From the NCBI GenBank assembly GCA_005889345.1, contig VBFR01000185.1, forward strand, positions 1 through 55,814: a DNA stretch of 55,814 nt, given 5' to 3'. Within the stretch, counting starts at the first letter, position 1; each line of letters starts with the position of its first letter. The position numbers and the translations under genes were made by a program. The stretch is from Chloroflexota bacterium. Lineage in GTDB: Bacteria; Chloroflexota; Dormibacteria; CF-121. Shown one piece after another: positions 1 through 55,814 of the stretch. The notes beneath the pieces were generated by a model that made no database searches, was not told the DNA's origin, and saw nothing but the letters and a program-made list of their open reading frames with translations.

Positions 1-2
1 AC

Positions 3-311
3 ATGACCGCGATCGCGCCCGAGCAGATCGAGTTTTTGAAGAAGGCGGGGATGCCGCTGACCACGCCGTCGCGCGTCACCTTCGTCGAGGTGGCGCCGAT
101 GAAGCGGCTGGCCTTCAACCAGGTTGCCGACTTCATCCCCGGCGTCAAGCCCTACGAGGTGAATCACTCGGTCGACTTCGAGACGAGCGGGCTGAGCGTG
201 CGGATGGTCCTGACCATGGACGCCATGCACGATGACTACTGGACGAAGATGGCGACGATGGGCTGGGAGAACGAGTTTGACCGGCTGGGGCGGCTTCTGC
301 AGAAGGCATGA
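3..311 (+). CDS. SRPBCC/AHSA1-like domain protein, probably 5'-truncated by the window edge
   Basis: C-terminal pattern NHSVDFETSGLSVRMVLTMDAMHDDYWTKMATMGWENEFDRLGRLL resembles AHSA1/SRPBCC C-terminal helix; ORF begins at window edge. Confidence 0.55.
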   Translation: MTAIAPEQIEFLKKAGMPLTTPSRVTFVEVAPMKRLAFNQVADFIPGVKPYEVNHSVDFETSGLSVRMVLTMDAMHDDYWTKMATMGWENEFDRLGRLLQKA

Positions 312-339
312 GCAGAACCAGTGCGATTACCGCCACCGA

Positions 340-567
340 CTAGCCCAGGTGGACGATCCCGATGATCCCGGGGTTCTGGAACCACCATAGCGATACGCCG
401 GTACTGGTCTCGAGACGGTGCGCATAGTCGACCGCCCAGGGCTGCCACAAGACCACGACCGTTAGCAGCGTCGCCCATGGAATCGTCCATCGGGTCGCGA
501 GCAGGTCGAAGATGACGGCTGCCAGCGCCGCCCCACCAATGTAGTAGGGGTTGTCTTTCGGGTCCAT
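340..567 (-). CDS. small hypothetical membrane protein
   Basis: 75-aa ORF with hydrophobic segments (GGAALAAVIFDLLATRWTIPWATLLTVVVLW). Confidence 0.4.
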   Translation of the reverse strand: MDPKDNPYYIGGAALAAVIFDLLATRWTIPWATLLTVVVLWQPWAVDYAHRLETSTGVSLWWFQNPGIIGIVHLG

Positions 568-799
568 CGCGAGGCGGATCGCGACCGCGACGAGAAAGAG
601 TCCAGGCCATCACGCTCGACGATTGGGGTTTTCCGATCATCAGTCGCGAGCCCATCGGCTCCGACCTCGGAGAGCTTGCACGGCGGGCCGTCGCGCAGTG
701 TCCGCTGCTTGCACTGAAGTTGGAACGGCTCTCAGATCGCTCGACGGAGCCTAATTTTGTGCTAACGTCTCGCCCCAGAGGCATATCCCTCCGGGGTAG

Positions 800-1333
800 T
801 TGATGAGCACATCGGGTCCGCCGAGCACACCGCCGCCGAGTCCCACCGGACAGCCAGCTCCCATCAGCGACCTGGCGAAGCAAACGCGGCTCGTCCGATC
901 CGGGGCGAACTGGTTCATCTGGATCGCCGGCTTGTCGCTGGTGAACTCCGTCCTCTTTGTGGCCGGGAGCAACTGGGCTTTTTTTCTCGGTCTTGGCGCC
1001 ACGCAGTTTTCCGATGCCTTCGGCAAGGAGATCATCACCGGGACGACGGGCGAGGTGGTGGCGCTGGCCGTCGACGTCGTGATTGCGGCCATCTTCGTCG
1101 GCCTTGGGCTGATGTCCCGTAACGGGGCGCTGTGGAGCTTCATCGTCGGCATGGTGCTGATCGTGCTCGATGCCTTGCTGCTGGTCTGGGTGCAGGACTG
1201 GGCAGCCGTTGCCTTCCACGCGCTGGCACTCTTCTTCGTCTTCCGCGGCTTCCAGGCCGCCCGCCAGCTTGCCGCTCTGCGCAGCGGCGTGGCGTTGGCC
1301 ACCGGGATCGTTCCTCCGATCACGCCTCGGTGA
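800..1333 (+). CDS. hypothetical membrane protein with Pro-rich N-terminus
   Basis: 177-aa ORF, several hydrophobic segments after a Pro-rich head; stop overlaps the next GTG start. Confidence 0.65.
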   Translation: MMSTSGPPSTPPPSPTGQPAPISDLAKQTRLVRSGANWFIWIAGLSLVNSVLFVAGSNWAFFLGLGATQFSDAFGKEIITGTTGEVVALAVDVVIAAIFVGLGLMSRNGALWSFIVGMVLIVLDALLLVWVQDWAAVAFHALALFFVFRGFQAARQLAALRSGVALATGIVPPITPR

Positions 1334-1851
1334 TCCCCGCGCGCGTCGTCCCCCATCGCCGGCTCGACGTTCCGTTTGCGGGCGATGAGAAAGCGATGCT
1401 CAGCGCCTTCCTCGACCGTTACCGGGAAACGATCCTCTGGAAGCTCGAGGGCCTGACGAAGGGGCAGGCCTCGGCACGCCTGGTGCCATCCGCCACCACC
1501 CTGCTGGGAATCGTCAAACATCTGGCTTATGTCGAGCGCGGGTGGTTTCCAATCTACTTTGCCGGCGGTCCGGTGAGCTACCCCTGGGCCGAAGACGAGC
1601 CTGACCAGGACATCGATTTTCGGGTCTTGGCGAGCGACACCATCGAGAGTGTCAGCGCCCTTTACCAGCAGGAGATCGCTCGATCACGAGAAATCGTCGC
1701 CGGCGCCACGCTCGATGATCTCAGCAAGGAGCAGGACCGGGGACCGCGGACCCTGCGCTGGATCATGGTGCATATGATCGAAGAGACCGCACGGCACGCC
1801 GGCCACGCCGACATCCTGCGCGAGCTGACCGACGGGGCGATCGGCCAGTAG
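1330..1851 (+). CDS. DinB family protein (DUF664-like)
   Basis: GTG at 1330 overlaps upstream TGA (GTGA); DPFAGDEKAMLSAFLDRYRETILWKLEGL...MVHMIEETARHAGHADILREL typical of DinB/DUF664. Confidence 0.8.
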   Translation: MIPARVVPHRRLDVPFAGDEKAMLSAFLDRYRETILWKLEGLTKGQASARLVPSATTLLGIVKHLAYVERGWFPIYFAGGPVSYPWAEDEPDQDIDFRVLASDTIESVSALYQQEIARSREIVAGATLDDLSKEQDRGPRTLRWIMVHMIEETARHAGHADILRELTDGAIGQ

Positions 1852-1854
1852 CGT

Positions 1855-3183
1855 CTAAGGACTCGGCTCGGACCGCGCCCCCGACGCTGCTCGAGCCTTC
1901 ATGTGCTGGTCGAGGTCACCGGCCATGGCACGCAGGTTGCCTTCTTGTTTCGTCATGACGTCAGGAACGACGTCCTTGGCGAGTCCGGCACAAATGCCCG
2001 CCAGCGTTTCGAGGCGCTCGCGCAGGATCTTCCAGGCGGCCTCGCGGTGGGGCAGGACGAAGAACGCAGGGCGCACGATCTCGAAAGCAGGGCCGGCGGT
2101 GTGACCCGGAAATGAGGGACCGACCGGCAGCGCCGTCAGGACCGGGCCCAGGCTGCGCATCACCCAGTTCATCAGGTGCTTGGCCGTTTTGGCCAGCGTC
2201 TCGAGCTCGTCGGGCGTCTCGCCATGATGGACGAAGTACCGGCTCTGGACCTGGAGGGTGACCTCGTACACGGCGTTGAACAGGTCGGCGACGCGTCGCG
2301 TCAACCGGTCCTCGATCAGTGTTACCTGGTCGACGTCGGGAGGCTGGCGCAGGTAGACGGGCAGTACCGGTCGCGCCGGCTCAAAGGCGGGGTCGAGCGT
2401 TCGCATCGCGAGAAAGTCCTCGAGGATGCCGACGAACTTGCCGAAGTGTGACTTCACCCAATCCCCACGCGCCCCCTCGCCCTGTTCGACGATCAGTTCG
2501 ATCGCCGCGCTCGCTGAGGCGAGGTCGGTGACGGCGGTCAACTCCGGCCACTCGAAGACCTGCGTCGTCGCCTGCGCCTTGGGCGGCCCGATGAAGACGG
2601 CGGCCTCGCCATGGCGATTGACCAGCTGGGTGAGCCCGGCCTCGATGCCGCGGTAGAGGTGGCCGACGGTGTGCCACTCCTCGGGTCCAGCGGTGATCTG
2701 CGGGTCGTCGACCGTCAGCGGCTGCATCGGTCCGACCGAGCTGAAGCCCTCGGCATCGTGGAGCGACATGCCCTCCGGACGTTCGAGGTACATGAAGTGG
2801 CGAAGGGCGCGCTCCCCGAAGGGGACGAGGGCGATCTGGACGTCCGGCGGGTACCACCGAGACAGGATCGGGAAGTTGGGTCGCTCGAAATGGGGCGCGG
2901 CGCCCAGCGCGCTCAAGATGTTGGTGGCCAGCGCCAGGTGCAGCATCTCCTGCTTGATCACATCGATGAGGGTCAGTTCCCAGGCCTGGACGCGGGCCAG
3001 TTGCTCCCTGGTCAGGCCCTCCTCGACGCCCCGCTTCAGCGAAAACTGCGCGTAGAGGTACTCGCAGAGCAGGCCGTGCTCGAGTTCGCAGGCCTCTCCC
3101 AGGAGGTAGACGAGCTCCTCACGGCTGTCAACCCTCAGGGGCGGTTCGGAGACGGGCCCGTTCGGTGGCCGGGATCCGACCAT
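1855..3183 (-). CDS. ferritin-like domain protein (VioB / iminophenyl-pyruvate dimer synthase type)
   Basis: ATG at 3183; EACELEHGLLCEYLYAQFSLK...LIDVIKQEMLHLALATNILSALGAAP is the ferritin-like PF12902-type motif. Confidence 0.75.
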   Translation of the reverse strand: MVGSRPPNGPVSEPPLRVDSREELVYLLGEACELEHGLLCEYLYAQFSLKRGVEEGLTREQLARVQAWELTLIDVIKQEMLHLALATNILSALGAAPHFERPNFPILSRWYPPDVQIALVPFGERALRHFMYLERPEGMSLHDAEGFSSVGPMQPLTVDDPQITAGPEEWHTVGHLYRGIEAGLTQLVNRHGEAAVFIGPPKAQATTQVFEWPELTAVTDLASASAAIELIVEQGEGARGDWVKSHFGKFVGILEDFLAMRTLDPAFEPARPVLPVYLRQPPDVDQVTLIEDRLTRRVADLFNAVYEVTLQVQSRYFVHHGETPDELETLAKTAKHLMNWVMRSLGPVLTALPVGPSFPGHTAGPAFEIVRPAFFVLPHREAAWKILRERLETLAGICAGLAKDVVPDVMTKQEGNLRAMAGDLDQHMKARAASGARSEPSP

Positions 3184-3234
3184 ACCCGCATTGTCGCTGG
3201 AAGGGGCCTGAAGACGCGTTGTATTTGGCGCGGT

Positions 3235-5361
3235 ATGCCTGAAAACGAGCGAATTCCGGCCGACTTCCACCAGGCCATGTTTCGCATCGCCGCGATCGCC
3301 TTTGTGACCGCGGCGACGGTCGATGTGGGCAGCAGCTACATCGGGGCGCCTCACCTCGACTTCGCCGGCATCTGGATCATCGGCATCCTCTCTTATGTCG
3401 GCGCCGTGGTGAGCTGGTTCTTCCCCTGGCACCGGCTGCCGGTGGAGCGATTCCTGGTGGTCATCGTCATGCCGGGCCTCGTGCTGCTCGGGTTCATGCT
3501 GATGGCCACGGGCGGCGTTCACTCGCACATCCTGCCGATCTTCATCGCTCCCGCCGTCTTCATGGCGGCGGCGTACGGGTTCCGCGCGGGGGCCGCGATC
3601 GCGATCCTGACGGCCGCGACGGGAACGCTGCCGCTCTTCATCAACGGCTGGGACAGCAACTACGGCCGGACCCTGGTCGTGCTGGCGGTCGCGACCATGC
3701 TGTGCGCCTACATCTCGGCCCGCGTCCGACAATCGCTGCTCAACGAGTACGAAACGCGGCGCCGGCAACAGGAAGAGAGCTACGTGGCCACCATCGGCGC
3801 CCTGGCGGCTGCCCTGGACGCGAAAGACCGCTACACGGAGGCGCATTCGCGGGAGACCGCCGAGTTCGCCGTCAACGTCGGCAAGCGCCTCCACCTGCCG
3901 GCCGACCAGCTGCGCCTGCTCGAATACGGCGCTCTGCTTCACGACATCGGCAAGATCGGCATTCCCGGCTACATCCTGCAGAAGCCCGGGGCGCTGACGC
4001 CCGAAGAATTTGCCATCATGCGCGAGCACCCGGTGATCGGCGAACGGATCCTCGCCTCGGTGCCGTTCCTTGCCCCGCTCGGCCCCATCGTTCGGGCTGA
4101 ACACGAGCGATGGAATGGCACGGGGTACCCCGATGGCCTCAAGGGAGAGGAGATTCCGATCGAGGCGCGCATCATCCACGCTTGCGACGCGTTCCACGCG
4201 ATGGCCTCGGACCGTGCCTACCGCAAGGCATTGCCGATGGCGTCGATCGTGGCGGAGTTTCAGAAGGAAACCGGCCAGCAGTTCGACCCCCGAGTGGTCG
4301 ACGTGCTGCTGGAGCTGATCGAGAGCGAACCGCCGCACATCTCGGCACCCGCCCAGGCGTCCGGCCAACCGATGCCGGACACGAGCGTGTCAGGTCCGCG
4401 CGGCTGGGCCCAGCACATGCAGACCGTGGAGGCGCTCGGACAACAGCTTGCCCGCGCGACCAGCATCGAGGATATCAGCAGCCGGATCGGGGCGACGATT
4501 TCTACGCTGGTGCCGCACGACCAGTGCCGAGTGCTGTTGATGAACGAAGACCGCACCCAGCTCAAGGTCGTCTACCTGAAGGGGACCGATCGCGAAGAAT
4601 ACCGCGCCGTGACGCGGGAAAACGCGGCGGTGGAAGTGGGGGAGGGCATTACCGGCTGGGTGGCGGAGTCGCGTCGCGGCGTCGTGCTGGGTGATACCGA
4701 GCACCATCCGAAGGCGAAGCACGTCCCTGGCACCGCGATGATCGATGAGTCGATGCTCGCCGTGCCGGTGGTCTTCGAGGACGAGATCCTCGCGGTCATC
4801 GTCGTCACCAAGCTGGGACTGAATCAGTACTCGCTCGACCAGCTCCGGTTGCTGACGATTCTCGCCAACCAGGCGGCGGTGGCGATGGCGAACGCCCGGC
4901 TGATCGAGCGACTCGCCTCGGCAGCGACGATCGATGCCTTGACCGGCTTGATGAACCGCGCCGCGTTTGAGGAGGCGGTCAACAAACTCATGCTGCGCCC
5001 GCAGTCGTGGGGGACGTTGCTGATGCTCGACGTGGAGAAGCTTCGCGACGTGAACGAGGCCTACGGTCACCGCGCCGGCGACGCCGTGCTCAAGCGGATC
5101 GCCCGGGCGATTCGCGCCTCGATCCGCAGCGACGACGTGGCGGCCCGCTGGATCGGCGACAACTTCGCCATCCTTGCCCCGGGCTTCTACGCCAGCCAGG
5201 CGGACGTCCTCGCCAAGCGGATCGAAACTGCGCTGCAATCCGACCGGGTTTCGATTCGGTGGGGGACCGCCGAATACCACGGGGATGCGCTGACCGCTCA
5301 GGACCTGCTGGCGGCGGCGCTCAAGTCGCTGGCCGGCAAGCGCGACGACGTCGCCGCCTGA
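3235..5361 (+). CDS. membrane HD-GYP phosphodiesterase with GAF domain and C-terminal degenerate GGDEF domain
   Basis: N-terminal TM segments; HD-GYP motifs LLHDIGKIGIP and GTGYPDGLKGEEIP; GAF; GGDEF-fold remnant with WIGDNFAIL in place of GGDEF. Confidence 0.9.
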   Translation: MPENERIPADFHQAMFRIAAIAFVTAATVDVGSSYIGAPHLDFAGIWIIGILSYVGAVVSWFFPWHRLPVERFLVVIVMPGLVLLGFMLMATGGVHSHILPIFIAPAVFMAAAYGFRAGAAIAILTAATGTLPLFINGWDSNYGRTLVVLAVATMLCAYISARVRQSLLNEYETRRRQQEESYVATIGALAAALDAKDRYTEAHSRETAEFAVNVGKRLHLPADQLRLLEYGALLHDIGKIGIPGYILQKPGALTPEEFAIMREHPVIGERILASVPFLAPLGPIVRAEHERWNGTGYPDGLKGEEIPIEARIIHACDAFHAMASDRAYRKALPMASIVAEFQKETGQQFDPRVVDVLLELIESEPPHISAPAQASGQPMPDTSVSGPRGWAQHMQTVEALGQQLARATSIEDISSRIGATISTLVPHDQCRVLLMNEDRTQLKVVYLKGTDREEYRAVTRENAAVEVGEGITGWVAESRRGVVLGDTEHHPKAKHVPGTAMIDESMLAVPVVFEDEILAVIVVTKLGLNQYSLDQLRLLTILANQAAVAMANARLIERLASAATIDALTGLMNRAAFEEAVNKLMLRPQSWGTLLMLDVEKLRDVNEAYGHRAGDAVLKRIARAIRASIRSDDVAARWIGDNFAILAPGFYASQADVLAKRIETALQSDRVSIRWGTAEYHGDALTAQDLLAAALKSLAGKRDDVAA

Positions 5362-5363
5362 CG

Positions 5364-5388
5364 TTTGGGGCAAGGCGCTGCGCCCAAA
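5364..5388 (+). terminator. possible terminator hairpin downstream of the HD-GYP gene
   Basis: tttggg...cccaaa inverted repeat immediately after the stop codon; no clear U-tract. Confidence 0.25.
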
Positions 5389-5421
5389 TGGGCAGGATGC
5401 TCGGAGTTTCGCGCAATTTGC

Positions 5422-5450
5422 TTGACGGTCCAAAACCCGTCGCCTAACGT
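5422..5450 (+). promoter_or_regulatory. candidate sigma70-like promoter upstream of the giant beta-helix gene
   Basis: TTGACG (5422-5427), 17-nt spacer, TAACGT (5445-5450); TTGACG also forms an inverted pair with CGTCAA at 5448-5453. Confidence 0.3.
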
Positions 5451-5499
5451 CAAAACTCGCCGCTGAAACCGACCGTCCGCCTGCGGGCGGAATGATCCC

Positions 5500-8400
5500 G
5501 TGCCGAGGGAGGGTGTGAGGCTACACGTACGTCGCCGGCTCGAGCTGCCGGCTTGTACCCCGAGTTTTCTGCTGCGCGCCGCCTTGAAGTACGGGGTCGG
5601 CCTGGGCGTGGCTGCCGCCGTGCTCACGGCCGGCGGCGTCGACCGGGTTCAGCCGAACGGGCACGCGCTGGCGCTGAACGTCCTGCCCACCAACGTCCCC
5701 TGCGGTCCGATCGCCACCGATGCCGGTGACCCGCACACCGCCACCTGGACGGCCGTCAGCAGCCCCTATGGGACGGGTAGCACCTACAACTTGCCGGTGA
5801 ACGCCACGAACAATCCCGACCCCAACGTGGTCTCCTGCACGGCGATCATCGTGCCGGCGGACGTCACGCTCAAGATCGATGCCAGCCAGGGTCCTGTGCA
5901 CATCTCCTCGCATGGCGCAGCCATCAAGGTCGACGGGGGCCATCTTCTCGTGCTGGGCGCGAGTGAAACCAACTCGGTCCTTTTCGACGCGGAAGCCGAC
6001 GTTTCATCGTGGGACGGCATCGTCATCGACGCCAGCGACCCCAGCCATCGTGGCAATGCGTCGGTCGCCTATGCCAGCATCCAAAACGCGGTCAACTCGA
6101 TCACGATCAACAGCGGTGCGACCTCTACGCCTGACCCGACCAACCTGAGCTCGCAGCTGCCCTACGGTCTCGCGCTGGTCAATAGCGGCATTGGCCCTTC
6201 TTACTTCGACGGCATCGACGCCATCAACACGCCCGTGATCGTCAAGGGGCGGACTGACCTCTTAACGGGTCGGGCGGACGGCAAGTTTGGAACCGTGAAC
6301 AACATCGGCTCCCAGGGCATCAAGGTGACGTTCGACGCGGCCGCACCCGCCGTCACGGCAAATGCCCTCGACATCGAGAGCGTCACTTTCGGGAGTTCGG
6401 TGCCATTCGCCGCGACCGGCTGTTTGCCGTTACAGCTGCCGTGCTCGGCCGGCTTCATCGGGAATGACGCGATCCTCGCCGCCTTTACCACGTCGAATCC
6501 ACCGCCGGTGCTCATCAGCCAGAGCCGCTTCTATCGGGCCGGCTCTTTTGGCGTCGAGCTGAACGGCCCCCACGGCCCGGTCATCACCGACAACAACTTC
6601 GACTGCAACGGCACCGGTTCCCCCAAGCCGACACAAACCTGCGTGGGGGCCGGCCTCAAGTACTCGGCGATCTACCTCAACGGCGCAACCGTCGACCTGG
6701 AGAACAGCGTCACCAACAACGTTGGCCACGAGGACGGCCTCGATGCCATCGTCCTCAACGGCACCGTCGCGTTCGGCCCCAGCACGAGCCAGAAACTGAA
6801 CTGGAAAAACGCGACGAATGACGCAACGACCGATCACCTGCTCGGCTGCCTCTTGAACGGCGACCTCAACCTCAATAGCGGAACCTTGGTCGTGCCCGGT
6901 GGCAGTTTCGTGAAGTCGAAGGGGACGATCAATCTCACGGGAGCGGCGCTCAGTGCTGGTGATTCAGGCGCCAAGGTCTTTACCAGCCTTCGCGACAACG
7001 TCAACATCGCGAGCTGCCCATCCGTCTTCGTCCAGTCGTGTCCCGCGCCATTGCCGGCAGGCGAATGGGGCGGCATCAACCTCGTTGGTTCGCAGACCGA
7101 CGCGGCCATGCGGAACGCGACCACGGGCACTATCAACAACGCCTCCATCCTTTACGCGACCACCGGCGTCCATATCGTCAACGGCAATTCGCTGACCATC
7201 AGCGGCAGCAACAACCTCAGCGCCATCGGACCGACCTTCGCCGACGGTGTGCTCGCCGAGGGCACGCCGCTTGCCGTCACCGGTACGACGTTTGGCTGCC
7301 CGACGGGCGTCTGCAGTGGACCGAGCAGTGGCAACCACGGCATCCTCGCGGACTACCGCAATAGCGGACCCCCGACCACCGGACTGACGATCGGCGGGCC
7401 GAATGCCGCGACCGACCGGAACACCTTCCAGGGCAGCGTCAACGAAGCCATCCGCGGTGTGGGTCTTGCCGGCCAGCCGGTCGACATCGAGAACAATGCG
7501 ATCCAGAACGCGGGCGGGGCTGGGACGGCGGGCAGTGCCGGCGTCTACCTGCAGGGTGCCGACAACCTGACCCTCAAGAACAACGATGTCGTCGGGAGTG
7601 GCACGGGAAACCTGCATTACCCCGCCATCTGGCTGGACGGGGTCAGCCATGCCGACTTCAACGGCCCGATCGGCGGCAACACCGGCTTCGCCGACGGTCT
7701 CAACGCGATCGCGTTCCACGGCGACAGCAAGGCACTCGCCTGGCAAACGGTCGCCGCCGGCGGCCCGCTGGGTTACATCCTCGACGGCAACCTGCTGGTC
7801 GCGGGGAATCTGACGCTGGCCAATGGTGACTACGCCACGGTTCTGGCCGGCACGGTCACCGTCCAGGGCACCCTGACGTCGACCGGCGCCGTCTTGACCA
7901 GTCTCAAGGAGATGACCGTGCCGGCCCCGAGCTGCGGATCGGTCTTTGTCCAAAGAGCCTCCGGGGTCTGCCCGGCTACGACCGCGGGCGATTGGGGCGG
8001 CCTCGTCCTCAATCCCGGGAGCACCAACCGCATGACGAATTCCGGGATTCGGTACGCCGCGACCGGGATCTCGATGGGCATGCCAACCGGGACCCGCCTG
8101 GCACAAAACCTGACGCTGACCAACACCAGCATCAGCAACGCCGCGGCTGACGGGGTCAGCACGCGCTCCCCGGTGTCGATCACCGGCGGTGCCTTTACGA
8201 ATAACGCGTCCCACGGGATCAACATCGACCTGAGAAACGTCACCGCGAGCGCTTCCCAACCGGTCTCGATTTCGGGTACGACGATCGCCAGCAGCGGGCA
8301 GGACGGCATCATTGCCGTCGGGCTCACCGGCCAGACGGTGCAGATCGATCAGGCGAGTATCGACCACGCCGGCGCCTTCGGCATCAACCTGAAAGACGCG

Positions 8401-11400
8401 GATCATCTCACGCTGACGAACAACACCGTCACGAATTCTGCGGCCTCCTTCCCGGCGATCTACCTGAATGGATTCTCCGGGCTAATGGCCAACGTCGACG
8501 GCAACAAAGGCGCCTTCAATGGCGTTGACGCGATTGCCTTCCACGGCGCGGTCACCGGCGACCTGCCCTGGATCACGGCGCGCAAGACCAGCGACCCGGC
8601 GACGCCGCTCGGCTACATCCTCGACAACACGCTGACGATGCAGTCACCCCACACCCTGACGGTGAAGGCTGGTGACATCGTGAAGGTTGGCAACGGCGGC
8701 GTCCTCAACCTTGTGGGGGCCAACCTTCGTGCCGACGATACCGGTGGGAGCAGTCAGAAAGTCTTCACCAGCCTGACGGACGACAGCGTGGGTGTCGCCA
8801 CCTGCCACTCGGTCATCGTCAACACCTGTCCGGCCGCGGCCCAACCCGGCGACTGGGGCGGCATCACGCTGACGGGTGGTACGGCGAACGGGGCGCTCGT
8901 CAACGCCGCGGTTCGCTACGCCTCCACGGGCATTCTGATCACGAGCGGGGCGTCATCGACGTCGGGATCGTCGGTCTTCGGCCTCGTAGTGTCGGGGAGC
9001 AGCATCGGGCCCAGCGCCGTCGATGGCATCAATGCCGTGAAGACGGCCATCGCGGTCACGACCTCATCGATCAGCGGTGGCGCGCACGGCATCAGCGTCG
9101 ACTTCAGCGGCGGAGTGCCGAGCACGCCGGTGCGTCTCAGCGGCAACCGGTTCGCGTCCACGAGCGCCGAGGCCATCGTCGGCCGGGCGCTCGCTGGACA
9201 GCCGGTCTGGATCAGCGATAACCGGATTCGGGCCGCCGGTACCTACGGGATCCGGCTGCTCAATGCCGACCAGCTCGTCCTGCGAAACAACAACGTTACC
9301 GCCAGCGGCGGTGGCCCTGCCGCGGGAGCCGGCCGTTATCCCGCCATCTACCTGCCGGCGGTCTCAGCAGATTTCGCCACGAACATTCGAGGCAACATGG
9401 GGAGCGGAAACGGCCTGGATGCCCTCGTGTTTGACGGCAAGGTCAACCGCGACCTGGCCTGGATCACCGCGAGCAACACGGCATCGACGCATCCACTCGG
9501 ATACCTGTTGGACGGCGGCTTGACCCTCCAGGGAGGAAACCTGCTGGTCGGTGCAGGTGACGTCGTCAAGTCGCTCGGTGGACCGATCACGATCAATGGG
9601 GGCAAGCTGATCGCGAATGGCACGGTAACCGGCGGATCGCCGACCAGCCGCAGCGCCATCTTCACCAGCCTGAAAGACAATCCCATCGCGCCGGTCTTGC
9701 CGGTTGACACCTCGGATGCCGCTGCCGTCTCGTGTCCTTCCGTTCTGGTCGCCGTCTGCAATCCCGGACCCGGCGATTGGGGCGGGTTGGTGATCACCAG
9801 CAATGCCGCCGGCGATAAAGGGCGCGCCGACATCACCTACGGCGTCATCAATTACGCCAACACCGGGATCTCCCTGGATAGTGGGCCCATTCCCGCCAAT
9901 CCAGAGCAGGTGCCCGCCAACTTCAGGCTGTCCGTCGCCAATACGACGATCAGCAATGCGAGCAAGGACGGCATCAATAGTCTCGATACGCCGTTTTCGG
10001 TGACCAATTCCAGCCTGGTCCAAAACGTTGGCGCCAACGGGATCATCGCCAGCTTCTTTAGCCCGGCGAACTGTTCGTCGACGATAACCGTGGGCACGTG
10101 CATCCGGCTCAACGTCACGACGACCACGGTCACTGGCGCCGGCAAGGATGGCATCATCGCCAACGGCCTCTCCGGACAACCGACGGTCGTCACTGGCAAC
10201 ACGGTCACCGATGCCGGGACCTACGGCATTCGCCTCGTCGGCGCCGATAAGCTCACACTGACGACCAACCACGTGCGCAAATCGGCTCTACCGCCGTCGA
10301 CGGCATTGCGCTACCCGGCCATCTATCTGAGCAGTGTCAAGGCCGATTTCGAGGTCAGCGGCGCGGGAAGCGTCATTCAGGGCAACGACGGAAAGTGGAA
10401 CGGGCTCGACGCGATCGTGTTCCACGGCGAGGCGACGAACAACCTGACGTGGATCACCGCCGTCGCCTCGGCCGGGACCGACGTGGCGTTTGGGTATCTC
10501 CTGGACGGGCCGCTGACCGTGGATGGTGACCTGACGACCAATGAAGGCGACATCGTCAAGATCATGAACGGCGGAATCAAGATCAACGGCGGCAGCTTGC
10601 AAGCCCTGGGCACGTACCTGGGTACGACCTTTACCAGCCTGAAGGACAATCCGGGGCTGCCCGCCTGTCATTCCGTCTTCATCCCGGACCCGTGCCCAGT
10701 GCTGCCGGCAACGCTGGCGACGAACACCGACTGGAATGGGATCAACATCGACGCGTCGAATAGCGTGTTCAACAAGGGCAGGCTGCTCTACGCAACTGCC
10801 GGCCTGAGCATCACCAACGCGAAGCTCGATGTGAGTGGGGCAACGTTCTACAAGCTGAACGGAACGGCGCTTTCGAGCACAGGAATTCAGCCACTGACAG
10901 TCACGTGTTCGAGCATCCGGGGGAACGGCACGGGGGTCGCCGCTGACTACGGAACGATCAGCCAGAGCGATGTCTACGGCAATTCCGTCGCTGATCTCGC
11001 CGGAAATGCGAACCTTCACGCCGACGCCGACTGGCTTGCCGCCTCGCCGAAGATCACCGGAGCGGTTGCAGTAAGCGGCGCACTCGCCGCCCAACGCCCA
11101 GTGGCGACTTTGACCCTGACGGGTGACAACCAGCTGGCGAACGACCAGTTCGGAAACAAGGCCTTCGGCATCGGCCACATGACGCTGACAGCCGACATGA
11201 ACCGCCAGGCGAACACCTCGGTTGCGCCGCTCGTCGAGTTCACTCCTCCGCCTGGCCCGCCGACGACGCTGACGGGTTTGCTCAACAATGGCTGGACGAC
11301 GGGCCAGGAGTGGTCGCCCAACCCGTACGCGCTCGACCTCGCGCATGCGAGTGCCGGGCTGGACAGTGTCAAAGTGAGCGGAGCCCGCGGCTGTGTCCCG

Positions 11401-12747
11401 CCCGAGATCGACGATCCGGTTGCCAACCTCAACAACCCGGACAGCAACCTCGTGACGCCCGCAAGCAAGCCATTCAGCGCATCCATCCTGCCGACGACGC
11501 TGGTTCCGTCGGCGGCCAACGGCACCTATGGTGGCAAGGCGACGCTTGTGGCTCATCTCACCTCCAACGGCGTCGACCTGGCAAACCAAACCGTCAGCTT
11601 CAAGCTCAACGGATCGACGGCCGGCACCGCCACCACGGGAGGCAACGGTATCGCGACCGTGCTCGCCAGCCTCGGAACGATCAATGCCGGGTCGTACCCT
11701 GTCGGTTTCCAGGCGAGTTATGCCGGCGACCCCAACCTCTTCTACACACCCGCGCCCGCCGCTCTGGGGACCCCGATAGCCACGACGCTGACGGTAGCCC
11801 AAGCACCCACCGCAACCACGCAGGCCGCCACAACGGCGAGCTCGACCGTCTACGGCCAGTCGATCACCTTGAGTGCCAAGGTGACGACGACCGTCGCCGG
11901 CGGCATCGACCCCGGTGTCGCTGATGGGACGGTGGCGTTCACCGAGGGCGCCACCACGATCTGCTCGGCCGCGCTGGGGACGGGGACCACGACCAACGAG
12001 GCGGCCTGCACCCTGAAGACGGTGCCGGTTGGCGCGCACAGCATCACGGCCGTCTTCACCGCGACGCTCGCCGGCAATTTCCAGGGCAGCACCGCCGCCA
12101 GTACCCTGAGCCAGACCGTCAGCATTGCGCCCACAACGACATCGACCGCCGCCAGCGACCATAACGCGAGTACCTATGGCCAGTTGGTCACGCTCAGCGC
12201 CACGCTGACGTCGGCAAACCTGAACCCTGGAGCGGGTGAAGGGGCGGTGGCCTTCAAAGAAGGAGCTACGACCATCTGCAGCGCCGGCCTGGGGACCGGG
12301 GGTGCGCTGAACAAGGCGGCCTGCGCGGTGAGCACGCTAAATGTGGCGACCCACACGATCACCGCCGTCTATACGGCGACCGGCGGTAACTTCCAGGACA
12401 GCACCGCGGCGGCGACGCTGAGCCAGGTGGTCAACGCGGCGGCGACGCAAACAGCGACCGCCAGTAGCGACATCAACCCGAGCGCGTTCGGCCAGATGAT
12501 CACGCTCAGCACCACCGTGACGTCGGTATTCGCCGATCCGGGCGTTGGTGACGGCACGGTCACTTTCATGGAGGGCGCCACGACGCTCTGCACCGCTGGC
12601 CTTGGATCGGGAGCCGCAAGCAACCAGGCGGCCTGCGGCATCAACACCCTGAGCGCGGGGAGTCACACCATCAGTGCTGTCTTCACTGCTGCGGGTGCCA
12701 ACTACAACGGCAGCGCCGCCGGCAACCTGACCCAGACCGTGAACTAG
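5500..12747 (+). CDS. giant secreted right-handed parallel beta-helix repeat protein with C-terminal Ig-like repeats
   Basis: 2415-aa ORF, GTG start, N-terminal hydrophobic signal-like segment; recurring module GLDAIVFHG...PLGYLLDG...FTSLKDN...C.SV....CP...GDWGGI; last ~430 aa are Ig-like repeats (STYGQLVTLSATLTS...EGATTICSAGLGTG...AAC). Confidence 0.85.
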   Translation: MPREGVRLHVRRRLELPACTPSFLLRAALKYGVGLGVAAAVLTAGGVDRVQPNGHALALNVLPTNVPCGPIATDAGDPHTATWTAVSSPYGTGSTYNLPVNATNNPDPNVVSCTAIIVPADVTLKIDASQGPVHISSHGAAIKVDGGHLLVLGASETNSVLFDAEADVSSWDGIVIDASDPSHRGNASVAYASIQNAVNSITINSGATSTPDPTNLSSQLPYGLALVNSGIGPSYFDGIDAINTPVIVKGRTDLLTGRADGKFGTVNNIGSQGIKVTFDAAAPAVTANALDIESVTFGSSVPFAATGCLPLQLPCSAGFIGNDAILAAFTTSNPPPVLISQSRFYRAGSFGVELNGPHGPVITDNNFDCNGTGSPKPTQTCVGAGLKYSAIYLNGATVDLENSVTNNVGHEDGLDAIVLNGTVAFGPSTSQKLNWKNATNDATTDHLLGCLLNGDLNLNSGTLVVPGGSFVKSKGTINLTGAALSAGDSGAKVFTSLRDNVNIASCPSVFVQSCPAPLPAGEWGGINLVGSQTDAAMRNATTGTINNASILYATTGVHIVNGNSLTISGSNNLSAIGPTFADGVLAEGTPLAVTGTTFGCPTGVCSGPSSGNHGILADYRNSGPPTTGLTIGGPNAATDRNTFQGSVNEAIRGVGLAGQPVDIENNAIQNAGGAGTAGSAGVYLQGADNLTLKNNDVVGSGTGNLHYPAIWLDGVSHADFNGPIGGNTGFADGLNAIAFHGDSKALAWQTVAAGGPLGYILDGNLLVAGNLTLANGDYATVLAGTVTVQGTLTSTGAVLTSLKEMTVPAPSCGSVFVQRASGVCPATTAGDWGGLVLNPGSTNRMTNSGIRYAATGISMGMPTGTRLAQNLTLTNTSISNAAADGVSTRSPVSITGGAFTNNASHGINIDLRNVTASASQPVSISGTTIASSGQDGIIAVGLTGQTVQIDQASIDHAGAFGINLKDADHLTLTNNTVTNSAASFPAIYLNGFSGLMANVDGNKGAFNGVDAIAFHGAVTGDLPWITARKTSDPATPLGYILDNTLTMQSPHTLTVKAGDIVKVGNGGVLNLVGANLRADDTGGSSQKVFTSLTDDSVGVATCHSVIVNTCPAAAQPGDWGGITLTGGTANGALVNAAVRYASTGILITSGASSTSGSSVFGLVVSGSSIGPSAVDGINAVKTAIAVTTSSISGGAHGISVDFSGGVPSTPVRLSGNRFASTSAEAIVGRALAGQPVWISDNRIRAAGTYGIRLLNADQLVLRNNNVTASGGGPAAGAGRYPAIYLPAVSADFATNIRGNMGSGNGLDALVFDGKVNRDLAWITASNTASTHPLGYLLDGGLTLQGGNLLVGAGDVVKSLGGPITINGGKLIANGTVTGGSPTSRSAIFTSLKDNPIAPVLPVDTSDAAAVSCPSVLVAVCNPGPGDWGGLVITSNAAGDKGRADITYGVINYANTGISLDSGPIPANPEQVPANFRLSVANTTISNASKDGINSLDTPFSVTNSSLVQNVGANGIIASFFSPANCSSTITVGTCIRLNVTTTTVTGAGKDGIIANGLSGQPTVVTGNTVTDAGTYGIRLVGADKLTLTTNHVRKSALPPSTALRYPAIYLSSVKADFEVSGAGSVIQGNDGKWNGLDAIVFHGEATNNLTWITAVASAGTDVAFGYLLDGPLTVDGDLTTNEGDIVKIMNGGIKINGGSLQALGTYLGTTFTSLKDNPGLPACHSVFIPDPCPVLPATLATNTDWNGINIDASNSVFNKGRLLYATAGLSITNAKLDVSGATFYKLNGTALSSTGIQPLTVTCSSIRGNGTGVAADYGTISQSDVYGNSVADLAGNANLHADADWLAASPKITGAVAVSGALAAQRPVATLTLTGDNQLANDQFGNKAFGIGHMTLTADMNRQANTSVAPLVEFTPPPGPPTTLTGLLNNGWTTGQEWSPNPYALDLAHASAGLDSVKVSGARGCVPPEIDDPVANLNNPDSNLVTPASKPFSASILPTTLVPSAANGTYGGKATLVAHLTSNGVDLANQTVSFKLNGSTAGTATTGGNGIATVLASLGTINAGSYPVGFQASYAGDPNLFYTPAPAALGTPIATTLTVAQAPTATTQAATTASSTVYGQSITLSAKVTTTVAGGIDPGVADGTVAFTEGATTICSAALGTGTTTNEAACTLKTVPVGAHSITAVFTATLAGNFQGSTAASTLSQTVSIAPTTTSTAASDHNASTYGQLVTLSATLTSANLNPGAGEGAVAFKEGATTICSAGLGTGGALNKAACAVSTLNVATHTITAVYTATGGNFQDSTAAATLSQVVNAAATQTATASSDINPSAFGQMITLSTTVTSVFADPGVGDGTVTFMEGATTLCTAGLGSGAASNQAACGINTLSAGSHTISAVFTAAGANYNGSAAGNLTQTVN

Positions 12748-13244
12748 TCGATTTGCATCGGTCGCCACAACAGCGCGTAAACGCCCGGCGTCATCCAATC
12801 CCGAACGACGAGCGCGCCGGCGGCGACCATGCAGGCGTTCATCACGCGGCGCCAGGACTCCTCTTCATAGGCAGTCGACATCAGCCGGATGATGGCCTCG
12901 GCCTCGGCGTCAGGGGGCAGCCGGTCATCGACGACCGCGGAGCTCGCGGGTTCCGGCCGGGTCGACGGTTGAAAGGCGCTCGCGTCGGCGACCAGCTGGG
13001 CCGTGCGCATGGCATCGTAAAAGGCGGACTCCGATCCGGGGAAGACGTCGCTCTTGGCAATGCGGGTCGCGACCTCGAGTGCGCTGAAATATTCCGGCGA
13101 CTGCCTGACCTCCAGGTCAGGGACACTGCCGATTCCGGGGGCGGCCTTCGCCACTCGCTCCCACTCCTCGGGCGTCAGCCGGCGGAGGCGATCGAGCAGC
13201 GCCTCGACCTCGGAGGTGTTCGGCCCGAACCTCTGAACGGCCAC
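12744..13244 (-). CDS. hypothetical protein
   Basis: 166-aa ORF, ATG start, converges on the beta-helix gene with stop codons sharing the CTAG at 12744-12747. Confidence 0.55.
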   Translation of the reverse strand: MAVQRFGPNTSEVEALLDRLRRLTPEEWERVAKAAPGIGSVPDLEVRQSPEYFSALEVATRIAKSDVFPGSESAFYDAMRTAQLVADASAFQPSTRPEPASSAVVDDRLPPDAEAEAIIRLMSTAYEEESWRRVMNACMVAAGALVVRDWMTPGVYALLWRPMQID

Positions 13245-13288
13245 CTCACTTACAATACGCGCGGTTCCATGACCGTGCGAGTTTCTCC

Positions 13289-13900
13289 ATGCCCGTAATC
13301 GAGTGGGTCGTCAGGATGGGCGACACGGTGGAAGCGCGCGATGGCGAGCTCGGTGTCGTGAAGGAGATCTTCGAGGGGCCGCCCCAGTCAGCCCAAAGTC
13401 TTTTCGTGTCGAGCGAGCCCTACATGCGGGTGGTCAATCCGGGCCAGCCCGACCTCTTCATCCCCTTCGAGGAGATCGTCGACGTCGGCGACGTCAAGCA
13501 GCGCGTCTATCTGAAGCGCTGGCTGCGGGAGGTCAATGCGCTGGGCTGGACGCGCGATCCCCGCAAACCGGGGACGGCGGCGTCGCCGTACTTTCCAAAA
13601 CCGCCAGCACCAGCCCGAGTCAAACCGGATGCCAACGGAGGCGTCCCCCCGCGACCCCTGGTGGGCAGCGGTGCCTGGTCACCGGGTGAGGCCGCGCCAC
13701 GGCCCGAGCCGGGCCGGCAGTATCGGATTGGCGACCGGTTCAAGCCCGGCGACCCGATCCCGGTGGAAGGCCAGTACACGTGCACCGTGTGCGGGTTTCG
13801 CAAGCACTCCAGCCAGTTTCGGGAAGAAAATCCCGATGGTCGCTTTCCGCCGCCACACCACCCGGGCGCACTCTGGGAACTCGAGGACCTGCGGCCATAG
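13289..13900 (+). CDS. hypothetical protein: PRC-barrel/DUF2171-like N-terminus plus C-terminal CxxC motif
   Basis: MGDTVEARDGELGVVKEIF... then proline-rich linker and YTCTVCGFRKHSSQFREENPDGRFPP. Confidence 0.6.
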   Translation: MPVIEWVVRMGDTVEARDGELGVVKEIFEGPPQSAQSLFVSSEPYMRVVNPGQPDLFIPFEEIVDVGDVKQRVYLKRWLREVNALGWTRDPRKPGTAASPYFPKPPAPARVKPDANGGVPPRPLVGSGAWSPGEAAPRPEPGRQYRIGDRFKPGDPIPVEGQYTCTVCGFRKHSSQFREENPDGRFPPPHHPGALWELEDLRP

Positions 13901-13914
13901 GGCGCTGACCTGAT

Positions 13915-13932
13915 TCGAGCGCAAGCGCTCGA
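13915..13932. promoter_or_regulatory. inverted repeat upstream of the nuo operon
   Basis: TCGAGCGC-AA-GCGCTCGA, 8-bp perfect arms, 47 nt before the nuoA GTG. Confidence 0.4.
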
Positions 13933-13979
13933 TCGCTGGTCTGTATTCGGAAACCTCTTTGTTAGACTAGCCGCGTACC

Positions 13980-14339
13980 GTGCTGAGCGATTATTTTCCC
14001 TTGCTCATTTTCCTCGCCGCGGTCTTCGTTTTTGGCCTCATCGCTCTCTTTTTTCCGCCCTGGTTGGCGGGCCACCGGCATTCAGCCGCTAAGGACCTCC
14101 CCTATGAGTCGGGCATCGTGCCCCGCTCGGGCGCCCGGCGGAAGTTCGCAGTCAGCTTCTATCTGACCGCGATGCTCTTCATCATCTTCGACGTCGAGGC
14201 GATCTTCATCTACCCCTGGGCGGTCATCCTCAAGGGCCTGCGCTGGTTCGGCGTCGTCGAGATGGGCATCTTCGCCGCCATCCTGCTCGTCGCCCTCATC
14301 TACGTCTGGCGGAAGGGAGCGCTGGAATGGGGGAGCTGA
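13980..14339 (+). CDS. nuoA: NADH-quinone oxidoreductase subunit A
   Basis: [41 protein letters not shown] motif; first gene of nuo operon. Confidence 0.95.
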
Positions 14340-14863
14340 CGCTTCGCCCCGGCCCCATGCCGACGGGCCGCGCGGCCGGACCCACCCCGCTCAACGCCCT
14401 GGGCGACAACGTGCTCACCACCACGCTCGACAGGGTGATCAACTGGGGCCGATCGAGCGCGATCTGGCCGGCGCTCTTCGGGCTCGCCTGCTGCGCGATC
14501 GAGATGATGGGAACGGTCGGCCCGCGGCACGACCTGTCGCGCTTTGGTTCGGAGCTCTTCCGTGCCTCGCCGCGGCAGGCGGACCTGATGATCGTTTCGG
14601 GACGGGTGTCGATCAAGATGGCGCCGGTGCTCCGTCAGATCTACGACCAGATGCCCGAGCCCAAATGGGTGATCGCGATGGGCGCCTGCGCGTCCTCCGC
14701 CGGGATGTTCAACAACTACGCGATCGTCCAGAGCGTGGACAAGATCGTGCCGGTCGACATCTATCTCCCCGGCTGCCCGCCCCGGCCGGAGGCTCTGATC
14801 GATGCCGTCGTCAAGCTGCAGCGCAAGATCCGCGGTGAGCCGCTGGTCAAGCGCCCTGGCTGA
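14327..14863 (+). CDS. nuoB: NADH-quinone oxidoreductase subunit B
   Basis: [11 protein letters not shown]...[44 protein letters not shown]...[12 protein letters not shown]. Confidence 0.97.
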
Positions 14864-14871
14864 CTGCCGCT

Positions 14872-15369
14872 GTGCTCGTCGAGCGTTTGGGCAACCGCTT
14901 CAAGCAAGCGTTGCAAGAGAGCTCGGACTTTCGCGGCGACCTGAGCATCGTGGTCGAGCCCGACGCCGTCGTTGATGTCGCCCGCTACCTGCGGGATGAA
15001 GAGGGATTCGACTACTTCCTCTACGCGACGGCCGTCGACTGGCCCGCGCGCGAGCCGCGCTTCACGGTCGTGTGGGAGGTGCGGTCGCTTAAGAACAAGA
15101 CCCGCATCCGCATCAAGACCACGGCCGCCATGCCCGAGCCGCACGTGCCAACCTTGACCGATGTCTGGCCGGCTGCCAACTGGCACGAACGGGAGACCTG
15201 GGACCTGCTCGGGATCAAGTTCGACGGGCACCCCGACCTGCGCCGGCTGCTGATGCCGCAGAGCTGGGAAGGCCATCCGCTGCGCAAGGATTACGTCTCC
15301 TTCGGCGAGCCGGTCATCTTCAGCGACCAGAAGCTCGAAGGGCTGGAGCCCGACGCGATCCGTGGCTGA
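14872..15369 (+). CDS. nuoC: NADH-quinone oxidoreductase subunit C
   Basis: WHERETWDLLGIKFDGHPDLRRLLMPQSWEGHPLRKDY. Confidence 0.95.
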   Translation: MLVERLGNRFKQALQESSDFRGDLSIVVEPDAVVDVARYLRDEEGFDYFLYATAVDWPAREPRFTVVWEVRSLKNKTRIRIKTTAAMPEPHVPTLTDVWPAANWHERETWDLLGIKFDGHPDLRRLLMPQSWEGHPLRKDYVSFGEPVIFSDQKLEGLEPDAIRG

Positions 15370-16633
15370 GACGCGCATCGCGCAGGAACCGTTTGGCCCG
15401 GGCCCCGCGCAGGAGCCGTTTGGCCCCGGCCCCACGCAGGAGCCGTTCGGCCCCGAGCACGAGTCGCCGACCGATTGGATCGAGCTCAACATGGGACCCC
15501 AGCATCCGAGCACGCACGGTGTTCTGCGGGTGCGGCTGAAGCTGGACGGCGAGCGCGTCCGCGATGCCGACCCGGACGTCGGCTATCTCCACACCGGGTT
15601 CGAGAAATCCTTCGAGGAGAAGACCTACACCCAGGGCATCACCTTCAGCGACCGGATGGATTACCTGGCGCCACCCATCAACAACGTGGGGTTTGTGATG
15701 TCGGTCGAAAAGTTGATCGGCGTCGACGTTCCGGCTCGGGCGCAGGCGATCCGGGTGATGATGATGGAGCTGGCGCGAATCGCCAGCCACGAGCTGTGGC
15801 TCGGCACCGCCGGCCTCGACCTCGGCGTCTATTCCGGCTTCTTCTATGCCTGGCGCGACCGCGAGTTGGTGCTCGACCTCAACGAGTCCTACTCGGGCGT
15901 TCGGATGATGACCTCCTTCACCCGGGTTGGCGGCGTCGCCTGGGATCTGCCCGAGGGCTGGATCGACCAGCTACAGCGCTTCATCGACGTCATGCCGGGG
16001 CGGATCGACGACTTCGAGGCGATGCTGACCGACAACCCGATCTGGCATCAGCGCCTCCAGGGGATTGGGGCCCTGTCGGCGCAGGAAGCGATCGAGACGG
16101 GCGTGACCGGTCCGATGCTGCGCGCCTCCGGCGTCGACTACGACGTCCGCAAGGCTTTCCCCTATGCCGGCTATGAGCAGTACGACTTCCAGGTCCCCCT
16201 GGGCACCAACGGCGATTGCTTTGACCGCTACCGTGTCCGCGTCCAGGAGATGCGCGAGAGCTTGAAGATCCTGCAGCAGGTTGTCGATACGCTCCCTGCC
16301 GGCCCGTGGATGACGACCGATCGCAAGGTCGCGCTGCCGCCGCGGAGCGAGCTCAGCACCAGCATGGAGTCGGTTATTCACCACTTCCGGCTCGTGAGCG
16401 AGGGTTTCAAGGGGCCGATCGGTGACGTCTATGCCTTCGTCGAGAGCCCGCGCGGCGAGCTCGGCTTCTACCTGGTCTCCGACGGGACGAACAAGCCGTA
16501 CCGGATGAAGGTCCGCCCGCCCTCCTTCTGCAATCTCCAGCCACTCAAGAAACTGGTGCAGGGCGTCCTGCTGGCGGATGTCATCGCCATCATGGGCAGC
16601 ATGGACTTCATCCTGGGCGACGTGGACCGCTGA
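15362..16633 (+). CDS. nuoD: NADH-quinone oxidoreductase subunit D
   Basis: LNMGPQHPSTHGVLRVRLKLDGE...GFEKSFEEKTY...RVGGVAWDLPEGW; GTG start gives an N-terminal extension with short tandem repeats. Confidence 0.96.
   Translation: MAETRIAQEPFGPGPAQEPFGPGPTQEPFGPEHESPTDWIELNMGPQHPSTHGVLRVRLKLDGERVRDADPDVGYLHTGFEKSFEEKTYTQGITFSDRMDYLAPPINNVGFVMSVEKLIGVDVPARAQAIRVMMMELARIASHELWLGTAGLDLGVYSGFFYAWRDRELVLDLNESYSGVRMMTSFTRVGGVAWDLPEGWIDQLQRFIDVMPGRIDDFEAMLTDNPIWHQRLQGIGALSAQEAIETGVTGPMLRASGVDYDVRKAFPYAGYEQYDFQVPLGTNGDCFDRYRVRVQEMRESLKILQQVVDTLPAGPWMTTDRKVALPPRSELSTSMESVIHHFRLVSEGFKGPIGDVYAFVESPRGELGFYLVSDGTNKPYRMKVRPPSFCNLQPLKKLVQGVLLADVIAIMGSMDFILGDVDR
15380..15454 (+). repeat. 27-nt in-frame tandem repeat in nuoD N-terminus
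   Basis: AQEPFGPGP / AQEPFGPGP / TQEPFGP. Confidence 0.9.
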
Positions 16634-17181
16634 TGGCACTCGCCAAGCCCACCGTCGAGGAAATCAAAACCCGCGCAGCCCGCTACCCGTCGAGGCAATC
16701 GGCCATCATCCCGGCGCTCTGGGCGGTCCAGCACGAGCAGGGCTATGTCACCAAAGAGTCGATGGGGGAGATCGCGCAGATCCTCGGCCTGCCGCCCTCG
16801 CTGATCGAGGCGACCGCATCCTTCTACTCGATGTTCCTCGCCCGCCCGGAGGGGCGGCACGATGTCGTGATCTGCGTCAACGCGCCCTGCATGCTGCGCG
16901 GCGCCGACGAGATGGCCGCCTACCTCGGGCAGCAACTGGGCGTCCGCGATGGCGAGACCACGACGGATGGCGCCATCACCTGGCATTCGACGATCGAGTG
17001 CCTGGGCGCCTGCGGCGGCGCGCCGATGATGCAGGTCGATCATCACTTCGAGGAGAACCTGACGCCGGAGCGGATCGACTCGATCATCGAGCGGCTCCGA
17101 ACCGAGCCCGCGCCACACGGCCCGAAGCCGGAGAAGGCCGCAGCGGTCGCGCGGCCGAGAGCGAAGAGGACCCAGAACTGA
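16633..17181 (+). CDS. nuoE: NADH-quinone oxidoreductase subunit E
   Basis: 2Fe-2S motif CVNAPCMLRGAD...ECLGACGGAPMMQVD. Confidence 0.95.
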   Translation: MALAKPTVEEIKTRAARYPSRQSAIIPALWAVQHEQGYVTKESMGEIAQILGLPPSLIEATASFYSMFLARPEGRHDVVICVNAPCMLRGADEMAAYLGQQLGVRDGETTTDGAITWHSTIECLGACGGAPMMQVDHHFEENLTPERIDSIIERLRTEPAPHGPKPEKAAAVARPRAKRTQN

Positions 17182-18467
17182 TGGGACTCAAGCCGGTCCT
17201 GACTAAGGACTTTCACACGGAAAACCTCGAGCAGCTGTCGGTTTACGAGCGGACGGGCGGCTACGCCGGCTTCAAGAAAGCGCTCGAGATGCAACCCGAC
17301 GAGCTGGTGGAACTGGTGAAGAAGAGCGGGCTCCGCGGCCGCGGCGGGGCCGGTTTCCCCACCGGCAACAAGTGGAGCTTCCTGCCCAAGGGCGTCTACC
17401 CGCGCTACCTCGTTTGCAACGCCGACGAGAGCGAGCCCGGCTGCTTCAAGGACCGCTACCTGATCGAAAAGAGCCCACACCAGGTGTTGGAGGGGATTCT
17501 GATCGCCAGCTACGCGATCGGCTGCAACCTCGCCTTCATCTATATCCGCGGTGAGTACCTGCCTCAGCACGAGGCGCTGGAGTCTGCGATCGAGGAAGCG
17601 CGCCAGGCGGGATACCTGGGCAAGAACGTGCTCGGCAAGGGGTACGAGATCGACGTCATCCTGCACCGCGGCGCGGGTGCCTACATCTGCGGGGAGGAGA
17701 CCGCCCTGCTGACCTCGCTCGAGGGGTATCGCGGCGAGCCACGGCTCAAGCCGCCCTTTCCGGCGATCAAGGGCCTGTACGGGAAGCCGACGGTCGTCAA
17801 CAACGTCGAGACCGTGGCCAACCTGCCGCACATCGTGATCAACGGCGCCGACTGGTTCGGTGCGATGGGGACACCGACGGGGAAGGGGACCCGCGTCTGG
17901 TGCATGAGCGGGCACGTCAACCGGCCGGGTAATTACGAGCTGGAGAACGGCACCCCGATCCGCGAGCTGATCGAGGAGCACGGCGGCGGCGTCTGGAAGA
18001 ACCGCAAGCTCAAGGCGTTCCAGCCTGGAGGCGCCTCGATGATGGTGCTGCTGCCCGAGCATCTCGACGTCGGCCTGGACTTCGACGCGATCCAGAAGGC
18101 CGGCTCGCTCGCCGGCGCCGGCGCCATGGTCGTGATGGACGAGACGACCTGCATGGTCGACGCCGCGCGGCGCTACGTGAAGTTCTTCCACCACGAGAGT
18201 TGTGGCAAGTGCACGCCATGCCGCGAAGGCACCTTCTGGATGTCGAACCTCTTCGACCGCTTCGAAGCCGGTGAGGCCAAGGCCACGGACGTCGACCTGC
18301 TCCTCGACATCGGGTACAGCATCGACGGGCGCTCATTCTGTCCGCTCGGCGATGCCTCGACCTGGTTCCCGCGCAGCGTCATCAAGTTCTTCCGCGACGA
18401 GTTCCTGGAGCACGTCTCGGAAAAAGGCTGCCCGTTCAAGAAGATGGCGCAGGAGGCGGTCGCCTAG
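17181..18467 (+). CDS. nuoF: NADH-quinone oxidoreductase subunit F
   Basis: LRGRGGAGFPTGNKWSF...NADESEPGCFKDR...GAGAYICGEETALL...SCGKCTPCREGT; ATG at 17181 (listed ORF is over-extended upstream). Confidence 0.96.
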   Translation: MGLKPVLTKDFHTENLEQLSVYERTGGYAGFKKALEMQPDELVELVKKSGLRGRGGAGFPTGNKWSFLPKGVYPRYLVCNADESEPGCFKDRYLIEKSPHQVLEGILIASYAIGCNLAFIYIRGEYLPQHEALESAIEEARQAGYLGKNVLGKGYEIDVILHRGAGAYICGEETALLTSLEGYRGEPRLKPPFPAIKGLYGKPTVVNNVETVANLPHIVINGADWFGAMGTPTGKGTRVWCMSGHVNRPGNYELENGTPIRELIEEHGGGVWKNRKLKAFQPGGASMMVLLPEHLDVGLDFDAIQKAGSLAGAGAMVVMDETTCMVDAARRYVKFFHHESCGKCTPCREGTFWMSNLFDRFEAGEAKATDVDLLLDIGYSIDGRSFCPLGDASTWFPRSVIKFFRDEFLEHVSEKGCPFKKMAQEAVA

Positions 18468-20344
18468 TGGCGACGGTGCAAACCGACCAGGTCACGCTGA
18501 CGATCGACGGGCAGTCCGTCACCGTGCCGAAGGGTACTCTGATCCTCGACGCCGCCAAGGCGATCAACATCGACATCCCGATCTTCTGCTCGCACCCGAA
18601 GATGGCGCCGGTCGCCGTCTGCCGCATGTGCCTCGTCGAGGTCGAGAAGATGCCGAAGCTGCAACCAGCCTGCGCCGTCTACGTGGCCGAGGGCATGGTC
18701 GTCAAGACCACGACCGAACAGGTCGCCAAGTACCAGAAGGGTGTGCTCGAGTTTCTGCTCATCAACCATCCCCTCGACTGCCCGATCTGCGACAAGGGCG
18801 GCGAGTGCCCGCTGCAGGACCAGACCTTTCAGTACGGCCCCGGCGCCAGCCGCTTCGAGTTTCAGAAGGCCCACTTCGACAAGGGGGTGCCCCTCTCCGA
18901 CAAGATTGTCCTGGACCGCGAGCGCTGCATCCTCTGCTGGCGCTGCACGCGCTTCAGCGAGGAGATCTCGGGGGAGCGAGAGCTCGCGCTGATCCAGCGC
19001 GGCGTCCACACCATCATTGGCACCTTCAATGACGAACCCGCCCAGTCGAACTACCAGGGCAACTGGACGGAGATCTGCCCGGTCGGCGCGCTGACCTCGC
19101 GGCAGTACCGCTTCGTCAGCCGCCCCTGGGACCTGGACCGCACCGCCAGCGTCTGCCCCGGCTGCAGCATGGGCTGCAACATCCAGCTCGATGCCCGCAG
19201 CAACAAGATCGGGCGCTTTCAATCGCGCGAAAACCTCGCGGTCGATGACGGCTGGCTCTGCGATACCGGCCGCTACAGCTTCCCCAACTTCCAGCGCTTA
19301 ACGCAGGACCGCCCGCAGATCCGGCGGGACGGCAGGCTCGAGCGCGTGACCTACGACGAGGTGATCGCATTCACGGCCGACGCCCTGAAAGCGTCGGGCC
19401 AGCTCGCGGGCTGGGTATCACCGGCCGCCAGCAACGAGGAGCTCTTCCTCTTCCAGCGCCTCTTCCGCGAGGTGCTCGCGTCGCCGAACCTCGATCACCG
19501 AAGCGCGGTCCTCGAGGACGCGGAGCCGGATGACATGACGCTGCCGATCGCCGACATCGAGCACTGCGACCAGGTCGTGGTGCTGGGCGGCCAGGACGTC
19601 ATCGACGCCGCGCCCGTGCTTCACCTCCGCCTCTTCAAGAGCCAGCGCAAGGGCGTCAATGTGCTGAAGGTCGGCGCCGCCGATGTCAAGAAGGCGCTCG
19701 ACGCCGTCCCGGCCGAGGCGCAGGGGGTTGGAATCCTCGCGACCGAGGCGAACAAGAAGGCGGCGGTCGAGCTCCAAGGGAAGCTGCAAAAGAAAGTCAA
19801 GGGCAGCGTCCGGCGGCTGATCGTGACCACCGGCCCCAACGGGCGCGGTGCCAAGGACCTCGGCATCCTGCCGCATCGCGGACCCGGCTACGTCTCCCTC
19901 AATGGGAAGTCGGGGAAGGGGAGAGTGGAGTGGCCGGGCGCCGGCGTCAAGGCGCTCTACGTGCACGAGTCCAGCCCGCTGCACGGCTTTGTTCCGACCG
20001 ATGCCGAGTCGATGTGGCTGTCCGCGCTGCCGCTGGTCGTATTCCACCGCTTCAAGCCGTCGCCCCTGGACGAGGTCGCCCACGTCATCATCCCGGGCCA
20101 CGCCTTCACCGAGAAGGACGGCACCGTGACCAGCATGGAGGGTCGGGTGCAGCGGATTCGCAAGGGCATCGACGCCGCCTGGGTCCGCGAGGACTGGCGC
20201 GTCTTCCAGGAGATCGCGAACCACCTGGGGGCCGACTGGGAATACGAGAGCGTGGAGGCGATCACGGGCGACCTGGTGCGGGCACTGCCACCGTATCGCG
20301 CCGTCAACGAGGGCGCGCGGGTGCTCTGGAGCGAGTCGCGATGA
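18467..20344 (+). CDS. nuoG: NADH-quinone oxidoreductase subunit G
   Basis: 2Fe-2S CSHPKMAPVAVCRMCLVEVEKMPKLQPAC; HPLDCPICDKGGECPLQDQ; GTG start. Confidence 0.95.
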   Translation: MATVQTDQVTLTIDGQSVTVPKGTLILDAAKAINIDIPIFCSHPKMAPVAVCRMCLVEVEKMPKLQPACAVYVAEGMVVKTTTEQVAKYQKGVLEFLLINHPLDCPICDKGGECPLQDQTFQYGPGASRFEFQKAHFDKGVPLSDKIVLDRERCILCWRCTRFSEEISGERELALIQRGVHTIIGTFNDEPAQSNYQGNWTEICPVGALTSRQYRFVSRPWDLDRTASVCPGCSMGCNIQLDARSNKIGRFQSRENLAVDDGWLCDTGRYSFPNFQRLTQDRPQIRRDGRLERVTYDEVIAFTADALKASGQLAGWVSPAASNEELFLFQRLFREVLASPNLDHRSAVLEDAEPDDMTLPIADIEHCDQVVVLGGQDVIDAAPVLHLRLFKSQRKGVNVLKVGAADVKKALDAVPAEAQGVGILATEANKKAAVELQGKLQKKVKGSVRRLIVTTGPNGRGAKDLGILPHRGPGYVSLNGKSGKGRVEWPGAGVKALYVHESSPLHGFVPTDAESMWLSALPLVVFHRFKPSPLDEVAHVIIPGHAFTEKDGTVTSMEGRVQRIRKGIDAAWVREDWRVFQEIANHLGADWEYESVEAITGDLVRALPPYRAVNEGARVLWSESR

Positions 20345-21348
20345 CCCTCGAGGTCGTCGTCGAGACGCTGATCAAGGCGGTGATCGTAATCGGCGCGCTG
20401 CTGACGGGCTTTGCCTACCTCACGCTGTTCGAGCGCAAAGTGCAGGCACGCATGCAGCAGCGGCCGGGGCCGAACCGCGTCGGCCCCTGGGGACTGCTGC
20501 AGCCGGCCGCCGACGGCTTGAAGCTGTTCTTCAAGTCGAGCAGCGCCCCATCGAGCCGCGATCGCTTTCTCTACCTGCTCGCGCCCATGATCTCGATCAT
20601 GGCGTCCCTCGCCAGCTTCGCCATCATTCCGATCAGTGGGCCCGGGACGCTGAACCTCTTCGGCCACTCGATCGGCTGGTACGTGATGAACGTCAACATC
20701 GGCGTCCTCTGGTACTTCGCGGTGACCTCGGTGGGCGTCTACGGCATCTTCCTGGCCGGGTACGCATCGAATAGCAAATACTCGATGCTGGGCGCGCTGC
20801 GCTCGTCCGCGCAGATGATCAGCTACGAGATGGCGCTCGGCCTCTCCCTGGTCCCCGTCTTCATCCTGGCGGGCTCGGTCAAGCTCGTCGATATCGTCAA
20901 TGCCCAGCACACCTGGTGGTTCGTGCTCCCGCTGCTTCCCGCCTTCTTCCTCTACCTGATTGCCGGCATTGCCGAGACGAACCGCGCGCCGTTCGACCTT
21001 CCCGAAGCGGAGACCGAGCTGGTCGCGGGTTATCACACGGAATACTCGGGCTTGCGGTTCGCGCTCTTCTTCATGGCCGAGTACATCAACATGATCATCG
21101 TCAGCTCGGTCGCCACCATCGTCTTCCTCGGCGGGTGGTGGGGCCCGTTCGGGATCCTTCCGGGCCCGTGGTGGTTCATCGTGAAAGTCGTGGCGCTCCT
21201 CTACATCTATGTGTGGTTGCGGGCCACGCTGCCACGCATGCGCTATGACCGCCTGATGGCGCTCAGCTGGAAATCGCTGTTCCCGCTGTCACTGGCGATG
21301 ATGATGGTGACGGCCATCGTGGTCGTGGCCGCCCAGGGAACGCTCTGA
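20341..21348 (+). CDS. nuoH: NADH-quinone oxidoreductase subunit H
   Basis: ERKVQARMQQRPGPNRVGPWGLLQPAADGLKLFFK...ETNRAPFDLPEAETELVAGYHTEYSGLRFALFFMAEY; ATG at 20341. Confidence 0.96.
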   Translation: MTLEVVVETLIKAVIVIGALLTGFAYLTLFERKVQARMQQRPGPNRVGPWGLLQPAADGLKLFFKSSSAPSSRDRFLYLLAPMISIMASLASFAIIPISGPGTLNLFGHSIGWYVMNVNIGVLWYFAVTSVGVYGIFLAGYASNSKYSMLGALRSSAQMISYEMALGLSLVPVFILAGSVKLVDIVNAQHTWWFVLPLLPAFFLYLIAGIAETNRAPFDLPEAETELVAGYHTEYSGLRFALFFMAEYINMIIVSSVATIVFLGGWWGPFGILPGPWWFIVKVVALLYIYVWLRATLPRMRYDRLMALSWKSLFPLSLAMMMVTAIVVVAAQGTL

Positions 21349-21860
21349 TGGCGCTGCGCGAGATCCTGCTCGGCCCCATCTACATCGCCCGTGCCCTGGC
21401 GACGACCTTCAAGCACAACACCAAGCCGATCGTCACTATCGAATATCCGGAACGGCAGAAGCCCGTCCCCCCGCGCGAGCGCGGCCGCCACATCCTGCAC
21501 CGCTACGCCAACGGCCTCGAAAAATGCGTCGGCTGCGAGCTCTGCGCCATCGCCTGCCCGGTGGGCTGCATCGTGGTGGAAGCGGCCGAGAACACGCCCG
21601 AGCATCGCGTTTCACCCGGGGAGCGCTATGCGAAGCGCTACGAGATCAACCTGCTGCGCTGCATCTACTGCGGGATGTGCGAGGAAGCCTGCCCGTACGA
21701 CGCCATCACGATGGGCCCGCGCTACGACCTCGCGGACGACCACCCGGACAAGTTCATCGCCGTCAAGGAGGACATGCTGGAGCCGCTCTCGGCCAGCCTG
21801 CAGGACACGGCGCGGCCGTCCGGTGCGCCGTCCGCCCAAGCGGTGCCCCGCAAGTGGTAA
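21348..21860 (+). CDS. nuoI: NADH-quinone oxidoreductase subunit I
   Basis: two 4Fe-4S motifs CVGCELCAIACPVGCI and CIYCGMCEEACPYDAI. Confidence 0.96.
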   Translation: MALREILLGPIYIARALATTFKHNTKPIVTIEYPERQKPVPPRERGRHILHRYANGLEKCVGCELCAIACPVGCIVVEAAENTPEHRVSPGERYAKRYEINLLRCIYCGMCEEACPYDAITMGPRYDLADDHPDKFIAVKEDMLEPLSASLQDTARPSGAPSAQAVPRKW

Positions 21861-22360
21861 TCGGGTTCGCCATCGTGGCGGCCTGGGAACTCGTGACGGC
21901 AATCGGCGTGGTGGCGTTTCGAAGGCCGATGTACAACGCCCTCTCGCTGGTCGCCAACATGCTCGGTCTGGCGGTGCTGTTCCTGATGTTGAACGCGCAG
22001 TTCCTCTTTGCGGCCCAGATCATCGTCTACGCCGGCGCGGTGATGGTGCTCTTCGTTTTCATCATCGCGCTGATGAACCCGCAGGCCGACATCAGCTTCC
22101 GGCCTCGTGGCACGGAGTGGATCTATGGCGTCGTGTTCGGGGTGATCTTCGCGGCACTGCTCGGCACGCTGCTCTTCAACCATGGGCTGACCGGCCGACT
22201 CGGGGCCTTCACCCCTGAGGTGATCGCCGCGGCGGGCAACGTGCAGACGATTGGCATCGCGCTCTACACGCGCTTCCTCTTCCCGGTCGAGGTGACGTCG
22301 GTGCTGCTGCTGGTGGCGGCAGTGGGGGCCGTCTACCTGGCGATGCGGAGAATCCGCTGA
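21854..22360 (+). CDS. nuoJ: NADH-quinone oxidoreductase subunit J
   Basis: [48 protein letters not shown]; probable GTG start at 21854 overlapping nuoI. Confidence 0.93.
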
Positions 22361-22665
22361 TGCCGGTTCCCGCCTATACCTTTCTGCTCCTGAGCGGCGC
22401 CGTCTTCACGCTCGGGGCGATCGGCTTCATGGTGCGGCGCAACCCGCTCGTCGTCTTCATGTGCATCGAGCTGATGCTCAATGCCGTCAACCTTGCCTTC
22501 GCCACCATGAGTCGCTACCTGAACTCGCTCGACGGCGTGGTGTTCGCCTTCCTCGTCATCACGGTCGCGGCGGCTGAGGTGGTGGTGGGGATCGCCATCA
22601 TCGTGCAGGTCTACCGGGCCGGCCGGCAGATGGATGTCGACGAGCTCGACCTCATGAAGGAGTAA
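22360..22665 (+). CDS. nuoK: NADH-quinone oxidoreductase subunit K
   Basis: [26 protein letters not shown]...[21 protein letters not shown]. Confidence 0.96.
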
Positions 22666-22672
22666 GGAAGCG

Positions 22673-24559
22673 ATGGACATCCTCGCGCCGCTGGTCCTCC
22701 TTACGCCGCTCGCGGGCTTCCTCGTCAACGCCCTCTTCGGCCGGCTGCTGCCCCGGCGGGTGGTGGGATGGGTTGGCGCGGGCAGCATCGGCTTGGCGTT
22801 CGTCTTTGCCCTCCTGACCCTGTCCCAGGTGCTCGGCGGTCAGAAGCTCGACCAGAGCTACTTCACCTGGTGGCAGAGCGCCGACTTCAACGTTCCCTTC
22901 AACCTCTACGTCGACGCCCTTTCGACGCTGATGATCCTCGTGATCACGGGCGTCGGTTTCTTGATCCACCTCTACTCGATCGGCTACATGCGAGAGGACG
23001 CCGGCTTCTCGCGCTTCTTCGCCTACATGAACCTCTTCGTGTTCTCGATGCTGCTCCTCGTCCTCTCCGGCAACCTCGTCTTTTTGATCATCGGCTGGGC
23101 CTTGGTCGGCCTCAGCTCCTATCTGTTGATCGGCTTCTGGTTCGAGCGACGCTCGGCCGTGCTGGCGGCGCGCAAGGCGTTCGTCATGAACACGATCGGC
23201 GACGTCGGTATGGTCTTCGCGGCCTTTTTGATCTTCCTCAACCTGCGCGTCCTCGATTTCCAGGGACTCTTCAGCCGGGTCCATGACCTGCCAAAAGGCG
23301 GAATGGTCATCACTTCCATCTGCCTCCTCCTGCTGGTCGGGGCGGTGGCGAAATCCGCGCAGCTCCCCCTCCATACCTGGCTTCCCGATGCGATGGAGGG
23401 CCCGACACCGGTCTCTGCCCTGATTCACGCTGCCACCATGGTGACGGCCGGCGTCTACCTCGTCGCCCGCATGCACCTGCTCTACGATTGGGCGCCGACC
23501 GCCGCCGCGACCGTCGCGGTCATCGGCGGCGTAACCGCGCTCTTCGCGGCCACCATCGGGACGGCGCAGGTCGACATCAAGCGGATCCTCGCCTACTCGA
23601 CGATGAGCCAGATCGGCTACATGTTCCTTGCGGTAGGCATCGGCGCCTACACCGCGGGCATGTTCCATTTCATGACTCACGCCTTCTTCAAAGCCCTCCT
23701 CTTCCTCGCGGCGGGCAACGTTATCCACGCCTTCCACGAGGACCAGGACATCCGGCACATGGGCAATCTCCGCGCCGGGTTGCCCGTGACCTTCTGGACG
23801 TTTCTGATCGGCACCCTTTCGATCAGCGGCTTCCCCATTGTGACCGCCGGCTTCTGGAGCAAAGACGAGATCATCCGCGCGGCGCTGACGGCGGCCGGCA
23901 GTGAGTACCTCCTCGGCATCCTGGCACTCCTCACGGCCGGGCTCACCGCCTTCTATATGTTCCGGCTCTTCATCATCGCCTTCGGTTGGGAGTGGATGGC
24001 GCACGACGACCGTCACCTCCACGAGGCGCCGCCTATCCAGACGATTCCGATCATCGTCCTGGCGGCCGGCGCCGTCGTCGCCGGCTACATTCCGGTCGCG
24101 AGCTTCCTCTCGCCGGTGTTCGGCCAACCGGTCGAGGTGGGCACGCTGGCGTTCTGGGGCCTGGCGGGATTGACGCTCGCCGCCTCGGCGGTCGGCTTCG
24201 CGATCGCCTACGTGATGTACGCGCGCCGTCCGCAACTGGCGGTCGCCTGGCGGACCCGGTTCGCGCCGATCCACGCGCTGGTCGAGCACAAGTACTACGT
24301 CGACGAGCTCTACGACCGGGTCTTCGTCCGGCCCGGGCTGGCGCTCGCCCGCTTCTTCAACGACGTGGTGGAACCGCGCGTGATCGATGGCGCGGTCAAC
24401 GGGGTCGCGGCTTTCTTCCTGGTGGAGGCGCGTGAGTTCCGCGGCATCCAGACTGGCCGGGTGCGCAGCTACGCGCTCGTGACCCTGGGCGGCGCGGTTG
24501 GCGTGCTCCTCATCGTCGCCCTGTATCTGGGGTATTTGCCCTGGAAGTTGGGCGCATGA
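22673..24559 (+). CDS. nuoL: NADH-quinone oxidoreductase subunit L
   Basis: WALVGLSSYLLIGFWFERRSAVLAARKAFVMNTIGDVGMV...LHTWLPDAMEGPTPVSALIHAATMVTAGVYLVARM. Confidence 0.97.
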   Translation: MDILAPLVLLTPLAGFLVNALFGRLLPRRVVGWVGAGSIGLAFVFALLTLSQVLGGQKLDQSYFTWWQSADFNVPFNLYVDALSTLMILVITGVGFLIHLYSIGYMREDAGFSRFFAYMNLFVFSMLLLVLSGNLVFLIIGWALVGLSSYLLIGFWFERRSAVLAARKAFVMNTIGDVGMVFAAFLIFLNLRVLDFQGLFSRVHDLPKGGMVITSICLLLLVGAVAKSAQLPLHTWLPDAMEGPTPVSALIHAATMVTAGVYLVARMHLLYDWAPTAAATVAVIGGVTALFAATIGTAQVDIKRILAYSTMSQIGYMFLAVGIGAYTAGMFHFMTHAFFKALLFLAAGNVIHAFHEDQDIRHMGNLRAGLPVTFWTFLIGTLSISGFPIVTAGFWSKDEIIRAALTAAGSEYLLGILALLTAGLTAFYMFRLFIIAFGWEWMAHDDRHLHEAPPIQTIPIIVLAAGAVVAGYIPVASFLSPVFGQPVEVGTLAFWGLAGLTLAASAVGFAIAYVMYARRPQLAVAWRTRFAPIHALVEHKYYVDELYDRVFVRPGLALARFFNDVVEPRVIDGAVNGVAAFFLVEAREFRGIQTGRVRSYALVTLGGAVGVLLIVALYLGYLPWKLGA

Positions 24560-26085
24560 GCTGGTACACGCTGCCCACCAACGTGCCGTGGTTGTCCCTG
24601 GTCCTGGTGGTTCCCCTGGTTGGTGCCCTCCTCGTCGTGCTGACGCCCTCGGTCGCCGGCCGCGTCATCAAACAGCTGGGGATCCTGACCGCGGTGATCA
24701 CGCTCGCCCTGGTGCTGGCGATCATCGGGGGATTCCAGCAGGGCGTCGGCGGCCTCCACCTCCAGTTCGAGGAGGTGCTTCGGTGGATCCCCTCGCTCGG
24801 GATCAGCTATCACCTCGGCATCGATGGCTTGAGTCTCTTCCTACTCGGCCTCAACGCGCTGCTCTTCCTGATCGCGATCATCGTGACCGACTCGGCGACC
24901 CCCCGCCTCAAGGAATTCATCCTCCTGCTTCTGATCCTGGAAGCCGCCACCGCGGGCATTCTCCTGGCGCTCGACCTCATCCTCTTCTATGTCTTCTGGG
25001 AGGCGATGCTGGTTCCGCTCTACTTCCTGATCGGGGTCTGGGGCGAGGGCCGCCGCATCTACGCCGCCTTCAAATTCCTGATCTACACGGTCATCGGCAG
25101 CTTCGCGATGCTGATCGCGATCCTCGCCGTCGCCGGGATCAACTTCTCGCAGACGGGGCAGTTGAGCTTCGACTGGACCGTCCTGGTGCAGCATCCCGCG
25201 GCCGGGGTGTGGCATCTCCCGGGCAGCCTGGGAAGCGTTGGCATCCCCCAACTGCTCTTTGTCGGCTTCGCCCTGGCCTTCGCCATCAAGATGCCGATCT
25301 GGCCGCTGCACACCTGGCTGCCGCCTGCCTACACCGCCTCACCGGTTCCCGTGGTCATCGTCTTCGCCGGCCTGGTCTCGAAGCTTGGCGCTTACGGGTT
25401 CATTCGCTTCAACCTGTCGCTCTTCCCGGATGCGGCGCATAGCCTTGGTGGCCCGCTGGCGGTGCTGGCGACGATCGGCATCCTCTACGGCGCCGTCATG
25501 GCGCTCGCCCAGACCGATCTCAAGCGGCTGGTCGCCTACGCGTCGATGAGCCACCTCGGCTTCATCGGGCTGGGCATCTTCGCCGGCAACTTGCTGGGCA
25601 TCGAGGGCGCCTTGGTGCAAATGATCAACCACGGCGTGATCATTGCCGCGCTCTTCCTGGTGGTCGGCATGATCGAGCGGCGCGCCGGCACGCGCCTGCG
25701 TGGCGAGCTTCGCGGGCTGGGCGCGACCGCGCCCCTCTTTGCGGCGCTCTTCCTGGTCGTGTCGCTGGCCGCGCTCGGCCTGCCCGGGCTCAACGGATTC
25801 GTCGGCGAGTTCCTCATCATGCTCGGTGCCTGGTCGTCGTTCCTGCCCCTGGCGGTCGGCGCGGGCATCGGCGTCGTGCTGGCGGCATGGTACGTGCTCC
25901 GCTTCTACCAGGGGAGTACGCAGGACGCGCCGCCCCATCCGGCGAGCTTTCCTGAGTTGCGCATTCTCGACGTGGGCGTCCTGGCGCCGCTGCTCGCCCT
26001 GATGGTGGTGATCGGGATCAGCCCCGGCTTCTTCCCGGCCGCGGTCGATGCGACGGTCAAGGCCCTGCCGGTGATCCTGCGATGA
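24556..26085 (+). CDS. nuoM: NADH-quinone oxidoreductase subunit M
   Basis: LFYVFWEAMLVPLYFLIGVWGEGRRIYAAFKFLIYTVIGSF...MPIWPLHTWLPPAYTASPVPVVIVFAGLVSKLGAYGFIRF. Confidence 0.97.
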   Translation: MSWYTLPTNVPWLSLVLVVPLVGALLVVLTPSVAGRVIKQLGILTAVITLALVLAIIGGFQQGVGGLHLQFEEVLRWIPSLGISYHLGIDGLSLFLLGLNALLFLIAIIVTDSATPRLKEFILLLLILEAATAGILLALDLILFYVFWEAMLVPLYFLIGVWGEGRRIYAAFKFLIYTVIGSFAMLIAILAVAGINFSQTGQLSFDWTVLVQHPAAGVWHLPGSLGSVGIPQLLFVGFALAFAIKMPIWPLHTWLPPAYTASPVPVVIVFAGLVSKLGAYGFIRFNLSLFPDAAHSLGGPLAVLATIGILYGAVMALAQTDLKRLVAYASMSHLGFIGLGIFAGNLLGIEGALVQMINHGVIIAALFLVVGMIERRAGTRLRGELRGLGATAPLFAALFLVVSLAALGLPGLNGFVGEFLIMLGAWSSFLPLAVGAGIGVVLAAWYVLRFYQGSTQDAPPHPASFPELRILDVGVLAPLLALMVVIGISPGFFPAAVDATVKALPVILR

Positions 26086-27536
26086 CGATCAACCTGAGCG
26101 GCCTCGGCATCGACTACGGGGCGATCCTGCCCGAGCTGATCGTGGTCGGCACGGCGATCGTCGTCCTCTTTTTGGACCTGGTCGTGCCCGCCGACCGGCG
26201 CGGATGGCTCGCGGGCGTGACCGTGGTCGGGCTGCTCGCCGCGCTCGCCGCCAGCTTTCCGCTCTGGGGGCAGGACCGTGCCGCCTTCGGCGACACCGTG
26301 ATTGCCGACAGCCTGGCCGCGTTCTTCAACGTGCTGCTGATCGCGATCACGATTCTCACCGCCCTGATCTCGCCGCGCTTCCTGCGCGCGCTCGATCTCG
26401 ACTACGGCGAGTACTACATCCTTCTATTGGGAGCGACCGCCGGCATGATGCTGCTGGCCGCCGCCACCAGCCTGATGACGATCTTCCTCGGCATCGAGCT
26501 GCTCTCGGTCTGCCTCTATGTGCTCTCCGGGTTCGCGCGGACCGCGTTGCGCTCGCAGGAGGCGGCCCTCAAGTACCTGCTGCTGGGCGGCTTCGCCACC
26601 GGCTTCCTGCTCTACGGCATGGCCCTCATCTACGGCGCCACCGGCAGCACGACGCTGCGGGCGATCGCAGCGGCCACCACCACGGCAGCCGCCAGCAACG
26701 TCTTGCTCCTGGTCGGCATCGCCTTGCTCTCGGTCGGGCTCGCCTTCAAAGTGTCGGCGGCGCCCTTCCACATGTGGACGCCGGACGTCTACGAGGGCGC
26801 GCCCACCGTCGTCACGACCTTCATGTCAGTGGCAACCAAGGCGGCAGCCTTTGCCGCCATCGGTCGCATCTTCATCGCGACATTCCCCTCGATCTCGAGC
26901 CGCTGGTACTTCCCGCTGGCGCTGATCGCCATCTTCTCGCTCTTCATTGGCAACCTGGTCGCAATCACCCAGGACAACATCAAGCGCATGCTCGCTTACT
27001 CGGGAATCGCGCATGCTGGGTACATCCTGCTCGGGATCCTTCCGGGCACGACCCAGGGTTTCACGGCAACGCTGTTCTACATTGCCGCCTACGCCGTCAT
27101 GAACTTCGGCGCCTTCGCGGTCGTCACCGCGATCGGCGCCGGCGGCGAGCAGACCGCCGACCTCAGCTACTGGCGCGGTCTGTTCTACCGACGTCCCTTC
27201 CTGGCGACGGTGATGACGATCTTCATGCTCTCCCTGGCGGGCATCCCGCCGACCGTGGGGTTCTTCGCCAAGCTCTTCGTCTTCCAGTCGCTGGTAACGG
27301 CGCAGATCTGGGCGCCCCTCGTGGTGGCGGTGATCATGACGATCGTATCCTTCTATTACTACTTGCGGGTGATCGTGGTCATGCTCGCCCAACCCGATGG
27401 GGCGGTCGCCGAGAACCGCGTCGGGTTCTCGACCAGCACCGTGCTGGGCGCCGTGGCGGTCGCCACCGTCTTCCTCGGCCTCTTTCCGTCGGTGGTCCTC
27501 GACTGGGCAAGCCACGCGGCGTCTCTACACTTTTAG
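26082..27536 (+). CDS. nuoN: NADH-quinone oxidoreductase subunit N
   Basis: GIELLSVCLYVLSGFARTALRSQEAALKYLLLGGFATGFLLYGMALIYGATG...SAAPFHMWTPDVYEGAPTVVTTFMSVATKAAAFA. Confidence 0.97.
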   Translation: MTINLSGLGIDYGAILPELIVVGTAIVVLFLDLVVPADRRGWLAGVTVVGLLAALAASFPLWGQDRAAFGDTVIADSLAAFFNVLLIAITILTALISPRFLRALDLDYGEYYILLLGATAGMMLLAAATSLMTIFLGIELLSVCLYVLSGFARTALRSQEAALKYLLLGGFATGFLLYGMALIYGATGSTTLRAIAAATTTAAASNVLLLVGIALLSVGLAFKVSAAPFHMWTPDVYEGAPTVVTTFMSVATKAAAFAAIGRIFIATFPSISSRWYFPLALIAIFSLFIGNLVAITQDNIKRMLAYSGIAHAGYILLGILPGTTQGFTATLFYIAAYAVMNFGAFAVVTAIGAGGEQTADLSYWRGLFYRRPFLATVMTIFMLSLAGIPPTVGFFAKLFVFQSLVTAQIWAPLVVAVIMTIVSFYYYLRVIVVMLAQPDGAVAENRVGFSTSTVLGAVAVATVFLGLFPSVVLDWASHAASLHF

Positions 27537-27554
27537 GAATCCCATGAAGCTCGG

Positions 27555-28847
27555 TTGCACGGTGCACCCATGATCGCTCCGTCGCCGGTGCGTCAGGCGA
27601 TCCGGCCGGCGGCCCGCCGCCCGATCACGCCGGTGCGCTGGCTCGGTCGAGCATGGCGCGAGCTGCGGAAGATGCGGACCGCGATCATCCTGCTCGCCAT
27701 CCTGGCGCTGTTGGCGGTCATCGGCACGCTCCTCCCGCAGCTGCCGCAGAACCCGCGCGGCGTGATGGGCTACGTCCTGCGCCATCCGGCGAGTGCTCCC
27801 TGGTTCGCCCGGCTTGGTCTCTTCGACATCTTCAGCTCCTGGCCGTTCATCATCACCGCGGTTCTCATGTACACCTCGATTGGGGCGAGCATGTTCATCC
27901 GCGTGCCCGCCGCCTGGCGGCGCGTGATGGACCCGGCGCAGCGCAACCGGGGGCTTTTTGCCGAGATCGCGAGCATCGTTTTCCACGCGAGCTTCTTCAT
28001 CCTGCTGGTGGGCGTCATCTACGGCAAGGCGGCCGGGTTCGTCGGCAATGCCGCGGTGGTGGAGGGGGACAGCTTCGTCGAAGCCCGCGCGAACTATGAC
28101 AACCTGAGTGAGGGGAAGCTGGCCAGCAAGCACGCGGGCTTTCAAGTCAAGGTCGATCGCTTCAGCGCCAGCTTCTGGCCCACGGGCGCGCCAAAGGACT
28201 TCACCTCCCAGGTCCGTATCTACGACGGCGGTCGGCTGGTCGACACGAAGAGCATCCAGGTCAACCACTACGTCGAGTACCGGGGCGTGAAGATCTACCA
28301 GGCGGGCTACGGCTGGGCGCCGACACTGCGCATCGAATCCCCCGACGGCCGGGTCCTCGAAGACGTGGCGACCATCTTCGTCGGCGATCCCCAGTTCGCG
28401 AACGGCGTGATCAAGGTCCCCTCCGCCGGACCACCCCCGGAGCAGCTGGGCGCGACGGCGATCTTCATGCCCGATCCGCAGATCGTCAACCAGTCGATCG
28501 CGCCGGGCACGCCCCAGCTCAAAAACCCGATCCTGCTGGTCCGGCTCTTCCGGGGTGACCTGCACCTGACCCAGCCCCAGAACGTCTTCGCGCTGGACAC
28601 CAGCAACATGGACCTCCGCTGGCGGGGGGCGCTCCGGGTCGGGGACAGCGTCGTCACCCCCGACGGCTACAAGCTGAGCTTCACCGGGTTGAAGGCCTAC
28701 ACCGATCTGACCCTCAACAAGGATCCGGGGATTCCCATCGTGCTGGCGGCCTTCGTGATCGGGCTCGGCGCCCTGCTTATCAGCCTCTACCTGCCCCTGA
28801 TGGGCCCGGAACAGCGGCTGTCGCCACCCCGGGAGCTCACCGGCTAA
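27555..28847 (+). CDS. resB: cytochrome c biogenesis protein ResB family
   Basis: KMRTAIILLAILALLAVIGTLLPQ...LGLFDIFSSWPFIITAVLMYTSIGASMFIR...VNHYVEYRGVKIYQAGYGWAPTL. Confidence 0.88.
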   Translation: MHGAPMIAPSPVRQAIRPAARRPITPVRWLGRAWRELRKMRTAIILLAILALLAVIGTLLPQLPQNPRGVMGYVLRHPASAPWFARLGLFDIFSSWPFIITAVLMYTSIGASMFIRVPAAWRRVMDPAQRNRGLFAEIASIVFHASFFILLVGVIYGKAAGFVGNAAVVEGDSFVEARANYDNLSEGKLASKHAGFQVKVDRFSASFWPTGAPKDFTSQVRIYDGGRLVDTKSIQVNHYVEYRGVKIYQAGYGWAPTLRIESPDGRVLEDVATIFVGDPQFANGVIKVPSAGPPPEQLGATAIFMPDPQIVNQSIAPGTPQLKNPILLVRLFRGDLHLTQPQNVFALDTSNMDLRWRGALRVGDSVVTPDGYKLSFTGLKAYTDLTLNKDPGIPIVLAAFVIGLGALLISLYLPLMGPEQRLSPPRELTG

Positions 28848-28886
28848 GTCTCAAGGTAACGGCCCCCGCAACGTTTCTGTCGTCGT

Positions 28887-29474
28887 ATGACCAGAGTGAA
28901 TGGTCCCAACGGCAGGGATCGGAAGCGCTGGCGCGGCCCCATGCTGGAAGGCGTGCCGGGCCACCGTTTTTCCTATTCCAAAGGGCAGGCGATCGTCGAA
29001 ACGGCGCTGCTGCTGCCGATCCTGATGTTGCTGGTTATGGGCAGCGCCGATTTGGGCCGGGTCTTCTACTACGCCATCGCCGTCACCAACTCCGCCCGCG
29101 AGGCGGCCCGGCAGGGGACGTATTGGGATCCGACTTCCAGCAGCAACGCCTACGATAGCTACGCTCAGGTTCTGGCCGCGGCACAGGAGGAGGTGCCGAG
29201 CGACGTGACGCTTAGCCTCCCCACGAGCACCCCCTCGCACTGCCTGACCGGCGCACCCGCGAGCTGGTCGATCTACTACCCCACGCAGCCAAACACCGGC
29301 TACGTGTTCATTTGCTTCGACGGCAACGACAGCCAGTCGACGGCCGCGACGCAGACGATTCAGGTGATCATCCTCTACAACTTCTCGCCGGTGACCCCGC
29401 TGGCACAGGTCGTCGGCGCCAGCCTCATCCAGGTCGAAGCGGCCACGACGATGCAGGTGCAAAAGCAACAATGA
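28887..29474 (+). CDS. TadE-like pilus assembly protein, unit A first gene (alternative ATG at 28941)
   Basis: KGQAIVETALLLPILMLLVMGSADLGRVFYYAIAVTNSAREAARQG TadE motif. Confidence 0.88.
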   Translation: MTRVNGPNGRDRKRWRGPMLEGVPGHRFSYSKGQAIVETALLLPILMLLVMGSADLGRVFYYAIAVTNSAREAARQGTYWDPTSSSNAYDSYAQVLAAAQEEVPSDVTLSLPTSTPSHCLTGAPASWSIYYPTQPNTGYVFICFDGNDSQSTAATQTIQVIILYNFSPVTPLAQVVGASLIQVEAATTMQVQKQQ

Positions 29475-29995
29475 AGCGCAGGCAGCGGGGTCAGACGCTG
29501 GTCGAGATGGCGATGATCGCGCCCTTCCTGATCATGATCCTGCTGGTGATGATCGACTGCGGCCGCGCCGCCTACGCCTATTCCACGCTGGCCGGCGCGA
29601 CGCGCGATGGCGCCCGGGCCGCGGTCACCACCGGCAGCAACCGGCCCGACAATTCCTGGGTCGTTGGGGCCGTCAAGCAGAATGCCTTCGGCGTTCAGCT
29701 CAGCCCGGCGACCTGTATCAATGACGCGCCGCCGGCGAGTCCCAGCATGGCGCCCAACACGGGGCTCGTCTACGTCGGGGCGGGGAGCGGCAACACGACC
29801 ACCAACGCCCCTGCCGGCCAGCCGCCGGCCGCTGCCCTGGGAAGCTGTGAGGCGGTGATTCCCAGCTACGCCGGTCACCACGCGCTGGCGGTCACCATCA
29901 AATACAATTTCCAGCCGCTGACGCCATTCGGCTCGCAGTTTTTCCCGGGTGGGATCGTCATGACTGTTACCAGCACCATGAGCACCGAGTATTGA
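29471..29995 (+). CDS. TadE-like protein, unit A second gene
   Basis: RGQTLVEMAMIAPFLIMILLVMIDCGRAAYAYSTLAGATRDGARAAVTTG. Confidence 0.88.
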   Translation: MKRRQRGQTLVEMAMIAPFLIMILLVMIDCGRAAYAYSTLAGATRDGARAAVTTGSNRPDNSWVVGAVKQNAFGVQLSPATCINDAPPASPSMAPNTGLVYVGAGSGNTTTNAPAGQPPAAALGSCEAVIPSYAGHHALAVTIKYNFQPLTPFGSQFFPGGIVMTVTSTMSTEY

Positions 29996-31455
29996 TGCAC
30001 GCATCCTGGTTGCGAAAGCAGTCAGGGCAGGCGGTTGTCCTCGTCGCCGTCGCGGTGGTGGTGCTGACCGCGATCCTGGCGCTCGCGTTGGACGGTGGGG
30101 GGATCTATCTCGATCGGCGACAGATCCAGAACGCCGCGGACTCGGCCGCGCTGGCGGGGGCGGAGCTGCTGATGGCGATACCGCCCAGTTATCCGGGCAT
30201 CCACAACCAGGCGATCGGGAACCTCGTCAAGAATCTCCCGGGCACGAGCACCGCGGGGACCGTGTGCAGCGCCTCGTGCCCGAACCAGCCGACGGTCGGC
30301 TTCCCGAGTGGCGGGCTCGGCACGCTCAATTTGGGCGCGGGCTACTACGCCGAGCTGTCCGTGACCAACTCATACACCTACCTCGCCGTCGTCTGGCACA
30401 TCCACCAGGTGGCGGTGGCCCCGATCCACGGCTTCCAGTCGACGATGACACTGCAGGCCCGCGCGGTGGCGCAGAACGCGAACCTGCCTTACGCGGTCGT
30501 GGCCTTGCAGGACAAGCCGGCGAATTCGCAATATCACAACCTCAACATCTCAGCATCGACCGCGGTCCTCGGGCTGCAGGGTGGTGGCGGCCCGAGCGCG
30601 CGCGGGGGTGTCTTTTCCAACGCGGGCATCGACCCGGGTAACGGCATCCCCGCGATCACCTTCAGTCCGGCGGGCAACGCCGGTGATCTCTGGGCGGTCA
30701 ACGAACCGAACGGCGACCAGTCCCTCTTGAACGCCGCCGGCCGGGTGACGGGGCAGCAGACAGCGGGAACCCTACCTCGGCTCGCATCGCACCTCGACTT
30801 GCCGAGCTATCCGGAGCCCGCACCGCCAGCGGCCAGCTTCAATGGCAGTACCGTGGTCAATGGAACGGCGTACCTGTGCCCCGGTCAATACACCAACCAG
30901 ATCAACGTGCAGAGCGCGGGGACGGCAATCCTGTTTCCCGGCGTCTACAAGGTGCAGGCAGGGGGGGTCAACGTCCAGGGGACGCTGCGGACGCTGACGA
31001 ACGCCGATCTGCCGATCTCCGGCTGCGGCCAGACGCTGACCTCGGGCGCGGACCTTGGCGCCATTGTCGAGATCAAACCGGACAACTTTGGCGGCAGCAC
31101 CCGCTGCGACAAGAACCCGTTCACGGTGGGGAGCAGCGCCACGTTCACGCTCACCCCGTCCCTCAACTACTTCAATATCAACGTCTACATCGAGACCTAC
31201 TCGGCAGCCTGGCAGACTGTTTGCACAACCCAGCCTCTCGGCACGAACGTCCTCCAATTTTCGTCGGGAGCCTGCTACAACATCAGCGGCGCAATCTATG
31301 GCCCGGCCGACAACATGATCATGGGCACGAGCAGCGCCTGCGGGACGACGGTCGGCCAGGTGATCGCCTGGACGCTGACGGTGAACGGCAGCGGCACGCT
31401 CAACGCCAACTTCAGCGCCAACCGGTTGCCCTACATCAAGGGCCTGACCCAGTAG
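29992..31455 (+). CDS. TadG-like pilus assembly protein, unit A third gene
   Basis: SGQAVVLVAVAVVVLTAILALALDGGGIYLDRRQIQNAADSAALAGAELL. Confidence 0.88.
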   Translation: MMHASWLRKQSGQAVVLVAVAVVVLTAILALALDGGGIYLDRRQIQNAADSAALAGAELLMAIPPSYPGIHNQAIGNLVKNLPGTSTAGTVCSASCPNQPTVGFPSGGLGTLNLGAGYYAELSVTNSYTYLAVVWHIHQVAVAPIHGFQSTMTLQARAVAQNANLPYAVVALQDKPANSQYHNLNISASTAVLGLQGGGGPSARGGVFSNAGIDPGNGIPAITFSPAGNAGDLWAVNEPNGDQSLLNAAGRVTGQQTAGTLPRLASHLDLPSYPEPAPPAASFNGSTVVNGTAYLCPGQYTNQINVQSAGTAILFPGVYKVQAGGVNVQGTLRTLTNADLPISGCGQTLTSGADLGAIVEIKPDNFGGSTRCDKNPFTVGSSATFTLTPSLNYFNINVYIETYSAAWQTVCTTQPLGTNVLQFSSGACYNISGAIYGPADNMIMGTSSACGTTVGQVIAWTLTVNGSGTLNANFSANRLPYIKGLTQ

Positions 31456-31559
31456 CAGTCACGGTCCCGTCACCCGTACAACGATCGCGTAACAAACGGG
31501 CGCGCCGCTTGAGGACGAGCCCGGCGTAAGAGTCGGCGTAGGAACCCGTCACTAAGGTT

Positions 31560-32099
31560 GTGACCGTGCGTCGTATCCTGCCAACCAAGCGTGCCCAGGC
31601 GATGGTCGAAATGGCGCTCATGGCACCGGTCCTGTTCTTGATGGTGCTTGGCGCCACCGACCTTTCGCAACTCTTTTACTACTCAACGTCGATCACGAAT
31701 GCGGCTCGAGAAGGCGCGCGCCAGGGTGCCTACTACGACCCGATGACCTTCCCCGGGGGAAACACGTACGCCACGGACGCAGCCGTCTACTCGGCCGTGA
31801 ACGCGGAAGCCTCCTACCTGAACTTGTCCGAGCCGTGCCATCCGAACACGATCTGCAGCGGAAGTCTGACGAACTGCCCCAGTTATCCCTATGCGAACGC
31901 GCTGTATCCGCCGACATCGGCGCCGAACACCGGCTACGTGTTCGTTTGCTTCAACAACTCGACGACCGCGACCACCGCGACGGTGGGCCAGCCGATTCGG
32001 ATCACGATCCTCTATAGCTTTCAGCCGGTGACACCGCTGATCGGCAGCATGGTCCACTCCGCCGCCAGCACTGAGATCCTGACCCAGGGGAACGGCTGA
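31560..32099 (+). CDS. TadE-like protein, unit B first gene
   Basis: RAQAMVEMALMAPVLFLMVLGATDLSQLFYYSTSITNAAREGARQGAYYDP; parallels unit A first gene. Confidence 0.88.
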   Translation: MTVRRILPTKRAQAMVEMALMAPVLFLMVLGATDLSQLFYYSTSITNAAREGARQGAYYDPMTFPGGNTYATDAAVYSAVNAEASYLNLSEPCHPNTICSGSLTNCPSYPYANALYPPTSAPNTGYVFVCFNNSTTATTATVGQPIRITILYSFQPVTPLIGSMVHSAASTEILTQGNG

Positions 32100-32644
32100 T
32101 GCGCCGGCCGAAGAAGCGGGCCCAGGCGATGATCGAGCTGGCGATGCTGGCGCCGATGATCTTCATGCTGCTGATCTTTGTCTTCGATCTCGCTCGAGCC
32201 GCAGCCACCTGGGCCGCGATTTCCGAAGCGGTACGAGAAGGATCGCGCACGTCCGTGACCATCGGCCAGACGACGGCAGCCACCGACTACGCCATCATCG
32301 GCAACACGCAGGCATTCGGCGTCAATCTGAGCATCAGCCCGGTGACCGGTTGTGTCCATGGCCACACTGCCGGCATGGTCACGCCGCCGCCGGCGATCGG
32401 AAACACCGGCTACATCTACATCCTGTCCACCGTGGCCGGGCAACCGAACGCGCCCTCGGGCGGGGCGGGCTACGCCGAGACCGTCAACGCCGGCTGCAAC
32501 GCGATCACGGCTGCCGGGCTCGGCCGATACCCGCTCAAAGTCGTGATCGCCTATAACTATCAGCCCTTTACGCCGTTTGCCTCGCAATTCATGCCGGGTG
32601 GCATCACGATGATCGCAAGCAGCACGATGAGCACGGAGTTCTAA
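32099..32644 (+). CDS. TadE-like protein, unit B second gene
   Basis: RAQAMIELAMLAPMIFMLLIFVFDLARAAATWAAISEAVREGSRTSVT; C-terminus TPFASQFMPGGITMIASSTMSTEF parallels unit A second gene. Confidence 0.88.
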   Translation: MRRPKKRAQAMIELAMLAPMIFMLLIFVFDLARAAATWAAISEAVREGSRTSVTIGQTTAATDYAIIGNTQAFGVNLSISPVTGCVHGHTAGMVTPPPAIGNTGYIYILSTVAGQPNAPSGGAGYAETVNAGCNAITAAGLGRYPLKVVIAYNYQPFTPFASQFMPGGITMIASSTMSTEF

Positions 32645-32646
32645 CC

Positions 32647-34167
32647 ATGATCATGTCCAGCTATCGCCGTCGCAAGCTCGCTGGTCAGGCGCTGGTCATC
32701 TTCGCCCTGGCGATCATGGCCATCACGGGCCTGCTCGTGATCGCGGTTGATGGCGGCTCGATCTACCTCGACAAGCGGCGGATGCAGAATGCCGCGGATG
32801 CCGGGGCGCTCGCCGGGGGCGACGCCGCCGAGGCGCTGCCCTTGCGGAGCTACTCCGTCCCGCACCAGGCGGCGCTCAACGAGATCTATCACAACCTGTT
32901 CCCGGGAACCACCGTGCCCACCGTGCCCGGCGCGGCCGGCGCGACCTACACGACCACGGCGTTCTCCGGCACCTATCAATTCATCCTGACGGCGGACGTG
33001 GCCAATGTCCAGCAGGACACCTACCTGGTGGTCATCAACCATGCCTACAACTTCTTTGCCGCCCAGGCGATTGGCTTCGGGTCGTCAACCTGCATTCTGG
33101 GTGGCACGACGACCACCAACGCCGTCTGCCTGCAGGCCCACGCCAAGGCGCTCGCCGCCACCTACCCGTTCGCGTTGATCCTGCTTAACGACGAAATCCT
33201 GAACTACGAAAACCTCTCGATGAACGGCTCGAACGCCAAGCTGGTGCTCCACGACGGCGGGAGCAAGGGTGGCGCCTTCTCCAACGAGAGCATGAACGCC
33301 GGTAACGGCAGCATTTACTTCAACCCCTGCGGCACGTCGGGCGACCTCTGGGCCGCCAACGAGAGTGTCGCTGGCACCGGCAATATCCCCGGCCACAGCT
33401 GGGGACACTACGGGGACGGCGCCACCTATCCGACGTGCACTGCAAACACTCTGTACACGCCCTATCCGAAGAACACCGTCAAGATCCCGTTCCCCAGCTA
33501 CCCCGAACCGGCCGTAACCGGCCCCACCTATTCGCCTGCCTTGACGGCGTCGGGTGGCACCTACTATCTCTGTCCGGGCACCTACCAGGGAACGCTGAGC
33601 GAGAGCAGCCCCGGATCGACGGTCATCATGTATCCCGGGGTCTATCGCTTCACGGCCCCGATCGCCATGACCCTGACGGGTGGGACCATTCGCGGGGCCG
33701 TCGCCACGGACTACCCGATCCCGGGAGCGGCGGTCGCGATCAACTGCACCGGTTACAACACCAGCAGCGCGCCGGCGGACCTGGGCTTGATCATCGAACT
33801 CAAGGCCGCGGACTGTACCACGAACACCTTCAAGGTGGCCGGCGGGTCGACCACCATCACCTTCCGGCCGTCGCCGAGATACAACAACATCAGCTTCTAC
33901 ATCGAGTTGCTCGCCCCCTACCCAGGGCTGGGATGCTCATCGTCCACGCCCAACGGAACCCACGTCGTCAACATCTCCGGCTCGGCCTCGCTCAATATCT
34001 ACGGCGCCTTCTACGGCCCGGGCGACAACATGTTCTTCTGCGGCAACGGCGCCGGATACGGAGTCGGCCAGATCGTCGCCTGGACGATGATCCTGTGTGG
34101 TAACGGCACCGTGGACGAGCATTACAACCCGGCCTACCTGCCCTACTTCCGTGGCCTGATCCAGTAG
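32647..34167 (+). CDS. TadG-like protein, unit B third gene
   Basis: AGQALVIFALAIMAITGLLVIAVDGGSIYLDKRRMQNAADAGALAGGDA; C-terminus LPYFRGLIQ parallels LPYIKGLTQ of unit A. Confidence 0.88.
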   Translation: MIMSSYRRRKLAGQALVIFALAIMAITGLLVIAVDGGSIYLDKRRMQNAADAGALAGGDAAEALPLRSYSVPHQAALNEIYHNLFPGTTVPTVPGAAGATYTTTAFSGTYQFILTADVANVQQDTYLVVINHAYNFFAAQAIGFGSSTCILGGTTTTNAVCLQAHAKALAATYPFALILLNDEILNYENLSMNGSNAKLVLHDGGSKGGAFSNESMNAGNGSIYFNPCGTSGDLWAANESVAGTGNIPGHSWGHYGDGATYPTCTANTLYTPYPKNTVKIPFPSYPEPAVTGPTYSPALTASGGTYYLCPGTYQGTLSESSPGSTVIMYPGVYRFTAPIAMTLTGGTIRGAVATDYPIPGAAVAINCTGYNTSSAPADLGLIIELKAADCTTNTFKVAGGSTTITFRPSPRYNNISFYIELLAPYPGLGCSSSTPNGTHVVNISGSASLNIYGAFYGPGDNMFFCGNGAGYGVGQIVAWTMILCGNGTVDEHYNPAYLPYFRGLIQ

Positions 34168-34182
34168 CGGTCCATCCTTAGA

Positions 34183-35100
34183 ATGGCGGGCGTGCCCGCC
34201 AGTAATCGAAGTGCGGCGGGCGTGGCGCTCGTCATCGGCTCGGCATGTTGCTTCGGATCACTCGGCGTCTTCGGCAAGCTCGCCTACCGGCTCGGGCTGA
34301 CCACGCCGCAGCTGCTCAGTTATCGGTTCGCGCTGGCCGCGCTGATGCTCTGGTTGGCCACCGCGGTCACGCGACAGGGCTTGCCGCCGCGACGTAGTCT
34401 CGTCGGTCTCGCGATCATGGGCGGTGCCGGCTACGTCGGCCAGTCGGCGGCCTATTTCAGCGCCCTGCACTTCATCCCGGTGTCGACCACGGCCCTGCTG
34501 CTCTACACCTTTCCCGTGGTCGTCACCTTGCTGGCGACGCTTCTTTTCCAGGAGCCGCTCGGCTGGACAAGGATCGTAGCCGTGGCCCTGGCGTTCATCG
34601 GCACGATGCTCGTGGTGCAGGCGCAACTGACGGCTGCGCCGCCGATCGGCATCATCCTGGGACTGACGTCCGCGGCCGTCTACTCGGGCTACATCCTTCT
34701 TGGAAGCCGGCTGCTCCCCGGGATCCCGCCTGTTTCAGCGACCGCCACTATCGCGACCGCCGCCGCGATCGTGTGGAGCGGATTCGCGGCCGCAACCGGC
34801 CAGCTGATGGTGAATTGGACGCCCTCACGAGCGGCGCTCCTCATTGCCTTTGCGGTGATCGCGAGCACCATCCCGATCCTGGCATTCATCCTGGGTCTCC
34901 GGCTGATCGGGGCATCCCGCGCTGCCATTCTCAGCACCTTCGAGCCGGCGAGCAGCGTGCTGCTCGCGGTCCTCGTCCTGGGTGAAGCAGCCAATCCCAT
35001 CCAATATCTCGGCGGCGCATTCATCCTGGCATCCGTTGTGGTGCTCGAAGGCCAGGGCTGGCTCGCTTCGCGGGCGCTTGCGCAGGCGACGCGGGAGTAG
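34183..35100 (+). CDS. EamA/DMT superfamily transporter
   Basis: 10-TM style ORF; GSACCFGSLGVFGKLAYRLGLTTPQLLSYRFALAALMLW and duplicated EamA pattern. Confidence 0.88.
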   Translation: MAGVPASNRSAAGVALVIGSACCFGSLGVFGKLAYRLGLTTPQLLSYRFALAALMLWLATAVTRQGLPPRRSLVGLAIMGGAGYVGQSAAYFSALHFIPVSTTALLLYTFPVVVTLLATLLFQEPLGWTRIVAVALAFIGTMLVVQAQLTAAPPIGIILGLTSAAVYSGYILLGSRLLPGIPPVSATATIATAAAIVWSGFAAATGQLMVNWTPSRAALLIAFAVIASTIPILAFILGLRLIGASRAAILSTFEPASSVLLAVLVLGEAANPIQYLGGAFILASVVVLEGQGWLASRALAQATRE

Positions 35101-35149
35101 GCCGGGTCCGGCAGAAATCCCGGGCCGCACCGTTACTCCTGAGTCGGTG

Positions 35150-35713
35150 ATGGCTACCTCACACAAAGACGACACACTCTGGGGCGCGGTCGCCGAAGCG
35201 CTGGTCTCAGCCTATGCGTTGATCGGTGCCGCGGGAAAACTCACGGCCTACCGCCCGTTTAGCGATGTCGATGGAAAGGACATCATCATCGACCTTGCCG
35301 GAGGGTTCAAGGACATCTACCTCCAGGTCAAATGCGCCCTTGGCGTGAATCGCAACCGCTGCATCGGCGGGACCGTGCGGATGCGGCATGGTTACATTCC
35401 CTCTGATCCCAAACTCGTATACGTCTTCTGTCTCCTGAACAAACAGAAAATGGAGCTGACCAGACTCTGGGTAGTGCCGGCCGCCGCGTTCTACAAGCGG
35501 GCGTATCGGACCGCTCTCCCGAAGGGCATGATCCAGTTCAATTTCGATTGCCGACTCGCCGGGGATAAACGATGGGACGAATTCGAAGTCACGCGGGCCG
35601 AGCTCGGTCCGAGACTCGTCAAACTCATCAGGGCGGCCGCTAAAAGAGAACGTCGCGCCCGCATGAACAAACTAGAGCAGCTCGACGGCCGCTGGCTTCA
35701 GTTCGTCGCCTAG
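35150..35713 (+). CDS. PD-(D/E)XK-like endonuclease fold protein
   Basis: DVDGKDIIIDLAGGFKDIYLQVKC fits D...(D/E)x-Q-V-K nuclease core; ATG at 35150. Confidence 0.55.
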   Translation: MATSHKDDTLWGAVAEALVSAYALIGAAGKLTAYRPFSDVDGKDIIIDLAGGFKDIYLQVKCALGVNRNRCIGGTVRMRHGYIPSDPKLVYVFCLLNKQKMELTRLWVVPAAAFYKRAYRTALPKGMIQFNFDCRLAGDKRWDEFEVTRAELGPRLVKLIRAAAKRERRARMNKLEQLDGRWLQFVA

Positions 35714-35763
35714 CGCTTCCGACGTGCGTAGGGGCGGTTCATCCTTATAATCCGCGGTGCCGC

Positions 35764-35840
35764 GCCCCCTTAGCTCAGTGGACCAGAGCGGGTGCCTTCT
35801 AAGCACTAGGCCGCAGGTTCGAATCCTGCAGGGGGCACCA
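35764..35840 (+). tRNA. tRNA-Arg (anticodon TCT), CCA encoded
   Basis: GCCCCCT/AGGGGGC acceptor stem, D-stem GCTC/GAGC, anticodon arm GGTGC-CTTCTAA-GCACT, T arm GCAGG-TTCGAAT-CCTGC, then ACCA. Confidence 0.95.
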
Positions 35841-35854
35841 ACCCAGTGTACAAG

Positions 35855-35942
35855 TTCGGCTGACGTGTCCCATTGGGCCTTCGGCTGATGTGTCGCACGC
35901 CTTCGGCTGATGTGTCGCATCTACTTCGGCTGATGTGTCGCA
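35855..35942 (+). repeat. left-end array of four 18-nt motifs
   Basis: ttcggctgacgtgtccca 35855-35872; ttcggctgatgtgtcgca 35880-35897, 35902-35919, 35925-35942; start-to-start 25, 22, 23. Confidence 0.95.
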
Positions 35943-35951
35943 CCTTGGCCC

Positions 35952-37151
35952 ATGCTGGCCGGCATGAGGGACATGAGCGTGACTGAGCAGCGGTATCAGG
36001 CCGTGTTGGACGTGATCGGGCAGGGCCGGGCGGTGATGGAAGTGGCCAGCCAGTGGGGGGTGAGCCGGCGGACGGTGGAGCGCTGGTTGGCTCGCTACGA
36101 GGCCCAGGGACTGGAGGGCTTGCCCGACCGTTCGCATCGGCCGGAGCGGTGTCCGCACCAGATGCCCGCCGAAATGGAAGTCATGGTGCTCGAACTACGC
36201 CGGGCGCATCGCTACTGGGGCGCTCGGCGCCTGGTCCTGGAGCTGGTTCGCAAAGGGATCATGCCGACACCTTCGGAATCGGCAGTGTACCGGTGCCTGG
36301 TGCGCGCCGGCGTCATCGACCCGGTGAAACGTCACCGACGGAGGGAGATGTGGAAGCGGTGGGAGCGCGGTGGACCAATGGAGCTCTGGCAGCTGGACGT
36401 GGTGGGCGGCTTCCTGCTGGCGAACGGCACCTCGGCAAAGGCCCTGACCGGGGTCGACGACCATTCCCGGTTCTGCGTGTCGGCCCGCCTCATGCCGCGC
36501 GAAGGAACCCAGCTGGTTTGTGATGGTTTGCTGAGCGCACTACGTACCCATGGCGTGCCACAGCAGGTTCTCACTGACAACGGCAAGGTCTTCACCGGCA
36601 AATACTCGAAGCCGCCCGTCGACGTGCTCTTTGACCGGATCTGTCGCGAAAACGGCATCGACCATCTCCTCACCCAGCCGGCCTGTCCCACCACCACTGG
36701 CAAGATTGAGCGCTTTCACCGTACCCTGCGTCTCGAGTTCGACACACGGCGGGCATTCGCCAGCCTGGCGGTGGCCCAGCAGGCGCTCGACGAGTGGGTG
36801 ACGTACTACAACACCGAGCGGCCCCATCAGGCCTGCGGTGACAAGGCCCCCGTCAGCCGTTTTCATGTCGCGGCACGCACCCCGACGGAACCGGAGCCTC
36901 GGCCGGACCGCACCGGTGAGCACTGGGTCACGCGCAAGGTCAGTACCGTCGGCGTGGTCTGCGTCGGCTACCAGCAGGTTTGTATCGGCCAGAGCTATGC
37001 CGGCAGCGCCTGCGATGTCCTGCTCACTGATGGGACGCTGCAGTACTGGGTTGGCAATGAGCTGGTGAAGACGGTGGCCCGGGAAACGAAAGGCGAGATC
37101 CGCAAGAAGTACGCCGACGGAACCGCGCCCACCAGGGGAAGATCGCTTTGA
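35952..37151 (+). CDS. IS481-family DDE transposase (alternative ATG at 35965/35974)
   Basis: HTH GVSRRTVERWLARYEAQGLEGLPDRSHRP; DDE core LWQLDVVGG, VLTDNGKVF, TTGKIERFHRTLRLEF; C-terminal beta-barrel-like region. Confidence 0.92.
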   Translation: MLAGMRDMSVTEQRYQAVLDVIGQGRAVMEVASQWGVSRRTVERWLARYEAQGLEGLPDRSHRPERCPHQMPAEMEVMVLELRRAHRYWGARRLVLELVRKGIMPTPSESAVYRCLVRAGVIDPVKRHRRREMWKRWERGGPMELWQLDVVGGFLLANGTSAKALTGVDDHSRFCVSARLMPREGTQLVCDGLLSALRTHGVPQQVLTDNGKVFTGKYSKPPVDVLFDRICRENGIDHLLTQPACPTTTGKIERFHRTLRLEFDTRRAFASLAVAQQALDEWVTYYNTERPHQACGDKAPVSRFHVAARTPTEPEPRPDRTGEHWVTRKVSTVGVVCVGYQQVCIGQSYAGSACDVLLTDGTLQYWVGNELVKTVARETKGEIRKKYADGTAPTRGRSL

Positions 37152-37154
37152 GGG

Positions 37155-37197
37155 TGCGACAGATCAACCGAACTAGACTTGCGACAGATCAACCGAA
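37155..37197 (-). repeat. right-end array of two inverted 18-nt motifs
   Basis: tgcgacagatcaaccgaa at 37155-37172 and 37180-37197 (reverse complement ttcggttgatctgtcgca); spacing 25. Confidence 0.95.
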
Positions 37198-37203
37198 GGT
37201 GCT

Positions 37204-37318
37204 CAGGGGGCACCAACCCAGTTGTAGGGATTCGGCTGAGGTGTCCCATTGGAGCTTCGGCTGATGTGTCTCACAGCTTCGGGTGATGTGTCCCAGCTGG
37301 TTCGGCTGACGCGTCGCA
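37204..37318 (+). mobile_element. orphan second copy of the element left end (no transposase)
   Basis: CAGGGGGCACCAACCCAGT followed by four direct motifs at 37231, 37256, 37278, 37301; spacing 25, 22, 23 identical to the left array. Confidence 0.85.
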
Positions 37319-37538
37319 CTTTCCGGGGGGCTGATCGTTGGCGAACAGACGTGTGTGTCCGATGCTGTGGACTGGACTATTAGCGACAACCATATTGACA
37401 AATGCGAACGTGCGAGTAGTGTGGCGAAGTACCGAGCGAGGCGGCGAAGGGTGCAGGCAGGACGTTGAAGGGATAAGCGCAGGCATCGCGCTCGCGAAGC
37501 ATGCGCGGGGCGGCCCGATGGGGTGAGGGGAAGCCAGG

Positions 37539-40436
37539 GTGAGGGAAGCGTCGACGGCGGTCGTGTCAGCAAAGGTGCTGATTCCCCAGGTGCATTCCCT
37601 TGCCCGCGAGCGCGTCGATGCCGTCCTCGCCCGAATCTGGCAGCATCGCGTCGGGCTCGTCGTCGCACCGGCGGGATCGGGCAAGAGCACGCTGCTGGCC
37701 GGCTTCGCCGCCTCGGCCAACGTGCCCGTCGCCTGGTACCGAGCCGAGAGCTGGGACGCGAAGACCACCACCCTGCTGAGCCATTTGCATTCCGCGTTCA
37801 CCGCGGCCCTGGGCTCCATCCCGGATGGCTGGGACTCCGTCGAGGCGGCGGCCCGAGCGCTCGAGTCCTGGTCGGGACGGCGCGCCGTGCTGATCATCGA
37901 TGACCTTCACACGCTCGAGGACAGCCCGGCCGAGCGCACGCTCGAACGCCTCATCGACTACGCCCCGCCAAGCATCGCCTTCTTGATCGGTTCGCGCGCG
38001 CTGCCCGGCTTCAATCTGTCGCGTCTGCGCGTCTCGGGATCGCTGCTCGAAATCGGCAGCGAGGACCTGCGCTTTCGTTCGTGGGAGGTCGAGCGCCTCT
38101 TCCGCGATTTCTATCGCGCTCCGTTGCCCCCCGAAGAGCTCGCTGAGCTCGCGCGCCGCACCGAGGGCTGGGCGGCCGGCCTGCAGCTGTTCCACCTCGC
38201 GACCCGCGGCAAGTCGCCCCAAGAGCGACGGCGCATTCTCACCGCCCTCGGCAGCCGGTCGCGGCTGACCCGCGAGTATCTGACCCGCAACGTCCTCGAC
38301 CAGCTGCCCGCCGAGCTGCGCTGGTTCCTGGTCCGGACCTGCGTCCTGACCCGGCTGACCGGGTCAATTTGTGACACATTCCTCGATCGCAGCAGCAGCC
38401 AGCAGGTGCTCGAGGAGCTCGAGCGTCGGCAGATCTTCACGACGGCGACCGACGATCGTGGCGGCTACCGCTATCACGAAGTGCTGCGCTCGCATCTCGA
38501 ACAAGTGCTCGTGGAAGAGCTCGGTGAGGTGCAGGCCCGGGCCGCCTACCGGAAGGCCGCGAGGCTGCTCGAGGCGAGCGGCGCCTTCCCCGATGCGGTG
38601 CAGGCGTATTCGCGCGGCGAAGACTGGGAGGCGGTGGACCGAATGCTCCATCACCAGGGGGGCGAGCTGCTCGAGGGACCGGACACCTGGATCGATGCGC
38701 TGCCGCCCGCGCTCCTCCGCCAGGATCCCTGGCTGATGCTCGGCAGCGCGCGGCGTCACCGGGCCGAGGGGCGCTGGCGTGAGGCGATCGACGCCTACCA
38801 CCGGGCCGAGCGCGTGTTCGGGTCGAGCGAGGCCGGGCTCATCTGCGCCGCCGAGCGCAAAGCGCTGGCCGGCTGGCTGGAGCCCGCCCCGATGCCGGGT
38901 AATGACTGGGCCGGTCTTTTGCGCAAGGCCGTGGCGCATGACCCGCTCGCCGCCAAGCAATTCGCTGGCCAGTTGCCCGAGGCGACCGGCAAGCTGAGCA
39001 TTGGGGTCATCTGCCTGTTGGCCGGACAAATGGATCAGGCGCGGCGCCACCTGAACGCGGCGGCCGACAGCCGCGACGCCACGGCGGCACTGGCGACGGC
39101 AGCCCGGCTCTGGGCCGGGGTCGCCGCGCTGCTCAGTGGTGACCTACAGGGGGTCTTCGACGTCGAGGAAGCGGCCGAGCGCGCCGAGGCGCTCGGGCTC
39201 GGCTGGGTGGCGCGGCTCGCGCGCGCCGCCCTGGTATTGAGTCAGCGGCCGGGGAGTGCGCGGGAGGCCGAGGGCCTGCGAGCCGCCAGCGATCGCGACG
39301 GCGATCGCTGGGGGAGTGCGCTGATCGGCTTGATGATCGGATGGGCGGCGATCTACGCCGGCGACAACGCGGTGGCGGCCCTCGAGCAGGCGACCGACAG
39401 CTTCCGGCAGTTGGGTGCTGGTGTCCTGGAGGCCTGGTCGCGCGCGCTGATCTCACTGGCCCTCGCCCGCATCGGTGCCCCCGAGGCGCGAGACGCGGCG
39501 CTGCAGGCGGAGAATCTCGCTCGCTATAGCGGCACGCCCGGCGCGCGCTACTTCCCCTACCTCGCCCTCGCCGAAATCGAGCCTGAGCGCGGGGCCGAGT
39601 ACCAGAGCCTCGCGGCCTCCGTGCAAGAGGAGTGCAGCCTCGCGCCCCTGGCCGCCCCCACGCCCGCGCCGGAGAACGTGATTCCCCTGGGTGTCGGTCG
39701 CTCGGTGCCGTCGCTGAGCATTCGGTGCTTCGGCGGCTTCAGCATCGCCATCAAGGGACGCCCGGTCGACCTGACCACCATCAAGCCGCGCGCGCGCGCG
39801 GTGCTGCGGCTGCTGGCCATCCACGCGGGCAATCCCGTGCACCGCGAGGTCCTGCAAACGGCGTTCTGGCCGGACGCCGATGCCGACACCGGCGCGCGCA
39901 ACCTTCATGTCGCTGTCTCCTCCCTGCGGTCGTGGCTCGAGCCGGGTGTCGGCCGGGGCGGGTCATCGCTCGTGCTGCGGGAGGGCGATGCGTATCGCCT
40001 CGCGATCCAGGCTGACGCCGAGGTTGATCTGGTGCAGTTTTCCAGGGCGCTCGCCGCCGCGAGGGTGGCGCGGCTACGCGGCGGGGTGGACGCGGTCATC
40101 ACGCACTTCCAGCAGGCGCTCGATCTTTATGCCGGCGAGCTGTTGCCCGAGGATGGGCCGGCCGAGTGGGCGATCGAACCGCGCGAACGGTTTCGCGCCG
40201 GCGCGCTCGAGGCCGCGCAGGGTCTCGCCGAATTGTTGCTCAAGCAGGGCGATCCCGCGGCGGCGGCCAACGCCTGCGCGACCGGGCTGTGGGTTGATCG
40301 GCTCCACGATCCGCTCTGGAAGCTCTTGATCCAGGCGCGCGAGCAGGCGGGCGATCCCGGCGCCGCCAGCCGAGCACGCCGCGATTACGCGCGCGTGCTC
40401 GAAGAGCTCGGCCTTACCGCCAGCTCGCGCGCTTAG
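37539..40436 (+). CDS. STAND/MalT-like ATPase regulator with C-terminal SARP (winged helix + BTAD) domain
   Basis: Walker A VVAPAGSGKSTLLAGFA, AVLIIDDLHTL; MalT-like LARRTEGWAAGLQLF; C-terminal LSIRCFGGFSIAIKGRPVDLTTIKPRARAVLRLLAIH...NLHVAVSSLRSWLEP + BTAD; GTG start. Confidence 0.85.
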   Translation: MREASTAVVSAKVLIPQVHSLARERVDAVLARIWQHRVGLVVAPAGSGKSTLLAGFAASANVPVAWYRAESWDAKTTTLLSHLHSAFTAALGSIPDGWDSVEAAARALESWSGRRAVLIIDDLHTLEDSPAERTLERLIDYAPPSIAFLIGSRALPGFNLSRLRVSGSLLEIGSEDLRFRSWEVERLFRDFYRAPLPPEELAELARRTEGWAAGLQLFHLATRGKSPQERRRILTALGSRSRLTREYLTRNVLDQLPAELRWFLVRTCVLTRLTGSICDTFLDRSSSQQVLEELERRQIFTTATDDRGGYRYHEVLRSHLEQVLVEELGEVQARAAYRKAARLLEASGAFPDAVQAYSRGEDWEAVDRMLHHQGGELLEGPDTWIDALPPALLRQDPWLMLGSARRHRAEGRWREAIDAYHRAERVFGSSEAGLICAAERKALAGWLEPAPMPGNDWAGLLRKAVAHDPLAAKQFAGQLPEATGKLSIGVICLLAGQMDQARRHLNAAADSRDATAALATAARLWAGVAALLSGDLQGVFDVEEAAERAEALGLGWVARLARAALVLSQRPGSAREAEGLRAASDRDGDRWGSALIGLMIGWAAIYAGDNAVAALEQATDSFRQLGAGVLEAWSRALISLALARIGAPEARDAALQAENLARYSGTPGARYFPYLALAEIEPERGAEYQSLAASVQEECSLAPLAAPTPAPENVIPLGVGRSVPSLSIRCFGGFSIAIKGRPVDLTTIKPRARAVLRLLAIHAGNPVHREVLQTAFWPDADADTGARNLHVAVSSLRSWLEPGVGRGGSSLVLREGDAYRLAIQADAEVDLVQFSRALAAARVARLRGGVDAVITHFQQALDLYAGELLPEDGPAEWAIEPRERFRAGALEAAQGLAELLLKQGDPAAAANACATGLWVDRLHDPLWKLLIQAREQAGDPGAASRARRDYARVLEELGLTASSRA

Positions 40437-41770
40437 TCCCGGACGCGAAACTCGACTTCGGCGAGTGCCACCGATGATGGCGATGCGCCGGCTGGCGCGT
40501 ATACCGACATGATGTGGATCTCGACGAAGGTCACCTGCTTGGCGTCGATCGCATAGAACTGCGCGTTCTTCGCGACCTTGGGATCCTCATCCTTCAGCGT
40601 CAGGTCGGTGGTGGTGCCGTTGGAGAAGACCAGGTGGACGTTGTGGGGCCGCGGCTGCGTGAGGAAATCGTCGGCTGCGGCGGTACCCGCGGCTCCCGCG
40701 TCGAAGCCGATCTGTGCCAGGTCGACCGGATCGTGAAAGGTCACCTTCAGGTACGGTCCGTGGTCGCTGGCCGCCGCCGCCCAGTAGGTATTGATGAACT
40801 TGTCGATCGCGAGGTTCGGGAGATGCCCGGCCGTCGAGGTGCTGGCCGAGGCGCCGGTCGCGTAGACGGCATCGTAATGCGGAAAGATCGCCTTGCGAAC
40901 CGTCGTGACGGCGCTCGTCACGCGATTGACGACCAGGTTGTGGAACGAGGGGACCAGGAGGAAGGCCAGCAGCCCGACGACGATGAGGGCGCCGAGCGCG
41001 AGGCGGACGATCCGCCAGACCATGCCCATGACGTTGGGCGGGCCCACCCGACGCGGCCGCCATCCGGCCTCGCGGGTGCGAACGCCGAAGAGCCTGCTGA
41101 AGAAGCGGCGGTACCACGGCAACCGGACCGCGATCGCCTCATCCAACGAGTTGCCGCAGCGTCGGCAGAAGTGCCGGACCGGATCGTTGCCCTCGCCGCA
41201 CTGGCCGCAGATGAGGTCGCCGGGATGCCGGCGGGTCGGCGGCTCCAGGGTGCGCGGCGCTTGACGTGGACGGGTCACCGACGGCGCCACGGACGTTGGA
41301 CGGCGTGAGATCGGCTCGTCCGCCTGGACGAGCGAAATGGGGGGCGGGTTCCCGGGAGAGACGGGGGCGGCAGGAGCCGCAACGCCGGCGAGGACGGGCG
41401 CCGGTGCGGGGGCGGCAGCAGGGGCCGGCGCGGCGGGTGCGGCAGAGGTCACCGGAACCGTCCACACGACCCGCGGTTCAGGGGCCGGGGCTCCCGCTGT
41501 GACGGGCGCTGGCGCGGCAACCGGGGCGGGCGCCGCATCGGCGTAGGCCGGCGGTGCCGTCTGTTGCGCCTCCTCGATCCCTACCGCGTGCTTGACCCTG
41601 TCGATCAGGCCGACATGGGCCGGCTCCGGTACCGGCTCGGGGGCGGGCGGTTCGGGCTCCGGCTGGGCGACCACGACGCGTTCCCCGGTCCATTCCAGGA
41701 ACTTCCCGCACGACCCGCAGAACGTGTCGCTGTCTTCGTTATGGTGCCCGCACTGCTTGCAGACGATCAC
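40433..41770 (-). CDS. zinc-ribbon / Pro-Ala linker / zinc-ribbon / TM / galactose-binding-like (NADase-type glycan-binding) protein
   Basis: CKQCGHHNEDSDTFCGSCGKFL and CGQCGEGNDPVRHFCRRCGNSL; TM GALIVVGLLAFLLVPSF; C-terminal ASASTSTAGHLPNLAIDKFINTYWAAAASDHGPYLKVTF. Confidence 0.8.
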   Translation of the reverse strand: MIVCKQCGHHNEDSDTFCGSCGKFLEWTGERVVVAQPEPEPPAPEPVPEPAHVGLIDRVKHAVGIEEAQQTAPPAYADAAPAPVAAPAPVTAGAPAPEPRVVWTVPVTSAAPAAPAPAAAPAPAPVLAGVAAPAAPVSPGNPPPISLVQADEPISRRPTSVAPSVTRPRQAPRTLEPPTRRHPGDLICGQCGEGNDPVRHFCRRCGNSLDEAIAVRLPWYRRFFSRLFGVRTREAGWRPRRVGPPNVMGMVWRIVRLALGALIVVGLLAFLLVPSFHNLVVNRVTSAVTTVRKAIFPHYDAVYATGASASTSTAGHLPNLAIDKFINTYWAAAASDHGPYLKVTFHDPVDLAQIGFDAGAAGTAAADDFLTQPRPHNVHLVFSNGTTTDLTLKDEDPKVAKNAQFYAIDAKQVTFVEIHIMSVYAPAGASPSSVALAEVEFRVRD

Positions 41771-42372
41771 GCGCTAGTCACCTCCACAGCATCCGGTACT
41801 TTCGATCGTTTGACAAGCTGGACTTTGTGCGTCACGTGCGCCGGCTTCGCCGCCGCGACCAGCGCGTCGAGCCTCGTGGCGTTGATCGCGGCCGGATCGT
41901 CGACGGCGACCCGAACCATGAGGGCAAAATTCGGCGACCCGGGGAGCGCCTCGCCCGCGGTCGTCGAGGTTGCAATCCCACCGGTATCGATGATCTCGAC
42001 GGTGCCGCCGGTGAGGGTCTCGATCTGCGCCTTGAGTCCCTTGACGGTTCCGCGCATTCGATAAAACTCGAAAGCAGCCGCCAGCACCGCGCGACGGCGC
42101 TCGACCGACCACGAGTCGTCGAGGGCGAGCCCGAACCAGCTCCCCAGCCATTCCAGGAAGTCGGGCGGGGTCAGCCAGGGATCGAAGTAGGTGGGCAGGT
42201 TATCCATCGTGGCAAAGATCGGCGCCAGTGCCGCATCGAAGGCGGACATGAAGCGCTGGGTGAAGCCGTCTTCCTGGAAGAGGGCCGGCAGCGACTCGCC
42301 CAGCGGGTGCGGGCTGATCAGCGTCCGCACCAGGCCGCGCCGATGGTTGAGCGTCGGAGCCTCCGCGATCAT
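41767..42372 (-). CDS. phage tail protein I-like eCIS baseplate protein
   Basis: LPALFQEDGFTQRFMSAFDAALAPIFATMDNLPTYFDPWLTPPDFLEWLGSWFGLALDDSW...RMRGTVKGLKAQIETLTGG; ATG at 42372 (listed ORF is over-extended). Confidence 0.88.
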   Translation of the reverse strand: MIAEAPTLNHRRGLVRTLISPHPLGESLPALFQEDGFTQRFMSAFDAALAPIFATMDNLPTYFDPWLTPPDFLEWLGSWFGLALDDSWSVERRRAVLAAAFEFYRMRGTVKGLKAQIETLTGGTVEIIDTGGIATSTTAGEALPGSPNFALMVRVAVDDPAAINATRLDALVAAAKPAHVTHKVQLVKRSKVPDAVEVTSA

Positions 42373-44258
42373 GCGCCCTCCACCAGCACCTGGTGCTCGT
42401 ACGAGTAGACGAGGGCGTGTGGCTCGATGACGAGCCGCTGGACCGCCTGGCCCCGCTGGCCCGTCACCGGATCGGCCCCGAACAACCGGGCGTCCTCGAC
42501 GAGCTCGGTGCCGCGCAGGCCCTGCAGGACGGAGTAGACCTCGCCGACGTGGACCGGCCGGCCGAAGGGCCAGCCATTGCGGTCCGGTCCGCCGGTGACC
42601 GGATGAAAGTAGTGGAAGAGCGCGTCGAGCGCTTCCGCCTGCAACCGTGACGGGTTCGCACTCGCGCGCGGCCGCAGCTTGGCGACCACCGTCACGCCGC
42701 GGTAGACCGGCGGCTCGACGAGGACTCGCGTGCCGATCACGCGGGAGTCCTCGAGGCGGTGGGCGATGCGCTGCAGCGTCTCTTCGGCGGGCACGAGCTG
42801 CTCGAAGCGCAGCCGGCCGTCGGTGCTCCCCGCCGCCGGCACCACCAGAATGCGCACGCCACCGGCGTCTGCGCCGTCGCCCGCGGTGACACATCGGACG
42901 CGCGCCACTTCCGGCGCCGCCTCGCGCGCCAGGTGCTCGTAGTCTTCCATCGTCACGGCTCGATCGCGGGTGCGCAGCACGATGGGGCCGCGCACTTTGG
43001 CCCCCTCGATGTCTTCGCCGTCGACGCCGCCCTCCGCGGCCCGGCGATTTTGCACCCTGGACACGTACGGGATCGATGACTTGAGGACGGTGACGGTGTT
43101 GCGCGCGACGTTCCCTTTCTGGCCGCCCCCGATGAGGTAGGAGCGCAGGCGGAGGCGCGAACCCTTGGATGGCACCGCGCCGTAGTTCCGGAAGGCGCCG
43201 TCGGGCTCGCGGACGCCTGGGCCGAGCTGCACCTCGCCGCTGACAGCGTCGAGCACAAAGTGGCGATCCTCCGCGGTGCTGTCGACGAAATGCTGCGCCT
43301 GCTTCCACTCCTGCCAGCCATCGATGCCGCTCACCTCGAGGACGTTCGCGGCGCCCCCGGGGACGACCGGCCGGTGCTTGAGGGCGAATCGTTGGCCCGG
43401 GACTCCTTCCGACGCCCCAAGGAGTTCGTTCTCCACCAGCTCGGCGTTGACCGCCTCGGCCGTGCCGCCGATGGTGAACGCCGTGAGGCCTTTGATGATG
43501 GGCGAAGCACTGTAAGTCGGTTGATCGGGTTCCGGCTTCAGGACGCGCGCCCGCAGCCACCCGGCGCGTTGCTGCTGGATGACGGATACCGCGTGGCTCT
43601 TCGGGACGTGCAGCACGACGTCGCCATCCCGGTTGAGGCCGCCGGTGCCATCCCGATCGACTTCGCATGGTGACCAGGCGTAGCCATCCCAGGTTTCCCA
43701 GACCACGGCGCACGATGGTACGGCCTCCGAGAGGCCGACCAGGAGCACGTCATCCGGCTTTGGCACCTTGTCGAAGCAGAAGAACGACGTGCGGGCCTCG
43801 AGGGCCTCGGTGTGGTCGCTGACCTCTTTCTCGCCGGCTAGCGACGAGGCGAGACGCGAGAGGGTGCAGGGGACGATCGGCAGGTCACCGATCGTGGTGA
43901 AGACGATCGCCTCGTCGGTCTCGGTGCGAACCGTGGCGGCCTGCGTTCCGGGACGGATATGGATGGTCCCTGGTTGCGGGCCGGCCAGCCAGAAGGTGAT
44001 CGCCGCGCGCGCCGCGGTCGGCGGAAAGAGCCGCACGCCGATCAGTTCGAGAAATTTGATGTAGTTGCGCTCGGGGACACGATTCAGCCGGTACAGCACC
44101 TGGTCGGTCATCCAGGCGAAGGTCTCGATCAGCGTGACACCGGGGTCCGACACGTTGTGGTCGGTCCACTCCGGGCAGCGCTGCTGCACGAGGCGCTTGG
44201 CATCGTCGACGAGGTCCTGGAATCGCCGATCGTCGAGGTTCGGGACCGGAAGTGCCAT
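42369..44258 (-). CDS. baseplate J-like (putative baseplate assembly) protein of eCIS
   Basis: LPVPNLDDRRFQDLVDDAKRLVQQRCPEWTDHNVSDPGVTLIETFAWMTDQVLYRLNRVPERNYIKFLELIGV. Confidence 0.92.
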   Translation of the reverse strand: MALPVPNLDDRRFQDLVDDAKRLVQQRCPEWTDHNVSDPGVTLIETFAWMTDQVLYRLNRVPERNYIKFLELIGVRLFPPTAARAAITFWLAGPQPGTIHIRPGTQAATVRTETDEAIVFTTIGDLPIVPCTLSRLASSLAGEKEVSDHTEALEARTSFFCFDKVPKPDDVLLVGLSEAVPSCAVVWETWDGYAWSPCEVDRDGTGGLNRDGDVVLHVPKSHAVSVIQQQRAGWLRARVLKPEPDQPTYSASPIIKGLTAFTIGGTAEAVNAELVENELLGASEGVPGQRFALKHRPVVPGGAANVLEVSGIDGWQEWKQAQHFVDSTAEDRHFVLDAVSGEVQLGPGVREPDGAFRNYGAVPSKGSRLRLRSYLIGGGQKGNVARNTVTVLKSSIPYVSRVQNRRAAEGGVDGEDIEGAKVRGPIVLRTRDRAVTMEDYEHLAREAAPEVARVRCVTAGDGADAGGVRILVVPAAGSTDGRLRFEQLVPAEETLQRIAHRLEDSRVIGTRVLVEPPVYRGVTVVAKLRPRASANPSRLQAEALDALFHYFHPVTGGPDRNGWPFGRPVHVGEVYSVLQGLRGTELVEDARLFGADPVTGQRGQAVQRLVIEPHALVYSYEHQVLVEGA

Positions 44259-44290
44259 CGCTCAGCCTCCTCCTGCAGATTTGTTGTTCG

Positions 44291-44692
44291 TCATGCCGTC
44301 TCCGCCGGGATCACGTAAAAGGGGAATACGAGGTTGCGGGGATCGTTGGTCTCGCCGAGCGCGTAGCGGATGTCGATGTAGATGATGCTCGAGTCCTCGG
44401 TGTCGAAACTCACCAGGACGTCGCGAACCTCGATGCGAGGCTCCCAGCGACGAAGCGCGGCCCGGACGGCCGCGGCCACGCGGGCGGCGGTCTCCGTGTC
44501 GGCGCTGTCGAAGACGTAGTCATGAATGGCGCAGCCGAACTCGGGCCGCATCGGCCGCTCGCCGATGGCGGTGCCCAGGATCAGGCGGATGCTCTCCTCG
44601 ATTTCCTGCTCGCGTGACACCAGTGCGATCCGTCCGGTCGGGTCGGTCCGCAGGGGAAACGCCCAGCCGGAGCCGATGAATTCTTCGCTCAT
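44291..44692 (-). CDS. gp25-like baseplate wedge protein
   Basis: IGSGWAFPLRTDPTGRIALVSREQEIEESIRLILGTAIGERPMRPEFGCAIHDYVFDSAD; ATG at 44692. Confidence 0.92.
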   Translation of the reverse strand: MSEEFIGSGWAFPLRTDPTGRIALVSREQEIEESIRLILGTAIGERPMRPEFGCAIHDYVFDSADTETAARVAAAVRAALRRWEPRIEVRDVLVSFDTEDSSIIYIDIRYALGETNDPRNLVFPFYVIPAETA

Positions 44693-45024
44693 TGCGCGAT
44701 TACCTTCGTCTGGCCCGCCGACCCGATCATCATGGGCGTGCCGGTCGGCACGCAGGTCCCGGCCACCGGAGGCAAGGCGAGCAACACCGGCATCCCACCA
44801 ACGAGGACCTTCGTGCTGCCGGACGGGATGATGCCGCTGACGCACGGACCATTCGCAACCGGCGGTGGGGGAAAGGCGCAGCCGGCCACCACGTAAGACG
44901 CGGGGATGGTCACCACCGGCTGACTGCCGACCATCACCTTCGGACTGACGGTCGTGCACTGTCCCTGCCCGCCGTGCATGCAGGTCACCGTGCCGCCCAT
45001 GTTGACGATTGGTCCGGGCATCAC
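44689..45024 (-). CDS. PAAR-like spike tip protein of eCIS
   Basis: MPGPIVNMGGTVTCMHGGQGQCTTVSPKVMVGSQPVVTIPASYVVAGC...KVLVGGMPVLL. Confidence 0.85.
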   Translation of the reverse strand: MMPGPIVNMGGTVTCMHGGQGQCTTVSPKVMVGSQPVVTIPASYVVAGCAFPPPPVANGPCVSGIIPSGSTKVLVGGMPVLLALPPVAGTCVPTGTPMMIGSAGQTKVIAQ

Positions 45025-46820
45025 ATCACCTGCAGGGCGCCGCTGTTGACGTCAACCATTGCCCCGGTAATCTTGAGTTGTCCGCTGGCCTTGACCTCGA
45101 CCTGCGATCCACCTTCGAGCGAGGCTCCGGAGGACCCCTTCATCTTGAGGTCGGTCCCGGCCTCGAGCTTGAGCCCTTGCCCTGCCTTGAGGTTGATATT
45201 GGCCTGGGACTCGAGCGTCATGTCCTGCTGGCTCTCGACGTGAACTTTTCCTTGCGAGGAGATGTGAATCTCGGAGTTGGTCTCGTTGAGCGAGATCTTC
45301 AACTTGCCGTCGCTGCTGATGAAGGCCAGCCCGGCTTTGCTGGCGTCGTCGAAGAAGATGAATTGGTGGCCCTTGCGCGAGATGAAGCCGCGTCGCTTGA
45401 CCTTGCCGTTGTCGAAGAGTCCGTTGCCGAGTTTGGGTTTGTCCTGCCCGTTATGGAGGCTGCCGACGACGTAGGGCCGCCGGATGTCGCCGAACTCGAA
45501 GGCCACCAGGACTTCGTCGTTTACCTCGGGGATGAAATGCGCGCCGCTGTCCGGCCCGGCGCCCAGCTGGGTGATGCGAGCCCAATCCGACTCGTAGTCG
45601 TCGTCAAGCCAGGGAAACTTGAGCTTGACGCGCGCCGCGTTGTTGGGGTCGTTGTTGTCGGTGACGAGCGCCACCACCACGCCGTTGATGGGCGCGCCGC
45701 CGGCGGACGCGTGGCCGTTTGATGAGCCCAACGACGCGAGGCCAAGCAGCGACCGGTCCTGCCGGCCGCTGATCACGAACTGCGTGCGATAGCCCTGCTC
45801 GCCGAACACGTGGCGGGCGCTGGTGAGGGTGTACTTGCCCGAGAACGTATCGCCCACGACGCCCACGCTGACAGTCGTCCCGGCCTTGAGCTTGGGGTTA
45901 CCGTTCGCAAGGCCGTCGGCCTCGGCAAAGGCGCTGGAGATCAACTCGGCGATCGACCCCGCCGCCCCGTCGACCTGGGCCTGCTGGGTGAGCGGCCGGT
46001 TGACGGCGGTAAAGGTCGGACCGCCAAATTTGTTCGCCAGGCTCGAGGGGGTGTCCTGCAGCGAATCGGTCGCTACGGTGGCCGCGTTGGCCGAGCCGAT
46101 CACCGCCTGCTTCTGGACGGGGTCCCAGCCGCGCACCTTGACGTCGTTGACTTGCTCGGCCGACGTGACCCGCGGTCGGAACTCGATCAGGTCATCGCCG
46201 AAGACGAGTTGCAGGGGATCGCTGTGGTTCTGATAGGTCCCGTGCTGGGGCGCGCCCGATGCCTGGATCGGCTGGCGGAAGTTGAACTTTCCATTTTCCA
46301 TCGCGAGCTCAAAGCCGATCTCTCGCGCCCGCGACTTCAAGAAGTCCCAGTCGGACTGATTCGCCTGCGAGACATGATCGAAGGTTCCCGAGGTCGAATC
46401 GATCTGTCCGACACTGAGACCGGCGCGGTTGGCGACCTTTCGCGCGATGTCGGAATCGGTCACGTTCTTGTAGGTCTCGGTCCGGCGTCCGCGGTGCAGT
46501 CGGTGCGACATGTCGTAGCCACGCAGCACGGTGCGAAGGCGGGTCGCGCCATATTCCGCCTCGAAGCCGGTCACCTCACCCTTGATCAGGGTTTCCGGCG
46601 ATCCGCCCGGTGGGGTCACCTTGATGGTGACGGTGTCGCCGATCGTGGCGTTGAGCCTTCCCAGGACGTCGCGATCGGGATCGTGGAAGGTGATCGCAAA
46701 CATATCGGGAAGGTGCTGGTGATGATCGACGACAACCTGCTCCAACAGCCCCTCCATCTCATCGGATAGGGCCGATCCGTTGAGCTGGATATCCGGCCAG
46801 ACATGGAAGGACTGCGCCAC
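45021..46820 (-). CDS. VgrG/Gp5-Gp27-like spike protein of eCIS
   Basis: VVALVTDNNDPNNAARVKLKFPWLDDDYESDWARI...FIPEVNDEVLVAFEFGDIRRPYVVGSLHNG. Confidence 0.93.
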   Translation of the reverse strand: MAQSFHVWPDIQLNGSALSDEMEGLLEQVVVDHHQHLPDMFAITFHDPDRDVLGRLNATIGDTVTIKVTPPGGSPETLIKGEVTGFEAEYGATRLRTVLRGYDMSHRLHRGRRTETYKNVTDSDIARKVANRAGLSVGQIDSTSGTFDHVSQANQSDWDFLKSRAREIGFELAMENGKFNFRQPIQASGAPQHGTYQNHSDPLQLVFGDDLIEFRPRVTSAEQVNDVKVRGWDPVQKQAVIGSANAATVATDSLQDTPSSLANKFGGPTFTAVNRPLTQQAQVDGAAGSIAELISSAFAEADGLANGNPKLKAGTTVSVGVVGDTFSGKYTLTSARHVFGEQGYRTQFVISGRQDRSLLGLASLGSSNGHASAGGAPINGVVVALVTDNNDPNNAARVKLKFPWLDDDYESDWARITQLGAGPDSGAHFIPEVNDEVLVAFEFGDIRRPYVVGSLHNGQDKPKLGNGLFDNGKVKRRGFISRKGHQFIFFDDASKAGLAFISSDGKLKISLNETNSEIHISSQGKVHVESQQDMTLESQANINLKAGQGLKLEAGTDLKMKGSSGASLEGGSQVEVKASGQLKITGAMVDVNSGALQVM

Positions 46821-46823
46821 CTG

Positions 46824-47507
46824 TCAGCTCTCCTTCTTCGTGCCGTCGGTGGCTTCGTCGCGGCTGGGGATCAGGATGCGGCTGCCGAGATCCAGGCGCA
46901 GCGGGTCATCGATGTCGTTGAAAATGGCTAGCCCGCGCCACAGCCCGGGGTTGCCGTACTCCTCGTTGGCGATCGACTGCAGCGTGTCACCTTCGGAGAT
47001 CAGGTGGGTTGCGCGCGCGTGGATCGACCCCGACGTCGGATTCTGGGCACCGGGCGGATCGGGCGACTCCTTCAGGCTGATGTCTGCGGTCGCTCGCAGC
47101 GGGTTGCCCGTGCGTCCGAACATCGTGTACTTCGCGTTCACCGAGGCCAGGTAGAACTTGCGCTCGGCGAGGTGGAGGTTGCTGCCCCAAACGAGTCGGA
47201 GCAGTGGGGGATGGGGGGTGTCCTGCCCGATCGATTTGCGGCTTGGCGTGCACCACTTGAAGAGTTTCTCGACATCTTTGGTCACGTCGCCGACGGCGGT
47301 TTCCCAGTCATCGAAGAAGATCTGCATGTTGACCGTCTGCGGACTGGTGCCGATGAACTCCGGCTTGGCACCGGCCTTGGTGCTCATGCTGCGTTTCGGC
47401 GCGTCCCATTGCGCGCTCTTCTGCACGGAGTACTCGCTCGGGTTGAATTTGAACTCGAGCTTTCCCGCGCCGTCGACTTCTTCGAGTTTCGCTTTGACCA
47501 TCTTCAT
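46824..47507 (-). CDS. LysM-containing eCIS adaptor protein (Afp7-like)
   Basis: FKFNPSEYSVQKSAQWD...ATHLISEGDTLQSIANEEYGNPGLWRGLAIFNDIDDPLRLDLGSRILIP. Confidence 0.9.
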   Translation of the reverse strand: MKMVKAKLEEVDGAGKLEFKFNPSEYSVQKSAQWDAPKRSMSTKAGAKPEFIGTSPQTVNMQIFFDDWETAVGDVTKDVEKLFKWCTPSRKSIGQDTPHPPLLRLVWGSNLHLAERKFYLASVNAKYTMFGRTGNPLRATADISLKESPDPPGAQNPTSGSIHARATHLISEGDTLQSIANEEYGNPGLWRGLAIFNDIDDPLRLDLGSRILIPSRDEATDGTKKES

Positions 47508-47522
47508 CGCTTGCCGTTGCTC

Positions 47523-47951
47523 CTATTCCGCGAGAAATCCGTTGTGGGCGAGCTCGAGGGTTTCCGTGGCCACCTGGTTGGCGCCAATGTCGAGCGAGGG
47601 TCCATTCCATTTGACCGGGAAGACGCCTTCGAGGTTCCAGGTCGCGACGGGATTGCCCTCGGTGTCGAGCGCGGCGATCTCCGCGGTCTGCCGCTTGACT
47701 TCGATCTTGAGCTTGGCCATCCAGTTGGCAACTTTCTTGGAATCCTTGTTGACCGGCCGTGTGAGCTTGATGTTCTGGTACTTGGCGCGCCCTGGGATGC
47801 GGTGGACGAAGGCGTTCTCGCCGCCCTCCTTGTACTCAAAGACGTCGTACTCGACCGCGAGCCCGTCGCACTTCGACCAGTTTCCAAGGTCGCCGTGGCC
47901 ATCGATCTTCACTCGGAACCGCAGGCTTTGGGCGTGGGGACTGTCAGCCAT
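47523..47951 (-). CDS. T4 gp19-like tail tube protein (second tube paralogue)
   Basis: FRVKIDGHGDLGNWSKCDGLAVEYDVFEYKEGGENAFVHRIPGRAKYQNIKLTRPV. Confidence 0.9.
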   Translation of the reverse strand: MADSPHAQSLRFRVKIDGHGDLGNWSKCDGLAVEYDVFEYKEGGENAFVHRIPGRAKYQNIKLTRPVNKDSKKVANWMAKLKIEVKRQTAEIAALDTEGNPVATWNLEGVFPVKWNGPSLDIGANQVATETLELAHNGFLAE

Positions 47952-47961
47952 CGTCTCCTCC

Positions 47962-49944
47962 TCAGCGCAGGTCGGTCAGGAAGCCCGCGCGCTCCCGATC
48001 GACCAGTAGTTCTGTTTTCAGCCGGGTGCGGATCCGGTCGTAGAGCTTGCCGGCGAGCTCGTCCATGTCCGTCTCGGCGGAGGAGTGGCTGCCCAGGGGT
48101 GAGGCGACGCCGCTTATCGTGGAGCCGGCCGCGCTGGCGGCCGATGAGCCTGCGGACGAGGCCATGCTCCTCGCACCGGATGAAATCGAGTCGTACCAGG
48201 CGCCCTGGACGGTAGACGCCCCACCATCCGTGGGAGATTCGGTGGACTCCGACTCCGCTTCGCCAGCGGTCTGCGTTGTGCGCTGCACCGCGACGACGCG
48301 TGATGGCGCCAGCGGGAGCCTCGCTGATGTCCCTCGCTCCCCCTGCGGGGGTGAGTCGGCGTAGGGGGTGTCTTCGCTCGCTCTCATGACATGAAGCTCA
48401 CGCCCTCCTTGCTGCGGTTGGTCGAGGTCGGGAGCATCGCTCGTCCGCTGCACGAAGCCCGGGCTCGCCAACGGAAGCGCCATACCCTCGACCTGCGGCG
48501 GTTCCGCGAAGGCGCCGTCGCTCGCCCTCATCACCGGGACTGCCTGCGGGTGATAGGGCTGCTTGCTCTCCGTGGAAGGAACCGCCCGTTCCCCTTGCGC
48601 CGAAGGCTCGGCATAGGGCATAGAGGCACTGGTCGACGCCGCTCGTTGGGCCGTCACCGTCGGCCGTAGCGGCCGGGCGCCGACGAGCGGGGCGATCACA
48701 GTGTCTCGACTGGATGCTGGTGAGGCGGTGGCGACGCGGCCCGGTGATTCTGACACCAGCGGCCACGTCGACGGTGAGAGATTCGCAAGGGCGACCGGCG
48801 GCGAGGACGGCAAGGCCGGCGCAAGACGCTGCAGGGCCGACGGCTCGGACGGCGACGCATCATCGGCGGCCTCTGCCAGGGACGTCGCGCTCAGCTGGAC
48901 CGACGGTGCTCGCGCCGGGATCGATGGGCGGGCGAGCGGCAAGGCCAGGCGGGGACCATCAACGGCGTCAGTCGAGGGCGGGGGCGGCGCGCCCGGCAGC
49001 GACGCTCTCCATTCCGTGACGCCAGACGAGAGCTCCACCGGAGCCGTCGGAGCTGTCGGAGCCGTCGGAGCCGTCGGAGCCATCGGAGCCAGGGGTAGTC
49101 CGATTGCCACCCGCTGCGCCACCGCGTGCGTCGGCAGTGGTCCAACCGGGGATGCGTCGATCGGCGCCGGCGTCACGGAGGAGGCGTCGATCGAATCGCG
49201 GCTGCCGGCGGAGACGTCAATCGGGTCCTTCTCCCTCTGGGGTGCCGGAGCGAGGGGGAGTTCCGCGCGCTGCACGCTGTGGTCCGGAACCTGCCTGATG
49301 GGGGCTCCGAGGCCCATCCGTCGCGACTGACCCAGCGTGAGACGCTGGGCCGGCACCAGCGCCGGCGCGGCGTCGGATGGCTCATCGGTCGGGGTCGAGG
49401 TGGCAAGAGCAGCCGACACGGCTTTTGACCGCTGTGCCACGGGAGCGATCGGCGCCGGATCGGCGCCTGGGGGCAGGCTGGTCAGTCGCTGCGTCACGGG
49501 CTCCGGTGCAACTACCGGAAGCTCGACGGCGGCGGCCGGAGGTGCGCTCATGGGAACAGGGGTGGGCCGCGCCAGGTCGGGCGCGGCCTCATCCCCATCC
49601 CACTCCCCCGACTCCGTTACCGCGCCGGCCACGCTGCGCTGCAGGCGTGGGCGCGGGATCATGGCCGGGCCGTCGCTGCGTGTCGTCGGCCGGGCCAGGG
49701 CCAGGACCAGACCTGGTGGTGCGTCGGCGCTGACCTGATGGCCCATCGTGCCAGTCGTAACCGATGGATCCTGATGGGTCGCCAGGTCATCGCTGAACTC
49801 ATCACTCGGTGCGGTGAGCGGGTGCGCGCCAACGAACCGCTGGATGGGCGGCAATCCCGCCCAGTCCCGGCGGATGACGGGCGCCGGCACCGGGCGCGGT
49901 CCCTCCGCCGCCGGTGCCTCAACCTTCCGTCGAAACGGCCACAT
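47962..49944 (-). CDS. long Pro/Ala/Ser-rich eCIS-linked protein with QR motifs and a conserved-looking helical C-terminus
   Basis: 660-aa ORF inside the eCIS operon; 12 QR dipeptides, recurrent LPLA(P/R/S); C-terminus DELAGKLYDRIRTRLKTELLVDRERAGFLTDLR. Confidence 0.8.
   Translation of the reverse strand: MWPFRRKVEAPAAEGPRPVPAPVIRRDWAGLPPIQRFVGAHPLTAPSDEFSDDLATHQDPSVTTGTMGHQVSADAPPGLVLALARPTTRSDGPAMIPRPRLQRSVAGAVTESGEWDGDEAAPDLARPTPVPMSAPPAAAVELPVVAPEPVTQRLTSLPPGADPAPIAPVAQRSKAVSAALATSTPTDEPSDAAPALVPAQRLTLGQSRRMGLGAPIRQVPDHSVQRAELPLAPAPQREKDPIDVSAGSRDSIDASSVTPAPIDASPVGPLPTHAVAQRVAIGLPLAPMAPTAPTAPTAPTAPVELSSGVTEWRASLPGAPPPPSTDAVDGPRLALPLARPSIPARAPSVQLSATSLAEAADDASPSEPSALQRLAPALPSSPPVALANLSPSTWPLVSESPGRVATASPASSRDTVIAPLVGARPLRPTVTAQRAASTSASMPYAEPSAQGERAVPSTESKQPYHPQAVPVMRASDGAFAEPPQVEGMALPLASPGFVQRTSDAPDLDQPQQGGRELHVMRASEDTPYADSPPQGERGTSARLPLAPSRVVAVQRTTQTAGEAESESTESPTDGGASTVQGAWYDSISSGARSMASSAGSSAASAAGSTISGVASPLGSHSSAETDMDELAGKLYDRIRTRLKTELLVDRERAGFLTDLR
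48331..48370. repeat. possible third, diverged REP-like element inside the QR-motif protein gene
   Basis: ccctcgctccccctgcgggggtgagtcggcgtagggggtg, coding YADSPPQGERG on the minus strand. Confidence 0.4.
49040..49090. repeat. 9-nt in-frame tandem repeat (about 5.7 copies) inside the QR-motif protein
   Basis: ggagccgtc-type units encoding TAPTAPTAPTAP on the minus strand. Confidence 0.85.
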
Positions 49945-49947
49945 ATC

Positions 49948-50112
49948 CTACGACTCCTGCTCTTCCGCGAGGCGCCGATTGATGCCGGCGATCTCTTCGA
50001 CGACGCGCTGGCGGACCGGATGCTCTAGATCGAGAATCTCTTCGAACGACCAGTGCAGGTGATACGCCACGTACGCGATCTCCTCGAAGAGGCGGTCGGT
50101 CGCGTACGTCAC
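49948..50112 (-). CDS. DUF6760-like small eCIS protein (54 aa, GTG start), absent from the supplied ORF track
   Basis: Translated by hand: VTYATDRLFEEIAYVAYHLHWSFEEILDLEHPVRQRVVEEIAGINRRLAEEQES; GTGA overlap with upstream gene. Confidence 0.85.
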   Translation of the reverse strand: MTYATDRLFEEIAYVAYHLHWSFEEILDLEHPVRQRVVEEIAGINRRLAEEQES

Positions 50113-50528
50113 AACCCCCCCAGGCGACCACCTGCCATGTCTACGGTGAACTGGTGCTTGCAGTCCGGACAGGTGACGGCCGCCTGCGTGTGCCCCTCCT
50201 GGTTGATCCTGCGATAGAGGTCCTGGAGGAACGCGAGGTCGGAGGCGAAGAGCCCTTCGATGGTCCCGGAGGTCACCTGCGGCACGGTGCCGAGCCTGGT
50301 GACCACCCGGGACAGCAGCAGGACCGTCAGGTAAGCCTCGTTGTCGCGCACCCGTGGGTCGCGCTGGGGGAGGATCTCGTCACGAGCGGTCGCCAGCCGC
50401 ATCACACCCTCGCGATGCACCGTCCCGGCCTCGTCGACGTAGCCGCGCGGCAGAGCGAAGGCGAATTCGGTGTGAAGTGGAGCGGAGGTCGAACGCTCGA
50501 CCTCCGCCATGCTGGATACCGGACTCAC
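50109..50528 (-). CDS. T4-family baseplate hub assembly chaperone-like protein with C-terminal CxxC
   Basis: FAFALPRGYVDEAGTVHREGVMRLATARDEILPQRDPRVRDNEAYLTVLLLSRVVTRLG...LFASDLAFLQDLYRRIN; CPDCKHQF. Confidence 0.87.
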   Translation of the reverse strand: MSPVSSMAEVERSTSAPLHTEFAFALPRGYVDEAGTVHREGVMRLATARDEILPQRDPRVRDNEAYLTVLLLSRVVTRLGTVPQVTSGTIEGLFASDLAFLQDLYRRINQEGHTQAAVTCPDCKHQFTVDMAGGRLGGL

Positions 50529-50986
50529 TTGACCCGCTCGAAGCCTTCCATGACGATCGTGGCTTCCTCAGTGACAACCTCGTTGGACCCCGCCTTGAGC
50601 GCCCCGGTCGTGAGCTTGGAGGGCCAGGCGTTGACGAAGTTCCAGCGTGCGATCTCGCCGGCTTCGTAGTCGTAGAGGATCACCGACCCGTTCTTGCGGG
50701 CTTCCTTGACCTTGCCGTCCAGCGCCGCCTTGTGCCACTTGTAGAGGTCCATCGAGACGTTCTTGGCTCGCTTCAGCGTCAGCGTCGGCGTCTTGTGCGC
50801 GCCCGGGATCTTCTTGATGATCAGCTTGCCGTCGGGGCCGTTCTCCTTCAGCTCGGTGACATCCATCTCGGAGGTCAAGCCGCCAACCTCGGTGAACTGT
50901 GCGATGGTGGTGCCGTCGATCTCGATCGCGAAGTTACGTGCGGCGATTGCGTCGTTGTTCGAAACATTCGGAACGCCTGCTGCCAT
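50525..50986 (-). CDS. T4 gp19-like tail tube protein (first tube paralogue)
   Basis: NFAIEIDGTTIAQFTEVGGLTSEMDVTELKENGPDGKLIIKKIPGAHKTPTLTLKRA. Confidence 0.93.
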   Translation of the reverse strand: MAAGVPNVSNNDAIAARNFAIEIDGTTIAQFTEVGGLTSEMDVTELKENGPDGKLIIKKIPGAHKTPTLTLKRAKNVSMDLYKWHKAALDGKVKEARKNGSVILYDYEAGEIARWNFVNAWPSKLTTGALKAGSNEVVTEEATIVMEGFERVK

Positions 50987-50996
50987 CTATCCCTCC

Positions 50997-52526
50997 TTAT
51001 TCGCTGAGCGATGTGCCGCCCGAGAACTGGGCGATCTTGAAGACGACGAACTCCGCGGGTTTGACCGGGGCGATCCCGATCTCGACGATGAGCTGGCCCG
51101 CGTCGATCGTCTCCGCGGTGTTCACCTCGCCGTCGCATTTGACGTAGAACGCTTCGCTGGGCGTGGCTCCGAAGAGCGCGCCGTCGCGCCAGACGCGGAC
51201 CAGGAAGGCGCTGATGGTGCGCTTGACCCGTTCCCAGAGCGCCATGTCGTTGGGCTCGAAGACCACCCACTGGGTGCCCAGCAGGATGGAACCCTCGATG
51301 TAGTTGAAGAGCCGGCGGACGTTGATGTACCGCCACGCCGGATCGCTGGAGAGGGTGCGCGCGCCCCAGACCCGGATGCCGCGACCGGGGAAGGCGCGAA
51401 TGACGTTGATCCCCTGCGGGTTCAGCAGGTCGTGCTCGCTCTTGGTGACCTGCAGCTCGAGGGAGATGGCGCCGCGGACGACTTCATTCGCCGGTGCCTT
51501 GTGCACGCCGCGGGTGTCGTCGCTGCGCGCCCAGATGCCGGCCATGTGGCCGCTCGGCGGAACGAAATTCGCCTGGCCCGCGAGCGGATCGAAGACCTTG
51601 ACCCACGGCCAGTAGAGGGTGGCGTACTTCGAGTCGTAGCCCGCCTTGTCGACCCGCCACTCGCGGATCTGCTGCGCGTTCAGCCCGGGCGGGGCATCGA
51701 GAATGGCGACCCGGTCGCCCATCAGCTCGCAGTGGGCGATCATCGCCAGCTGTACGGCCTTGACCTGGTCGGCGTCGATCATGCCGCGCTGGTACGCGGC
51801 CATCAGGTCGGGGACGCTGAGCATCGTGACGGTGTCGACGGCTTCGAGACCGGCAAATCCGGTGCGGTCGGCAGAGTTGCCCACGTACTCGTCCGGGGTG
51901 ACCCGGGCGGGCATCGTGGCGCCGCCGCCCTGAAGCGTAACCTTGCCCGGGGCGGGGACCTTCTCCAGTGCGCCGGCGGTCCCGATCTCCTCGAGCTGGA
52001 TTAGCTTCGACGCGGTCTTGACAGCAGTGACGACGTTGTTCTTGCCTTTGCGCGTCGTGACGTTGTCGTACTCTTCGCGATCCTTGCCGCGCGTGATGAT
52101 CAGCTTGAAGGTGTCTTCCGCGGCCTGCGAGGCCTCAGCGACCTCGACCTGGATGTCGTTGCCGGGCTGACCGCCCTCCAACGCCAGGACGCGATATCCG
52201 GCCAGCGACTTGTCCTTCGCGCTCGCCAGCTCCGCCTGGGCTGCGGGGGCGTGGCCGTCCGCGCCGATGCGAACGATGTACGCGGACCCACCGCCGTTCA
52301 GGAAGTAGCCATAGACGGAGTGCGCGAGGTACGACCCTTCAAGGAAGCCACCAAACGCCTGCGAGAACTGGCTCCAGTTGGTGACCAACGTTGGGCTGTT
52401 GACGGGACCCTTCTCGGCGAGACCGACGAAGGCCGCCGTTGCGGTCCCAACACCCTCGATCGGGCGTGAGCCGGCTTCGACCTCCTCTACGTATACACCG
52501 GGCGATAAGTAATTGGGCATGGGCAA
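50997..52526 (-). CDS. contractile tail sheath protein of eCIS
   Basis: NYLSPGVYVEEVEAGSRPIEGVGTATAAFVGLAEKGPVNSPTLVTNWSQFSQAFGGF...VWGARTLSSDPAWRYINVRRLFNYIE. Confidence 0.96.
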   Translation of the reverse strand: MPMPNYLSPGVYVEEVEAGSRPIEGVGTATAAFVGLAEKGPVNSPTLVTNWSQFSQAFGGFLEGSYLAHSVYGYFLNGGGSAYIVRIGADGHAPAAQAELASAKDKSLAGYRVLALEGGQPGNDIQVEVAEASQAAEDTFKLIITRGKDREEYDNVTTRKGKNNVVTAVKTASKLIQLEEIGTAGALEKVPAPGKVTLQGGGATMPARVTPDEYVGNSADRTGFAGLEAVDTVTMLSVPDLMAAYQRGMIDADQVKAVQLAMIAHCELMGDRVAILDAPPGLNAQQIREWRVDKAGYDSKYATLYWPWVKVFDPLAGQANFVPPSGHMAGIWARSDDTRGVHKAPANEVVRGAISLELQVTKSEHDLLNPQGINVIRAFPGRGIRVWGARTLSSDPAWRYINVRRLFNYIEGSILLGTQWVVFEPNDMALWERVKRTISAFLVRVWRDGALFGATPSEAFYVKCDGEVNTAETIDAGQLIVEIGIAPVKPAEFVVFKIAQFSGGTSLSE

Positions 52527-52740
52527 TCTCCTCCCTGTTGATGGCCGTCAGGTACGGTCCGAGCGTCGCATCGGCGCTCGTTCGCCACAAGGGACGAGCG
52601 GGCCAGTGAACGGGTAAGCAGCGATGCCCGAAGGGACGGCCGGCCGTGCTCGAGGCTGCCCGTTCAGGCAGGAACTTGACCCCAAGGGCTGCCCGCAGGC
52701 GACTTGTGAGGCGCCGCCGCAACCGCAAATCTAGAGGGCG
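52527..52740. promoter_or_regulatory. divergent intergenic region between the two eCIS transcription units
   Basis: Sheath unit runs leftward, DUF4255/ATPase unit runs rightward; contains direct repeat GGCTGCCCG at 52654-52662 and 52687-52695. Confidence 0.5.
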
Positions 52741-53571
52741 ATGATCCAGGACGTGGATGAGTCCCTGCGCGCCCTCGTAAAACGAGATGCCCTCAATGGA
52801 TCAAAGGCCGACATCGCCTTCGATGCGCCCAATAAAGAGTGGTCGTCGCGGCGCAATACGCCCACAGTCGATCTGTATCTCTACGACATCCGCGAGGACC
52901 TCGAGCAGCGTGAGGTGATGTGGGAGGACATTCGCGGCGATAGCCGAGATTCCCGATTGATCACCGAGCGCCGGCCGCCGCCACGTCGCTTCAAGCTCTC
53001 CTACCTCGTCACGGCGTGGACGCAGCGGCCTGAGGACGAGCACCGGCTCCTCTCGTCGCTGCTCGCGTGCTTTTTGCGCAATCCCATCATTCCGGCCGAC
53101 GCGTTGAGCGGGGTACTCGCCCAGGCGCGGCAGCCGATCCTCCTCAACATCGCGCTCCCACCACCACAGGACCGGTCGATCTCCGACGTCTGGTCGGCAC
53201 TGGGCGGCGAGCTCAAGGCCTCCCTCGATCTAGTTGTGAATGCGCCGTTCGAGGTCAACCTGGCGATTCCCGCCGGTCCGCCGGTCCTGGAAGAGCCCCG
53301 TTTCAGCTTCGCGGGTCCCGATGGCGAGAGCGAGGACGCGACCACGCCGGCGGCGCGTGGCGGCAGAGCTCGTCGAGGCGCGGTTGCTGCCGGTGCCGCG
53401 AAGCCGGTGGGTGCCCCTGGACCCGGCGGGCCAAAAGCCTCCGGGCGGCTGCAGCCCGGCGAGCCGGCCAACAAGCCTGGTGTGCCGCCCGACCAGGAAG
53501 AGATGGTTCGCTCGGGGAAAGAGAAGCAGCCCGGCCGCATTCTGCGCATTCGCGGCGTCAACCGCTCGTAG
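52741..53571 (+). CDS. DUF4255 (Pvc16 N-terminal-like) eCIS terminator/cap protein
   Basis: MIQDVDESLRALVKRDALNG...PTVDLYLYDIREDLEQRE...RRFKLSYLVTAWTQRPEDEHRLLSSLLACFL. Confidence 0.92.
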   Translation: MIQDVDESLRALVKRDALNGSKADIAFDAPNKEWSSRRNTPTVDLYLYDIREDLEQREVMWEDIRGDSRDSRLITERRPPPRRFKLSYLVTAWTQRPEDEHRLLSSLLACFLRNPIIPADALSGVLAQARQPILLNIALPPPQDRSISDVWSALGGELKASLDLVVNAPFEVNLAIPAGPPVLEEPRFSFAGPDGESEDATTPAARGGRARRGAVAAGAAKPVGAPGPGGPKASGRLQPGEPANKPGVPPDQEEMVRSGKEKQPGRILRIRGVNRS

Positions 53572-53575
53572 GCGA

Positions 53576-55726
53576 ATGAGCGTACATTCGGGCGTTCTCC
53601 CTCCACCGCTTGCGGGGGAGGGTCGGGCTGGGGGTCTCGATGAGTCACTGACCCATGTGCTTCGGCGTCTCGAGTTAATCGAGGCGCGCGTCCGGGCCGC
53701 CGTCGCTCGCCGCCGTGCGACCGATCCGGAGACCGACGATCGTTTCCGCGGGCTTTACATCTCGCAGGGTCATGTCGACCGACTACTCGCGGACAAATCG
53801 GTCCCGGCGCCACCCGACGCTGGCGCAGCGAAGGCGCGCGACGAGGCCGAGGCCGCGGCTGACGCCGCCGAGCAAAACGGTGCCGACCTTCGGCTGCGCC
53901 GCCTGGCCCGCACCTTCAATCTGGACGAAATCGACGTCGAGCTGCTCTTGATCGCGATGGCCCCGGACGTCGACGCGCGCTTCGAGCGCCTCTACGGCTA
54001 TCTGCAAGATGACGTCTCCCGGCGCCGCGCCAGCGTCGGACTCGGGCTCGAGTTGTGCGGTTTGCCATCGAGCAGCGCCTATGCACGGAGCCGTCTCGCG
54101 GCGGGCGCTCCCCTGGTGGACGAGTACCTGGTGCAGGTCGAAGAGAACGAACGGCCGGTGCTGACGCGGCCGCTGCGCGTCCCGGACCGCGTGGCGGCAC
54201 ATCTGCTCGGGAGCGATATTCCGGATCCTGTTGTCGCCGCCCTGGCGTACCAATGCGAACAAGCCAAGCCCGACCAGGCGGCAACCCTGGTTCGCTGGAT
54301 GACGGAAGAATCTCCCTCCCCCTCTGGGGGAGGGCAGGGTGGGGGCAGGCTTGCCTACATCCGTGAACGCCCCGGCGCATCCGGAGCGGCGCTCGCCTCG
54401 AGTGCTTTCGCACAGCTAGGCCGTCCGACGCTTGCGTTGGATCTCGAGCGCCTGCGGAGCGAAGATGACGTGCCGCTCGTGGCCGCCTTAGCGGCTCGCG
54501 AAGCCGGTCTCACGGGAGCCGGCATTGTGGCGGGTCCGGTTGAGGTCCTGATCGCCAGGGGACTCCCCGCAGTCCGCGCCTTTTCTGAGATGCCGGCGCT
54601 CGTGGTCCTGGTGGGCGCGCGAAGCTGGGACCCGGGCTGGGCGCGCGACGTCCCCTTCATCTGCGAGGCTCCCATCCCCGACGCCCTCCAGCGCGCCGAG
54701 CTCTGGCGCCGGAATCTCAACGGCGACACACCGCCTGACCTCGACCTGGCCGGCACGATGGCGCAGTTTCGCCTGACCGCTGAGCAGGTCCATCGCGCGG
54801 CGCGGGCGGCGCGGATGGACGCCCACGCTCGCGAGATCCCGCTCAACGAAGAGGAGCTCAAGGCCGGCGCCCGCGCCCAGAACGCCGCCGGCCTCGAGCG
54901 GTTGGCGCGCCGCATCCAGCCCGCAGTCGACTTTGCCGACCTGGTTCTGCCCCCCGATACGATGGCACAGCTCAAGGAGCTCCTGACGCGGGCGCGCTAT
55001 CGCGAGCAGGTGCTCGATGTCTGGAAGATGGGCGGCCCGTCCGCGCGGCGGCGTGGGCTAACGGCGTTGTTCGCCGGGCCCTCGGGCACTGGTAAGACGA
55101 TGGCGGCCGAGGTGCTCGCCAGCGAGCTCGGTCTTGACCTGTATACAGTCGACCTGGCGACCGTTGTCGACAAGTACGTCGGCGAGACCGAAAAGAACCT
55201 CGACCGCATCTTCGCCGAAGCGGAGCGTATCAACGGCGTGATCCTCTTCGACGAGGCCGATGCGCTGTTTGGCAAGCGTTCCGAGGTCAGCGACGCGCAT
55301 GACCGCTATGCCAACGTCGAAGTGGCCTACCTGTTGCAGCGGATGGAGCTGTTCGACGGCATCGCGATCCTGGCGACCAACCTTCGGGCCAATCTGGATG
55401 AGGCATTCACGCGCCGGTTGGATTCCCTGGTCGATTTTCCAGAGCCCGAAGCGGAATATCGTCGGCGGCTCTGGGAGCGCAGCCTGGGGAGCGACATGCC
55501 TCGGGCCGCCGAACTCGACCTGGATTTTCTCGCAGAATCGTTCAAGCTCTCTGGCGGCGCGATCCGCAACATCGCGGTGGCGGCCGCCTATGCAGCTGCC
55601 GAGGCCAAGCACCCGCTTGATATGGGCGACCTGGTGCGGGCTACCCAGCGCGAGTATCTGAAGCTTGGCCGGATGGTCGTCGAATCAGAGTTCGGGCCCT
55701 ACTACGGGTTCCTGATCCAGGCCTAA
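53576..55726 (+). CDS. eCIS AAA+ ATPase (Afp15-like)
   Basis: Walker A LFAGPSGTGKTMAAEVLASELGLDLYTVDLATVVDKYVGETEKNLDRIF, Walker B GVILFDEADALFGKRSEV; start uncertain because the first codons fall in a repeat-like sequence. Confidence 0.93.
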   Translation: MSVHSGVLPPPLAGEGRAGGLDESLTHVLRRLELIEARVRAAVARRRATDPETDDRFRGLYISQGHVDRLLADKSVPAPPDAGAAKARDEAEAAADAAEQNGADLRLRRLARTFNLDEIDVELLLIAMAPDVDARFERLYGYLQDDVSRRRASVGLGLELCGLPSSSAYARSRLAAGAPLVDEYLVQVEENERPVLTRPLRVPDRVAAHLLGSDIPDPVVAALAYQCEQAKPDQAATLVRWMTEESPSPSGGGQGGGRLAYIRERPGASGAALASSAFAQLGRPTLALDLERLRSEDDVPLVAALAAREAGLTGAGIVAGPVEVLIARGLPAVRAFSEMPALVVLVGARSWDPGWARDVPFICEAPIPDALQRAELWRRNLNGDTPPDLDLAGTMAQFRLTAEQVHRAARAARMDAHAREIPLNEEELKAGARAQNAAGLERLARRIQPAVDFADLVLPPDTMAQLKELLTRARYREQVLDVWKMGGPSARRRGLTALFAGPSGTGKTMAAEVLASELGLDLYTVDLATVVDKYVGETEKNLDRIFAEAERINGVILFDEADALFGKRSEVSDAHDRYANVEVAYLLQRMELFDGIAILATNLRANLDEAFTRRLDSLVDFPEPEAEYRRRLWERSLGSDMPRAAELDLDFLAESFKLSGGAIRNIAVAAAYAAAEAKHPLDMGDLVRATQREYLKLGRMVVESEFGPYYGFLIQA
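53595..53637. repeat. REP-like GC-rich palindromic element at the 5' end of the ATPase gene
   Basis: ttctccctccaccgcttgcgggggagggtcgggctgggggtc; same architecture as 54311-54350. Confidence 0.6.
54311..54350. repeat. REP-like GC-rich palindromic element inserted in frame in the ATPase gene
   Basis: tctccctccccctctgggggagggcagggtgggggcaggc, translated SPSPSGGGQGGG. Confidence 0.65.
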
Positions 55727-55814
55727 GCCTCTTCGTCGGTCGGGGCCTCTTCCTCCTCGGAGGCACGCTGAACGAATGCGCCTTGGACTGACTCGTCCGC
55801 CTCGTCCTCCTCGG
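55723..55814 (-). CDS. C-terminal fragment of an acidic-tailed protein running off the window edge
   Basis: Reverse frame reads EEDEADESVQGAFVQRASEEEEAPTDEEA-stop with TAG at 55725-55723; convergent overlap with the ATPase stop. Confidence 0.5.
   Translation of the reverse strand, partial: EEDEADESVQGAFVQRASEEEEAPTDEEA

What the first reader, a model, noticed from the sequence alone, without database searches (positions are those of the whole stretch)
47962..49944. Long disordered eCIS-operon protein with repeated QR/LPLA motifs: candidate tape measure, scaffold or cargo tether
660 aa, strongly Pro/Ala/Ser-rich, with 12 QR dipeptides (VQRAELPLAP, VAQRVAIGLPLAP, FVQRTSD, AVQRTTQ). A clear internal duplication is visible: VMRASDGAFAEPPQVEGMALPLASPGFVQRT versus VMRASEDTPYADSPPQGERGTSARLPLAPSRVVAVQRT. 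It ends in a helical, charged C-terminus (DELAGKLYDRIRTRLKTELLVDRERAGFLTDLR) that looks like a docking segment. It sits between DUF6760 and the second tube gene, and no other tape-measure candidate is visible. The function is inferred.
Basis: partly seen in the sequence, partly recalled or inferred. Interest (0 to 1): 0.6.

Follow-up and report, generated by a model that had tools for sequence, protein, structure and literature searches.

The report
Disordered tape-measure-slot protein of eCIS
A bacterial injection machine related to phage tails carries, exactly where phages keep the gene that sets tail length, a long unfolded protein with a conserved C-terminal helix; every machine of this type that we checked has it, including the Streptomyces one reported to lack a length-setting gene, so it is a testable candidate for the missing ruler.

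Summary
The ORF is real: minus strand, 660 aa. It is disordered throughout except for a C-terminal helix, residues 623-652. QR (12 vs 1.9 expected) and LPLA (5 vs 0.1) are strongly over-represented. The claimed internal duplication is not statistically supported.

It belongs to a family present in all 58 Streptomycetaceae loci examined, in Chloroflexota and in other Actinobacteria, in the slot between DUF6760 and the tube initiator. The gene two upstream is a phage tail-assembly-chaperone homologue and DUF6760 resembles P2 gpE', so this is the tape-measure position of P2 and Mu. Three segments are under purifying selection: an N-terminal module, an LGQSRRLGLG motif and the C-terminal helix. 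In relatives the same protein carries an intact (G017) or decayed (G010) eCIS_core/DUF4157 domain, lost here.

S. coelicolor-type genomes encode 1357-1378 aa in this slot (SCO4249 by gene order). Published structure: 60 tube layers, identical lengths, tape measure gene "absent". That gives 22.6-23.0 aa per ring; phage Mu gives 23.0.

Best reading: a disordered, tape-measure-like luminal scaffold (0.5). Against: no coiled coil, not reported in particle mass spectrometry, no sign of length constraint. Rivals: cargo/adaptor, or assembly factor outside the particle.

The parts
47962..49944 (-). Tape-measure-slot protein, 660 aa, intrinsically disordered
   Evidence: Intact ORF; AlphaFold2 mean pLDDT 46; homologues in the same slot in Chloroflexota and Actinobacteria
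49645..49944 (-). Conserved N-terminal module, residues 1-100 (MWPFRRK...RRDWxxLPPxQR...PLTA...F...DLATHxDPS...GHxVSxxAPxGLV)
   Evidence: dN/dS 0.08-0.12 against 0.4-0.6 in the middle; consensus of 18 proteins
49285..49344 (-). Conserved short motif, residues 201-220 (RLTLGQSRRxGLGAPI)
   Evidence: dN/dS 0.05-0.09; present in distant members; short helix 204-209 in the AlphaFold2 model
48310..48684 (-). Residues about 421-545: slot that holds eCIS_core/DUF4157 in relative G017 and a decayed copy in G010; here replaced by disordered sequence
   Evidence: PF13699 E 6e-23 in the G017 homologue; 31% tblastn match in G010 with QERAH in place of HELTH; flanking RPLRP and LPLA anchors; highest dN/dS, about 0.6
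47965..48084 (-). Conserved C-terminal helix and tail, residues 621-660 (AETDMDELAGKLYDRIRTRLKTELLVDRERAGFLTDLR)
   Evidence: pLDDT about 92; dN/dS 0.06-0.21; profile A2 finds it in other eCIS loci
49948..50112 (-). DUF6760, 54 aa, resembles phage P2 gpE' (second tail assembly chaperone)
   Evidence: PF20546 E 1e-13; profile comparison with P2 gpE' E 4e-4, probability 34%
50109..50528 (-). Tail assembly chaperone homologue with CxxC zinc-ribbon-like end
   Evidence: PHROG 508 tail assembly chaperone, E 5e-6 here and 2e-6 to 3e-6 in relatives; weak Gp41_Mu and Phage_TAC_7; Foldseek match to Mu FS-gp41, probability 1.0, rmsd 3.3
47523..47951 (-). Second tube gene (tube initiator, Cis1b-like)
   Evidence: PF06841 E 5e-35; best solved relative is 9gtp chain a, E 9e-36
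50525..50986 (-). Main inner tube gene
   Evidence: PF06841 E 1e-34
50997..52526 (-). Sheath, closest to the solved sheath 8bky (also in 9gtp with the Cis1b-type tube initiator)
   Evidence: phmmer E 6e-199
46824..47507 (-). LysM hub
   Evidence: PF19266 CIS_tube E 2e-24
45021..46820 (-). VgrG-related spike
   Evidence: NF033848 E 1e-184

Best explanation
This is the tape-measure-slot protein of a Streptomyces-like (type IId-like) eCIS, and it most likely works as a disordered luminal scaffold. The conserved C-terminal helix docks on the spike/hub/tube-initiator complex encoded immediately downstream. The unfolded Pro/Ala-rich chain runs up the tube lumen while the TAC/DUF6760 chaperones load tube subunits around it. 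The conserved N-terminal module reaches the cap, so chain length would set the number of tube rings. The recurring VQR and LPLA motifs are weak contact sites along the chain, either for the lumen wall or for the accessory DUF4157 protein, whose tail carries the same VQR motif. Shown: gene position, ubiquity, disorder, the conserved segments, motif enrichment, and the DUF4157 gain/loss series. Inferred: lumen location, docking partners, length control.
For: (1) Gene order sheath-tube-TAC-DUF6760-THIS-tube initiator-hub-spike equals P2 FI-FII-E-E'-T(tape measure)-U-D and Mu tube-41-41/56-42(tape measure)-43-44-45. (2) The chaperone identity rests on PHROG 508, weak Gp41_Mu/TAC_7 matches, fold match to Mu FS-gp41 and DUF6760 vs P2 gpE'. 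(3) 58 of 58 Streptomycetaceae loci, and every family-mate whose contig reaches that far, have it in the slot. (4) S. coelicolor-type genomes (tube initiator 100% identical to PDB 9gtp_a): 1357 and 1378 aa for 60 tube layers, all particles identical in length, tape measure gene stated to be absent = 22.6-23.0 aa per ring. Mu: 690 aa for 30 rings = 23.0. Diffocin: at least 817 aa for 32 layers = at least 25.5. (5) A conserved C-terminal helix and conserved N-terminus match the diffocin tape measure, whose C-terminal helices sit on the spike and whose N-termini touch the collar. (6) Streptomyces particles and Streptomyces homologues (1108-1433 aa) are both unusually long.
Against: No coiled coil and no transmembrane segment, unlike known tape measures. 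Particle mass spectrometry of S. coelicolor names SCO4242, SCO4251 and SCO4256 but not SCO4249 among detected proteins of unknown function. It is not among the nine modelled proteins, which disorder could also explain. Gap lengths in pairwise alignments show no compensation: net length change equals random expectation in the genus and exceeds it in Streptomyces. Some members carry DUF4157, a domain typical of eCIS cargo. Only one species links protein length to ring number.
Confidence: 0.5

Rival explanations
1. Cargo or cargo adaptor: the protein is packaged in the lumen, held at the spike by its C-terminal helix, and ejected on contraction, with the VQR motifs and (in relatives) DUF4157 binding or delivering effectors; it does not set length.
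For: DUF4157 is present inside the protein in G017 and several Actinobacteria. Tme of S. davawensis (DUF4157, about 70% disordered, immediately upstream of the baseplate genes) co-purifies with tip, tube initiator and spike; its locus-tag spacing (7576, 7578, 7580) fits the same slot in the two-tube-initiator clade. Sle2 (DUF4157) binds the tube initiator SlpT2. The stand-alone DUF4157 proteins share the VQR repeats (86 observed, 23 expected).
Against: No effector or toxin domain in any family library. The gene is universal in the slot, not accessory. No other tape-measure candidate exists although particle length is uniform.
Confidence: 0.3
2. Assembly scaffold or chaperone client that is needed to build the tube or baseplate but is not part of the finished particle.
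For: Not reported in S. coelicolor particle mass spectrometry while its neighbour SCO4251 was. Disordered, fast-evolving middle. It lies next to two chaperone-like genes.
Against: Absence from a mass-spectrometry list is weak for a low-copy protein; BW3, a structural baseplate wedge protein, was also missed. The spike-proximal helix and conserved N-terminus resemble a protein that spans the tube.
Confidence: 0.15
3. Degenerate remnant: a former DUF4157 effector that lost its active domain and now drifts.
For: DUF4157 intact in G017, decayed in G010 (QERAH in place of HELTH), unrecognisable here; middle dN/dS 0.4-0.6.
Against: Intact ORF in every genome; strong purifying selection on three segments, dN/dS 0.05-0.21; QR enrichment kept across the family, 693 observed vs 149 expected.
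Confidence: 0.05

Closest known systems
Phage tape measure proteins (P2 gpT, Mu gp42) and diffocin TMP CD1366
   Same: Gene position behind tube and tail assembly chaperones and before initiator/hub; one long ORF; C-terminal helix; conserved N-terminus; about 23 aa per tube ring in the S. coelicolor-type homologue
   Different: No coiled coil or helical body, no transmembrane helices, 14-22% proline, no detectable sequence similarity
Tme, tapemeasure-related effector of Streptomyces davawensis (BN159_7576; PMC11126660)
   Same: Long, largely disordered, immediately upstream of tube initiator/hub/spike genes; relatives of the window protein carry the same DUF4157 domain
   Different: Tme keeps DUF4157, has predicted transmembrane and coiled-coil segments and a C-terminal EndA-like nuclease; the window protein has none of these and ends in the conserved helix
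Sle1/Sle2 pair of Streptomyces lividans (PMC13277306)
   Same: eCIS-associated proteins; Sle2 carries DUF4157 and binds the tube initiator
   Different: Encoded upstream of the sheath, not in this slot; Sle1 is a coiled-coil protein with transmembrane helices
Afp14/Pvc14 tape measures
   Same: Presumed function
   Different: From general knowledge, encoded near the end of the Afp/PVC operon rather than behind the tube; reported absent from Streptomyces clusters (PMC10066040, PMC12237407); sequence comparison not run here

Membership tests
Tape measure protein (phage/CIS) | Gene directly downstream of tube and tail assembly chaperone(s), upstream of initiator/hub | tested here: met
   Searches compared with P2 and Mu
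Tape measure protein (phage/CIS) | Predominantly alpha-helical, coiled-coil body | tested here: not met
   AlphaFold2 mean pLDDT 46, only helix 623-652 confident; 14% Pro
Tape measure protein (phage/CIS) | Hydrophobic/transmembrane segments (common, not universal) | tested here: not met
   Maximum 19-residue Kyte-Doolittle mean 1.02
Tape measure protein (phage/CIS) | Helical C-terminus anchored on spike/hub | tested here: inconclusive
   Conserved C-terminal helix shown; docking not testable here
Tape measure protein (phage/CIS) | Protein length proportional to tube length | tested here: inconclusive
   One species only: 22.6-23.0 aa/ring vs Mu 23.0; length-compensation test null
Tape measure protein (phage/CIS) | Located in the tube lumen; deletion or truncation alters length | not testable with these tools
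   Needs genetics and cryo-EM
Tme-like CIS effector | DUF4157 in the protein | tested here: not met
   No Pfam hit in P0001; present in relative G017
Tme-like CIS effector | Slot immediately upstream of tube initiator/hub/spike | tested here: met
Tme-like CIS effector | C-terminal effector domain | tested here: not met
   C-terminus is a 30-residue helix; no Pfam, NCBIfam or PHROG hit
eCIS_core (DUF4157) protein | PF13699 domain with HExxH | tested here: not met
   Absent from P0001 and not found in the assembled genome
eCIS, Streptomyces type (IId-like) | Sheath, two tubes, LysM hub, VgrG spike, gp25, J, I, Pvc16 cap and AAA ATPase together | tested here: met
   sheath nearest to solved sheath 8bky and tube initiator nearest to 9gtp_a

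The most novel reading that the evidence does not exclude
Streptomyces-type eCIS, reported to lack a tape measure, use an intrinsically disordered tape measure (SCO4249 in S. coelicolor; 660 aa in this Chloroflexota genome) with short recurring lumen-contact motifs instead of a coiled coil. It shares ancestry with DUF4157 cargo proteins, so ruler and cargo carrier would be one family.
Probability: 0.4. Interest if true: 0.8.

Novelty: new variant of a known kind. Interest (0 to 1): 0.62.

Why it matters
Two structural studies of Streptomyces contractile injection systems state that no typical tape measure gene exists although all particles have the same length. This work points to one specific, universally present, uncharacterised gene for that job and predicts ring number from protein length, so the question becomes directly testable. 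It also links the tape-measure slot to DUF4157 proteins, a very widespread eCIS domain of unknown role, through relatives that carry an intact, a decayed or no DUF4157 domain. If a disordered chain can measure a tube, the idea that tape measures must be helical bundles would need revision.

Tried and rejected
Family libraries (Pfam, NCBIfam, PHROGs) on the protein itself: no hit. Search of the tail profile against solved structures: only a chance-level match to Cullin-3. Internal duplication: not above a shuffle null. Length conservation by compensating indels: no support. DUF4157 absent from the whole genome: probably an assembly effect, since in relative G016 a stand-alone DUF4157 gene lies just past the ATPase gene, and the window's contig ends 88 bases after that gene. 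Direct profile comparison of the chaperone with Mu gp41 alone: no signal, so that identification rests on PHROG 508 and fold. No second species with both a known particle length and a known homologue was found.

Full report
WHAT IS THERE. The coordinates hold one uninterrupted ORF on the minus strand, ATG start, 660 aa. It has no match in Pfam, NCBIfam or PHROGs. QR occurs 12 times (1.9 expected on shuffling) and LPLA 5 times (0.1 expected). AlphaFold2 with an 18-sequence alignment gives mean pLDDT 46 and a single confident element, helix 623-652. No transmembrane stretch is present.

THE OPERON. On the minus strand the order is sheath (50997-52526), tube (50525-50986), a 139-aa protein (50109-50528), DUF6760 (49948-50112), this protein, second tube (47523-47951), LysM hub, VgrG spike, gp25, J and I. 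A Pvc16 cap gene and an AAA ATPase lie divergently upstream. The sheath is closest to the solved sheath 8bky (E 6e-199) and the second tube to chain a of 9gtp, so this is a Streptomyces-type eCIS.

THE SLOT. The 139-aa protein matches PHROG 508, tail assembly chaperone (E 5e-6 here, 2e-6 and 3e-6 in relatives), weakly matches Gp41_Mu and Phage_TAC_7, and its predicted fold matches Mu FS-gp41 (probability 1.0, rmsd 3.3, E 0.02) and, weakly, YqbN. The best viral fold matches by E-value are annotated as T4-like baseplate hub assembly or baseplate proteins, and a direct profile comparison with Mu gp41 alone gave nothing. DUF6760 resembles P2 gpE' (E 4e-4, probability 34%). In P2 the order is FI-FII-E-E'-T-U-D and in Mu tube-41-41/56-42-43-44-45, T and 42 being the tape measures. 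The window protein therefore occupies the tape-measure slot.

THE FAMILY. A profile of the C-terminal 40 aa finds relatives in Chloroflexota and Actinobacteria. Synteny is conserved. All 58 Streptomycetaceae loci fetched hold a slot protein with the tail. In the window's family, every genome with this eCIS has it unless the contig ends first. Lengths: 616-679 aa in the genus, 1108-1433 aa in most Streptomyces, 380-1433 aa overall. In Streptomyces clavuligerus the 1381-aa ORF is left unannotated but for a 71-aa piece.

CONSERVED SEGMENTS. Between the window and three relatives dN/dS is 0.08-0.12 in residues 1-100, 0.05-0.09 in the LGQSRRxGLG motif (201-220), 0.06-0.21 in the tail, and mostly 0.4-0.6 beyond residue 220 apart from the tail. 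The protein thus has three fixed points joined by loosely constrained chain.

DUF4157. The homologue in G017 (another genus) carries an intact eCIS_core domain (E 6e-23) between RPLRP and LPLAP anchors. In G010 the same stretch is a decayed copy, QERAH in place of HELTH. In the window it is unrecognisable. Several Actinobacteria also have the domain in this protein. Same-genus genomes have a separate DUF4157 gene in the same locus. The window genome shows none, but its contig ends 88 bases past the ATPase, near where that gene would begin.

THE QR MOTIF. Across 56 family members QR is observed 693 times against 149 expected and its number grows with length (r = 0.77). Structural proteins of the locus show no overall enrichment (J has 6 vs 2.2). 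Stand-alone DUF4157 proteins do (86 vs 23; 15 or so of these lie in the domain itself) and several end in VQGAFVQREE-type repeats. Members with DUF4157 in cis from the two-tube-initiator clade are not QR-rich; this may simply reflect ancestry. The motif is therefore shared by the two non-structural proteins of the system; its partner is unknown.

LENGTH. Two genomes whose tube initiator is 100% identical to PDB 9gtp_a encode 1357 and 1378 aa in the slot. Nine proteins were modelled in the S. coelicolor particle: SCO4243-4248, 4252-4253 and 4260. Given the conserved order, the slot gene is SCO4249 (inference). That particle has 60 tube layers, uniform length and, in the authors' words, no tape measure gene. 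The ratio is 22.6-23.0 aa per ring, against 23.0 for Mu (690 aa, 30 rings) and at least 25.5 for diffocin. This is one data point, and the sign test on indels gave no evidence that length is under compensating selection.

MECHANISM PROPOSED. C-terminal helix on the spike/hub, as in diffocin where C-terminal TMP helices sit on the spike and N-termini meet the collar; disordered chain through the lumen; N-terminal module at the cap; chaperones TAC and DUF6760 bringing tube subunits. Shown: position, ubiquity, disorder, fixed points, motif enrichment, ratio. Inferred: location, partners, length control.

WHAT SPEAKS AGAINST. Known tape measures are helical; this is not. S. coelicolor particle proteomics lists SCO4242, SCO4251 and SCO4256 but not SCO4249 among unknown proteins. 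Tme of S. davawensis, which by gene position appears to belong to the same slot, acts as an effector, and particles of a Tme stop mutant were still about 200 nm long, although the stop removed only the last domain. A cargo or adaptor role therefore remains a serious rival. Because the helical-body criterion was tested and not met, the protein is not filed as a member of the tape measure family; the claim is only that it sits in that slot and may work like one.

NOVELTY. DUF4157-bearing slot proteins were recognised as Tme-like effectors in one CIS group (PMC11126660). What I did not find in the papers searched is the slot protein of the Streptomyces/Chloroflexota type, its conserved tail, its chaperone-tape-measure gene order, the DUF4157 loss series and the shared VQR motif.

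Noticed in passing
window:50109-50528 (-): Uncharacterised 139-aa zinc-ribbon-like eCIS protein is a phage tail assembly chaperone homologue (PHROG 508; fold like Mu FS-gp41); its S. coelicolor counterpart would be SCO4251.
   Followed up: yes
L068:13253-14011, L014:868-1737, L037:3625-4395: Stand-alone DUF4157 proteins of these loci; several end in acidic tandem repeats of the type VQGAFVQREEDEE, sharing the VQR motif with the slot protein.
   Followed up: partly
L103:5960-10105: Streptomyces clavuligerus plasmid: a 1381-aa slot-protein ORF is unannotated in the record's gene table except for a 71-aa fragment and an opposite-strand ORF.
   Followed up: partly
L122:1769-2362, L124:1981-2466, L120:5057-5635: In distant Chloroflexota eCIS loci a second protein (small and without Pfam match, or a 193-aa DUF4157 protein in L120) ends in the same kind of C-terminal helix, as if the tail were a shared docking tag.
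   Followed up: partly
window:40433-41770 (-): Zinc-ribbon plus F5/8-type-C-like protein just downstream of the baseplate genes, the place where S. coelicolor encodes the membrane protein CisA.
   Followed up: no
window:5500-12747 (+): A 2415-aa protein with right-handed beta-helix and bacterial Ig-like repeats, unrelated to the eCIS cluster.
   Followed up: no
window:37539-40436 (+): BTAD-type regulator convergent with the eCIS operon, as next to many eCIS loci.
   Followed up: no
L018 (6587-8506), L019 (3747-4181): In two relatives the former DUF4157 slot holds repeats such as PHPALPRKQERE and QQGGRE that look like translated interspersed repeats; origin not tested.
   Followed up: no
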